Below are positions 1 through 37,845 of a stretch of DNA of 37,845 nucleotides, piece after piece. The notes under the pieces were generated by a model. That model made no database searches, was not told the origin of the DNA, and saw nothing but the letters and a program-made list of their open reading frames with translations. Source of the stretch: Candidatus Peribacteria bacterium (GTDB lineage Bacteria; Patescibacteriota; Gracilibacteria; Peribacterales; Peribacteraceae); NCBI GenBank assembly GCA_009691305.1, contig SICS01000009.1, forward strand, positions 1-37,845, read 5' to 3'. Made by a program: the position numbers and the translations under genes. Every line of letters begins with the position of its first letter. Positions within the stretch are counted from its first letter, which is position 1.

Positions 1-105
1 TTTATGCCCGCGCATAGGAGCAATCTCCTTCGATCGCGCCCAGAAAGGGCGCTCCCTGCAGTAGTCCTTTTATTGATTCGCAGCCAGAAAGGCTGCTCCC
101 AACCC
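1..105 (-). repeat. Cluster of short hairpin repeats downstream of hisS
   Basis: Two hairpins share the layout stem-AGAAA-stem on the plus strand: 36-52 (GCGCCC/GGGCGC) and 80-96 (GCAGCC/GGCTGC). Both are followed by TCCC. Read on the minus strand each is GGGA, a 6-bp stem, loop TTTCT, then the complementary stem. The stems differ but remain perfectly paired. Two smaller inverted repeats lie at the left edge (TATGC/GCATA near 4-17 and GGAG/CTCC near 17-28). The cluster lies just after the hisS stop, so it could also end hisS transcription, although no clear T-run follows. Confidence 0.75.
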
Positions 106-108
106 TCA

Positions 109-1446
109 TTAATCCTCCCCCACGTGATCCCTCATCACATACGTGTCGAGGTTCTCTTTACCAAGTAGTTTGATGACTTCGGGGATCACATCGTCGAAGG
201 CCATCTGTTTCTGTTTACCAGCCTTCATATCGCGCAGGATGATCGTGCCTTCCTTCACTTCCATCTTCCCAAGCAGCAGCGTGTAGGGAGCCTGGAATTT
301 GTCAGCTAACCGCATCTGGCTCTTCAAACTCGCTTCGCCCAGTGCTCCCAGCGTGTGCACGCCCAGGTCGCGGAGCTTCGAGACGAGCATTAAACACTGC
401 TTCTTTGCCTCCGGCCCCAACTGTGCCACGAACACGTCGAGTTGGTCCTTGTTGGGCGCCTGGACGCCGGCTTCCTTCATGTGCCAGATCATTCGTTCCA
501 CCCCTCCTGCGAAGCCCACACCTGGCGTCGGTTTGCCGCCCAGGAGCTCCATCAGCCCGTCGTAGCGGCCTCCGCCGCCTACCGCGTTCTGCGCACCGGT
601 CGAGCTGTCCCAAAATTCAAACACCGTCTGGCAATAGTAATCGAGACCGCGAACGAGGCCGGGGTTTGCAATCGATTTCACGCCGAGTGCATCGAGGTAC
701 TCGAGCAGTGTTTCGTGGTATTGCTTGCTCTCGTCGCTCAAAAACTGCTCGAGCTTGGGCGCATTCTTCACGAGGATCCGCGTGTCCTCCTCTTTGCTAT
801 CGAGCAGTCGCAGGGGATTCGTCTGGAGACGTCGCAGATCATCGGGTGGGAGCTGCCGCTCTTTACCGATGAAAAAATCCTTGAGCGCTTCGATGTAGGC
901 CTGCCTGTTCTCCGCAGACCCGATGTTGTTCATCTGCAGCGTTAGGCGCCCCAAGATGCGCAGGTCGCTTAGGATCTTGGTGATCACGTGGATGAGCTGT
1001 GCGTCGATGCTGGGGTCGCGCAGGCCGATCACTTCCAGGTCGATCTGATGGAACTGTCGATATCTGCCTTTCTGCGGCCGGTCGTAGCGGAAGCACTGGC
1101 CGATGCTGTAGAGCTCCACTGGCTGCGGCAGGACCTGCATGCCGTGCTCGATGTAGGCGCGGCAGATGCCGGCGGTGAACTCCGGCCGGAGCGCGAACTC
1201 GCGTGCCTCGCCTTCTCCATCGCGCTTGCCGATCACGGTGAAGAGTTCCTTCTCCACGATGTCGGTGTGCTCGCCGATGCCACGCTGGAACACGCCCTTG
1301 TTTTCGAACATCGGCGGATCGATGCGCTTGTACCCTGCCTGGCGGCAGCGGTGACGTACCACCTTCTTAATGTACGTGTGGTACTGGTGGTCCTCGGGGA
1401 GGACGTCGTGGGTGCCTTTCGGACTTCGGAACAATGGTTCTGACAT
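109..1446 (-). CDS. hisS: Histidyl-tRNA synthetase (HisRS)
   Basis: Class II aminoacyl-tRNA synthetase that charges tRNA-His with histidine in the cytoplasm. The 445-residue protein has the usual bacterial length. Visible signatures are the N-terminal GTHDVLP, motif 2 with the FRYDRPQKGRYRQFHQ stretch, the histidine-A loop GLDYYCQTVFEF, motif 3 GGGGRYDGL with GVGFAGGVER, and a C-terminal anticodon-binding domain from about residue 335. The ATG at 1446 begins MSEPLFRSPKGTHD, which is the expected N-terminus. The gene diverges from tRNA-His, its own substrate, about 230 bp away. A short upstream ORF (1465-1545) repeats its first nine residues. No good -10 box lies directly before 1446, so transcription probably begins upstream of that ORF. 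The identification is secure. Confidence 0.97.
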   Translation of the reverse strand: MSEPLFRSPKGTHDVLPEDHQYHTYIKKVVRHRCRQAGYKRIDPPMFENKGVFQRGIGEHTDIVEKELFTVIGKRDGEGEAREFALRPEFTAGICRAYIEHGMQVLPQPVELYSIGQCFRYDRPQKGRYRQFHQIDLEVIGLRDPSIDAQLIHVITKILSDLRILGRLTLQMNNIGSAENRQAYIEALKDFFIGKERQLPPDDLRRLQTNPLRLLDSKEEDTRILVKNAPKLEQFLSDESKQYHETLLEYLDALGVKSIANPGLVRGLDYYCQTVFEFWDSSTGAQNAVGGGGRYDGLMELLGGKPTPGVGFAGGVERMIWHMKEAGVQAPNKDQLDVFVAQLGPEAKKQCLMLVSKLRDLGVHTLGALGEASLKSQMRLADKFQAPYTLLLGKMEVKEGTIILRDMKAGKQKQMAFDDVIPEVIKLLGKENLDTYVMRDHVGED

Positions 1447-1464
1447 ACAGCGTGTGGATGAGGA

Positions 1465-1545
1465 TTACTTTCTCCGAGACCCCTCGTAGCTCTGGCCGAA
1501 GCCAGAGCGAAGTGGGGTGGGGGAGCGGAATAGTGGTTCGGACAT
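1465..1545 (-). CDS. 26-codon upstream ORF repeating the HisRS N-terminus
   Basis: ATG at 1543-1545 and TAA at 1465-1467. It encodes MSEPLFRSP followed by an unrelated tail made by a palindromic repeat. The first nine residues equal those of HisRS, but five of the nine codons differ (TCC/TCA, CTA/TTG, CGC/CGA, TCC/AGT, CCC/CCG), and every difference is synonymous. The stop lies 18 nt before the hisS start. A TGTTACGCA stretch 9 nt before this ATG could serve as an extended -10. It may be the 5' end of an older or recombined hisS cut by the repeat, or a translated leader. Whether it is translated is unknown. Confidence 0.45.
   Translation of the reverse strand: MSEPLFRSPTPLRSGFGQSYEGSRRK
1479..1518. 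repeat. Palindromic repeat in the hisS leader
   Basis: Nested inverted repeat: an 8-bp stem GCTCTGGC/GCCAGAGC (1489-1496, 1501-1508) around a CGAA loop, enclosed by ACCCC/GGGGT. Its layout (CGTAGC, stem, GAAG, GGGG) matches the repeat inside mltG at 14737-14768, so both belong to one dispersed family. It forms the tail of the 26-codon upstream ORF. Confidence 0.7.
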
Positions 1546-1597
1546 GGGAAAACGTGCGTAACACTCGAGTAACACAACTAAGGGCAGAGCTTACCAG

Positions 1598-1616
1598 TTC
1601 CCAAGACGCTTGGGAA
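1598..1616. repeat. Hairpin upstream of tRNA-His
   Basis: Perfect 8-bp inverted repeat TTCCCAAG/CTTGGGAA around an ACG spacer. It stands alone between the hisS leader and tRNA-His. It resembles the other short hairpins of this window in size, but no T-run follows on either strand. Confidence 0.6.
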
Positions 1617-1675
1617 GGGACTTGGTCGATCATCTAGCCAAACTCTGCGCCCCCCCTTACACTCGCTTCGCCCGT

Positions 1676-1752
1676 GGCGAGCGTAGCTCAGTGGTTAGAG
1701 CATCTGGTTGTGGTCCAGAGGGTCGCGGGTTCAAGTCCCGTCGCTCGCCCCA
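1676..1752 (+). tRNA. tRNA-His (anticodon GTG), CCA encoded
   Basis: The cloverleaf can be folded by eye. The G-1 needed for histidine identity is at 1676 and faces C73 at 1749. The acceptor is GCGAGCG (1677-1683) paired with CGCTCGC (1742-1748). The D arm starts GCTCAGTGG. The anticodon arm is TCTGG-TTGTGGT-CCAGA with anticodon GTG. The T arm is GCGGG-TTCAAGT-CCCGT. The 3' CCA is encoded at 1750-1752. It lies next to hisS in the opposite direction. Positions 1741-1754 recur exactly at 3344-3357. Confidence 0.96.
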
Positions 1753-1774
1753 TCTTCCAAAAATCACAGAAATA

Positions 1775-1783
1775 TGCTATAGT
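1775..1783 (+). promoter_or_regulatory. Extended -10 promoter, leaderless start
   Basis: TGCTATAGT ends 6 nt before the ATG at 1790, so transcription should begin at or next to the start codon. It lies only 23 nt after the end of tRNA-His. Confidence 0.65.
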
Positions 1784-1789
1784 GTCTTA

Positions 1790-3283
1790 ATGTCAGAAGA
1801 CATATCTCTCGACGAATTCGGCATTATCCCAATTCGGAATCCAGTGATTCCATCTGGCTCGGACGTGGATTGGAAGCGCATCGATCGGGAGTGGGTTTCT
1901 ATCGCTATGCGCACGCGCCGCTCTCTACAGGAGGGAAACCTGGCTGTACGCGATATCCTGCTCCAGACGATTGATTCACCCGTGGCAGAAGACCTGCCAA
2001 AAACGTTAATCGATGCACTGGAACAACAGGATCCCACGATGGCGAATAGCGTGCGGACAAGAAAAATGTTGCGGGATATTCTTCACATTGCCGTCGTCCC
2101 TCCAGAGCAGCAGTTGCCCGACCTGGAAAATGCTCTTCGTTTAGAAGCACCTCAAGAACATTTCGATTATCTTCAGGAGGCGTTTCCCCAAAGTTTTCGC
2201 GAGCGCATGAGTGCAGACATCGCGGCAAACAAATTTGAAAAGGGGATTTCAAAAGAGGAATTCGTGCTTATCCGTCATCGAATACAGTACGCACGAGATG
2301 TAAAACTCCTGTCGCTTGCTGCCATGCTTCTCAGCGATCAGCCTGTCTTTAATGCAGAAGGCGTCATGACCTCTCACGGCATCCAAATCCAAGTCGATCC
2401 TGGGAAAAAAGATGCCCATAGCAGCCTTCTGGATCCAAATAGCTGGCTGAAGGCAGTCCGCTACAAAGCCAGAATCGCAAGGATCGAGACAAAGGATGGA
2501 AATCAGTACATATTGAAAGAAAAACGAACGCCATCTCACTACGAGCATACCCACAAATTTAGTGGGGAGAATGTTTCCTCCCCTGAGGAGTATGCCATCG
2601 GCAAAACAATGGAAAAACTTGGTCCTCAGACCTTTGGGAACGTGACTCTGGATTGGGAAAAACCTATTGGATGTGTGGTCTTCCCGGACGGATACCAGTT
2701 CAATATTTTTGAATTTGAAAAGAATATCACTGATGACAAGAGCGTGGCCATGGGGCGTTTGAAACAGGTAATACTCTCATCTCTCGAAGAAAGCGCTTCC
2801 CACAGCCTCGCTGAAGAATTTCACGCCATCCAAGAAAGGACGTATTCACTGTTGGCTACAAAGAGGTTCGGTGCGGGTTTCGTTCAGCGCTTGTTGGGTC
2901 GCACGCCGAGACCTTCTATCTCTCCCGAACTCTTCGCACGAATAAAGGCTGGCTATATGATGGATCGTTCCAAGTCATTACGAGATGACTTGATCGACGC
3001 AGCGCCTTTTCGTGATGATGATTCGATGATGGGCGCAAATGCCTACCGGATCGGATCAGATGCCCACCTTACGGCAATCGGGTTGGATTATGAATATTAT
3101 CGCCAGCGGAGTCCGAAGCCAGGGAGGAGCAGGAAGTTCCGTGAAAAGTACAAACCGGAAGATCAGCCGTACGGAGCTGGAGATAGCGGAAACCTAGAAC
3201 GAGCGATGTATGCAGCGATGTACGAGCATGAACAGGAAAATCGTCCAAGTACTCCAAGTGAATCCGACCCCGTGAGCGCCTAA
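1790..3283 (+). CDS. Orphan protein, possibly with a kinase-like fold
   Basis: A 497-residue protein without signal peptide or membrane segment; no family can be named with certainty. The ATG at 1790 is preferred because an extended -10 ends 6 nt before it; a longer reading from 1610 would run through the tRNA. The middle and C-terminal parts recall the aminoglycoside-phosphotransferase/fructosamine-kinase fold: a beta-strand with lysine in YILKEKR (K243), an acidic helix SPEEYAIGKTMEKLG (E266/E267), an FEFE hinge-like stretch, and near the end N417 followed 16 residues later by LDYE (D433), placed like the metal-binding Asn and Asp. A canonical HxD catalytic loop is not clear. The residues are seen; the fold is a guess. 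The gene looks poorer in G+C than hisS and sits between tRNA-His and a tRNA-His-like fragment, which suggests an insertion at the tRNA. Confidence 0.8.
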   Translation: MSEDISLDEFGIIPIRNPVIPSGSDVDWKRIDREWVSIAMRTRRSLQEGNLAVRDILLQTIDSPVAEDLPKTLIDALEQQDPTMANSVRTRKMLRDILHIAVVPPEQQLPDLENALRLEAPQEHFDYLQEAFPQSFRERMSADIAANKFEKGISKEEFVLIRHRIQYARDVKLLSLAAMLLSDQPVFNAEGVMTSHGIQIQVDPGKKDAHSSLLDPNSWLKAVRYKARIARIETKDGNQYILKEKRTPSHYEHTHKFSGENVSSPEEYAIGKTMEKLGPQTFGNVTLDWEKPIGCVVFPDGYQFNIFEFEKNITDDKSVAMGRLKQVILSSLEESASHSLAEEFHAIQERTYSLLATKRFGAGFVQRLLGRTPRPSISPELFARIKAGYMMDRSKSLRDDLIDAAPFRDDDSMMGANAYRIGSDAHLTAIGLDYEYYRQRSPKPGRSRKFREKYKPEDQPYGAGDSGNLERAMYAAMYEHEQENRPSTPSESDPVSA

Positions 3284-3326
3284 CCGAAATATGGCAATGG
3301 CCTTGCCAGCTTCGGCTATGCTAGAT

Positions 3327-3357
3327 GGTGAGCGCAATGCCCTTCGCTCGCCCCATC
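3327..3357 (+). other. tRNA-His-like acceptor minihelix with CCA
   Basis: GGTGAGCG (3327-3334) and CGCTCGCC (3345-3352) form an 8-bp stem around a 10-nt loop, followed by CCA at 3353-3355. The two strands match the tRNA-His acceptor stem, including G-1 and C73, with one change (C2 to T, giving a G-T pair). Positions 3344-3357 repeat tRNA positions 1741-1754 exactly. This is either a tRNA copy that lost its whole middle or a true small RNA. A TGCTAGAT stretch lies just upstream and resembles a -10. Confidence 0.6.
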
Positions 3358-3410
3358 CGTTTCCATCCACCCACTACCCATTTTTGTGCAGGACTTAGAC
3401 AAGACGAGGT

Positions 3411-4208
3411 CTACTCTTGTTTGTCCTTGTGGCCGCGCACAGCAGCATAAGCATTCACCCGGTTCCATAACTCGGTTTGGAGGAACGTGGGAACATCTTC
3501 AGGTTGGGCAATGCCCCTTGCTTTTCCACCCAAACGCTCCCACAACTCGCGTTCTACTTTCTTTGTAAACGCCAGTTCAACAGTCCAATAATCCGTATTT
3601 CGCTCTCGGAGCAGCCCTTGTAATTCCTGGTACTTGGAGTGGCCGTGTTCATTTATTTCATTCTCAGGATGCGGATTGCGGGCTGATACTTCTGCTATCC
3701 GCTCTTCAAGCGGCAAGATGTCACTGACAGTTTTTCCATCTATCGTGCGATTGCCGCAGATATCATCCAGATACCACTGCAATTTCTCAAGAAAAGGAGG
3801 CTCTTCGCCCTTCAGTATCGCGCTCATGGATGCTAGGCCCGTGGCGTCAATCAGTCTCTGGTCCACGGCAAGCACGTCGAGAAACTGTTGCGCGTGCAAT
3901 GTGGCAGCAGCCGGATCGTCGATTTTTTTCTTCTCCAATCGCTTCTCCCAATCATGCACCGCAGCCGCCGTGCAGAATCTCATTTTTTCTTCTGGAGTCA
4001 GCTGCAGAAGATCGGATAAGACTTCTGCTACAGCAAGTTGCACTACACAGTGCTCCGCAACGTTCCGCCATTTGTCTTTCTTTGTAAGCCGCCCGCCGCG
4101 AAAAAGAAGGCGCATCTCTTTCAAGTACCTCATCGCCAAATCCTGTATATATAACGCTCGGTTTTTTCTTTCGGGGGTATCTGCTCCAGGAACTTGATCA
4201 ATTATCAT
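3411..4208 (-). CDS. HD-domain-like protein of unknown function
   Basis: A 265-residue soluble protein. The spacing of histidines and aspartates suggests an HD-type metal-dependent phosphohydrolase: H53 in NVAEHC, H85-D86 in AAAVHDWEKR, and D148/D149 in WYLDDICG, in the order H...HD...D. The substrate cannot be inferred. The rest is helical and charged, and the C-terminus has no recognised domain. The ATG at 4208 is supported by an extended -10 (TGATATAAT on the minus strand) that ends 6 nt before it and overlaps the stop of the upstream gene. It lies in the same direction as the pilin operon but has its own promoter. The HD assignment is moderately likely. Confidence 0.75.
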   Translation of the reverse strand: MIIDQVPGADTPERKNRALYIQDLAMRYLKEMRLLFRGGRLTKKDKWRNVAEHCVVQLAVAEVLSDLLQLTPEEKMRFCTAAAVHDWEKRLEKKKIDDPAAATLHAQQFLDVLAVDQRLIDATGLASMSAILKGEEPPFLEKLQWYLDDICGNRTIDGKTVSDILPLEERIAEVSARNPHPENEINEHGHSKYQELQGLLRERNTDYWTVELAFTKKVERELWERLGGKARGIAQPEDVPTFLQTELWNRVNAYAAVRGHKDKQE

Positions 4209-4214
4209 AATGTT

Positions 4215-4223
4215 ATTATATCA
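4215..4223 (-). promoter_or_regulatory. Extended -10 promoter, leaderless start
   Basis: TGATATAAT on the minus strand, ending 6 nt before the ATG at 4208. It overlaps the last codons of the PKD-protein gene. Confidence 0.7.
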
Positions 4224-6515
4224 TATTTTTCCTTTTTTTGATGTATCCGGATTCTCAATCCCCTCCGCCTTAATGACGAACGCGACGTTGTCATCAGGAA
4301 TGGCCTCAGGTGCGATTGCCTTCGCAGGGTTCGCTGGCGGAATATCTTGGACGATGGGCTTTTGATTCGGGACTGGGCTTGGGACCGGGCTCGGAGGAGT
4401 CACTGTAGGAATCGGTGCAGGAGCAGGAGGAGGCGGCGGCGGAGCAATCGGCACCGGTGCAGAGGGTGCAGGGGCGGCGGTGATTGTCGGAGTCACGGGA
4501 TTCGGCTGAGTCTGTGCTTCCATTTCCGCAGGTCGAAGACCTGCATCTGAATTTCTTTTCTTCAAATTTTCCCGGTACCGCTGGCGCTTGCGGCGCTTGC
4601 GTTCCCGTTCGCGCTCGGCACGCTCGGCGTCGAGAGGGCTAGGGCTAGGTTGCGTGGATGCTGTGACGGGAGCATCGACTGTTGACGCAGCTGGTAGCGT
4701 CACGGGCGGTGCAGGAGGCGGAGGTGTCTCAACGATCGGCGTGGGAACGGGAGGAGGGGGCGGTGTTGGGAGAGGAGTGTCGATGACTGGCGGTGGCGGT
4801 GTAGGTTCAGGAGTCGGTGCAGGCATAGGCTCAGCGGAAGCCACGTTTGTCGCTTCTGTCCCCTTTGCTGAGTCGTCCTTCAGCCACGGCGGCAGCATGT
4901 CATCCTCGGAGTTCGACGCAGGCTGCTCAGCCACCATTTCCGGCAGTGGAGGAGGCGGAGTTGTCGGTTCGGGGAGTGGCGATGTCGGTTCAGGCGCGAG
5001 AGGCATTGGTTCTGGCATCGGCGGCAGCGGCGCAGGTTCCGGTGGCATCGGTGCAGGCTCAGGTGTGCTTGGAGCATCAGGAGGCTGCTGCTCCTTAGTG
5101 ACTTTCAGCCCCTGCTGAAGCCACGCGGGAGCAGGTGCTTCGGGGGCGAGTGGCGGAGGCGCGGCGGGGCGGGGGACAGGCGGCTTTTCGTCCGCGGTCA
5201 CGGTGGCGATCGCCTGCTCCATCGTCTCGTCTTTCGGTGTGACGTCGATCGGTGCAGTGGGCGGCTCCGGACGTTTCAGTTTCATCGTCGCCGGTGCGGT
5301 GTCGACTGCGCTGCCATCGGTCTTGTCTTTCTTGATCAATTTTCCCTCCGCCTGCTCGAGTGCCTTCTGCAGCGAGCCCTCACGGTGGAGGAACCGCAGG
5401 ACACTGGTGACGATGAGGGCGCCCAGGCCGATCGTCACGACCAGCAGCAGGAGGATTTTGAGAATGGTCCAGATGCCGGAGGATCCCGAGTTGCCCGGCT
5501 GCGTCGGCTCGGATTTTACGGACGACGATGAAGACGATTGGTTCGTGGCCACAGCCGGGATGCCGCGGATGGTGAGTTCCGTGGCGCCTTCGGCGATCAC
5601 ACGCCCGGTTGTCATCTCCCGCACGGACACGTGAATCGTATACGGGCCATTCGAGCGATACGTGTGCACAGGTGCATCGAGCATGCTCTGCGTTGAATCC
5701 CCAAAGTCCCACCGGTACACGATCGCTGCGGGATCCAGGACGCCTCCTGCGCCAAACGAGAAGCGGACGACGCCCTCGCGTTCATCGGTCTGGCCGATGG
5801 TCCCTTCCGGCACGGGCAGCGACCCGCCGACCACGTCGATATCTTGTGCGAGCGGCGTGCCGTCGCTGGCGGTCGTCGTCAGGTGCATCGACGCCGCGTC
5901 TTCTGTGACCGCGTACCAGACGTGCAGCGGATTGTGTTCGGTTGAAAACAGCGTGTCGGCGACGTCGTTGTCGTTGCCGGCATCCCCGTCACGATCGGTA
6001 TCGTTGCCAGTGTCGAGGTCAATTGCGATGGGCCCGTTCAGGACGGGCGAGGGTGTCAGCGTCAGCAGCGGCTTGTCGGACGATACCTGCACGCCGCGTT
6101 CCCCCAGTGGGACTCCTGTCGTGACGATCTCGAGACCAAAATCATCTGTAGAACGAGTTTCCTCTGCGCCGGTGCGCGCCAAAACCTCGATATTCACTTC
6201 CAGTCTGCGTGAGGTGTCGGTGCCGGCCATTTGTCCGATGAGCGTGTAGTGACCGTCCTGCGTGAGCCGCGTCCGGTAGATGTTCTCGCGACCCGCCTCC
6301 ACGAACGCACCATTCTGCGTGAGCACCCAATCGAACTCTGCGGCGGGTTCGCCGCGCACGCCTATAAATTCCAGCACGTCGCCCGCCAGGATGTGCATCG
6401 TGACATGCCCGACCGGCGGTTCGGCCGATTCCTGCGCGCGCGCATGGGGAAGGCCGAGGCAACTGACGAGGAGCCAGAGCGTCAGGAGCCGACGGATGGG
6501 CTGCACGAAGGTCAT
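4221..6515 (-). CDS. Secreted PKD-domain membrane protein with proline-rich tail
   Basis: 764 residues. A signal peptide covers about 1-28 (ending AHARAQ-like, here HARAQ). A beta-rich PKD-like region follows at about 35-112. An aspartate-rich stretch at 166-188 has DxDxDG-type spacing like calcium-binding thrombospondin repeats. A clearer PKD domain is at about 250-318 (YRWDFGDS). One membrane helix at about 348-375 leads into a 390-residue tail. The tail is rich in Pro, has two P-x-W-L motifs (PAWLQQG, PPWLKDD) and a basic run of Arg and Lys. The topology suggests an external adhesion or assembly part anchored in the membrane with a long inner tail. It lies 8 bp after the VirB2-like pilin gene, so the two are very likely one operon. 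Function in pilus assembly or surface attachment is inferred from that. Confidence 0.85.
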   Translation of the reverse strand: MTFVQPIRRLLTLWLLVSCLGLPHARAQESAEPPVGHVTMHILAGDVLEFIGVRGEPAAEFDWVLTQNGAFVEAGRENIYRTRLTQDGHYTLIGQMAGTDTSRRLEVNIEVLARTGAEETRSTDDFGLEIVTTGVPLGERGVQVSSDKPLLTLTPSPVLNGPIAIDLDTGNDTDRDGDAGNDNDVADTLFSTEHNPLHVWYAVTEDAASMHLTTTASDGTPLAQDIDVVGGSLPVPEGTIGQTDEREGVVRFSFGAGGVLDPAAIVYRWDFGDSTQSMLDAPVHTYRSNGPYTIHVSVREMTTGRVIAEGATELTIRGIPAVATNQSSSSSSVKSEPTQPGNSGSSGIWTILKILLLLVVTIGLGALIVTSVLRFLHREGSLQKALEQAEGKLIKKDKTDGSAVDTAPATMKLKRPEPPTAPIDVTPKDETMEQAIATVTADEKPPVPRPAAPPPLAPEAPAPAWLQQGLKVTKEQQPPDAPSTPEPAPMPPEPAPLPPMPEPMPLAPEPTSPLPEPTTPPPPLPEMVAEQPASNSEDDMLPPWLKDDSAKGTEATNVASAEPMPAPTPEPTPPPPVIDTPLPTPPPPPVPTPIVETPPPPAPPVTLPAASTVDAPVTASTQPSPSPLDAERAERERERKRRKRQRYRENLKKRNSDAGLRPAEMEAQTQPNPVTPTITAAPAPSAPVPIAPPPPPPAPAPIPTVTPPSPVPSPVPNQKPIVQDIPPANPAKAIAPEAIPDDNVAFVIKAEGIENPDTSKKGKI
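4528..4544. repeat. Palindrome inside the PKD-protein gene
   Basis: Perfect 7-bp arms GCAGGTC/GACCTGC around GAA, read in frame as part of a DAGLRPA stretch (about residues 657-662) in the proline-rich tail. On the minus strand a 16-bp core starting GGTCTTCGACC also occurs at 24232-24247, between genes. Confidence 0.65.
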
Positions 6516-6523
6516 GAAAGGAT

Positions 6524-6883
6524 TTACTGGATTCCGTTGAGGAACAGGCCGACCACGGAGCGTGCGACGAAGACGATGATCAGTCCGATGACGACATAGA
6601 GGATGATTTTCTTCGCCTTCTCTTTCGAGTCCTCCGCGCCTTGCCCGACCACCATGTAGAAGCCTGCCGCGACCACCATGACCACGGCGGCGAGTGCAAG
6701 GAAGCCCAGTGCCTTGTAGAAGAACTCTAGGATCACGAAGCGGAGCGTCCCGTGGAGCGGCCCGTCGATCAGCGTTGCCACATCAACACCGCCCTCCAGA
6801 CCCGGGCCGTCGAACACTTGTGCCATCGCGCGTGGGAGCAGTCCCCGGAGGGTTAAAAACAGCCAAAGCAGTGGCAATTTCAT
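6524..6883 (-). CDS. TrbC/VirB2-like pilin subunit
   Basis: A 119-residue protein with a signal peptide (about 1-21, ending AMAQ) and two hydrophobic helices at roughly 58-79 and 92-113, separated by a short charged loop (GQGAEDSKEKAKK). Size, signal peptide and the helix-loop-helix arrangement match TrbC/VirB2 pilins of type IV secretion systems, which are extracted from the membrane to build a pilus. The family is short and hydrophobic, so the match rests on architecture more than sequence. It is the first gene of the operon with the PKD protein. A TGCTATAAT promoter lies about 29 bp upstream. Confidence 0.8.
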   Translation of the reverse strand: MKLPLLWLFLTLRGLLPRAMAQVFDGPGLEGGVDVATLIDGPLHGTLRFVILEFFYKALGFLALAAVVMVVAAGFYMVVGQGAEDSKEKAKKIILYVVIGLIIVFVARSVVGLFLNGIQ

Positions 6884-6912
6884 GTGTTGGTGGGGGAGTG
6901 GATTTCCCTTCT

Positions 6913-6921
6913 ATTATAGCA
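6913..6921 (-). promoter_or_regulatory. Extended -10 promoter of the pilin operon
   Basis: TGCTATAAT on the minus strand, 29 nt before the ATG at 6883. Unlike many genes here it gives a short leader of roughly 22 nt. No purine-rich ribosome-binding site is evident in that leader. Confidence 0.7.
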
Positions 6922-6958
6922 GAAAAGCCTATTTTCTGGAATGGGTTCTAGAGGGCAT

Positions 6959-7022
6959 AGCAGCAGCCCTTCGTGGCTGCGGCAATTGCGGATCCTCACG
7001 CGCCCACGAAGAGGCGCTGCTT
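6959..7022. repeat. Inverted pair of hairpin repeats
   Basis: The plus-strand unit at 6963-6980 is GCAGCC-CTTCGT-GGCTGC. A second unit at 7000-7017 lies in the opposite direction (GCGCC/GGCGC with a related TCTTCG loop on the minus strand). The 28 bp at 6959-6986 recur exactly at 27649-27676. The pair lies between the divergent pilin operon and the M24 peptidase gene. Confidence 0.8.
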
Positions 7023-7055
7023 TAGCTTCTGTGATTTTTCGGTTACTCTTTTATC

Positions 7056-8048
7056 ATGAGATCCCCCTCCGCCACACAGCTGCTCACCGCAGCCGGCACC
7101 CCCGCGTTCCTCGTCACCAACCTCATCAACGTTCGCTATCTCACTGGCCTTCCGGTGTCTGCGGGCGTCGTCCTCGCAGTCGGCAGGCGGCTGATCTTGT
7201 TCGTCGATTCACGCTACCGCGACATGGCGGAGCGACTCCCGGGCACTATCACGGTCAAAGATATCGGGCAGCTCCAGGGCGTCCTCGCAGAGGTTCGTGA
7301 GTGCGGGTTCGAGTCTGAGGATGTCACAGTGCTGCGCAAAACGGGATGGCGAAAGAAATTCCGCACCACGACGTTCGTGCCGACTGTCGGTATCCTGCAG
7401 TCGTTCCGGCGGCAGAAAGACCCCGAAGAGCTCCGCAACCTCCGCCGCGCGCACCGTATGACGAAGGAACTCCTCCGTCGCGTGCCCGCGATGCTGAAGC
7501 GCAGCATCACCGAGGAGCGCCTCGCGCGCCAACTTATTCTCTGGTCGCTGGAACTCGGTGCCGAAGGCCTGTCGTTTGACCCCATCGTCGCGTTTGGCAC
7601 GCACACCGCGTGCCCCCACCACCGGCCGACGTCCCGCAAATTGCAGAAGGGACATCTGGTGCAGATCGACGTCGGCGTGAAATACCGTGGATACTGCGCG
7701 GACATGAGCGAGGTGTACTTCACCGTCGAGCCGACGAAAGTGCAGGACCAGGTTCACCGCACACTGATCCTCGCGAAGAACCGCGCGATGAAGGCGGTCA
7801 AAGTCGGCGCGTCTACGCACATGCTCGACACCCTCGTCCGCGGCATGCTGAAAAAAGCCGGCATTGAGGAGTATTTCACGCATTCGCTTGGCCACGGTGT
7901 CGGCCTCGAGATCCACGAAGGTCCGTCGCTCAGCACCAAGGCGCAGGACGTCATGTTGCTCAAGAACGAAGTGGTCACCATCGAGCCTGGCGCCTATTTC
8001 CCTGGAAAATTTGGGATGCGCCTCGAAGACATGGTGTACGTGGAATGA
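7056..8048 (+). CDS. M24-family metallopeptidase (Xaa-Pro aminopeptidase type)
   Basis: 330 residues in two parts: an N-terminal creatinase/prolidase-like domain (about 1-115) and the C-terminal pita-bread catalytic domain. All five metal ligands can be placed: D205 (QIDVGV), D216 (CADMSE), H280 (SLGHGVGL), E310 (TIEPGAY) and E324 (RLEDMVY). It therefore looks active. Such enzymes remove N-terminal residues before proline, or split X-Pro dipeptides, in the cytoplasm. The N-terminal domain distinguishes it from methionine aminopeptidase, which lacks one. The ATG at 7056 is chosen because it starts the conserved N-terminal domain; no clear Shine-Dalgarno sequence precedes it. Confidence 0.9.
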   Translation: MRSPSATQLLTAAGTPAFLVTNLINVRYLTGLPVSAGVVLAVGRRLILFVDSRYRDMAERLPGTITVKDIGQLQGVLAEVRECGFESEDVTVLRKTGWRKKFRTTTFVPTVGILQSFRRQKDPEELRNLRRAHRMTKELLRRVPAMLKRSITEERLARQLILWSLELGAEGLSFDPIVAFGTHTACPHHRPTSRKLQKGHLVQIDVGVKYRGYCADMSEVYFTVEPTKVQDQVHRTLILAKNRAMKAVKVGASTHMLDTLVRGMLKKAGIEEYFTHSLGHGVGLEIHEGPSLSTKAQDVMLLKNEVVTIEPGAYFPGKFGMRLEDMVYVE

Positions 8049-8081
8049 CAACCAAAGTGGACAGTAGAAGAGGATGTTTTT

Positions 8082-8090
8082 TGCTATACT
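8082..8090 (+). promoter_or_regulatory. Extended -10 promoter, leaderless start
   Basis: TGCTATACT ends 8 nt before the ATG at 8099. Confidence 0.7.
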
Positions 8091-8098
8091 GATAGGAA

Positions 8099-9499
8099 AT
8101 GTTCAACACAAAAATCGACATCAGTATCAGCGTGCTTGTGACGATGTTGCTGGTCCCGTTCTCTGGATGGACTGCAGGAACTGCACCGTCGGCTGCCGCA
8201 ACCAAGGCGCTCTTCGACGCGGGCAAACCGTTCGAACAGGACCTCGTGATGACCGCGTATTACTCGCCGTTGCCCGACCAGTGTTGCTACGTGAAGGGGA
8301 GTTACATGGCCGATGTGGAACTGAACGGCGAAGGCCACCATGGTGCTGACGGCACTGCCGTCTATCCCGGCATGGTTGCGGCCCCTCCCAGCTACCCGTT
8401 CGGCACGCGGCTCGTGTTGCCAGGCATCGGCACCGTGACGGTGCATGACCGCGGTGGTGCCATACAAGAATGGCAAGATGCGCACCGCCTAGATATCTGG
8501 GTGGGTTCTGGGGAGGAGGGGCTCGCGCGTGCGTTGGAATTCGGCGTGCAGCGCGTTCGGGCAACAGTCTATCCTCGGGAGTCGTTGGAGCCTGCGGAAT
8601 CGCTGGACATCACCCGTCTCCCTGCACCGCCCGAACAACTGCATCGTTTCCTTGCTGCAAGCATGACGCTCTTCGACATCAGCGCGAAGGCGGACGACCA
8701 CACGGCGTCCGTCACCTACCTCCAGCAGAAGCTTGTGGAGCTGAAGTATCTTCAAGCAAAGCCGAATGGCACGTTCGGTTCGGCGACGCAAAAAGCACTG
8801 GAAAAATTTTACGGCGACATGGGCATCACGGATGCACCTGACCGCTTGACGGAAGCGGGAGCGGCCGCGCTTGAAGCTGCCCTTCGCCGCGTCACCGCAA
8901 AGGCTCCCATTGCCGCCATTGTGAGCAAGGAGAGTGCGCCGGTGAGCATCTTTGCGGCACAACGGACACTGCGTTTTCTTGGCTTCTATAAAGGGCGAAC
9001 CAATGGCCGGTATGATCAGTCATTCACCGATGCGGTGCTCGCGTTCCAGAAGAAGAACGGCATTGTGATATCCGACAGCGAGCCGGGCGCGGGGCGCATC
9101 GGTCCCAAGACGCATGCGGTGATTGTCAGTCTCTGGAAGCAGAAGCATGTCCGGCTGGCCGCCACACGTCTGCTGGCGCTGCGCAAGCTCGACCAAGTGC
9201 TCGCGAAGCGCGGCTACACCCTCTCTCAATATCTGGGGAAAGGGGATCACGGTGAGGATGTCCGCACGTTGCAGAAGTTCCTCATCACACGCGGGTACCT
9301 GAAGGACTCTGTGACGGGAACGTTCGGTGCAAAAACGCAGACCGCACTCATTGCCTACCAGAAGGACGCGGGCATCATTGCCAGTACCAAAGACGCTGGT
9401 GCGGGATTCGCGGGTCCGGCGACGTTGGCAAAATATCGGCAGGACGTCCGCCAGTCGCTCCTCAAAGTTGTCCGTGCGAAGGGTTGGGAGGCTATCTGA
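8099..9499 (+). CDS. Secreted 3D-domain protein with three peptidoglycan-binding repeats
   Basis: 466 residues with an N-terminal hydrophobic signal (about 8-27). A 3D domain, named for its conserved aspartates and related to the double-psi barrel of MltA-type lytic transglycosylases, spans about 45-160 with MTAYYSP, PFGTRL, VHDRGGA and LDIWVGS. Three PG_binding_1-like repeats follow at about 200-245, 280-340 and 380-435. Each has the pattern LQ..L...GY/F.....G.FG..T..AL..FQ. The protein most likely acts on or is held by the cell wall; cutting glycan strands is inferred from the 3D fold. It precedes the RlpA-like gene by 57 bp in the same direction. Confidence 0.87.
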   Translation: MFNTKIDISISVLVTMLLVPFSGWTAGTAPSAAATKALFDAGKPFEQDLVMTAYYSPLPDQCCYVKGSYMADVELNGEGHHGADGTAVYPGMVAAPPSYPFGTRLVLPGIGTVTVHDRGGAIQEWQDAHRLDIWVGSGEEGLARALEFGVQRVRATVYPRESLEPAESLDITRLPAPPEQLHRFLAASMTLFDISAKADDHTASVTYLQQKLVELKYLQAKPNGTFGSATQKALEKFYGDMGITDAPDRLTEAGAAALEAALRRVTAKAPIAAIVSKESAPVSIFAAQRTLRFLGFYKGRTNGRYDQSFTDAVLAFQKKNGIVISDSEPGAGRIGPKTHAVIVSLWKQKHVRLAATRLLALRKLDQVLAKRGYTLSQYLGKGDHGEDVRTLQKFLITRGYLKDSVTGTFGAKTQTALIAYQKDAGIIASTKDAGAGFAGPATLAKYRQDVRQSLLKVVRAKGWEAI

Positions 9500-9556
9500 G
9501 AGAAAAAAAATGAAACAATCCTTGCGTATGTCGCTGCAGATGTTCATGCTTGCGTC

Positions 9557-10696
9557 ATGCGCCGCTTCATCGCCGGACTGTTTTTGGTGACGATGATGCT
9601 CCCTGTCACCGTGATGGCGGAGTCCGCTTCGCTCACGCGACGCGACGGATTTCTGTTGCTGTGGAATAGCATCCATCGCGCGCTGGAGGACAACCGCGAA
9701 CCGTACTTTACCGACGTGCCGGCAGGCGCTCGCGGAGAAGCGGAGATCACATACGCCAAATATCGCGGCATCCTTGGTGACAACCTTTCGACAAGCTCAG
9801 GGCAGACTTCGGAGTTCCGTCCCGATGAGCCACTGCAGCTGAGTGACGCTGTCCTTTGGTTACTCAGGACGCGGAGTATGGACGATATTTCGGCTATGAC
9901 AAGCGAAAATTTCACTGCTCTGCTCGGCAAGTATCCTCTGCCCGGTGTTGAGGTGAGCACGGCGTTCGAAGGCCCGCCGCGTATCGTCAACCACCCGGTC
10001 ACCGAGGAAGAATTACTTTCATTGATGCGCGTCCTCGATGACCTCCTCGTCAAAGAAGACCACGAGGTGAGTTTGTACGGCGAAAAATTCCACGGGAAGG
10101 GGACAGCGTTCGGCGAGACGTTCGACATGAACGCACTCACTGCCGCGCATCGCACGTTCCCGCACAACACTCTGGTGAACGTCACGAACATCACGAATGG
10201 GAAGTCCGTCATTGTCCGCATCAACGACCGCGGCCCGTATGTGGACGGCCGCGACATGGATTTGAGCGTTGCCGCGTTCACGTCAATCGAAGACCGCAGG
10301 AAGGGGAAATTCCGTGCGACGTTCCAGCGGTTGGGTGACGCGACGCTTGTCAACCAGTGTGGCGACACCGATCCGGTGCGCGCGATCCGCATTTCGGGCA
10401 AGACGCGGTTGATTGGTGGCGTGCCATCGCGTCTGCCGCTCGGCAAAGACGTCACGTTCCGCTCCACACGCCCGTTCGTGCTGCGATCCGTCCGCTACCC
10501 GGACGGCAATATCACCGACCTCCAGGACTGGATCCTCGTCGGGGAAAGTCACGCCTTTACGCCGTCTGTCGTCGGCGAATACGTCTTCACCGTGGGGTCC
10601 AAGGAGGGGAGGCGTCGGGAAATGCGGATGATGGTGGTTTCGTGTCATCAGCAAGCCAAATCCATACCTACACGGGGTGCGCGTTTTGTGCTATAA
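9557..10696 (+). CDS. RlpA-like septal lytic transglycosylase (secreted)
   Basis: 379 residues with a signal peptide at about 1-21. The N-terminal region (about 25-100) carries an SLH-like motif ending FRPDEPLQLSDAVLWLL. A double-psi beta-barrel at about 170-245 matches RlpA: YGEKFHGKGTAFGE, LTAAHRTFPHNTLVNVTN, then VRINDRGPYV and MDLS. The acidic, histidine and aspartate residues needed by RlpA enzymes (GET, AAH, NDRGP) are present, so glycan cleavage is plausible. The C-terminal part (about 260-360) is a beta-rich domain I cannot name. No lipobox is present, unlike classical RlpA. An in-frame repeat interrupts the N-terminal domain near residues 76-82. The 3' end overlaps the promoter of the next gene. 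Confidence 0.88.
   Translation: MRRFIAGLFLVTMMLPVTVMAESASLTRRDGFLLLWNSIHRALEDNREPYFTDVPAGARGEAEITYAKYRGILGDNLSTSSGQTSEFRPDEPLQLSDAVLWLLRTRSMDDISAMTSENFTALLGKYPLPGVEVSTAFEGPPRIVNHPVTEEELLSLMRVLDDLLVKEDHEVSLYGEKFHGKGTAFGETFDMNALTAAHRTFPHNTLVNVTNITNGKSVIVRINDRGPYVDGRDMDLSVAAFTSIEDRRKGKFRATFQRLGDATLVNQCGDTDPVRAIRISGKTRLIGGVPSRLPLGKDVTFRSTRPFVLRSVRYPDGNITDLQDWILVGESHAFTPSVVGEYVFTVGSKEGRRREMRMMVVSCHQQAKSIPTRGARFVL
9784..9804. repeat. In-frame dispersed repeat in the rlpA-like gene
   Basis: A stretch centred on TTCGACAAGCTCAGGG encodes LSTSSGQ inside the SLH-like region. This sequence is a common dispersed motif in many bacterial genomes. A TCACCCTGAGCGGAG stretch at 34007-34020 resembles the reverse complement of its end. 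It adds about seven residues without breaking the frame. Confidence 0.55.
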
Positions 10697-10697
10697 T
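10689..10697 (+). promoter_or_regulatory. Extended -10 promoter of the TraD-like gene
   Basis: TGCTATAAT, a consensus extended -10 overlapping the end of the rlpA-like gene. The GTG start at 10730 lies 32 nt after it, giving a leader of about 25 nt. Confidence 0.7.
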
Positions 10698-10729
10698 TAT
10701 CAGATTTCCTTCTACCCAAAACACTGCCT

Positions 10730-13411
10730 GTGGGCGTCCTCGTCCGTCTCCTCATCTGGCCAATCGCACTGCTGACGATCGAAGTCATCAGCCGCCTCTT
10801 CGGATCCGACTTCCTCGCGTGGGTCTGGCACTGGTATCTGCAGGATCCGTTCTGGAATTTGCTGTGGCTGTTGCTCGCGTGGGAAGTCTGGAAACTCGCC
10901 GTGTGGGACATGCGTTTCTACTATGCGTGGTGGAGGTCGCGGTCACTCGTCTCCATGCGCGTGCTCCTGCCGCGCAGTGACAGTAAGATCGACCAGGAGA
11001 AGCGCACCGAGAAGGACTTCAAGGAAAAGATCGCGGTCATGGAGCAGCTGTACCGCGCATTGTGGGAAGTGAAGAGCCTCAGTTTCTGGCAGCTCATCCA
11101 CTTCTGGATCTTCCGGTACGCCACCATGAGCTTTGAGATGTACGTGGAGAAAGGCGAGCTCGTCTTCTACGTCATCACGCAGCCGAGCCTTGTGTCCATC
11201 GTCGAGAAGCAAATCACGTCGTTCTACTCCGACGCCGAAGTCGCGCTGCAGAAGACGCCCGAGATCTGGCCGAAAGGCAGCAAGCTCGTGGCCTACAACA
11301 TGCGCACGAAAAAGAAATGGGCGTTCCCGATCCGCTTCTACGAGGAAATGCAGGACGACCCGCTCAACGACGTGGCGAACGTGCTGAGCAAACTGGAACC
11401 CGAAGAGTGCGCCTGCGTCCAGCTGGTTATCACCCCAGTCTTCTCCGACAATTGGAGCAAGACGGTCAAGCGCTACGCGAGCCTGAAGTTCAAGGGCAAG
11501 GACGACAGCTGGGTCGCGCGGATCCCGATTCTCTCGACCTTCATTTCAGTCTTCGGCGGCGTCATCACGGGTACGCAGGGCGACACGTTCGCCCCGGGCG
11601 CCAGCCACGGCGATAGCTTCGTCCGCATGATCCAGCCGGAGGAAGAGCTCTACAAGCGCATGGGCCAGAAGGCCGGCATGAGCGGTTTCCACGCCAGCGT
11701 CCGCGTCCTTGCGTCTGCCAAGACCTGGAAGCGCGCCGACGACATCGCCAGCAACATGCAGGTTGCCTTCAACATTTACAAGGACCTCTACGGTAATTGG
11801 TTCGCCAACCACCGCATGTTCGTGGATTTTCTCCCGCACGTGATCAACGCTCCGATCATGCATTGGCTGTGGAACAACCGCATCAACGGGTTCATGCACC
11901 GCCGATGCCTACTGGTCGAGAAGGAACTTGCCGGGCTCTACCACTTTCCCGACAGCCGCTACAACAAAGTGCCGATCATCCAGTGGATCACCTACAAGGT
12001 GCTGCCACCGCCGCCCAACGCCCCGCAGGAAGGCATCCTGATCGGCATCAATCGGCACCGCGCCGTGGAGCATCCCATCCACTTCCTCCGCAGCGATCGC
12101 ACCCGCCACCAGTACATCATCGGAAAATCCGGTTGCGGGAAATCGGCGCTACTCAGTTGGCAGGCGCGTCAGGACATCGCTGCGGGCGAAGGCCTCTGCG
12201 TCGTGGATCCGCACGGCGACCTGATCGAAGACTGCCTCGCGCATGTCCCCAAGGAACGCGCGAAAGACGTGGTCGTGTTTGATCCCGCCGATACCGAGCG
12301 CCCGATGGGTTTGAACCTGCTCGAAGCCAAAACGCCGGAGGAGAAGGACCGCGCGTCACTCGACGCGATGGAGATCTTCATCAAACTTTTCGGTAACGAG
12401 ATCTTCGGCCCGCGCATCCAGCACTACTTCCGCAACGGATGCCTCACGCTCATGGATGACGAGGAGGAAGGTGCCACGCTTCTCGACGTCCCCCGACTCT
12501 ACGTGGATGACGATTTCCAGCGCTACAAAGTCAGCAAGTGCAAGAACGTCGTCGTGCGCAGCTTCTGGGAGCACGAAATCGCCAAGACTGGTGCGCGCGA
12601 GAAGGAAGAGATGATCCCATACTTCTCGGCGAAATTCGGCCCCTTCGTGACCAACGCCACCATGCGCAACATCATCGGGCAGCCCAAGAGCGCGTTCAAC
12701 GTCCGAGAAATCATGGACAGTGGCAAGATCCTTTTCGTGAACCTGAGCAAAGGAAAAATCGGCGACGTAAACTCGCAGCTGCTTGGCCTCATCTTCGTCA
12801 ACAAAGTGAACATGGCCGCGCTTTCCCGCGCCGATACGCCGCAGGATCAGCGCCGCCGGTTCTACCTGTACGTGGACGAATTCCAGAACTTCATCACCGA
12901 CGCCTTCGCGACAATCCTCTCCGAAGCGCGTAAGTACGAACTCGCGCTCATCATGGCCCACCAGTACATCGGGCAGCTCGTTGGGAAGACCGCCGCGTAC
13001 GACCAGTCGTCGACCAAAATGCGCGACGCCGTGTTCGGTAACGTGGGCACCATCATGAGCTTCAAGATCGGCGCGGAGGACGCCGAGTACATGGCGAAGG
13101 AAATGGCGCCAGTCCTCAGTGAACAAGACGTCATCGGCATCCCGAACTTCCACACCTACGTGAAGCTGAATATCAACAACACGACTAGTCGCCCTTTCAG
13201 CATGGCGACGATCTACGACGAATCCAGCCGCAATCCCAAGCTCGCCGGGCTGATCAAGGAATACAGTCGCATGAAGTTCGGCCGCAAGCGCGTGTTCGTC
13301 GACCAGGAAATCGAGGACCGCATCGGCATCGTCCGCGACCCGCCGCCCGCGCCGGGCAACACGCCGCCCCCGGTCGACCCCGGCCTGACCCTCGGAGGAT
13401 TGGCTGCGTGA
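10730..13411 (+). CDS. TraD/VirD4-like DNA-transfer ATPase, membrane-anchored
   Basis: 893 residues with a GTG start. Two hydrophobic segments (about 2-22 and 40-62) anchor it. A long region of unknown fold (about 70-430) precedes the ATPase. Walker A is IGKSGCGKSALL (about 463-473), followed by DPHGDLIED. Walker B is FYLYVDEFQNF (about 710-720), and LIMAHQYIGQL is the HerA/FtsK-superfamily sensor-type strand. The set matches coupling ATPases of type IV secretion (TraD/TraG/VirD4) and the related DUF87/VirB4 group. In conjugation these pump DNA or protein. Here no relaxase or core secretion gene is adjacent, though a VirB2-like pilin operon lies 4 kb away. A DNA-uptake, pilus or secretion role is inference. 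The C-terminal end is proline-rich. Confidence 0.88.
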   Translation: MGVLVRLLIWPIALLTIEVISRLFGSDFLAWVWHWYLQDPFWNLLWLLLAWEVWKLAVWDMRFYYAWWRSRSLVSMRVLLPRSDSKIDQEKRTEKDFKEKIAVMEQLYRALWEVKSLSFWQLIHFWIFRYATMSFEMYVEKGELVFYVITQPSLVSIVEKQITSFYSDAEVALQKTPEIWPKGSKLVAYNMRTKKKWAFPIRFYEEMQDDPLNDVANVLSKLEPEECACVQLVITPVFSDNWSKTVKRYASLKFKGKDDSWVARIPILSTFISVFGGVITGTQGDTFAPGASHGDSFVRMIQPEEELYKRMGQKAGMSGFHASVRVLASAKTWKRADDIASNMQVAFNIYKDLYGNWFANHRMFVDFLPHVINAPIMHWLWNNRINGFMHRRCLLVEKELAGLYHFPDSRYNKVPIIQWITYKVLPPPPNAPQEGILIGINRHRAVEHPIHFLRSDRTRHQYIIGKSGCGKSALLSWQARQDIAAGEGLCVVDPHGDLIEDCLAHVPKERAKDVVVFDPADTERPMGLNLLEAKTPEEKDRASLDAMEIFIKLFGNEIFGPRIQHYFRNGCLTLMDDEEEGATLLDVPRLYVDDDFQRYKVSKCKNVVVRSFWEHEIAKTGAREKEEMIPYFSAKFGPFVTNATMRNIIGQPKSAFNVREIMDSGKILFVNLSKGKIGDVNSQLLGLIFVNKVNMAALSRADTPQDQRRRFYLYVDEFQNFITDAFATILSEARKYELALIMAHQYIGQLVGKTAAYDQSSTKMRDAVFGNVGTIMSFKIGAEDAEYMAKEMAPVLSEQDVIGIPNFHTYVKLNINNTTSRPFSMATIYDESSRNPKLAGLIKEYSRMKFGRKRVFVDQEIEDRIGIVRDPPPAPGNTPPPVDPGLTLGGLAA

Positions 13412-13481
13412 AGCGAAAATCTTCTCCGGCAGGTCTTTTTTGTTGACTCGCAAGCCATAATCCCCAAAATGCCGCCACTTT

Positions 13482-13847
13482 ATGGAACATCGCCTCATTT
13501 ACCGATGGTACGGCCCGTATGCCGAACAGTACTCCGAAGATGGTGCTGAGGTACCAGACCGCGGGACATTGCTCGAGCTGGATGCCTGGGAAGATCCGGT
13601 CATTGAACACTGGAGAAATGAAATTGCGAAGATGGTGTCCGATGAAGCACGGCTTCAGACTATCCTTGATGACCTGACTGATGATGAGGAAAGGCTTATT
13701 TCCGGGGAGCTTGAATTTGATGATGTGGAGCACGAAGTCCGTCTTTTGGAAATTGACCGGCGTGATATCTGCAAAAGATTGGATATGTTCCAGGTGAAAA
13801 AGGAGCAATTGCGCAGGGTGATAAAGAGATTTGGTTCCACAGCGTAA
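13482..13847 (+). CDS. Small coiled-coil protein of unknown function
   Basis: 121 residues, acidic, without signal peptide. The N-terminal part begins MEHRLIYRWYGPYAEQY. From about residue 40 on it is predicted by eye to be helical, with heptad-like hydrophobic spacing typical of a coiled coil (roughly 75-115). I do not recognise a family. It lies between the TraD-like ATPase and ybaB on the same strand, 70 bp after the former and 20 bp before the latter. Confidence 0.65.
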   Translation: MEHRLIYRWYGPYAEQYSEDGAEVPDRGTLLELDAWEDPVIEHWRNEIAKMVSDEARLQTILDDLTDDEERLISGELEFDDVEHEVRLLEIDRRDICKRLDMFQVKKEQLRRVIKRFGSTA

Positions 13848-13852
13848 ATTTC

Positions 13853-13861
13853 TGCTATCCT
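13853..13861 (+). promoter_or_regulatory. Extended -10 promoter, leaderless start
   Basis: TGCTATCCT ends 6 nt before the ATG at 13868 and lies directly after the previous gene's stop. Confidence 0.65.
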
Positions 13862-13867
13862 TCGATT

Positions 13868-14170
13868 ATGGTCTCCTTCAAACAAGCCAAAGACATGTTC
13901 CGGATGCAGCGCGAAGCCAAACGCGTGAAAAAGGAACTGAGCAATATCCACGTGGAGGCGGAAGCGTCCTCTGGCATGGGCTCGGTGAGAGTCGTCGTTG
14001 CCGCGGATCAGGAAATCGTCTCGATCCAGATCGACCCGTCCGTCCCACAGGACAAGATTGGTGAACTGCTCAAGGATGCGCTCAACCGCGCGATGAAGAA
14101 GGTGCAGATCATCAGCGCCGAAAAAATGCAGGCAGTGATGGGCGAGATGGGTTTGCCGACCGGACAGTAA
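13868..14170 (+). CDS. ybaB: YbaB/EbfC nucleoid-associated protein
   Basis: 100 residues, the usual family length. YbaB/EbfC proteins form tweezer-like dimers that bind DNA, and in many bacteria the gene lies beside dnaX and recR, which are not here. The pattern is clear: a charged N-terminal helix (FKQAKDMFRMQREAKRVKKEL), the GMGSVRVVVAADQEIVSIQIDP beta-sheet with the conserved glycine before it, and a C-terminal helix ending in QAVMGEMGLP. The ATG is supported by the -10 box 6 nt upstream. It is likely a small DNA-binding protein in the cytoplasm. Confidence 0.92.
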   Translation: MVSFKQAKDMFRMQREAKRVKKELSNIHVEAEASSGMGSVRVVVAADQEIVSIQIDPSVPQDKIGELLKDALNRAMKKVQIISAEKMQAVMGEMGLPTGQ

Positions 14171-14174
14171 GGCT

Positions 14175-14202
14175 ATTAGAGATTAGGGATTAGGGATTAG
14201 GA
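14175..14202 (+). repeat. Four tandem heptamers
   Basis: ATTAGAG, ATTAGGG, ATTAGGG, ATTAGGA follow each other directly after ybaB. About 50 bp later TTCTAATACTCTAATATTCT is partly complementary to them, so the intergenic stretch 14171-14268 could fold on itself. The right half also provides the likely -10 of mltG. Confidence 0.7.
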
Positions 14203-14255
14203 TTCTAGTTCTGGGGATATTTTTCTATTTCTGCCCTACTATTCTAATACTCTAA

Positions 14256-14261
14256 TATTCT
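14256..14261 (+). promoter_or_regulatory. Probable -10 of mltG, leaderless start
   Basis: TATTCT ends 7 nt before the GTG at 14269. The surrounding stretch is AT-rich, so other hexamers nearby are possible. Confidence 0.45.
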
Positions 14262-14268
14262 CATCACT

Positions 14269-15303
14269 GTGAAAAAGCTTCTCATCGCATCGGCAATAGC
14301 TCTAATGAGCGTTACGGGCTGGTATTTCTGGTCACTGCGTCCTGTCGATGCCAATGACCACACTGCGCACCCGGTGACTATTGCGGTGGGCTTAGCTGTG
14401 AGCGACATCGCGCATGTCCTGGAAGCGAAGGGGATCATCCGCTCTGCGTTTGCATTCTCCCTCTATGCCCGCTTCCACGGGTCACAGGCGGCGCTGCAGG
14501 CGGGTGAGTTCATTCTGGAGCCCGCGATGGCGGTCCCCGACGTGATCATCGCACTGCAGAAAGCCAAGCCTATTGAGGCCAGCGTCACGATCCCCGAGGG
14601 GTTCACCGTGAGCGACATCGATGCCCTGCTTGCGAAGAAGGGCCTGATCGACGCCGGTGTCTTTACCCGCTGCGCGCAGACGTGTGATTTCTCCGGCTAC
14701 TCGTTCCTTCCGACAGGGGCTGCTATGCCCGCCGGCCGTAGCCTTGGCGAAGGCCGGGCGAAGAGGGGGGGGCGGGTGGAGGGGTATCTGTTCCCTGATA
14801 CGTATTCCGTCTTCACCAGCAATTTTGATACGGAAAAATTCCTCAAACGGTTGCTCGAGACGTTCCGCACGCGCGTCGTCAGCGGACTCGAAAGAGATTT
14901 TGCGTCTTCCAAGCGTTCACTCCATGAGATCATTACCATGGCCTCCCTTATAGAGGAGGAGACGAAAGCCGATGAAGAACGCTCCGTTGTCTCCGGTATC
15001 CTCTGGAAGCGGTTCGAGGCGAAGCAGGGCCTCGGTGTGGATGCGACCGTGCGCTACATTCTCGAGAAGCCCACGAGCGCGATCACGACTGCAGATCTCG
15101 ACGTCGACTCCCCGTACAATTTGCGGAAGTACCGTGGCCTGCCTCCGGGTGCCATTGCGAACCCGGGACTGGAGAGCATCAAAGCCGCTTTGCATCCGGT
15201 CACCTCACAATATTGGTACTACTTGCATGGCAAAGATGGGGTGATCAGATATGCGGTCACGAATGACGAACATAACCGGAATAAGGCGCAGTACTTGCGC
15301 TAG
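14269..15303 (+). CDS. mltG: Endolytic murein transglycosylase MltG (YceG)
   Basis: 344 residues with an N-terminal membrane anchor at about 3-22. A LysM-like part (about 35-95) precedes the YceG catalytic domain. MltG cuts new glycan strands within the periplasmic/outer face and helps set glycan length. The catalytic glutamate is E229 in ASLIEEET, matching ASIVEKET of the E. coli enzyme. YLFPDTY, DATVRYIL, YNLRKYRGLPPGAIANPG and the C-terminal HNRNKAQYL are all typical. A palindromic repeat is inserted in frame at about residues 153-170, just before VEGYLFPDTY. It starts with GTG, directly after a probable -10. The identification is firm. Confidence 0.95.
   Translation: MKKLLIASAIALMSVTGWYFWSLRPVDANDHTAHPVTIAVGLAVSDIAHVLEAKGIIRSAFAFSLYARFHGSQAALQAGEFILEPAMAVPDVIIALQKAKPIEASVTIPEGFTVSDIDALLAKKGLIDAGVFTRCAQTCDFSGYSFLPTGAAMPAGRSLGEGRAKRGGRVEGYLFPDTYSVFTSNFDTEKFLKRLLETFRTRVVSGLERDFASSKRSLHEIITMASLIEEETKADEERSVVSGILWKRFEAKQGLGVDATVRYILEKPTSAITTADLDVDSPYNLRKYRGLPPGAIANPGLESIKAALHPVTSQYWYYLHGKDGVIRYAVTNDEHNRNKAQYLR
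14731..14768. repeat. In-frame palindromic repeat in mltG
   Basis: A GC-rich element with the core CGTAGCCTTGGCGAAGG, encoding roughly AGRSLGEGRAKRGG. It shares the CGTAGC...GCGAAG..GGGG layout with 1479-1518, and its core CCGTAGCCTTGGCG also appears on the minus strand in leuS (21288-21310). It lies just before the catalytic-domain signature YLFPDTY, in a likely linker. Confidence 0.65.
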
Positions 15304-15304
15304 G

Positions 15305-15661
15305 TCACAGCATGAACGAATTCTTGAATCGTTTCCGTAGCTTCGCGTAGAATTCTTTAATCTCGTCTAACTCTAAGTGTATTTGTGATTGCGCATTCTC
15401 CCCGAGCATATCAAACACGCTCCACGCAAACTCCTCGGCGTCATCCCTATTTTCCATTGCCATGTTCTGGATCCATATTTCTCTCTTGATGAGATCATCT
15501 GCGGATATGGGGGTGGAGATTGCGTGCAGCAAGCGTTGATGGAGATATCGAATACGGTTGATGTTCGCCTTAGTGTCTCTCTTGATCGCTTCGTCAAAAT
15601 GAAGAAGCTTCAGATGTAACGGTATTTTCATCGCCTGGGAGACCTTTTCCCGCATGTTCAT
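15305..15661 (-). CDS. Small helical protein of unknown function
   Basis: 118 residues, rich in charged residues and likely all-helical, without signal peptide or known motif. It converges with mltG, the stops being one base apart. The ATG at 15661 is supported by a TAAAAT -10 ending 6 nt upstream. The stretch is poorer in G+C than its neighbours. No function can be proposed. Confidence 0.6.
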   Translation of the reverse strand: MNMREKVSQAMKIPLHLKLLHFDEAIKRDTKANINRIRYLHQRLLHAISTPISADDLIKREIWIQNMAMENRDDAEEFAWSVFDMLGENAQSQIHLELDEIKEFYAKLRKRFKNSFML

Positions 15662-15667
15662 GCTACG

Positions 15668-15673
15668 ATTTTA
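15668..15673 (-). promoter_or_regulatory. Probable -10, leaderless start
   Basis: TAAAAT on the minus strand, preceded by TG, ending 6 nt before the ATG at 15661. Confidence 0.5.
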
Positions 15674-15738
15674 CAATATATTCCCTCTAATACAACTTGA
15701 GACGGGTGAATTCGAAAATGGCTTCAGATCGCCGAATA

Positions 15739-15747
15739 TGCTATAAT
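15739..15747 (+). promoter_or_regulatory. Extended -10 promoter of the LOG-like gene
   Basis: TGCTATAAT, a consensus extended -10. The ATG at 15804 is 56 nt downstream, giving one of the longer leaders in the window (about 50 nt). Confidence 0.7.
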
Positions 15748-15803
15748 GATGAGAAGTCGTCGAACCAAATTTGGAGCTTCAAGACCTACACTAGTGATGC
15801 GCT

Positions 15804-16412
15804 ATGGCTCATAACCACAAACTGAAGATCGGCGTCATGGGCTCCGCATCGGGGCCTCAGACAGAAAATCCACATGCGCGCGAGATGGCGCGTCTGCTGG
15901 GCCACGAGATCGGCAAGCGCGGGTACATCTTCATCAACGGCGCGTGCCCGGGATTGCCCAATGATGCCTTGATGGGCGCCAAGGAAACGCACGCGTTCAC
16001 GCTCGGAATCTCGCCGGCGTTCTCCGAGTACGAGCACATCAACGAATACCTGAGCCCCCATGCACACGACATGATCATGTACACGGGGATGGGTTTTATG
16101 GAACGCGACATCATCAACATCCGTTCCGCCGACGGTGTCGTGATTATCGGCGGAGGCATTGGCTCGCTCAACGAGTTCACGATCGCCTACGACGAAGGCC
16201 GGCCCATCGGCATCCTCACGAACACGGGCGGCATCAGCAACCATATCGAGCACATCGTCGTCGAACTCTGCCAGCGCACCATGCCGCCGAACTTGGTCAT
16301 GGACGATGATCCGGTCAAACTCCTCGATAAGCTCGAGCTCGTCGTGAAAGCGTTCCCGCTTCCGATCCGGGAAGATGGGCGGGTCAAAGACCAGAGGAAA
16401 GGGAGGGGGTAA
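15804..16412 (+). CDS. LOG/SLOG-family nucleotide-binding protein
   Basis: 202 residues with a Rossmann-like fold. KIGVMGSASG at the N-terminus and VVIIGGGIGSLNEFTIAYDEGRPIGIL at about 112-138 match the SLOG superfamily (LOG, DprA-like and 'TIGR00725'-type proteins). LOG enzymes split cytokinin riboside monophosphates using a PGGxGTxxE motif; here the equivalent is GGGIGSLNE, so the glutamate is kept but the proline is not. Nucleotide or ribose-phosphate binding is likely; the exact reaction is unknown. The start at 15804 gives the expected N-terminus. Confidence 0.82.
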   Translation: MAHNHKLKIGVMGSASGPQTENPHAREMARLLGHEIGKRGYIFINGACPGLPNDALMGAKETHAFTLGISPAFSEYEHINEYLSPHAHDMIMYTGMGFMERDIINIRSADGVVIIGGGIGSLNEFTIAYDEGRPIGILTNTGGISNHIEHIVVELCQRTMPPNLVMDDDPVKLLDKLELVVKAFPLPIREDGRVKDQRKGRG

Positions 16413-16420
16413 TTAAATAG

Positions 16421-16465
16421 GGGAGCGGGCTTTCTGCCCGCGTACGCAGCTAGAAAAGCTGCTCC
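16421..16465. repeat. Inverted pair of hairpin repeats between convergent genes
   Basis: Unit 1 at 16425-16441 is GCGGGC-TTTCT-GCCCGC, preceded by GGGA on the plus strand. Unit 2 at 16446-16462 is the same kind of hairpin in the other direction (GCAGCT/AGCTGC, AGAAA loop on the plus strand). The two stems differ in sequence but both pair perfectly. The pair lies between the stops of the LOG-like gene and der and may end transcription from both sides. Confidence 0.8.
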
Positions 16466-16472
16466 TGTTTTA

Positions 16473-17885
16473 TTATGATCGATCCTTCGGCCCCTTCGTC
16501 ACCCACCGCACCGGGATCCCCTGGAGGTCGAAACGCTCCCGCAATCGATTTTCGAGATACCGCAGTTGGCTCGGCTGGATGGTCTTGGGGTTGCGGACGA
16601 AGAGGATGAACGTTGGCGGTGGAAATTTCGCCTGCGTCACGAGTTTGCAGCTCTTGAGTGCGCTCATCGGCTGACCATGGATCGCATCTTTGATGAATTC
16701 CGTCAGTTCCCGCGGCGCAATGCGGCGTCCCATGTTCCGCGTCACCATCTGCGCCAATGTGAAGATCTTCGGCAGGTTTTCGCGGGTCATGGCGGATGCA
16801 GGCAGAATCGGCGCGTAGCGGCAAAAGGGGAACGCCCGCTGGGTTTCGGCCACTTTCTCCGTCCGCGCGTCGCCCTTCACGAGGTCGATCTTGTTGATGA
16901 CGATGATCAATCCCTTGCCGCGCTCGATCACGGCGCCGGCGATTTTCTTGTCCTGGTTGCTCACTTCTTCGTTGGCGTTGATCAACAGCACCGCTACGTC
17001 GCAATCCTCGATGCTCTGGAGCGTCCGTAATACCGAGAGCCCTTCCAGGTCTTCCTCAATCCTCGCTTTGCGGCGGAGCCCCGCTGTATCGATGAAGATG
17101 AATTCCTGGTCTTCGTGGCGCAGGATCGTGTCCGTCGAATCGCGTGTCGTTCCCGGAATGTCGGAGACGAGCTTCGGCGAGACCTTCTTCTGCGGATCGC
17201 TCATGAGCGCGTTTATTAAGGAACTCTTGCCGACGTTCGGGCGTCCGATGATGGCAACTCTCGGGATCGGGTTCGGGTTCGGGCTCGGATCGGAGTCATT
17301 GTCTTCCTCATCTTCATCATCATTTTTCACTCTTAATTTTTCATTTTTCCCATCTTTCTCAAAGTGGAGCTTTTGCAAATGTTTTTCAATTATTCCCCGT
17401 AGCTCATCTGTGCCAAGGTTATGCGCCGCGCTTACCGTGAGGATCTGGTCGGCGATGCCGAGTTTGTGGAACGCATGCTCGGCTTCTTCCGCGACGTCTG
17501 CCGTATCACATTTGGTGATGACCAAAATCACGGGCACATGTCGCTTCCGCTTCTTGCGCAACATCGCGACGATCTCGTGGTCGTTCTTCGTCAGCTCCGC
17601 GCGCCCATCGACGGTGAACAGAATCACGTCTGCGGCCGCGAGGGCGAGTGTGGATTGCGCATGCACGTCATCCTCGAAATCCTTATCCGTGGTCCCGCCG
17701 CCCATGCCGCCCGTATCCATCAACAGGTAATCGACCGACGGCGACCTCACTTTACGCACGATGTGGTCGCGAGTCGTCCCGGGGATTTCACTCTCGATGG
17801 CAACCCGCCGTCCAATCAATCGATTGAATAACGTCGATTTGCCCGTATTCGGGCGCCCGATGACAGCCACAATAGGGAGGCGCAT
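16473..17885 (-). CDS. der: Ribosome-assembly GTPase Der (EngA)
   Basis: 470 residues with two tandem GTPase domains and a C-terminal KH-like domain, the Der layout. Domain 1 has GRPNTGKSTLFNRL, the DTGG switch and NKC-type VITKCD. Domain 2 has GRPNVGKSSLINAL, DTAGLRRK and INKIDL. The C-terminal KH-like domain ends near RDS. Der helps mature the 50S subunit. The two G domains are joined by a charged and proline-rich linker (about 178-208) that is itself made of low-complexity repeat DNA. The ATG at 17885 follows an extended -10 by 8 nt. It converges with the LOG-like gene. Confidence 0.96.
   Translation of the reverse strand: MRLPIVAVIGRPNTGKSTLFNRLIGRRVAIESEIPGTTRDHIVRKVRSPSVDYLLMDTGGMGGGTTDKDFEDDVHAQSTLALAAADVILFTVDGRAELTKNDHEIVAMLRKKRKRHVPVILVITKCDTADVAEEAEHAFHKLGIADQILTVSAAHNLGTDELRGIIEKHLQKLHFEKDGKNEKLRVKNDDEDEEDNDSDPSPNPNPIPRVAIIGRPNVGKSSLINALMSDPQKKVSPKLVSDIPGTTRDSTDTILRHEDQEFIFIDTAGLRRKARIEEDLEGLSVLRTLQSIEDCDVAVLLINANEEVSNQDKKIAGAVIERGKGLIIVINKIDLVKGDARTEKVAETQRAFPFCRYAPILPASAMTRENLPKIFTLAQMVTRNMGRRIAPRELTEFIKDAIHGQPMSALKSCKLVTQAKFPPPTFILFVRNPKTIQPSQLRYLENRLRERFDLQGIPVRWVTKGPKDRS
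17265..17352. repeat. Low-complexity repeat forming the Der linker
   Basis: Three GGGTTC/GGGCTC-type hexamers (about 17268-17286) are followed by acidic codons and then an AT-rich stretch with repeated TTTTTCA-type units (about 17320-17352). In the protein these encode SPNPNPIP and a Lys/Asn/Asp-rich segment between the two G domains. Confidence 0.55.
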
Positions 17886-17893
17886 GACGCGCT

Positions 17894-17902
17894 AGTCTAG
17901 CA
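17894..17902 (-). promoter_or_regulatory. Extended -10 promoter of der, leaderless start
   Basis: TGCTAGACT on the minus strand, ending 8 nt before the ATG at 17885. Confidence 0.6.
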
Positions 17903-17984
17903 CGAAATAGCCCGTATCGTAGCCAAAATATGGGGATTCATCAGGTTACCTAAATGTAGGGTGCTCTTGTTTTTGCCTTGTTGG

Positions 17985-18944
17985 CTAATCAAAGTGGAGC
18001 TGAGGAACGGAGATTTGGTTTTGTAGGTCTCGTGAAATGCAAACATGTTCGGACAAGAGATCGGCAACCAAGATATCGGCAAAATCCGGCACAATTGAAT
18101 CTACTGCGGGTACGTCATTGTACGAAGCACCATCGACGACGTGAACGGATTGATAATCAATATTATTCGATTTTTTGACTGTGTAATAGCCCACAACAGC
18201 AACAGACTGATCTGTGCGTCTGGCCTTCAAAATTCTCGTCACACAACTTTTCATTGCCTGTTGCATTGATTGCATGTCGCTCCATTTTGCTTTTCCTTTC
18301 ATTCTGCGGGATAAATCCCATAACTCATAATCAAAGAGATCATTATTTCGTTTTATTATGCCGAAGTCACAATTTTTTGATGTCGGAAAATCCCTTTCGC
18401 TCCCCGAAAAAAGAGCCGCGCATTTTTTCAAAACTGAAATATTGCCCACCATGCGCGTGAGAATGCTACGTGCTTCCTGCAGTTCGCTGGGTCTTCCTGT
18501 GCTCATTTCGTTGAATATTCTCAGCAGCTGACCCCGGAGTCGGGATTCGACAAAAGATATTCCATTTTTCGCAATTTCCTGCAGTTCGTCGGTGGAGCGC
18601 AACCGATGACTTGATCCAAAATGATATCCCATGGTTTGCCATAAGTTTTCATCCTGAAAGGCTTGTTGAGGCGGATTGGGGGCATAAGGATCATAGGTCT
18701 TCTCGTCCGTTTTCCACGGTCCATGAATGTGGAAATCGTGTTCAAGTTTTGTAAAAGAAGCAGCATTGTATAGTTCATGTATTTCACACATGACGCTCTC
18801 TGCCCCATGCAGCAGTGTATCGATGCCCATTTTTACGTCTTCCATATATAAGTGAAAGAAAAGGTCTCTATAGAAGAGAAATTCTCTCCGGTAGTCAACG
18901 TTTTCTCCAACCGAAGCGCTGATTTCGCATATGTACTGTGACAA
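17985..18944 (-). CDS. Orphan protein of unknown function
   Basis: Up to 319 residues, soluble, with several cysteines and mixed helices. I recognise no motif. A C-terminal stretch (about 250-300) runs QSVAVVGYYTVKKSNNIDY, then VHVVDGASY and DFADILVADLL and could be a small alpha/beta domain. The start is uncertain: the reading frame opens with TTG at 18944, and internal ATGs exist further in. It is divergent from leuS with 39 bp between starts, so the promoters overlap. The stretch is visibly poorer in G+C than leuS and der. Confidence 0.65.
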   Translation of the reverse strand: MSQYICEISASVGENVDYRREFLFYRDLFFHLYMEDVKMGIDTLLHGAESVMCEIHELYNAASFTKLEHDFHIHGPWKTDEKTYDPYAPNPPQQAFQDENLWQTMGYHFGSSHRLRSTDELQEIAKNGISFVESRLRGQLLRIFNEMSTGRPSELQEARSILTRMVGNISVLKKCAALFSGSERDFPTSKNCDFGIIKRNNDLFDYELWDLSRRMKGKAKWSDMQSMQQAMKSCVTRILKARRTDQSVAVVGYYTVKKSNNIDYQSVHVVDGASYNDVPAVDSIVPDFADILVADLLSEHVCISRDLQNQISVPQLHFD

Positions 18945-18970
18945 GGATGTCGTGAATCCCTGTTTTCCTT

Positions 18971-18976
18971 TACGAT
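18971..18976 (+). promoter_or_regulatory. Probable -10 of leuS, leaderless start
   Basis: TACGAT ends 7 nt before the ATG at 18984. Confidence 0.5.
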
Positions 18977-18983
18977 AGACCTG

Positions 18984-21560
18984 ATGCCTTACGATTACGA
19001 TCCCTCATCGGTCGAAGCCAAATGGCGGAAGCGCTGGGAGGAGGCACGGGCGTATACTGTCGATTTGAAGAGCGCGAAAAATCCGTACTACTCGCTCGTG
19101 ATGTTCCCGTACCCGAGCGGCGACAAATTGCACGTGGGGCACTGGTACAACTTTGCGCCGGCGGATAGCTGGTCGCGCTACATGCGCATGCACGGTAAAC
19201 AAGTCTTCGCGCCCATAGGCTTTGATGCCTTCGGGCTCCCCGCGGAGAACTATGCCGTGAAGACCGGCGTCCCTCCCGCCAAGTCCACCGCCGAGAATGT
19301 GAAGACGATGATCAAACAGCTCAAGCGCATTGGAACAATGTACGACTGGGAGAAGATGGTGAACACGAGCGACCCGTCGTATTACCAGTGGACGCAGTGG
19401 CTGTTCATCCAGATGTTTAAGAACAAGCTCGCGTACAAAAAACTCGGCAACGTGAACTTCTGTCCCAGCTGCCAGACGGTGCTTGCGAACGAGCAGGTGT
19501 GGGAAGGGAAGTGCGAGCGATGTGGGACCGAGGTGCAGCAGAAGGCACTTTCTCAATGGTATTGGAAAATCACACAGTATTCTCAAAAACTTTTAGACAA
19601 TCTTGATGGTCTGGAGTGGCCAGAGAAGACCAAACTGATGCAGAAAAACTGGATCGGCAGGAGCGAAGGAGCGGAGATCAGTTTTGATATCAAAGGACAC
19701 GACGAGAAGATCAAAGTCTTCACGACGCGGCAGGACACGCTCTTCGGCGCCACCTTCATTGTTCTCGCACCCGAGCATCCGCTTGTCGACAAGATCACGC
19801 CTGCGAATCATCAGGGCATCGTGCGTGTGTACAAGGAGCAGGCGAGAAAAAAGACGGAACTCCAGAGGACGTCTGAGAAAGTCAAAACAGGAGAACACAC
19901 TGGGGCGTATGCAATCAATCCAGTGAATGGCAAAGAGATCCCCATCTGGATCGCAGATTATGTTCTTCTGAATTACGGAACAGGTGCAGTGATGGGAGTT
20001 CCCGGGCATGACGAGAGAGATTTTGATTTTGCAGAACCACGACAGGATAAAGGCCTTCATATTCAATGTGTCATTGAGCCCGACGCAGCAACGCCAAATT
20101 TTCTAGCTCAGGTTCATCCCAATTTTTTTGGAAGAATTCCTGATGGGAAAACAATTGATGAGGCACAAGACTCATTAAAAGAGTCATATGGGAAGGAAGT
20201 GCTTGAAGGGAAAAAATGCTGGAAAGGCGAAGGTAAAATAATCAACTCAGACTTCTTGAACGGACTGACCGTGCATGAGGCAAAAAAGAAAATGATCGCG
20301 TGGCTCGAGAACGAAGACCGGGGCAGGGGAATCATCAACTATCGTCTCCGCGACTGGCTCGTGAGCCGCCAACGCTACTGGGGCGCACCGATACCGATCG
20401 TCTACGATCCCGAGGGCAACGCGCATCCTGTTCCTGAGGAACATCTCCCATGGATGCTCCCGACGGATGTGGAGTTCAAGCCGACCGGCAAGTCGCCACT
20501 CACCGAGAGTAAGGAATTTATCGCGCGCACGGAGAAAATCTTCGGTAAAGGATGGAGGCCGGAGTTCGATACGATGGATACGTTCGTGTGCTCGAGCTTT
20601 TACTATCTTCGGTATCTCACACCCCCTCCCCCCGGCCCCCTCCCCCCTGCCGGGGAGAGGGGGAGTGTTTTCGTCGATCCTGCGATTGAGAAGAAGTGGC
20701 TCCCGGTCAGCATGTACATCGGTGGTCCAGAGCACGCCTGTATGCACCTAATCTATGCGCGGTTTGTGATGATGGCACTCAAGGATTTTGGCTTCGTATC
20801 GCATGAAGAACCGTTCCAAAAACTAGTTCATCAAGGGCTGATTACCAATAACGGGGCCAAGATGAGCAAGTCGAAAGGCAACGTCGTGAGCCCCGACAGT
20901 TTCGTGGAACGCTACGGCTCCGATGTGTTCCGCATGTACCTGATGTTCATGGGTCCGTTCAGGGACGGGGGTGATTGGAGCGATACGGGCATCAAAGGGA
21001 TTGATCGGTTCGTGCAGAAGGTCTGGAGGATGGTGGGGGAACGAGAGCAGCTTTCCACGGCTGCGGATTCAAAGGAAGTGACTGTCGCGTTGCATCAAAC
21101 GATCAAGAAAGTGACGGAAAGCATGGAGAAGATGCACTTCAATACGGCGATCAGCGCGCTGATGGAATTCCTCAACGCGGTGGAGGGGAAATCTTTCTCC
21201 AACGAGACGGCGCAGATGTTCGCGAGGCTCATCAGCCCCATCGCCCCGCACCTTGCCGAAGAATTGTGGGAGGCATTGGGTGGACCCTCCTCCGCCAAGG
21301 CTACGGAGGACAAGAAAGATTTTGTGATCGACCAATCCTGGCCGACGTACGATCCCAAACTCCTCGTCACCGATACGATGACCATCGCGGTCCAGGTGAA
21401 CGGCAAACTGCGTGGCCAGATCGATGTCGCATCCGATGCGTCGGAGAAGGACATCCTCGCAGCCGCAAAGGCGGAACCGCATGTGCAGAAATACCTGGAA
21501 GGGCAGGTTCTCAAGAAAGAGATCTATATCAAAGGGAGGTTGGTGAGCTTGGTGATCTAA
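18984..21560 (+). CDS. leuS: Leucyl-tRNA synthetase (LeuRS)
   Basis: 858 residues, the usual bacterial size. Class I signatures are HIGH-like (PYPSGDKLHVGHWYN, about 39-53) and KMSKS (about 626-630). A zinc-type cluster CPSCQTV...CERCG lies near 160-185. The CP1 editing domain (about 225-420) keeps TTRQDTLFGATF and the GTGAVMGVPGHDERDF aspartate, so editing should work. Two repeat insertions are in frame: a Pro/Gly-rich one at about 546-560, between the catalytic core and WLPVSMYIGG, and SSAKATED at about 768-775 before the C-terminal domain. The segment around 19560-20270, covering editing-domain codons, is clearly poorer in G+C than the rest. Identification is certain. Confidence 0.97.
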   Translation: MPYDYDPSSVEAKWRKRWEEARAYTVDLKSAKNPYYSLVMFPYPSGDKLHVGHWYNFAPADSWSRYMRMHGKQVFAPIGFDAFGLPAENYAVKTGVPPAKSTAENVKTMIKQLKRIGTMYDWEKMVNTSDPSYYQWTQWLFIQMFKNKLAYKKLGNVNFCPSCQTVLANEQVWEGKCERCGTEVQQKALSQWYWKITQYSQKLLDNLDGLEWPEKTKLMQKNWIGRSEGAEISFDIKGHDEKIKVFTTRQDTLFGATFIVLAPEHPLVDKITPANHQGIVRVYKEQARKKTELQRTSEKVKTGEHTGAYAINPVNGKEIPIWIADYVLLNYGTGAVMGVPGHDERDFDFAEPRQDKGLHIQCVIEPDAATPNFLAQVHPNFFGRIPDGKTIDEAQDSLKESYGKEVLEGKKCWKGEGKIINSDFLNGLTVHEAKKKMIAWLENEDRGRGIINYRLRDWLVSRQRYWGAPIPIVYDPEGNAHPVPEEHLPWMLPTDVEFKPTGKSPLTESKEFIARTEKIFGKGWRPEFDTMDTFVCSSFYYLRYLTPPPPGPLPPAGERGSVFVDPAIEKKWLPVSMYIGGPEHACMHLIYARFVMMALKDFGFVSHEEPFQKLVHQGLITNNGAKMSKSKGNVVSPDSFVERYGSDVFRMYLMFMGPFRDGGDWSDTGIKGIDRFVQKVWRMVGEREQLSTAADSKEVTVALHQTIKKVTESMEKMHFNTAISALMEFLNAVEGKSFSNETAQMFARLISPIAPHLAEELWEALGGPSSAKATEDKKDFVIDQSWPTYDPKLLVTDTMTIAVQVNGKLRGQIDVASDASEKDILAAAKAEPHVQKYLEGQVLKKEIYIKGRLVSLVI
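20621..20663. repeat. C/G-rich repeat inserted in leuS
   Basis: A run of C-rich blocks followed by the complementary GGGGAGAGGGGG. The same element lies in the uvrD-like gene at 30007-30046, with small length differences. In leuS it encodes a Pro-rich loop of about 15 residues between TLP-type core and the WLPVSMYIGG segment. Confidence 0.75.
21288..21310. repeat. Palindromic repeat inserted in leuS
   Basis: Arms TCCTCCG and CGGAGGA (7 bp, perfect) around CCAAGGCTA, encoding SSAKATED. The core on the minus strand (CCGTAGCCTTGGCG) matches the mltG repeat. Confidence 0.7.
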
Positions 21561-22210
21561 ATCGTTTTCTCAACACTCCACAGATCGTTATCAACTTGGC
21601 GTGCAAGGCTCAGCTTTTCAAGACGATGCAGACACCCGCAAACAGATCCGAAGCTGTAACCGGTTGACACTTCCAGTTCGTTTTCACGCATGAGGCCCGT
21701 TGGGCTTGCGAGAAGTGATAGGTACACAGCCCATTCGCCGCGATTCTCAAGGTGTGCATTCTTCATGCCCTGTTCCAGCAATAAATCATCGAATTCCATA
21801 GGCTTGTTGCTGGCACCAAATGTCTTTCCTAGCAATTCTTTTAGTTCTTGAGGGTTAGTCGGAGTTGTGTAGTTGAGAGCAGGGCTCCATGAATAGCCAA
21901 CTCTATCGCCCGAGGTGCTTATAGGTATCTCTGTGAGAGGTGGAGCTTGTTTCTTGGTTTTTGGTTCAGCCGCCTTTCTCCTTTCTTCTTCGCCACGAGA
22001 TGCGATGTGCATTAAAGTGATTACGTCATTATGAAGTCCGACTAATTCCAAGTATAGCTTCTTGTGGCCTAACGTAGCCGCTTTCAGATCAAAGGGCACT
22101 TGCTTGCATAGTTCTTCCAGACTGTGAAGTCTGCTTTCAAACCCTTCGACATTGATGAGTGGAGCATTTCCCATAGCGCTAGATCTTATAGAAGAAGAGT
22201 TTTCTGTCAA
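21557..22210 (-). CDS. Orphan protein with C-terminal winged-helix-like domain
   Basis: Up to 217 residues. The C-terminal 60 residues (EWAVYLSLLAS..., then ENELEVSTGYSFGSVCGCLHRLEKLSLARQVDNDLWSV) read like a winged helix-turn-helix, with a recognition helix and a wing ending in a tryptophan. The N-terminal part is helical with a Lys-rich linker. The longest reading starts at TTG 22210, which overlaps the previous stop as TTGA and suggests coupled translation. An ATG at 22174, with TAAGAT 8 nt before it, is an alternative start. It forms an operon with the gene at 22207-22644. A DNA-binding role is inferred from the last domain only. Confidence 0.65.
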   Translation of the reverse strand: MTENSSSIRSSAMGNAPLINVEGFESRLHSLEELCKQVPFDLKAATLGHKKLYLELVGLHNDVITLMHIASRGEEERRKAAEPKTKKQAPPLTEIPISTSGDRVGYSWSPALNYTTPTNPQELKELLGKTFGASNKPMEFDDLLLEQGMKNAHLENRGEWAVYLSLLASPTGLMRENELEVSTGYSFGSVCGCLHRLEKLSLARQVDNDLWSVEKTI

Positions 22211-22644
22211 GAAACTTCGGGTTCCTGGGTTTGGTCCTGCATATCTGTTGACTGGTTGGCCGGCTTGTAGGTTCCATCATTTACCCATGTCCTGAGGTTA
22301 TTGTAGTATTCAAAAATGGCGCGAAAATCAGGATCTATTTGCATCAGTTGATCCATAAAATTGAAATTATATTTAAACTGATCATTTCTGTTGCTTATTC
22401 GATCAATCTTCTCCATCAGGCTCGCTTGGTCAGGATTGGCTTCCCGCAGCTTCATTAAAAAAATTCGCACATCACGATTACGGCGGATGGAGAGCGTGCG
22501 CAAGTGTTGCCTTTTCGGGAGTTGTTCTTGATGATCCGACTGCGTGTTGCATGCAACAGTATCAACGATGACGTTCTGAATCCGTTCATCATTCATTATG
22601 ATGCCCAAGACTTTTTCCAAAGCTGGGATGTACAGTTCAGACAT
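22207..22644 (-). CDS. Orphan helical protein, first gene of a two-gene operon
   Basis: 145 residues beginning MSELYIPALEK, all-helical by eye, with a charged middle (RRNRDVRIFLMKLRE) and a Gln/Thr-rich end. No family is recognised. The ATG at 22644 is preferred over an upstream reading to 22665, which would begin inside an operator-like palindrome. A promoter with TTGACA (22677-22682) and TACCAT (22655-22660), 16 bp apart, precedes it. The stop overlaps the start of the winged-helix-like gene, so the two are probably a regulator pair. Confidence 0.6.
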   Translation of the reverse strand: MSELYIPALEKVLGIIMNDERIQNVIVDTVACNTQSDHQEQLPKRQHLRTLSIRRNRDVRIFLMKLREANPDQASLMEKIDRISNRNDQFKYNFNFMDQLMQIDPDFRAIFEYYNNLRTWVNDGTYKPANQSTDMQDQTQEPEVS

Positions 22645-22661
22645 ACGAGTGCTTATGGTAC

Positions 22662-22679
22662 ACAATTGACACCAATTGT
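22662..22679. promoter_or_regulatory. Operator-like palindrome between divergent promoters
   Basis: Perfect 7-bp arms ACAATTG/CAATTGT around ACAC. It overlaps a minus-strand -35 (TTGACA) of the two-gene orphan operon and a plus-strand TTGACA (22666-22671) whose -10 may be CATATT at 22689-22694. One bound protein could block both directions. The winged-helix-like product of the operon is a natural candidate. Confidence 0.6.
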
Positions 22680-22724
22680 CAATTATTGCATATTATCTCA
22701 TCCGTTAATCAAAGACCTTTGCTC

Positions 22725-22730
22725 TACTAT
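22725..22730 (+). promoter_or_regulatory. Possible second -10 of the m5C methyltransferase gene
   Basis: TACTAT ends 8 nt before the ATG at 22739, as in the leaderless genes of this window. A longer transcript from the TTGACA/CATATT pair upstream is also possible. Confidence 0.45.
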
Positions 22731-22738
22731 ACAGCGAA

Positions 22739-24226
22739 ATGAGTCCCCACCCCTTCGACCGCTACGCGGCCTTTACCGACCTCTCTGCCCTCAAGGCAGC
22801 GAGCGTCAAGCCGCTACGCAAATCGTTCCGGGTGAACACACTTAAATCCTCGGTAGAGCAGTTCAAGACGATAGCAGGGGAGAGGGGATGGCAGATCAGC
22901 CCTGTCCCGTGGTGCCCCGAGGCGTTCTACATTGAACGGGAAGATCGGTCCCAGGCGTTGGGGAAAGACCTCCTCCACCTGCTCGGCCACGTGTACATGC
23001 AGGAAGCGGCGAGCATGTTGCCGCCGGCGCTGCTCGATCCGCAGCCGGGGGAAGTTATCCTCGATATGAGCGCGGCGCCAGGGAGCAAGACGACGCAGAT
23101 GGCTGCGCGGATGCAGAACACCGGCGTCATCATCTGCAATGACGTTCAGGAGAAGAGGTTGTGGACGCTCAAGACTGCGCTCCATCGCTCGGGTGTGACG
23201 AACAACATCGTCACGAAGAAAGTTGGTCAATGGTTTGCAAAAAATATGACCGAGCGGTTCGACCGCGTGCTGTGCGATGCACCGTGCACCGCGCAGGGCA
23301 CCTCGCGCAAAGATTCCGATGCGTTGATATACTGCTCCGACGACAACATCGGGAAGATGGCCAAACTCCAGCGCGAGCTGCTGGAATCCGCCGTCCACGC
23401 GTGCAAAGTCGGCGGGCGGATCGTGTACTCAACGTGCACACTCACACCCGAGGAAAATGAGGAGGTAGTGCGGAGTATCTTGAATAAATTTTGTGATCAG
23501 CTTGAGGTGGTGGATCCGCGCACAGAATTACGGATTACGAATGACGGATTACGGAAATTTTTTGATAAAGCGGTAGAAGATTCCTTGATTGTTCAAAATT
23601 CCCTTTCTCGTAATCCGCAATCCGAAATCCGCAACTTGCCACTCCTGCGATTATGGCCTCAGACCTTTGATACAGAAGGTTTCTTCTGTGCCGTCCTCAA
23701 GAAGACTGCACCCACGCGGCACAAAGAAAAATTCGACTTCGTACGCTTCCAGGAAGAACTTCTTCCCCCCGCGCGACAGAAGGACATCGCGAAGCAATGT
23801 GAAGAGTTGTATGGCACGTCCTTTCTTCACGATCGTGATCAGCTCTTCCTCCGCGCTGACCAAATCATTATCGCCAATGAGGCGTGTGCAGACTTCAAAA
23901 TGCCCGTGCAAAACTACGCACTCGGGATTCCGTTCGCGCGCAAACTAGAAGGAGGTCCCTCCTTCGCGCCGGGCGCTTCGGCGGGCAGGCGGATCCGGTT
24001 GCAGCATGAGATCATCACGTTGCGTGGGCAGGAGGCGACGAAGAATGTCCTCGAACTCTCGGAAAAGGATGTCGACGCGTTGCTCGACGGAAAAGACATC
24101 TCCTGTCCACCGGACTATAGAGGGGACCCGATCCTCAAATGTGGGAGCCTGATAATTGGGACAAGCTTGGCCCAGAACGGGATGCTCAAAAATCGGCTTC
24201 CACGCTGGGTGGTAGCCAAATCATAG
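22739..24226 (+). CDS. RsmB/RsmF/NSUN-type RNA m5C methyltransferase
   Basis: 495 residues. The central SAM-dependent domain (about 85-260) shows DMSAAPGSKTTQMA for SAM binding, CNDVQEKR, then motif IV DAPCTAQGTSRK with C183 and motif VI YSTCTLTPEENE with C233. Both cysteines of the two-cysteine mechanism are there, so it should make 5-methylcytosine in RNA, probably rRNA. The C-terminal half (about 300-495) resembles the RsmF-type extension (GIPFARKLEG, ELSEKDVDALLDGKDI). Two repeat-derived stretches sit in this gene: about 263-297 and 404-417, both outside the catalytic motifs. It is divergent from an orphan operon and upstream of dnaG. Confidence 0.92.
   Translation: MSPHPFDRYAAFTDLSALKAASVKPLRKSFRVNTLKSSVEQFKTIAGERGWQISPVPWCPEAFYIEREDRSQALGKDLLHLLGHVYMQEAASMLPPALLDPQPGEVILDMSAAPGSKTTQMAARMQNTGVIICNDVQEKRLWTLKTALHRSGVTNNIVTKKVGQWFAKNMTERFDRVLCDAPCTAQGTSRKDSDALIYCSDDNIGKMAKLQRELLESAVHACKVGGRIVYSTCTLTPEENEEVVRSILNKFCDQLEVVDPRTELRITNDGLRKFFDKAVEDSLIVQNSLSRNPQSEIRNLPLLRLWPQTFDTEGFFCAVLKKTAPTRHKEKFDFVRFQEELLPPARQKDIAKQCEELYGTSFLHDRDQLFLRADQIIIANEACADFKMPVQNYALGIPFARKLEGGPSFAPGASAGRRIRLQHEIITLRGQEATKNVLELSEKDVDALLDGKDISCPPDYRGDPILKCGSLIIGTSLAQNGMLKNRLPRWVVAKS
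23526..23632. repeat. Inverted repeat inside the m5C methyltransferase gene
   Basis: Two tandem CGGATTACG-type units (23531-23553) face CGTAATCCG-type units (23609-23632) about 55 bp later. One 9-bp pair (CGGATTACG and CGTAATCCG) is perfect. It encodes parts such as RITNDGLRKF and NPQSEIRN, between the catalytic domain and the C-terminal half. Confidence 0.6.
23948..23992. repeat. Palindromic repeat inside the m5C methyltransferase gene
   Basis: Perfect 8-bp palindromic arms GAAGGAGG/CCTCCTTC with TC between them (23948-23965), then a GC-rich part with GCTTCGGCGGGCAGGCGG. It encodes EGGPSFAPGASAGRR, a low-complexity loop near residues 403-417. Confidence 0.65.
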
Positions 24227-24231
24227 CCGCT

Positions 24232-24266
24232 GGTCTTCGACCTGCGGCGGATCGCCCGTCGAAGAC
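24232..24266. repeat. Inverted repeat between the methyltransferase gene and dnaG
   Basis: Perfect 9-bp arms GTCTTCGAC (24233-24241) and GTCGAAGAC (24258-24266). The left arm is itself a small GGTC-TTC-GACC hairpin of the family seen at 4528 and 26092. It lies after the stop of the methyltransferase and just before the dnaG promoter. Confidence 0.7.
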
Positions 24267-24281
24267 GCGCGCTGGTATTTC

Positions 24282-24290
24282 TGATATGGT
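24282..24290 (+). promoter_or_regulatory. Possible extended -10 of dnaG
   Basis: TGATATGGT ends 8 nt before the ATG at 24299. The hexamer TATGGT is a weaker match than others here. Confidence 0.4.
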
Positions 24291-24298
24291 CACACCCC

Positions 24299-26047
24299 AT
24301 GGATTCCGTCGCCGAGATCAAAATGCGGCTTCCGATCGAGCAATTGGTCGGACAATACTGTCAGCTGACCAAGAAAGGCCGGAATTTCGTGTGCCTCTGT
24401 CCGTTCCACAACGATTCGCACCCCAGTTTCCTTGTCTCGCCCGATAAGAGCATCGCGTACTGCTTCGCCTGCAGGAGTGGCGGCGACATCTTCAGCTTCT
24501 ACCAGAAGATCGAAGGCTGCGATTTCCCACAGGCGATCCGCGAGCTCGCCGAGAAGACGGGCGTGAAGTTGGAAGAGCGCGCGATGGCGAACGCGCCGAA
24601 GAAGGATGAAAAAGACCGCGCGCGAGAGTGCGTGCAGGCAGCGTTGCGTTTCTACCGCGACCATCTCAAAAAATCTCCGGTCGCCCTCGAGTATCTCAAA
24701 AAACGCGCGATTCCCGAGGAGCAGATTGCGCAGTTTGAGATCGGCGTCGCCCCGGATTCTTTTTCCGCGACGTACGAAGAACTCCTCAAGCAGGGATACT
24801 CCCGCAAAGAAATTCTGGGTGCGGGACTCGGTGTGCAGCGGGAACTCCAGGAAGAACGGATTTACGACCGGTTCCGCAACCGTCTGATGTTCCCGATCCA
24901 CGACGCGCAGGGTGCACTGATCGGCTTCGGCGGCCGCACGCTTGCCGATGACGACGCCAAGTACATCAACTCGAGTGATGGGATCCTCTTCCACAAGAGC
25001 AACGTGCTCTACGGCATGCACCACGCGAAGGATGCGATCCGTGAGAGGGGACGCGCGCTGCTGGTCGAAGGCTACTTCGATGTCCTTGCGTGCCACCGCG
25101 TGGGCGCCACGCACGCCGTGGCCACTTGTGGCACCGCGCTCACAGAACAGCATGTGAAGCTCCTCAAACGCTACGCCGAGACAGTCACGCTGTGCCTGGA
25201 TAGCGACCGTGCCGGGCAGGATGCGATGGAACGCGCGTTCCTCCTCCTCAGTGCGAACGGGATGCACGTGGAGGCGGTCATGCTCCCGGAAAAAGATCCT
25301 GCCGATACGCTCCAGTCGGACCCCGCGCTCTTGAAAACTTTGCTCACATCTCCCGCACCCCCGTATTTGGAAACCGTGCTGCTGCAGATGAGGTCACTCG
25401 ACCTTTCCGCCGCGCTTCCTCGGCGCGAGGCGCTGCGGCATCTCCTCACCTTGTTCAACGCACTGCAATCCTCCGTGGAGCGTCGCGACTACATCGCAAA
25501 GGCCGCTGCCGTGTTCCAGACGACGGAGGGCGCGCTCCAGGAAGACCTCTCCCGTGTCAGCATGGCTCCGCCGTCCCACATTCCCGCCATCAAGCAATCA
25601 TCCGCCCTCGACTCCCGCGATCTTTTCTCGGCGCTCGAGATCACACTCGGCCTCTTCCTCTGCTATCCGCAGCTCCGCCATCTCCTGCCCGAACTTATCG
25701 AGCCGGAGGAGGGGATGCCCGCGATCCTCTACGCGGCACTCAAGAACGCCCCGCCCGGCGCGGCACTCACGGCCGCAGACCTGCCCCTCCCCGCGGAACA
25801 CCGAGAGCGCGTCTCGGTTCTCGCTCTCTACTGCGAGGAACACGCCTTCGACGACTGGGCCGAGAGCCTGGCCGTGCGTGAGGTGCGCAAACACTGTAAG
25901 CGTGCAAACCGCGACATCCTGCATGCCAAACAGGAGGAAATCACCCGCCGCCTGCTCGAGGCCCGCAAGGAAGGCAGGCCGCTCGACGAAGTGCAGCTCC
26001 TCAACCAGTACCAGCAGGTCCTGAAGCTCATGAAGATGGCCTCTTAG
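24299..26047 (+). CDS. dnaG: DNA primase DnaG
   Basis: 582 residues, standard size. DnaG makes the RNA primers for replication. The N-terminal CHC2 zinc finger has C34, H37, C55 and C58 (CPFH...YCFAC). The catalytic core and TOPRIM domain (about 150-330) show LMFPIHDAQGALIGFGGR, LLVEGYFDVL and LCLDSDRAGQDA with the acidic residues. The C-terminal helicase-interaction region (about 430-582) is more divergent, with a long charged helix near the end, as is usual. It is followed by rpoD 117 bp later, the core of the macromolecular synthesis operon, though rpsU is missing here. The two may have separate promoters because hairpins lie between them. Confidence 0.96.
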   Translation: MDSVAEIKMRLPIEQLVGQYCQLTKKGRNFVCLCPFHNDSHPSFLVSPDKSIAYCFACRSGGDIFSFYQKIEGCDFPQAIRELAEKTGVKLEERAMANAPKKDEKDRARECVQAALRFYRDHLKKSPVALEYLKKRAIPEEQIAQFEIGVAPDSFSATYEELLKQGYSRKEILGAGLGVQRELQEERIYDRFRNRLMFPIHDAQGALIGFGGRTLADDDAKYINSSDGILFHKSNVLYGMHHAKDAIRERGRALLVEGYFDVLACHRVGATHAVATCGTALTEQHVKLLKRYAETVTLCLDSDRAGQDAMERAFLLLSANGMHVEAVMLPEKDPADTLQSDPALLKTLLTSPAPPYLETVLLQMRSLDLSAALPRREALRHLLTLFNALQSSVERRDYIAKAAAVFQTTEGALQEDLSRVSMAPPSHIPAIKQSSALDSRDLFSALEITLGLFLCYPQLRHLLPELIEPEEGMPAILYAALKNAPPGAALTAADLPLPAEHRERVSVLALYCEEHAFDDWAESLAVREVRKHCKRANRDILHAKQEEITRRLLEARKEGRPLDEVQLLNQYQQVLKLMKMAS

Positions 26048-26048
26048 A

Positions 26049-26104
26049 GCACGTCTTCCACGTGCGGTTTTGAGCCGGTTCTTTGGCTCGTAGGTCGAAG
26101 ACCT
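26049..26104. repeat. Three hairpins between dnaG and rpoD
   Basis: GCACGT-CTTCC-ACGTGC (26049-26065), GAGCCGG-TTCT-TTGGCTC with two G-T pairs (26072-26089), and AGGTC-GAA-GACCT (26092-26104). The stems are unrelated, but the loops are short pyrimidine runs on one strand. A T-run (TTTTG) follows the first and third. They could end dnaG transcription before rpoD. Confidence 0.7.
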
Positions 26105-26164
26105 GTGTTTTGTATTTGCTTGCCCTCTATACCCCCTATCTGGTTAACTGTGCTGTCGCAATCT

Positions 26165-27646
26165 ATGGCCTCACATCCCAGAAAATTCATAGCGCAACCG
26201 ACGGACGACGACCTCAAAAAGTATCCCGACCAAGTGAAACATCTTATCAAGAAGGGTCGTGAGCAACGGTACGTCACCCATCAGGAAATCATCTCTGCCG
26301 TGCCAAACGCGGAGGAGAACGTCGATATGCTCGACGAGATCTACACACTGTTCGTTGACCTGGGCATCCAGGTGATCGACGTAAAGGACGCGCTCATCTG
26401 GGACAAAAAGTCGCGCTCCACGAGCCTGGAGATGCCCGAGCCGACCGAAGACCTCACGGAGGTGGTGGCGGCGGGTGCTGATGATGACAAAGAAGATGAC
26501 GATGAGAAGGAGGAAGCCGATGGCGACGAGAAAGTCGAAGTCGTCGGTGATGAGGTGGATGACGCCGCCGTCCGCATGATCGCCATGGCCGGTATCGCGG
26601 TCGATTCTGACAAGGACCTGAGCGAAGAAGAGCGCAAGAAGAAGCGCAAAGAGCGCGAGATCGACCTGCTCGAAATCAGCAACGATTCCGTCCGCATGTA
26701 CCTGTCCGAGATCGGACGCGTGCCGCTCATCGACGGCCGCAAAGAAGTCGAGCTCGCACGTCGCATCCGCAAGGGCGATGCCGGTGCCAAGCAGCAGCTT
26801 GCCGAAGCCAACCTCCGCCTCGTCGTTTCCATCGCCAAGAAATACATCGGCCGTGGCCTGAGCTTCCTCGACCTTATCCAGGAAGGGAACATCGGCCTCT
26901 TCCGCGCCGTCGAGAAATTCGACCCCGAACGCGGCTTCAAGTTCAGCACGTACGCCACATGGTGGATCCGCCAAGCGATCACCCGTGCTATCGCCGACCA
27001 AGCCCGTACCATTCGTATCCCGGTGCACATGGTCGAGACGATCAACAAGCTGACCCACACGCAGCGCCGCCTCGTCCAAGAGCTCGGACGTGAGCCCACA
27101 CTCGAGGAATTGGCTGTCGAAATGGAGATGGACATCAAGAAGGTCGCCCATATCCAGAAGATCTCGCAGGATATCATCTCGCTCGAATCACCAGTCGGAT
27201 CCGAGGAAGACAGCAAGCTCGGCGATTTCATCGAGGATGAGGAGGCGATCAACCCGTTCGAGGCCACCAACCGCCAGCTCCGCAAGGAGAATGTCCACGC
27301 CATGCTGGAATTCCTCACCCCCCGCGAGCGCAAGATCATCGAGATGCGCTTCGGGCTCAAGGACGGCATCGGCCACACGCTGGAGGAAGTTGGCAAGGAA
27401 TTCGGCGTCACACGCGAGCGCATCCGTCAGATCGAAGCCAAAGTTCTTCAGAAGATGCGCGACCACCCCCGCTCCCTGACGATCCGCGAACACGGCGGTT
27501 CCCCCAAGCGTATCGGCTTCTCGTCGGTCAGCACGGCGTTCCAGGAGAAGGATTGCCCCCAGTGCGGCATGGGCCACATGGTCACGCTCACCAAAGAAGG
27601 CGAGGAGATCCAGAAATGTGACCATTGCGCCAAAGAGTTTCGATAA
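26165..27646 (+). CDS. rpoD: Primary sigma factor RpoD with C-terminal zinc ribbon
   Basis: 493 residues from the ATG at 26165 (MASHPRK); an upstream ATG at 26105 would add a short stretch of unrelated sequence. Region 1.1 (about 20-80) is followed by an acidic linker (about 100-130), region 1.2 ([15 protein letters not shown]), region 2 ([40 protein letters not shown]), region 3 and region 4 ([34 protein letters not shown]). It directs RNA polymerase to -10/-35 promoters. After region 4 comes an unusual tail with C464, C467, C485 and C488 (CPQCG...CDHC), spaced as a zinc ribbon. Most RpoD proteins end within a few residues after region 4. The identity is certain; the function of the tail is unknown. 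Confidence 0.97.
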
Positions 27647-27648
27647 CC

Positions 27649-27676
27649 AGCAGCAGCCCTTCGTGGCTGCGGCAAT
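27649..27676 (+). repeat. Hairpin repeat, exact copy of 6959-6986
   Basis: 28 identical bases including GCAGCC-CTTCGT-GGCTGC (27653-27670). It lies after the rpoD stop and 31 nt before the start of the SLH protein gene. It has no inverted partner nearby, unlike the copy at 6959. Confidence 0.8.
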
Positions 27677-27707
27677 CTCGGACATCTTTTTCCTCTCACA
27701 AGACTCT

Positions 27708-28838
27708 ATGATTTGCCTGAAAGTAGTAGTTCCTCTTGGTATTGCCGTAGGCCTTCTTTTTCAAGGCACAGCTTTCGCCAGTTTTCCTGATGTTGCATCA
27801 AGTCACCAGAACTATGACGCAATTCTGTATCTTCAAAGTGCCGAATATGTGAGTGGCTATCCTGACGGAACATACCAGCCAGGCAATCTGATCAACCGTG
27901 CTGAGTTTGTGAAGATACTTGCAGGTGTTCATCGGCAGTGGATTCAAGAGGAGCAGAAAACGCATCCCAATGGGCCATTCTGGGAAGATGGCACTTGCAT
28001 CGCTGCGTTCTCTGACCCAGAAATTGGTCTTCCGTTCAAAGATGTTCGCAAAACAGACTGGTTTGCTCATGATGTTTGTTTTGCCTCATCTCAACTACTT
28101 ATCAGTGGTTATCCTGATGGGACATTCCGTCCAGCAATCAATATCAATTTCGCCGAAGCCGCGAAGATCATCGCCAATGTCATTTTCTCTCCTGAGGAAA
28201 TGTCATTTGAAGTGACTCATCCTGAGCCGTGGTATGCGGAAGCAGTCTTCCAATTGACGAGTCAAAATGCTGTTCCATTATCCATTCGTTCTGTCGACCA
28301 ACTGATCACGCGTGGTGAGATGGCTGAGATGATTTATCGGTTGAAGGACGGAAACTTTGAGAAGCCCTCGCGGACGTACGACGAATTAGTGGCTGGCGGC
28401 TCGACGAGTGGAACAATGAACGTGAAGCTCTACTTCGGTGACAAGAAGATCATGGAAGAAAGCAACTGTGCAGCGACGAGGTCGGTGACAAGACAGATTC
28501 CGAAAACATCCGCTATTGCCGATGCGACTCTTCGGCTCCTTTTGCAGGGCGTTACGCCAGCAGACGGAGAGCAAGGTCTGGTTTCAGGGTTTGATAATAT
28601 CTCAGGCTACTACGGAAAAGACGTCGGTTCGCTCCTCTCGTATTATCATGGAATCAGCGTTGTGAATGGTGTGGCAACGGTAAAGTTCTCAGGTGGTGCT
28701 ATGGCGTATCTGAACAACACCGCTTGCACACAGGAAGAGGTAAAGGGTTCAATTGGAGCCACATTGTTACAATTTCCAACCATCAAAAGCGTCCAATATT
28801 CTGTTGATGGGAAAGTCGTCACAGAGTGGGATGCCTAG
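27708..28838 (+). CDS. Secreted SLH-domain protein with GerMN-like domain
   Basis: 376 residues from ATG 27708 (MICLKVVVPLG), which puts a signal peptide at the N-terminus (about 1-24, ending AFA). Three SLH modules follow: about 25-75 (FPDV...SGYPDGTYQPGNLINRAEFVK), about 105-160 (FKDV...SGYPDGTFRPAININFAEA) and a weaker third to about 220. SLH modules bind secondary wall polymers. The C-terminal domain (about 245-376), with VKLYFGDKKI, TLRLLLQGVTPADGEQGL, VATVKFSG and ATLLQFPTIKSVQYSVDGK, matches the GerMN fold known from spore-germination and lipoprotein contexts. It probably sits at the cell surface. G+C is visibly lower than in rpoD next to it. Confidence 0.87.
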   Translation: MICLKVVVPLGIAVGLLFQGTAFASFPDVASSHQNYDAILYLQSAEYVSGYPDGTYQPGNLINRAEFVKILAGVHRQWIQEEQKTHPNGPFWEDGTCIAAFSDPEIGLPFKDVRKTDWFAHDVCFASSQLLISGYPDGTFRPAININFAEAAKIIANVIFSPEEMSFEVTHPEPWYAEAVFQLTSQNAVPLSIRSVDQLITRGEMAEMIYRLKDGNFEKPSRTYDELVAGGSTSGTMNVKLYFGDKKIMEESNCAATRSVTRQIPKTSAIADATLRLLLQGVTPADGEQGLVSGFDNISGYYGKDVGSLLSYYHGISVVNGVATVKFSGGAMAYLNNTACTQEEVKGSIGATLLQFPTIKSVQYSVDGKVVTEWDA

Positions 28839-28872
28839 AAAACGGTAGGGGAGCATTTTTATGATTATCCGC

Positions 28873-28878
28873 TACTAT
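28873..28878 (+). promoter_or_regulatory. Probable -10 deciding the uvrD-like start
   Basis: TACTAT ends 6 nt before the ATG at 28885, whereas a longer reading from 28861 would contain the box. Confidence 0.55.
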
Positions 28879-28884
28879 TTCTTC

Positions 28885-31800
28885 ATGAATCTAACAACGC
28901 CCACTGCAACCGGAAAAGAGACAAAAGTAGCGTCTCCAAGAATCTTCGACAGCGAATATCAAAAGCTCAATCTCCAGCAACGCCAGGCCGTCGATACCAT
29001 CGAAGGGCCGGTGATGGTGGTTGCAGGTCCTGGCACCGGCAAGACGCAGGTCCTCTCCATGCGTGTGGCGAATATCCTCAAGAAGACCCAGATGCGCCCG
29101 GGCAATATTCTTTGTCTCACCTATTCGGTGAGCGGGACGACGGCAATGCGCGATCGTCTGCGATTGCTGATCGGTGCGGATGCCTATGGCGTTAAGGTTT
29201 CTACCATCCATGCCTTTGCACAGTCCATCATCGAAGAAAACGGCATCGTGTTCGATGAATGGTCGGCACGCGAACAGATTTCCGACCTCGAGAAAATCAG
29301 AAGTATGAATACAATTATTGATCAGTTTTCTTCCTATATGAAACTCATAAATCAGAAAGATCCCTATGGAAGAACAGAGGATATTCTTTCGCGGATTAGC
29401 CAAGTCAAACGTGAGGGGAAGTCTCTTGCCGATCTCCATCGAGCGGCTGGGGAATATGACGAACTGATGGCGACGAAAAGCAAGACGGGCACAAAAGTGC
29501 ATGAAAAAAATCTTCTCTCCGCTCAAAAATTCCGTGATTTCGTGACGCTGTTTGGCGAGTACCAATCAATGATGGAACGCACCGGCCGGTACGACTATGA
29601 AGACATGATTCTCCATGTGATCCGTGCGCTTGAAGAGGAAGACTGGCTTCTCAGCAATCTGCAGGAACGCTTCCAGTACGTGCTCGTCGACGAGTTCCAG
29701 GACACCAATGGTTCGCAGTACCGCCTGATTGAGCTGCTGACCACGTACAAAGACCTCCCAAATGAGCCGAATGTCTTTGTGGTGGGGGATGACGACCAGT
29801 CGATCTACCGTTTTCAGGGTGCAAATTTACAAAACATGCTCTCGTTCCACACGCGTTTCCCCAAAGCCCCGGTCATTGCGCTGACAACAAGTTATCGTTC
29901 CACGCAAGCGATCCTGGATGCGGCACGGTCCTTGATCGAAAAGAATGAAGAGCGGCTTGTGGGGAAGATTCCCGGCTTGCAGAAGTTGCTGACGGCAGCG
30001 ACCGCGACCCCCTCCCCCGGCCCCTCCCCCCTGCGGGGGAGAGGGGAGCTACCCACGCTTTTGAGGGCTCCGAGCAACGTTGCCGAGCCTTGGCTGATCG
30101 CCGATCTTTTGGAAGAGCGCATCCAGAAGGGTGCTCAACCAGAGGAGATCGCAGTCCTGACCCAAAAAAACGATGAGTTATTCGATCTGTATGCCGTGCT
30201 CCGAGCACGGAAGATCCCCGTGCTCATGCGGGGCAAGGACGACCTCTTGTCGCATCCGCTCGTGTTGCAAGCGGTGACGATCTTGCAGGCGATCGACCAT
30301 CCCCACACAGATGGCCTGCTCTCTGGCGCACTCGCCTGTGGTTGCTTTGCCCTCCACCCCGCTGATCTTGGACGCTTGCAGGGACTTGCCCGCGATCGGA
30401 AGGCCAAGCTATTCGATCTTCTCGAGCAATTGCCCTCTCAAGAAGAATTGCCCTTGCTCCAGAGAGAGGACCTTGAGCGTGTGCGTAATGCCCTGTTCGA
30501 CCTTCACCAGAAAATTCCATCAAGGACCGTCCTGGAAACAGTCGAGAACGTGTTGCGCGACTGCGCGCTTATTCCGCAAGTGGAGGAAGGCGCCGATTCG
30601 CCTGTTGATCCCCGTGATGTCGCCGCCTTGGAAGCCTTCTTTGGCTATGTGCGCGGCCGCTGCCTTGAGCGGCGCGGATGGCACCTTAGGGACCTGCTGG
30701 CCGACATCAGCCTTTATGCCGACCCGGGTTATAGGCAGATCCGCCTGACCTACGAACTTCCGCATCTCTCCACCGCAGGAGTCCGCTTAATGACCGCTCA
30801 TCAGAGTAAAGGCTTGGAATTCCACACCGTGATCCTGAGTAACTTTCGCGATGGCCATTGGGACAAACGCAAGAGGCCGACCGGGGTCTCTATCCCCGAG
30901 GATCTGCTGTACGGTTGGGAGAAGGATCAAAAGACGTTTGAGCAGCATCAGGATGAGCGAAGGATCGCTTTTGTCGCTATCACAAGGGCTAAACGAGAAT
31001 TGATCATGGTCTGTCCGCTTGAGCTCACCGTGGGTGAGAAGTCGAAAGCAGTTGCGCCCTCGGCTTTCTTCGCTGAGATGGGGCAACTCCCAGAAGAAAA
31101 TGTCGCACTCAGAGACCCCGAAGGCGCATCGTTGCTGCTCCGGCCGAGGCTCGCACTCATAGACGGGGCTCTGCGTGCGTACCTGGAGGAACGGCTGAAG
31201 ACTTTCGCGCTTTCTCCAACGGCACTCAACCGCTTTCTCCGTGACCCGCAGGAATTTTTACTCGTCGACCTGCTGCAACAGCCGGAACACTTTGACGAAT
31301 CATCCGTGCGTGGGCTCGGCTATGGAAGTGCTGTGCACTGGGCGCTACGCCAGTGGGCGGTCGCGGTGAAAGAGAACAAGGAGTTCGCGGAGCCCGACAT
31401 TCTTGAAGCGTTTGCGTGGCACCTCCGTGAACGGACGATTCTGACGTCCCACCAACAGCGCGACCTTCTTGCGATGGGCAACGAGGCGCTCCCCAAGTAT
31501 TTCGCACATGCGCTGAAAGGCACCTTCCCCGTCCTCCACGCTATCGAGCGCGACTACCGCGCACATGTGGCCGAGATACCCATTAAGGGAAAGATTGACC
31601 GCATAGATCTGGCATCGTCCACATCCGCAACGGCAACGGTGATCGATTACAAGACCGGCCGGCCAAAGACAGAGGTGGAGATCCGCGGTGGAATAGAGCC
31701 CGGCAGCGTATCGAAGACGTCGGAAGGGGATTACTTCCGACAACTCACCTTTTACGCCGTGCTGCTCGACCATGCAGATCCACTACTCAAACCAGAACTT

Positions 31801-31944
31801 TTTTCGCTCGAGTACATCGGTGAGCGGGGCGAGAATCCTCTCACGCGCAGCTTCATGATTTCCGAGGCAGAGAAAGACGACCTGCGGACGCTGATCCGGC
31901 AGGTGTGGGACAAGATCGTGAAGATGGATTTCACTCTTCTGTAA
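28885..31944 (+). CDS. UvrD/PcrA-type helicase fused to a PD-(D/E)XK nuclease
   Basis: 1019 residues. The UvrD/Rep-like superfamily 1A helicase has Walker A GPGTGKTQ (about 48-55), motif II VLVDEFQDTNGSQ, motif III VVGDDDQSIYRFQGA, motif V TAHQSKGLEFHTVIL and motif VI FVAITRAKREL. The C-terminal part (about 770-1019) carries a PD-(D/E)XK nuclease with GKIDRID (about 901-907) and VIDYKTGRPK (about 916-925). This helicase-nuclease plan matches AddA/AdnA-like recombination enzymes that resect broken DNA, but the usual partner is not adjacent. A C/G-rich repeat is inserted in frame at about 374-388. The start at 28885 (MNLTTPTA) follows a TACTAT box by 6 nt. Confidence 0.92.
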   Translation: MNLTTPTATGKETKVASPRIFDSEYQKLNLQQRQAVDTIEGPVMVVAGPGTGKTQVLSMRVANILKKTQMRPGNILCLTYSVSGTTAMRDRLRLLIGADAYGVKVSTIHAFAQSIIEENGIVFDEWSAREQISDLEKIRSMNTIIDQFSSYMKLINQKDPYGRTEDILSRISQVKREGKSLADLHRAAGEYDELMATKSKTGTKVHEKNLLSAQKFRDFVTLFGEYQSMMERTGRYDYEDMILHVIRALEEEDWLLSNLQERFQYVLVDEFQDTNGSQYRLIELLTTYKDLPNEPNVFVVGDDDQSIYRFQGANLQNMLSFHTRFPKAPVIALTTSYRSTQAILDAARSLIEKNEERLVGKIPGLQKLLTAATATPSPGPSPLRGRGELPTLLRAPSNVAEPWLIADLLEERIQKGAQPEEIAVLTQKNDELFDLYAVLRARKIPVLMRGKDDLLSHPLVLQAVTILQAIDHPHTDGLLSGALACGCFALHPADLGRLQGLARDRKAKLFDLLEQLPSQEELPLLQREDLERVRNALFDLHQKIPSRTVLETVENVLRDCALIPQVEEGADSPVDPRDVAALEAFFGYVRGRCLERRGWHLRDLLADISLYADPGYRQIRLTYELPHLSTAGVRLMTAHQSKGLEFHTVILSNFRDGHWDKRKRPTGVSIPEDLLYGWEKDQKTFEQHQDERRIAFVAITRAKRELIMVCPLELTVGEKSKAVAPSAFFAEMGQLPEENVALRDPEGASLLLRPRLALIDGALRAYLEERLKTFALSPTALNRFLRDPQEFLLVDLLQQPEHFDESSVRGLGYGSAVHWALRQWAVAVKENKEFAEPDILEAFAWHLRERTILTSHQQRDLLAMGNEALPKYFAHALKGTFPVLHAIERDYRAHVAEIPIKGKIDRIDLASSTSATATVIDYKTGRPKTEVEIRGGIEPGSVSKTSEGDYFRQLTFYAVLLDHADPLLKPELFSLEYIGERGENPLTRSFMISEAEKDDLRTLIRQVWDKIVKMDFTLL
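30007..30046. repeat. C/G-rich repeat inserted in the uvrD-like gene
   Basis: C-rich blocks followed by complementary GGGGGAGAGGGGA. It is the same element as in leuS at 20621-20663 and encodes TPSPGPSPLRGRGE in a linker. Confidence 0.75.
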
Positions 31945-31970
31945 GAGGAAAAGTCTGAACACAAAAATTA

Positions 31971-32693
31971 TTATTTCTTCAGGAACCGGAAACTCTTCAC
32001 GACGTCGTCGTCGTAGACATACCAATTCGGATATTTGCCGGAGACGAAGCTCACATCCTGTCCCATATGCCAGGAGATCACCTGCTGTCTTGATGGTGAA
32101 TACCGGATCACGGTCGCATAGTTCACAACACAATCGCCGTCGGGGTCATCGAATGGGGTGAACCCGCTGATCTTCACATCGAATGTCCCTTCCTGCGCCG
32201 TCATCGCTTTCTGTCCCGAAACGCAGTCCTTTCCGTAGCGTTCCTTGATGAATGATTCCAGTTCCGTATCATTTCGAATCGTCTTTGAGACCAGTTCCCA
32301 CGTACGTGGGCCACGTGGGTTATCACTATTTTGTAATAGCTTAAGTGTGGTTTCCTGTATGGAGTTCCCTTCATATCCCGCATCCCATTGCTTCAAGGCG
32401 ATGAAGACACGCTGGTGCGCGTGGTCCGGAAATACCCCCACGTCCACCGATGGCAGCGGAGGGTTGAAAGACACACGTTTGGGAAGCTCAATGGAAAATC
32501 CTAGGACTGGATCAGAATAGAGAAACATTTCACCTTTGTTCTTGGCGGGCTGTGAGTATGAATACGAACTCGATGAGGACTCTGCTGCCGGTTCTGAGGA
32601 TGCTACGTTCGATTCTTGTACGCTGTCCGACGAAACACTGGAACACGAGGCCAGTAGAGTGAGCATGCCGACGAGCAGCAGGGTAATTTTCAT
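31971..32693 (-). CDS. Lipoprotein of unknown function
   Basis: 240 residues from ATG 32693 (MKITLLLVG). A lipobox LASC puts the lipidated cysteine near residue 17. A Ser-rich linker follows (about 18-50). The mature domain (about 55-240) has no family I can name; it includes VLGFSIELPKRVSFNPPLP, resembling small bacterial lipoproteins of the DUF4136/PsbP-like kind in outline only. The start overlaps the stop of the S41-like gene as ATGA, so translation is coupled and the two products probably work together at the cell surface. The alternative GTG start at 32702 is less likely. Confidence 0.75.
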   Translation of the reverse strand: MKITLLLVGMLTLLASCSSVSSDSVQESNVASSEPAAESSSSSYSYSQPAKNKGEMFLYSDPVLGFSIELPKRVSFNPPLPSVDVGVFPDHAHQRVFIALKQWDAGYEGNSIQETTLKLLQNSDNPRGPRTWELVSKTIRNDTELESFIKERYGKDCVSGQKAMTAQEGTFDVKISGFTPFDDPDGDCVVNYATVIRYSPSRQQVISWHMGQDVSFVSGKYPNWYVYDDDVVKSFRFLKK

Positions 32694-33373
32694 CGCTGCC
32701 ACGTCGTTTTAGGCTCATCGAATGGGCTTAATTCTCTAATGAACGAGACGGCACGGGGAATCACGTCGCCATCGCTTGCGCCTTCGTCAGCGATCAGGCG
32801 GACATCGGGAGTGACGAAGAAAATGGCTTCCTTGATCGGGCGATAGTCGTTCATGCGCGCGTTCTGCTTAAAGGCCCTCTTGAGCGCGGCGCGGCCTGAT
32901 GAGAATTCCACGACGCCTGCTTTGCGGATCTTCTGCAGTGCGTAGATGGCGATGTCCGGTTCGTTCACCGTCCGCTCGTCGCGCAGCACAACCACCGGCG
33001 TGCTGCCCTTGAAGACGGGCATTTGAGCTGTGACCGCGAGGCGTCGGACGTTGGACGTATAGAAGCGCATGTAGGGCGTTCCCTTCCGCAGCAGGCCCTC
33101 GAGCAGCGCCTGGACGCCGTCGGGAGTGCCACCGTCGTTGTTGCGTAGATCCAAGATCAGCCCGCGCGGCTTGGCATCGGCGATCTTCTGGAGCGTCGGG
33201 CGGATCAACGGCACGTTTTGCGCGGTGAAAGGTCCCGGACGGAAGAATGCCACCTTCTCCGGCAGGATCGTGAAGGGGAGGAGGTCGGGAGGTGCGCTGG
33301 ATGAAGAGGACGCTGCGCCGCAGACCGGAATGAGTGTGAGGGATGTGAGGATGATTGCGGCAATGCGTTGCAT
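32690..33373 (-). CDS. Degenerate S41 (C-terminal-processing) protease-like protein
   Basis: 227 residues with a signal peptide (about 1-20, ending CGA-like, here GAA). The S41 core strand GLILDLRNNDGGTPDGVQALLEGLL is clear, and VVVLRDERTVNEPDIAIYALQ aligns with the family's VVVLVNEGSASASEILAGALQ segment. The GSASASE part that carries the catalytic serine is replaced by RTVNEPD, so no nucleophile remains. It lacks the PDZ domain of CtpA-like proteases. It is more likely a binding or scaffold protein than a protease. The downstream lipoprotein gene overlaps its stop by ATGA. The start follows an extended -10 by 7 nt. Confidence 0.75.
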   Translation of the reverse strand: MQRIAAIILTSLTLIPVCGAASSSSSAPPDLLPFTILPEKVAFFRPGPFTAQNVPLIRPTLQKIADAKPRGLILDLRNNDGGTPDGVQALLEGLLRKGTPYMRFYTSNVRRLAVTAQMPVFKGSTPVVVLRDERTVNEPDIAIYALQKIRKAGVVEFSSGRAALKRAFKQNARMNDYRPIKEAIFFVTPDVRLIADEGASDGDVIPRAVSFIRELSPFDEPKTTWQR

Positions 33374-33380
33374 GGCTACC

Positions 33381-33389
33381 GTTATACCA
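33381..33389 (-). promoter_or_regulatory. Extended -10 promoter of the S41-like operon, leaderless
   Basis: TGGTATAAC on the minus strand, ending 7 nt before the ATG at 33373. Confidence 0.65.
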
Positions 33390-33393
33390 GACT

Positions 33394-33987
33394 CTAGCGA
33401 CGGGCGTTCAAGAAATTCCGGAATTCCTGGAGCGCCTTCCCGCGGTGGCTCGTTCTATTTTTTTGTTCAACGCTTAGCGCTGAGAATACATATTCTTCGC
33501 CATCGGGCTTAAAACAGGCGGAGATGGGGAGGCCAGGCAAATAGTCGGCTTCCAGCGCATCCGTGATGGTCCCTTCACATGTGCCGTCGAAGATATGGAG
33601 CTGTCCCTCGTGGTCGATGTGCGCAAGCGAGCATTGGAACCGCGCGCGCTTGTTTTGTTCCTTTTTCATGCGGTCAAGGAAGTGCGTAATCCATTCTTCA
33701 TCCGTCGCGGTCGGACCCGCACCCCATCGCCGGGTCTCCACGCCCAGTTCACCTTCCAACGCTTCCACCATGATCCCGGAATCATCGGCGACCGTCGCGT
33801 GCCCTGTCGCTTCGTAAAAATGCCGCGCCTTGATCTCCGCATTCTCGGCAAACGTCTTTCCCGTCTCGTCCGGCATCCCGATGCTCGGTACGTGGCTCAC
33901 GTCGAGCAGCTCTAGCCCGAGGCCGTCGAGTGCCTCGCGCATTTCGTGGATCTTCCCGCGGTTGGAAGTGGCCAATAATAGTTTCAT
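33394..33987 (-). CDS. RdgB/HAM1-family non-canonical purine NTP pyrophosphatase
   Basis: 197 residues, the family length. These enzymes split dITP/XTP to monophosphates and keep them out of DNA. TSNRGKIHEM, TFAENAEIKARHF, ADDSGIMVEAL and SHRGKALQEF are all in place and in order. One motif deviates: the usual GxGYDPxF segment is here GLPISACFKP, which lacks the Tyr-Asp pair that shapes the purine pocket. The substrate may therefore differ from the standard one. The ATG at 33987 is supported by TAGGAT ending 6 nt before it. Confidence 0.87.
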   Translation of the reverse strand: MKLLLATSNRGKIHEMREALDGLGLELLDVSHVPSIGMPDETGKTFAENAEIKARHFYEATGHATVADDSGIMVEALEGELGVETRRWGAGPTATDEEWITHFLDRMKKEQNKRARFQCSLAHIDHEGQLHIFDGTCEGTITDALEADYLPGLPISACFKPDGEEYVFSALSVEQKNRTSHRGKALQEFRNFLNARR

Positions 33988-33993
33988 GGTTCA

Positions 33994-33999
33994 ATCCTA
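33994..33999 (-). promoter_or_regulatory. Probable -10, leaderless start
   Basis: TAGGAT on the minus strand, preceded by TG, ending 6 nt before the ATG at 33987. Confidence 0.5.
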
Positions 34000-34014
34000 C
34001 ATGATGTCACCCTG

Positions 34015-34038
34015 AGCGGAGACGTCGACGTCTCCGCT
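34015..34038. repeat. 24-bp perfect palindrome at the end of ftsK
   Basis: Twelve-base arms (AGCGGAGACGTC and its complement) meet without spacer. It ends inside the ftsK stop codon. Its left flank TCACCCTGAGCGGAG resembles the dispersed CTGAGC repeat family. No T-run follows in the ftsK direction. Confidence 0.75.
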
Positions 34039-36265
34039 AAGCCGAAATCCTCTCCGTATAGACCTTCCTCGGTTTGGCTCCATCCACGGGTCCGATTAAC
34101 CCTTTCTCTTCCATGATGTCGAGGAGGCGCGCAGCGCGCGCGTAGCCCACCTTCAATTGGCGCTGCAGGAGGGAGGCTGATGCCTTCCCCATTTCCTGGG
34201 AAATACGGACGGCCTCAAAGAAGAGTTCGTCGCCGCCGTTGTCGTCGGCGTCCAGGTCGATGTGACCGATGGCCGCGGTCGCGCTGTTGTCTTCAGAAGA
34301 CTCGTCTTCTTCGTTGGTCAATCCGATCTGCTCGGTCAGCTTTCCTCCACCGGCGATCTTGACGGCGTTGATGATGCGTTCGACTTCCTTCGTGGACGTG
34401 TAGATGCCCTGGATGCGCAGCGGCTTAGGCGTCACGGCGTTCATGTAGAGCATGTCGCCCATGCCGAGGAGGTCCTCGGCGCCGATGCTGTCGATGATCG
34501 TGCGTGAGTCGACTGCCGAGACGACGCGGAATGCGATACGTGTGGGGATGTTTGCTTTGATGAGCCCGGTGATGACGTCGACGCTCGGGCGCTGGGTAGC
34601 GATGATCAAGTGCATGCCGACGGCGCGGGCCATCTGTGCGATGCGCGCGATCATCATTTCCGTGTCCTTGCGGTACTGCCGCATCATGAGGTCGGCCAAT
34701 TCATCCACGACCACGACGATGCGCGGGAGCTTGAACTGCTCCTCCTTCTGCTTCTCGTTGTACTCGTCCAGGTTGCGAGCACCTTGCTCCGAGAAGCGGT
34801 GGAGACGGCGGCCCATTTCGGCCACTGCCCAGCGGAGAGCCTGCAGTGCCTTCTCCGCTTCTGTGATCACCGGTGTCAGCAGGTGGGGGATGCCGTCGTA
34901 CGGCATCAACTCGACGCGTTTCGGGTCGATCAAAATCAATTTAAGTTCATGTGGGGCGTTCTGGAAGAGCAGTGCGCTGAGGAATGTGTTCATGCACACG
35001 GACTTGCCGGAGCCTGTGGCACCGGCAATCAGCAAGTGGGGCATCGAATCGAGCTCTGCGACGACCGCATCGCCCGAGACGTCGCGTCCGAGGGGGAGCG
35101 TCAGCGACGATTCGCTCTGGACGAACTGCGGGCTCTCCAAAATTTCGCGGTGATGGACGATTGTCCGCTTCGAATTCGGCATTTCAATGCCGACGAGGGA
35201 CTTGCCGGGGATCGGGGCCTCAATGCGGAGACTGGGGGCCGCAAGTGCGAGGGCTAAATCGTCCTTCAGCGATCCGATCTTGCTCAGCTTTACGCCTTCC
35301 GAGGGTTGCAGTGTGAACTGTGTCACGGTCGGGCCCGGGCGTGCATCGCGGACGGTCACTTCGATATCGAATTCCCGCAGCTTCTCCTCGATGAGTTTTG
35401 CTTGGGCTTTTAATTCCTCGTCATTCACCTGGAGCTCGCTTTGGCTCTGGTCGAGCAGGTCATAGGTGGGGAAAGTCCACTCCTCGTACCGTGTGTCCTT
35501 CATTTCCAGCGTGTCCTTGTTCTTGGCCTGCACGGCTTTCTTGATCGCTTCCTTGCTCTTCCTCTCCACCAGGCTTTGCGCGAAGGCGGGGCGGACGATG
35601 TTGAGTTCCGGCGCATCTTCATCCCTCTCCACCAAGTCATCCGCATCGACTTCTTCAATCTCTTCCTCTTCCTCCTCTTCTTCAACATCCTCATCCTCTG
35701 CGCGCGTGGCAGTCCGCGTACGCTTCTTCTCTTCCTGCACGCCTGCCGCTCTGAGCTGTGCGACGAGGGAGTGGATAACGGGCTCAAAGCTGATCAGCAA
35801 GCCGATCAGGAACATCGCGCTCAACACTAAGTAGCCCACGGCGCGGCTAAAGAAGAGGACAAAGGGGACGCTCATCAAAAATCCGACGGCACCCGCTAAC
35901 TCTTCACGTCTCGGTCCGATCTCTTCCAACGGTGCGCCCACATGCATCAATCCCAGGAATGCGAGCACGCTCAGCCCCAGCCCGATTGACCGCTTCGCTT
36001 CCATCTTCGTGGGCGTCATCCAATTGAAGATCCCCGAGAGGATCAGGAATGTCGGGAAGATCATCCCGTACTTTCCGAAGAAGAAGGTCAAAAATTGCTG
36101 CAGCCCGTCGCCGGCCATCCCCGCTTTCTGCTGGAGGACGAGTACCAGAAGGACGCCCGCGCTGATCTGGATAATCCCGCTGATGGCGCTACGCGTTCCC
36201 GGCTCGAGCTCGAGACCGTTGTTCTTCTTCACCTTGCGCTTCGTTTTTCGGCGGGCTCTGGGCAT
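34037..36265 (-). CDS. ftsK: DNA translocase FtsK/SpoIIIE
   Basis: 742 residues. A basic N-terminus is followed by several membrane helices (about 30-180). An acidic linker with runs of Glu and Asp (about 195-220) leads to the motor. Walker A is GATGSGKSV (about 416-424), Walker B VVVVDELADLM, and IATQRPSVDVITGLIKANIPTRIAF is the FtsK signature. The C-terminal gamma winged helix (about 680-735), with LLQRQLKVGYARAARLLDIMEEKGLIGP, reads KOPS/SRS-type DNA signals in relatives. FtsK moves chromosomes through the closing septum. The ATG at 36265 follows TACACT by 8 nt. Confidence 0.96.
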   Translation of the reverse strand: MPRARRKTKRKVKKNNGLELEPGTRSAISGIIQISAGVLLVLVLQQKAGMAGDGLQQFLTFFFGKYGMIFPTFLILSGIFNWMTPTKMEAKRSIGLGLSVLAFLGLMHVGAPLEEIGPRREELAGAVGFLMSVPFVLFFSRAVGYLVLSAMFLIGLLISFEPVIHSLVAQLRAAGVQEEKKRTRTATRAEDEDVEEEEEEEEIEEVDADDLVERDEDAPELNIVRPAFAQSLVERKSKEAIKKAVQAKNKDTLEMKDTRYEEWTFPTYDLLDQSQSELQVNDEELKAQAKLIEEKLREFDIEVTVRDARPGPTVTQFTLQPSEGVKLSKIGSLKDDLALALAAPSLRIEAPIPGKSLVGIEMPNSKRTIVHHREILESPQFVQSESSLTLPLGRDVSGDAVVAELDSMPHLLIAGATGSGKSVCMNTFLSALLFQNAPHELKLILIDPKRVELMPYDGIPHLLTPVITEAEKALQALRWAVAEMGRRLHRFSEQGARNLDEYNEKQKEEQFKLPRIVVVVDELADLMMRQYRKDTEMMIARIAQMARAVGMHLIIATQRPSVDVITGLIKANIPTRIAFRVVSAVDSRTIIDSIGAEDLLGMGDMLYMNAVTPKPLRIQGIYTSTKEVERIINAVKIAGGGKLTEQIGLTNEEDESSEDNSATAAIGHIDLDADDNGGDELFFEAVRISQEMGKASASLLQRQLKVGYARAARLLDIMEEKGLIGPVDGAKPRKVYTERISA

Positions 36266-36273
36266 CGGGGGTC

Positions 36274-36279
36274 AGTGTA
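36274..36279 (-). promoter_or_regulatory. Probable -10 of ftsK, leaderless start
   Basis: TACACT on the minus strand, ending 8 nt before the ATG at 36265. It lies 25 bp from the divergent -10 of the RmlD-like gene. Confidence 0.55.
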
Positions 36280-36303
36280 GTCTCAATGGACGCTTTCTGT
36301 CAT

Positions 36304-36309
36304 TATGAT
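36304..36309 (+). promoter_or_regulatory. Probable -10 of the RmlD-like gene, leaderless start
   Basis: TATGAT ends 8 nt before the ATG at 36318. Confidence 0.55.
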
Positions 36310-36317
36310 GTTGATCT

Positions 36318-37142
36318 ATGACAAAAGTTCTACTTTTAGGCTCCACTGGCTACCTCGGTGAGCAATTCCTGAAGGCCTTTCCCGATGCATTGACCCCCCG
36401 GGTCGACATTGGCGACCGACAGGCCGTTGCCGCGCTTCTGGATAAGGAGAAGCCCGATACAGTGCTCAACTGCGCAGGCAAGACCGGCCGGCCGAACGTG
36501 GATTGGTGTGAGACGCATAAAGAGGAGACGTTGCATGCCAACGTCACGGGCGCACTTGTGTTGCTGGAAGAATGCCTGGCACGGAAGATCTACCTGGTCC
36601 ATATGAGCTCTGGCTGCATCTATGAAGGGAACAAAGGCGACAAAGGATTTACGGAAGAAGATCCCCCCAACTATTTTGGAAGCTTTTATTCGCGCACAAA
36701 AGCTTGGAGTGATCAGATCATGAAAGATTTTCCTGTACTCAACCTGCGTCTAAGGATGCCATTTGATGGTTCGCATTCTGAGAGGAACCTGCTGATGAAG
36801 CTGATCAAGTACAAGAAAGTCCTGGAGACCGAAAATTCCCTCACCTACCTGCCGGATTTCCTGGATGTCGCGAAGAAACTCATCGCCCAAAAGAAAACGG
36901 GAACCTACAACGTCGTCAACGAGGGAGTGATCAGCCCGTACCGGATCATGGAGATCTATAAAGAAGTCGTCGATCCCGCGCACCAGTTCGAGCGCCTGAC
37001 TCTCGATCACCTCGGCGATGTCACCAAAGCCGGCCGGAGTAATTGCATTCTTTCAACTGAGAAACTTAGGAAGCAGGGGATTACGCTGCGTCCGGTGGAG
37101 GAAGCTGTGAAGGAGGCGCTTATTGAACTGAAGCTTCCGTGA
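36318..37142 (+). CDS. RmlD-like NAD(P)-dependent sugar-nucleotide reductase/epimerase
   Basis: 274 residues of the short-chain dehydrogenase extended type. The nucleotide-binding motif is LLGSTGYLG, the catalytic elements are the serine in HMSSGCIY and the YSRTK pair (YxxxK). Together with the DTVLNCAGKTG stretch this resembles dTDP-4-dehydrorhamnose reductase (RmlD) and related NAD-dependent epimerases. It probably makes a nucleotide sugar for surface polysaccharide; the exact substrate cannot be read off. No other sugar-nucleotide genes are in view. The 3' end overlaps the small convergent ORF by 23 bp. Confidence 0.85.
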   Translation: MTKVLLLGSTGYLGEQFLKAFPDALTPRVDIGDRQAVAALLDKEKPDTVLNCAGKTGRPNVDWCETHKEETLHANVTGALVLLEECLARKIYLVHMSSGCIYEGNKGDKGFTEEDPPNYFGSFYSRTKAWSDQIMKDFPVLNLRLRMPFDGSHSERNLLMKLIKYKKVLETENSLTYLPDFLDVAKKLIAQKKTGTYNVVNEGVISPYRIMEIYKEVVDPAHQFERLTLDHLGDVTKAGRSNCILSTEKLRKQGITLRPVEEAVKEALIELKLP

Positions 37143-37476
37143 GATGTGTGCAATGCGTTTTCACTAATGCGCGGACTTCATCCACCTGATGATCCCCGAC
37201 TGTGATGATGATGACGGGATCCTTGCCTGGCATTGTTAGTAGGTTGATCTGTCTTTTTCTCAATCCAAGCCGTGCGTCTGCAGCAATTTTTACAGGTTCA
37301 TCAATGTGCGCTGTACTACGAATCGTCTTCTCATACAGCAATATTTGCGGTCTGTCCGGAAACGCTTTCTCTAGTTCATCATGACCAGGACGCGGTGAGA
37401 AATTGTAATGGAGATCTTTCATCGATATGTGGAAAGAATATGAAGAGATTATCACTTGATACTTTTTATTAGTCAA
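37120..37476 (-). CDS. Small protein of unknown function
   Basis: Up to 118 residues from TTG 37476; an internal ATG at 37422 (MKDLHYNFSPRPG) would give 100. The C-terminal part reads DPVIIITVGDHQVDEVRALVK, a likely beta-alpha element. No family is recognised. It converges with, and overlaps, the RmlD-like gene by 23 bp, which weakens the case for one of the two 3' ends. It is divergent from the MarR gene, with an operator-like palindrome between them. Confidence 0.5.
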   Translation of the reverse strand: MTNKKYQVIISSYSFHISMKDLHYNFSPRPGHDELEKAFPDRPQILLYEKTIRSTAHIDEPVKIAADARLGLRKRQINLLTMPGKDPVIIITVGDHQVDEVRALVKTHCTHLTEASVQ

Positions 37477-37513
37477 GCTTCCACTTGAAATAGCCAGATA
37501 TCTTTGTATTATT

Positions 37514-37530
37514 AGATAGTCTAACTATTT
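37514..37530. promoter_or_regulatory. MarR-type operator-like palindrome
   Basis: AGATAGT-CTA-ACTATTT, 7-bp arms with one mismatch, in the 66-bp gap between the small minus-strand gene and the MarR-family gene. Family members often bind such sites next to their own gene. Confidence 0.5.
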
Positions 37531-37542
37531 CACTCTCGTACC

Positions 37543-37845
37543 GTGAGCAAGAAGAACAATCCCATCGACCGCCTCATTGAGAGCACCTACGACTTTGGGC
37601 GCGTCATGCGCCAACAGATGATCGGGCAGATGTAGGTGGGTTGCGGGGCCAACTTGCTGCACATCCATTCCCTGTTTCTGATCAGCGAACAGGAAGGCCT
37701 TACCATGAAGGAAATCGCAAAATCGCTCCACATCACGTCGCCGTCCGCCACCTCGCTCGTCAACCGTCTCGTGGATATGAAGTGGGTCGGACGCGAGCAT
37801 GACACCGAGAACCGCAAGCTGGTGCGCTTGCGTCTGACGCCCCTT
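37543..37845 (+). pseudogene. MarR-family regulator, interrupted by an amber codon, cut by the window end
   Basis: GTG at 37543 opens a frame reading SKKNNPIDRLIESTYDFGR, which stops at TAG 37633-37635 (codon 31). The same frame continues open to the window end and encodes the MarR winged-helix core: LLHIHSLFLISEQEGLTM, KEIAKSLHITSPSATSLVNRLVDM and the wing WVGREHDTENRKLVRLRLTP. No frameshift is involved. A GTG follows the TAG directly, so re-initiation is possible. TAG ends several intact genes here, so it is not recoded throughout. It may be a recent mutation, a sequence error or readthrough. The 3' end lies outside the window. Confidence 0.75.

Follow-up and report, generated by a model that had tools for sequence, protein, structure and literature searches.

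A ~100-nt hairpin element a few codons inside the essential hisS gene of Peribacteria points to an undescribed miniature mobile DNA

In integrons, attC is a hairpin with asymmetric mismatches, and the units are small and are inserted serially, with the newest lying nearest the fixed end. Other mobile DNA enters conserved gene ends and restores them. Thus, phages that target tRNA genes share a 30-45 bp core between attP and attB, from which the tRNA is rebuilt (PMC10865867), and SpyCI enters at the 5' end of mutL (PMC3430984). The REPs are short imperfect hairpins, with GTAG on one of the strands and a mismatched stem, and are sometimes arranged in inverted pairs; the manner of their spread is still unsettled (PMC8266576, PMC3116915). 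MITEs and Rickettsia palindromic elements, in turn, are small dispersed palindromes able to enter coding regions (PMC10969869).

The locus described here has traits of all of these. The window, that is, the whole stretch of 37,845 nucleotides that was analysed, is contig C29 of the 1.07-Mb genome of a Candidatus Peribacteria bacterium (G000). In it, a hairpin element of about 100 letters sits a few codons inside hisS, an essential gene of these tiny uncultured bacteria, and points to a so far undescribed kind of miniature mobile DNA, a novelty that is provisional and judged against the open-access literature only. The features of the locus, from upstream to downstream of hisS, are the following:

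1588 to 1596, minus strand: extended -10-like TGGTAAGCT, the putative native hisS promoter, recognized from the sequence and aligned with relatives.
1558 to 1575, minus strand: operator-like inverted repeat GTGTTACTCGAGTGTTAC between the native promoter and the old ATG, in the same place as in G001-G003 and possibly regulatory.
1519 to 1545, minus strand: left copy, codons 1-9 (MSEPLFRSP) of what is probably the ancestral hisS start, now severed from the gene, as indicated by its sequence and by promoter homology with relatives.
1465 to 1545, minus strand: 26-codon reading frame, in which the old start seems to be prolonged by chance across the hairpin and which is probably not a functional leader, the old start codon being lost in the relics G077, G079, and G069.
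1479 to 1518, minus strand: imperfect hairpin of a dispersed family, with the core CTTCGCTC..GAGCTACG at 1512-1485, the foot ACCCC..GGGGT, and fixed noncanonical positions between the stems.
1447 to 1479, minus strand: 33-nt spacer that separates the hairpin foot (TCTC) from the new ATG.
1420 to 1446, minus strand: right copy, the putative recoded replacement start (codons 1-9), as the right copies of carriers are closer to each other than their hisS bodies predict.
109 to 1446, minus strand: hisS (HisRS, 445 aa), with a body that is probably native from codon 9/10 onward, since G083 shows no foreign tract past this point at the homologous site when compared with its sister G081.

The frame opened by the ATG at 1545 reads MSEPLFRSPTPLRSGFGQSYEGSRRK. 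Its stop ends at 1465, 18 nt before the hisS ATG at 1446, and the two ATGs lie 99 nt apart. Both starts encode the same nine residues (9/9), while five of the nine codons differ (TCC/TCA, CTA/TTG, CGC/CGA, TCC/AGT, and CCC/CCG), so that the 27 nucleotides hold 8 differences and no amino-acid change. The initial annotation, made from the sequence alone, had described this copy of MSEPLFRSP and its purely synonymous differences exactly to the base. It had also held random similarity to be insufficient, and this agrees with the simulations, in which random substitution is expected to give 4.7 amino-acid changes and gave none in 0 of 4000 runs. In the hairpin-free hisS genes of the family, moreover, the best upstream match nearly always stays at or below 4 of 8 residues, with G021 (6/8) as the exception. 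Chance likeness of the peptides is ruled out on both grounds, and the suggestion that both copies were once under selection at the protein level is supported. A plain target-site duplication followed by drift is ruled out for the window pair, where all 8 differences are synonymous; in G088, the two hisS copies are nearly or fully identical, and taken alone they are what a plain long duplication would likewise give. An assembly artefact is ruled out by the presence of the same junction in independent assemblies, including a contig of 1.07 Mb (G031). The window pair was noticed for its peptide match, and the remaining hisS pairs were picked by position or nucleotide pattern.

The initial annotation took the upstream sequence for the copy and, among other options, for what is left of an old hisS start that the repeat had cut. 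The duplication and this last option stand, and the roles of the two starts are reversed. Relatives have hisS promoters that align with the 75 nt located 5' of the old ATG, both in genus g1 (G001, G002, and G003; z 5.2-6.7) and in other genera (z up to 16.3 in g28, up to 4.2 in g63, and 4.7 in g57), and the promoter-like and operator-like elements of the window are positioned as in G001-G003. In the same comparison, the region 5' of the new ATG does not align with any of these promoters, and between G031 and its relative G032 neither start gives a promoter signal. Because its upstream context matches the promoters of relatives with one hisS start and that of 1446 does not, the start at 1545 is, as judged by sequence context, the ancestral one, and the annotated start at 1446 is a second, recoded newcomer.

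The palindromic repeat into which the left copy had been said to run is a real hairpin. As single-stranded DNA it folds best on the bottom strand (-15.3 kcal/mol, z = -6.0), and this strand carries CGTAG or CGAAG together with stem mismatches, as REPs do. The core CTTCGCTC-N2-30-GAGCTACG is present in 28 of 59 relatives, in a survey that drew on selected genome stretches, and the control pattern, the core read backwards, gave almost no matches. Many of these hairpins sit between a truncated gene end, which abuts them, and the intact gene 20-56 nt beyond; many others have no detectable gene-end duplication around them. At L114, in the window's own genome (G000:C21:11184-11230), a hairpin lies between two exact 13-nt copies of a tRNA 3' end and has the same right extension, TCTCGGAGRAAGT, as the hisS hairpin. 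At eight loci (L120, L125, L142, L143, L148, L161, L184, and L186) the hairpin abuts the CCA of a tRNA 3' end, which forms its left foot. Others (L140, L168, and L165) occur in REPIN-like inverted pairs of ~100-170 bp, which suggests that such pairs are the complete form of the element.

Alignment of hisS upstream regions, proposed earlier as a check, shows that the duplicate start recurs together with the hairpin. The family-wide search covered 74 genomes, in ~67 of which the hisS 5' region is readable. In 11 of these ~67 Peribacteraceae genomes (G000, G005, G006, G026, G031, G068, G077, G079, G080, G083, and G088), the stub, the hairpin, and a second start lie upstream of hisS, broken after the same codon, and each of the 11 has 32-34 nt between the foot of the hairpin and the new ATG. 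Three further genomes hold relics: a degraded stub in G069 and the right end only in G086 and G010. The old ATG has become ATT in G077 and G079 and is gone in G069. Carriers and non-carriers are interleaved, and the hisS protein tree, which cannot separate gain from loss, requires at least 9 changes of state. In most carriers, a search of the hisS spacer for a relic of codons 10 onward, such as is seen at lepA and tRNA-Ile, gave no significant match. A search for orphan hisS starts in the rest of the family genomes found a single one, at G006:C83:3013-3231 (L189), a second hisS 5' part of 73 codons that lies on a small, possibly contaminating contig beside a transposase-like gene.

The source of the recoded start is best seen in genus g28. 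The left copies of G080 and G083 are near the single start of their sister G081 (p 0.07-0.11), whereas their right copies are distant from it (p 0.26-0.33) and nearly match each other; the spacers of G080 and G083 are also similar (z 7.4). Between G083 and G081, 7 of the 27 nucleotides of codons 1-9 differ, as against 13 of the next 120 and a proportion of ~0.08 in the remainder. In this comparison, the clearest between a carrier and its sister, the downstream copy thus appears to be foreign over codons 1-9 only. Across carriers, the right copies exceed the mutual similarity expected from the hisS bodies (mean residual -0.10), an effect that is slight in the left copies. The likeness of the right copies, the foreign tract of nine codons, the constant spacer, and the patchy distribution of carriers are best accounted for by a preformed unit with its own start.

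The hisS duplicate appears, from these sequence comparisons, to be one instance of a family-wide phenomenon that affects many genes, each analogous unit occupying one fixed site per target gene. In three genera (G005, G029, and G089), adk is broken after codon 8 and has a recoded second start (L302, L303, and L306; at L302 an extra truncated adk start lies near 730). Units at lepA are found in two genera (G006 and G062), with TCGC(G/C)CAC directly past the hairpin. In G062 (L250, G062:C16), four lepA starts stand in series, separated by hairpins, and decay rises away from the gene, the farthest start and hairpin being the most decayed; this series represents serial insertions at one site. The 5' end of tRNA-Ile is duplicated round a hairpin in six genera (L243-L248), always split at the same base after GGGCGATTAGCTC, and in at least four of the six AGGGGTTA, with which the tRNA itself continues, comes after the hairpin and precedes the intact tRNA-Ile. 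In some tRNA-Ile pairs the copies show few or no differences, as a plain long duplication would also leave them. Further cases are an MBL-fold gene of G033, in which 8 of the 9 codons at the 5' end are recoded with a single conservative amino-acid change, the 3' end of a protein gene of G026, whose five synonymous changes include the stop codon, and tRNA 3' ends with analogous hairpin units. Some of these other-gene pairs were picked by peptide similarity, so that their synonymous excess is biased upward.

Compared with the known systems, these units are closest in layout to gene-end integrative elements and prophages, with which they share a fixed site in a conserved gene end, flanking direct repeats, and an element-borne replacement end. 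Direct repeats that regenerate the gene end at a fixed site are found at hisS, adk, lepA, and tRNA-Ile. Contrary to such elements, the units are ~100 nt in total and hold no integrase or cargo, the att-like hisS copies enclosing only the hairpin and the 33-nt spacer; besides, one hairpin type serves many unrelated targets, and insertions are serial. The hairpin itself resembles REPs and REPINs in being short and imperfect, with GTAG on one strand, stem mismatches, and occasional inverted pairs, but it sits at a fixed position inside a gene end and is accompanied by a second, recoded end. Like MITEs and Rickettsia palindromic elements, it is a small dispersed palindrome in a coding region; unlike them, it comes with a gene end resupplied in recoded form. 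Instead of terminal inverted repeats and a short identical target duplication, as in MITEs, 13-33 nt of gene end are duplicated, often recoded, and instead of an in-frame element that leaves the gene single and functional, as in Rickettsia, a second gene start follows past the hairpin. With integron cassettes the units share a hairpin with asymmetric mismatches, small size, and serial insertion, the latest unit lying closest to the fixed end. They differ in that neither attI nor an integron integrase was found (the window genome has one tyrosine recombinase match, of unspecified subtype), that the cargo is a gene end only, and that essential genes are the targets.

The probable explanation is a mobile miniature hairpin cassette that inserts at a gene end and regenerates the gene with its own recoded end. 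The hisS cassette would consist of the hairpin, the short spacer, and recoded codons 1-9, ~100 nt in all, and would enter the resident hisS precisely after codon 9. The old start and its promoter would be left upstream as a stub, and the cassette start would become the new N-terminus, in frame with the native hisS body. Transcription may then come from a cassette-borne promoter, possibly located in the spacer, and the recoding may reflect a cassette end derived from another species. There would be one cassette per target (hisS, adk, lepA, tRNA-Ile, and others) and a hairpin type common to all; with a fixed entry site per gene, the gene is regenerated and the insertion tolerated. In the tRNA-Ile and lepA cassettes, the units read hairpin, continuation, leader, and gene end, the order expected from a small circle opened at its target. 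This would correspond to site-specific integration of the circle at the very end of the shared core, with attB as core|continuation and attP as core|hairpin and with the newest unit adjoining the gene. The intermediate may thus be circular, perhaps single-stranded, and a recombinase would act on the hairpin, which is the likely recognition element since each target has its own core and all share the hairpin. The wider proposal has an even chance of being right: a gene-specific class of mobile DNA, whose cassettes cross species as small circles, enter essential genes at one fixed position, swap in a recoded end, and stack serially by means of a hairpin-recognising recombinase. The window genome encodes one tyrosine recombinase match and five RAYT-like genes, none of them linked to the hairpin there. 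Neither a free circle nor a larger autonomous element was seen, and scans of viral contigs for a MSEPLFRTP start and of phage and plasmid records for the window cassette found none.

Other accounts explain parts of the pattern. It appears unlikely that a hairpin entered only once, in the ancestor of the family and with a long duplication of its target, and that vertical inheritance was then accompanied by frequent loss through slippage deletions that restore a single start. Direct repeats that flank a hairpin are easily deleted, relics do occur beside intact copies, the spacers of G080 and G083 are alike, and the hisS tree is compatible with loss. A non-functional left copy, however, should decay randomly, yet it agrees with the start native to close relatives and differs from the right copy almost only synonymously; the serial lepA insertions and the recurrence at four genes need many events in any case. 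Recombination with a diverged hisS, one of the options raised initially, holds insofar as the downstream start is foreign. Ordinary gene recombination is less likely, since the tract spans only ~9 codons, comes along with the hairpin and the spacer, and is found again at one and the same codon across many genera, all of which leads back to a cassette. A refined form is rather improbable: after natural transformation, a donor block of stub, hairpin, and start would recombine, with the left crossover in the short start and the right one in the hisS body, and no dedicated enzyme would be needed after the first event. It would provide a constant junction and a foreign right copy without a recombinase, but the left crossover would be confined each time to 13-27 nt of ~70-75% identity, as the upstream regions are not homologous between genera, and the foreign tract of G083 stops at codon 9/10 rather than running into the gene. 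The cassette is preferred because neither vertical loss nor homologous recombination explains the nine-codon tract and the repeated targets as simply.

Transposition of the hairpin by a RAYT/REP-type process into a gene end already partly duplicated by an unrelated one is improbable, even though the bottom strand has GTAG and stem mismatches as in REPs (PMC8266576, PMC3116915), some hairpins form REPIN-like pairs, and RAYT-like genes are present. It leaves the same hisS codon, the 33-nt spacer, and the recoded second start unexplained. Besides, a strict core pattern did not find the cassette hairpin around the RAYT-like genes examined, and since the hairpins beside these genes are different ones, RAYT was rejected as the mobiliser. 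A translated leader or attenuator coupled to hisS, which would mimic the HisRS N-terminus, had also been offered; it has an intact frame ending just before hisS and a conserved peptide in the window on its side, and is nevertheless highly improbable. The start codon is lost in three genomes, most relatives have no such frame, the frame past codon 9 is hairpin sequence without a run of His codons, and tRNA genes and a protein 3' end show the same arrangement. The conserved translated frame and regulatory codons of a leader-peptide attenuator were thus not found.

If the cassette reading is true, ~100 nt of DNA can repeatedly enter essential genes where these are most constrained, by carrying a synonymous replacement with them, and the annotated starts of hisS, adk, and lepA, as well as some tRNA flanks, are secondary in these bacteria. 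The units would offer a sequence-level handle on the spread of short palindromic elements, and the recoded stubs could date and trace horizontal exchange among Peribacteria.

Other elements lie close to the hisS locus or recall it. Tandem REP-like hairpins (GGGAGCRSCCTTTCTGGSYGCG) are found downstream of hisS, at 30-105 in the window and at L291, and the neighbouring contig C4 holds a RAYT-like gene. The gene for tRNA-His, the sole match of the Rfam search (window 1677-1752), adjoins hisS on the opposite strand; in G003 the two are also adjacent and lie on the same strand.
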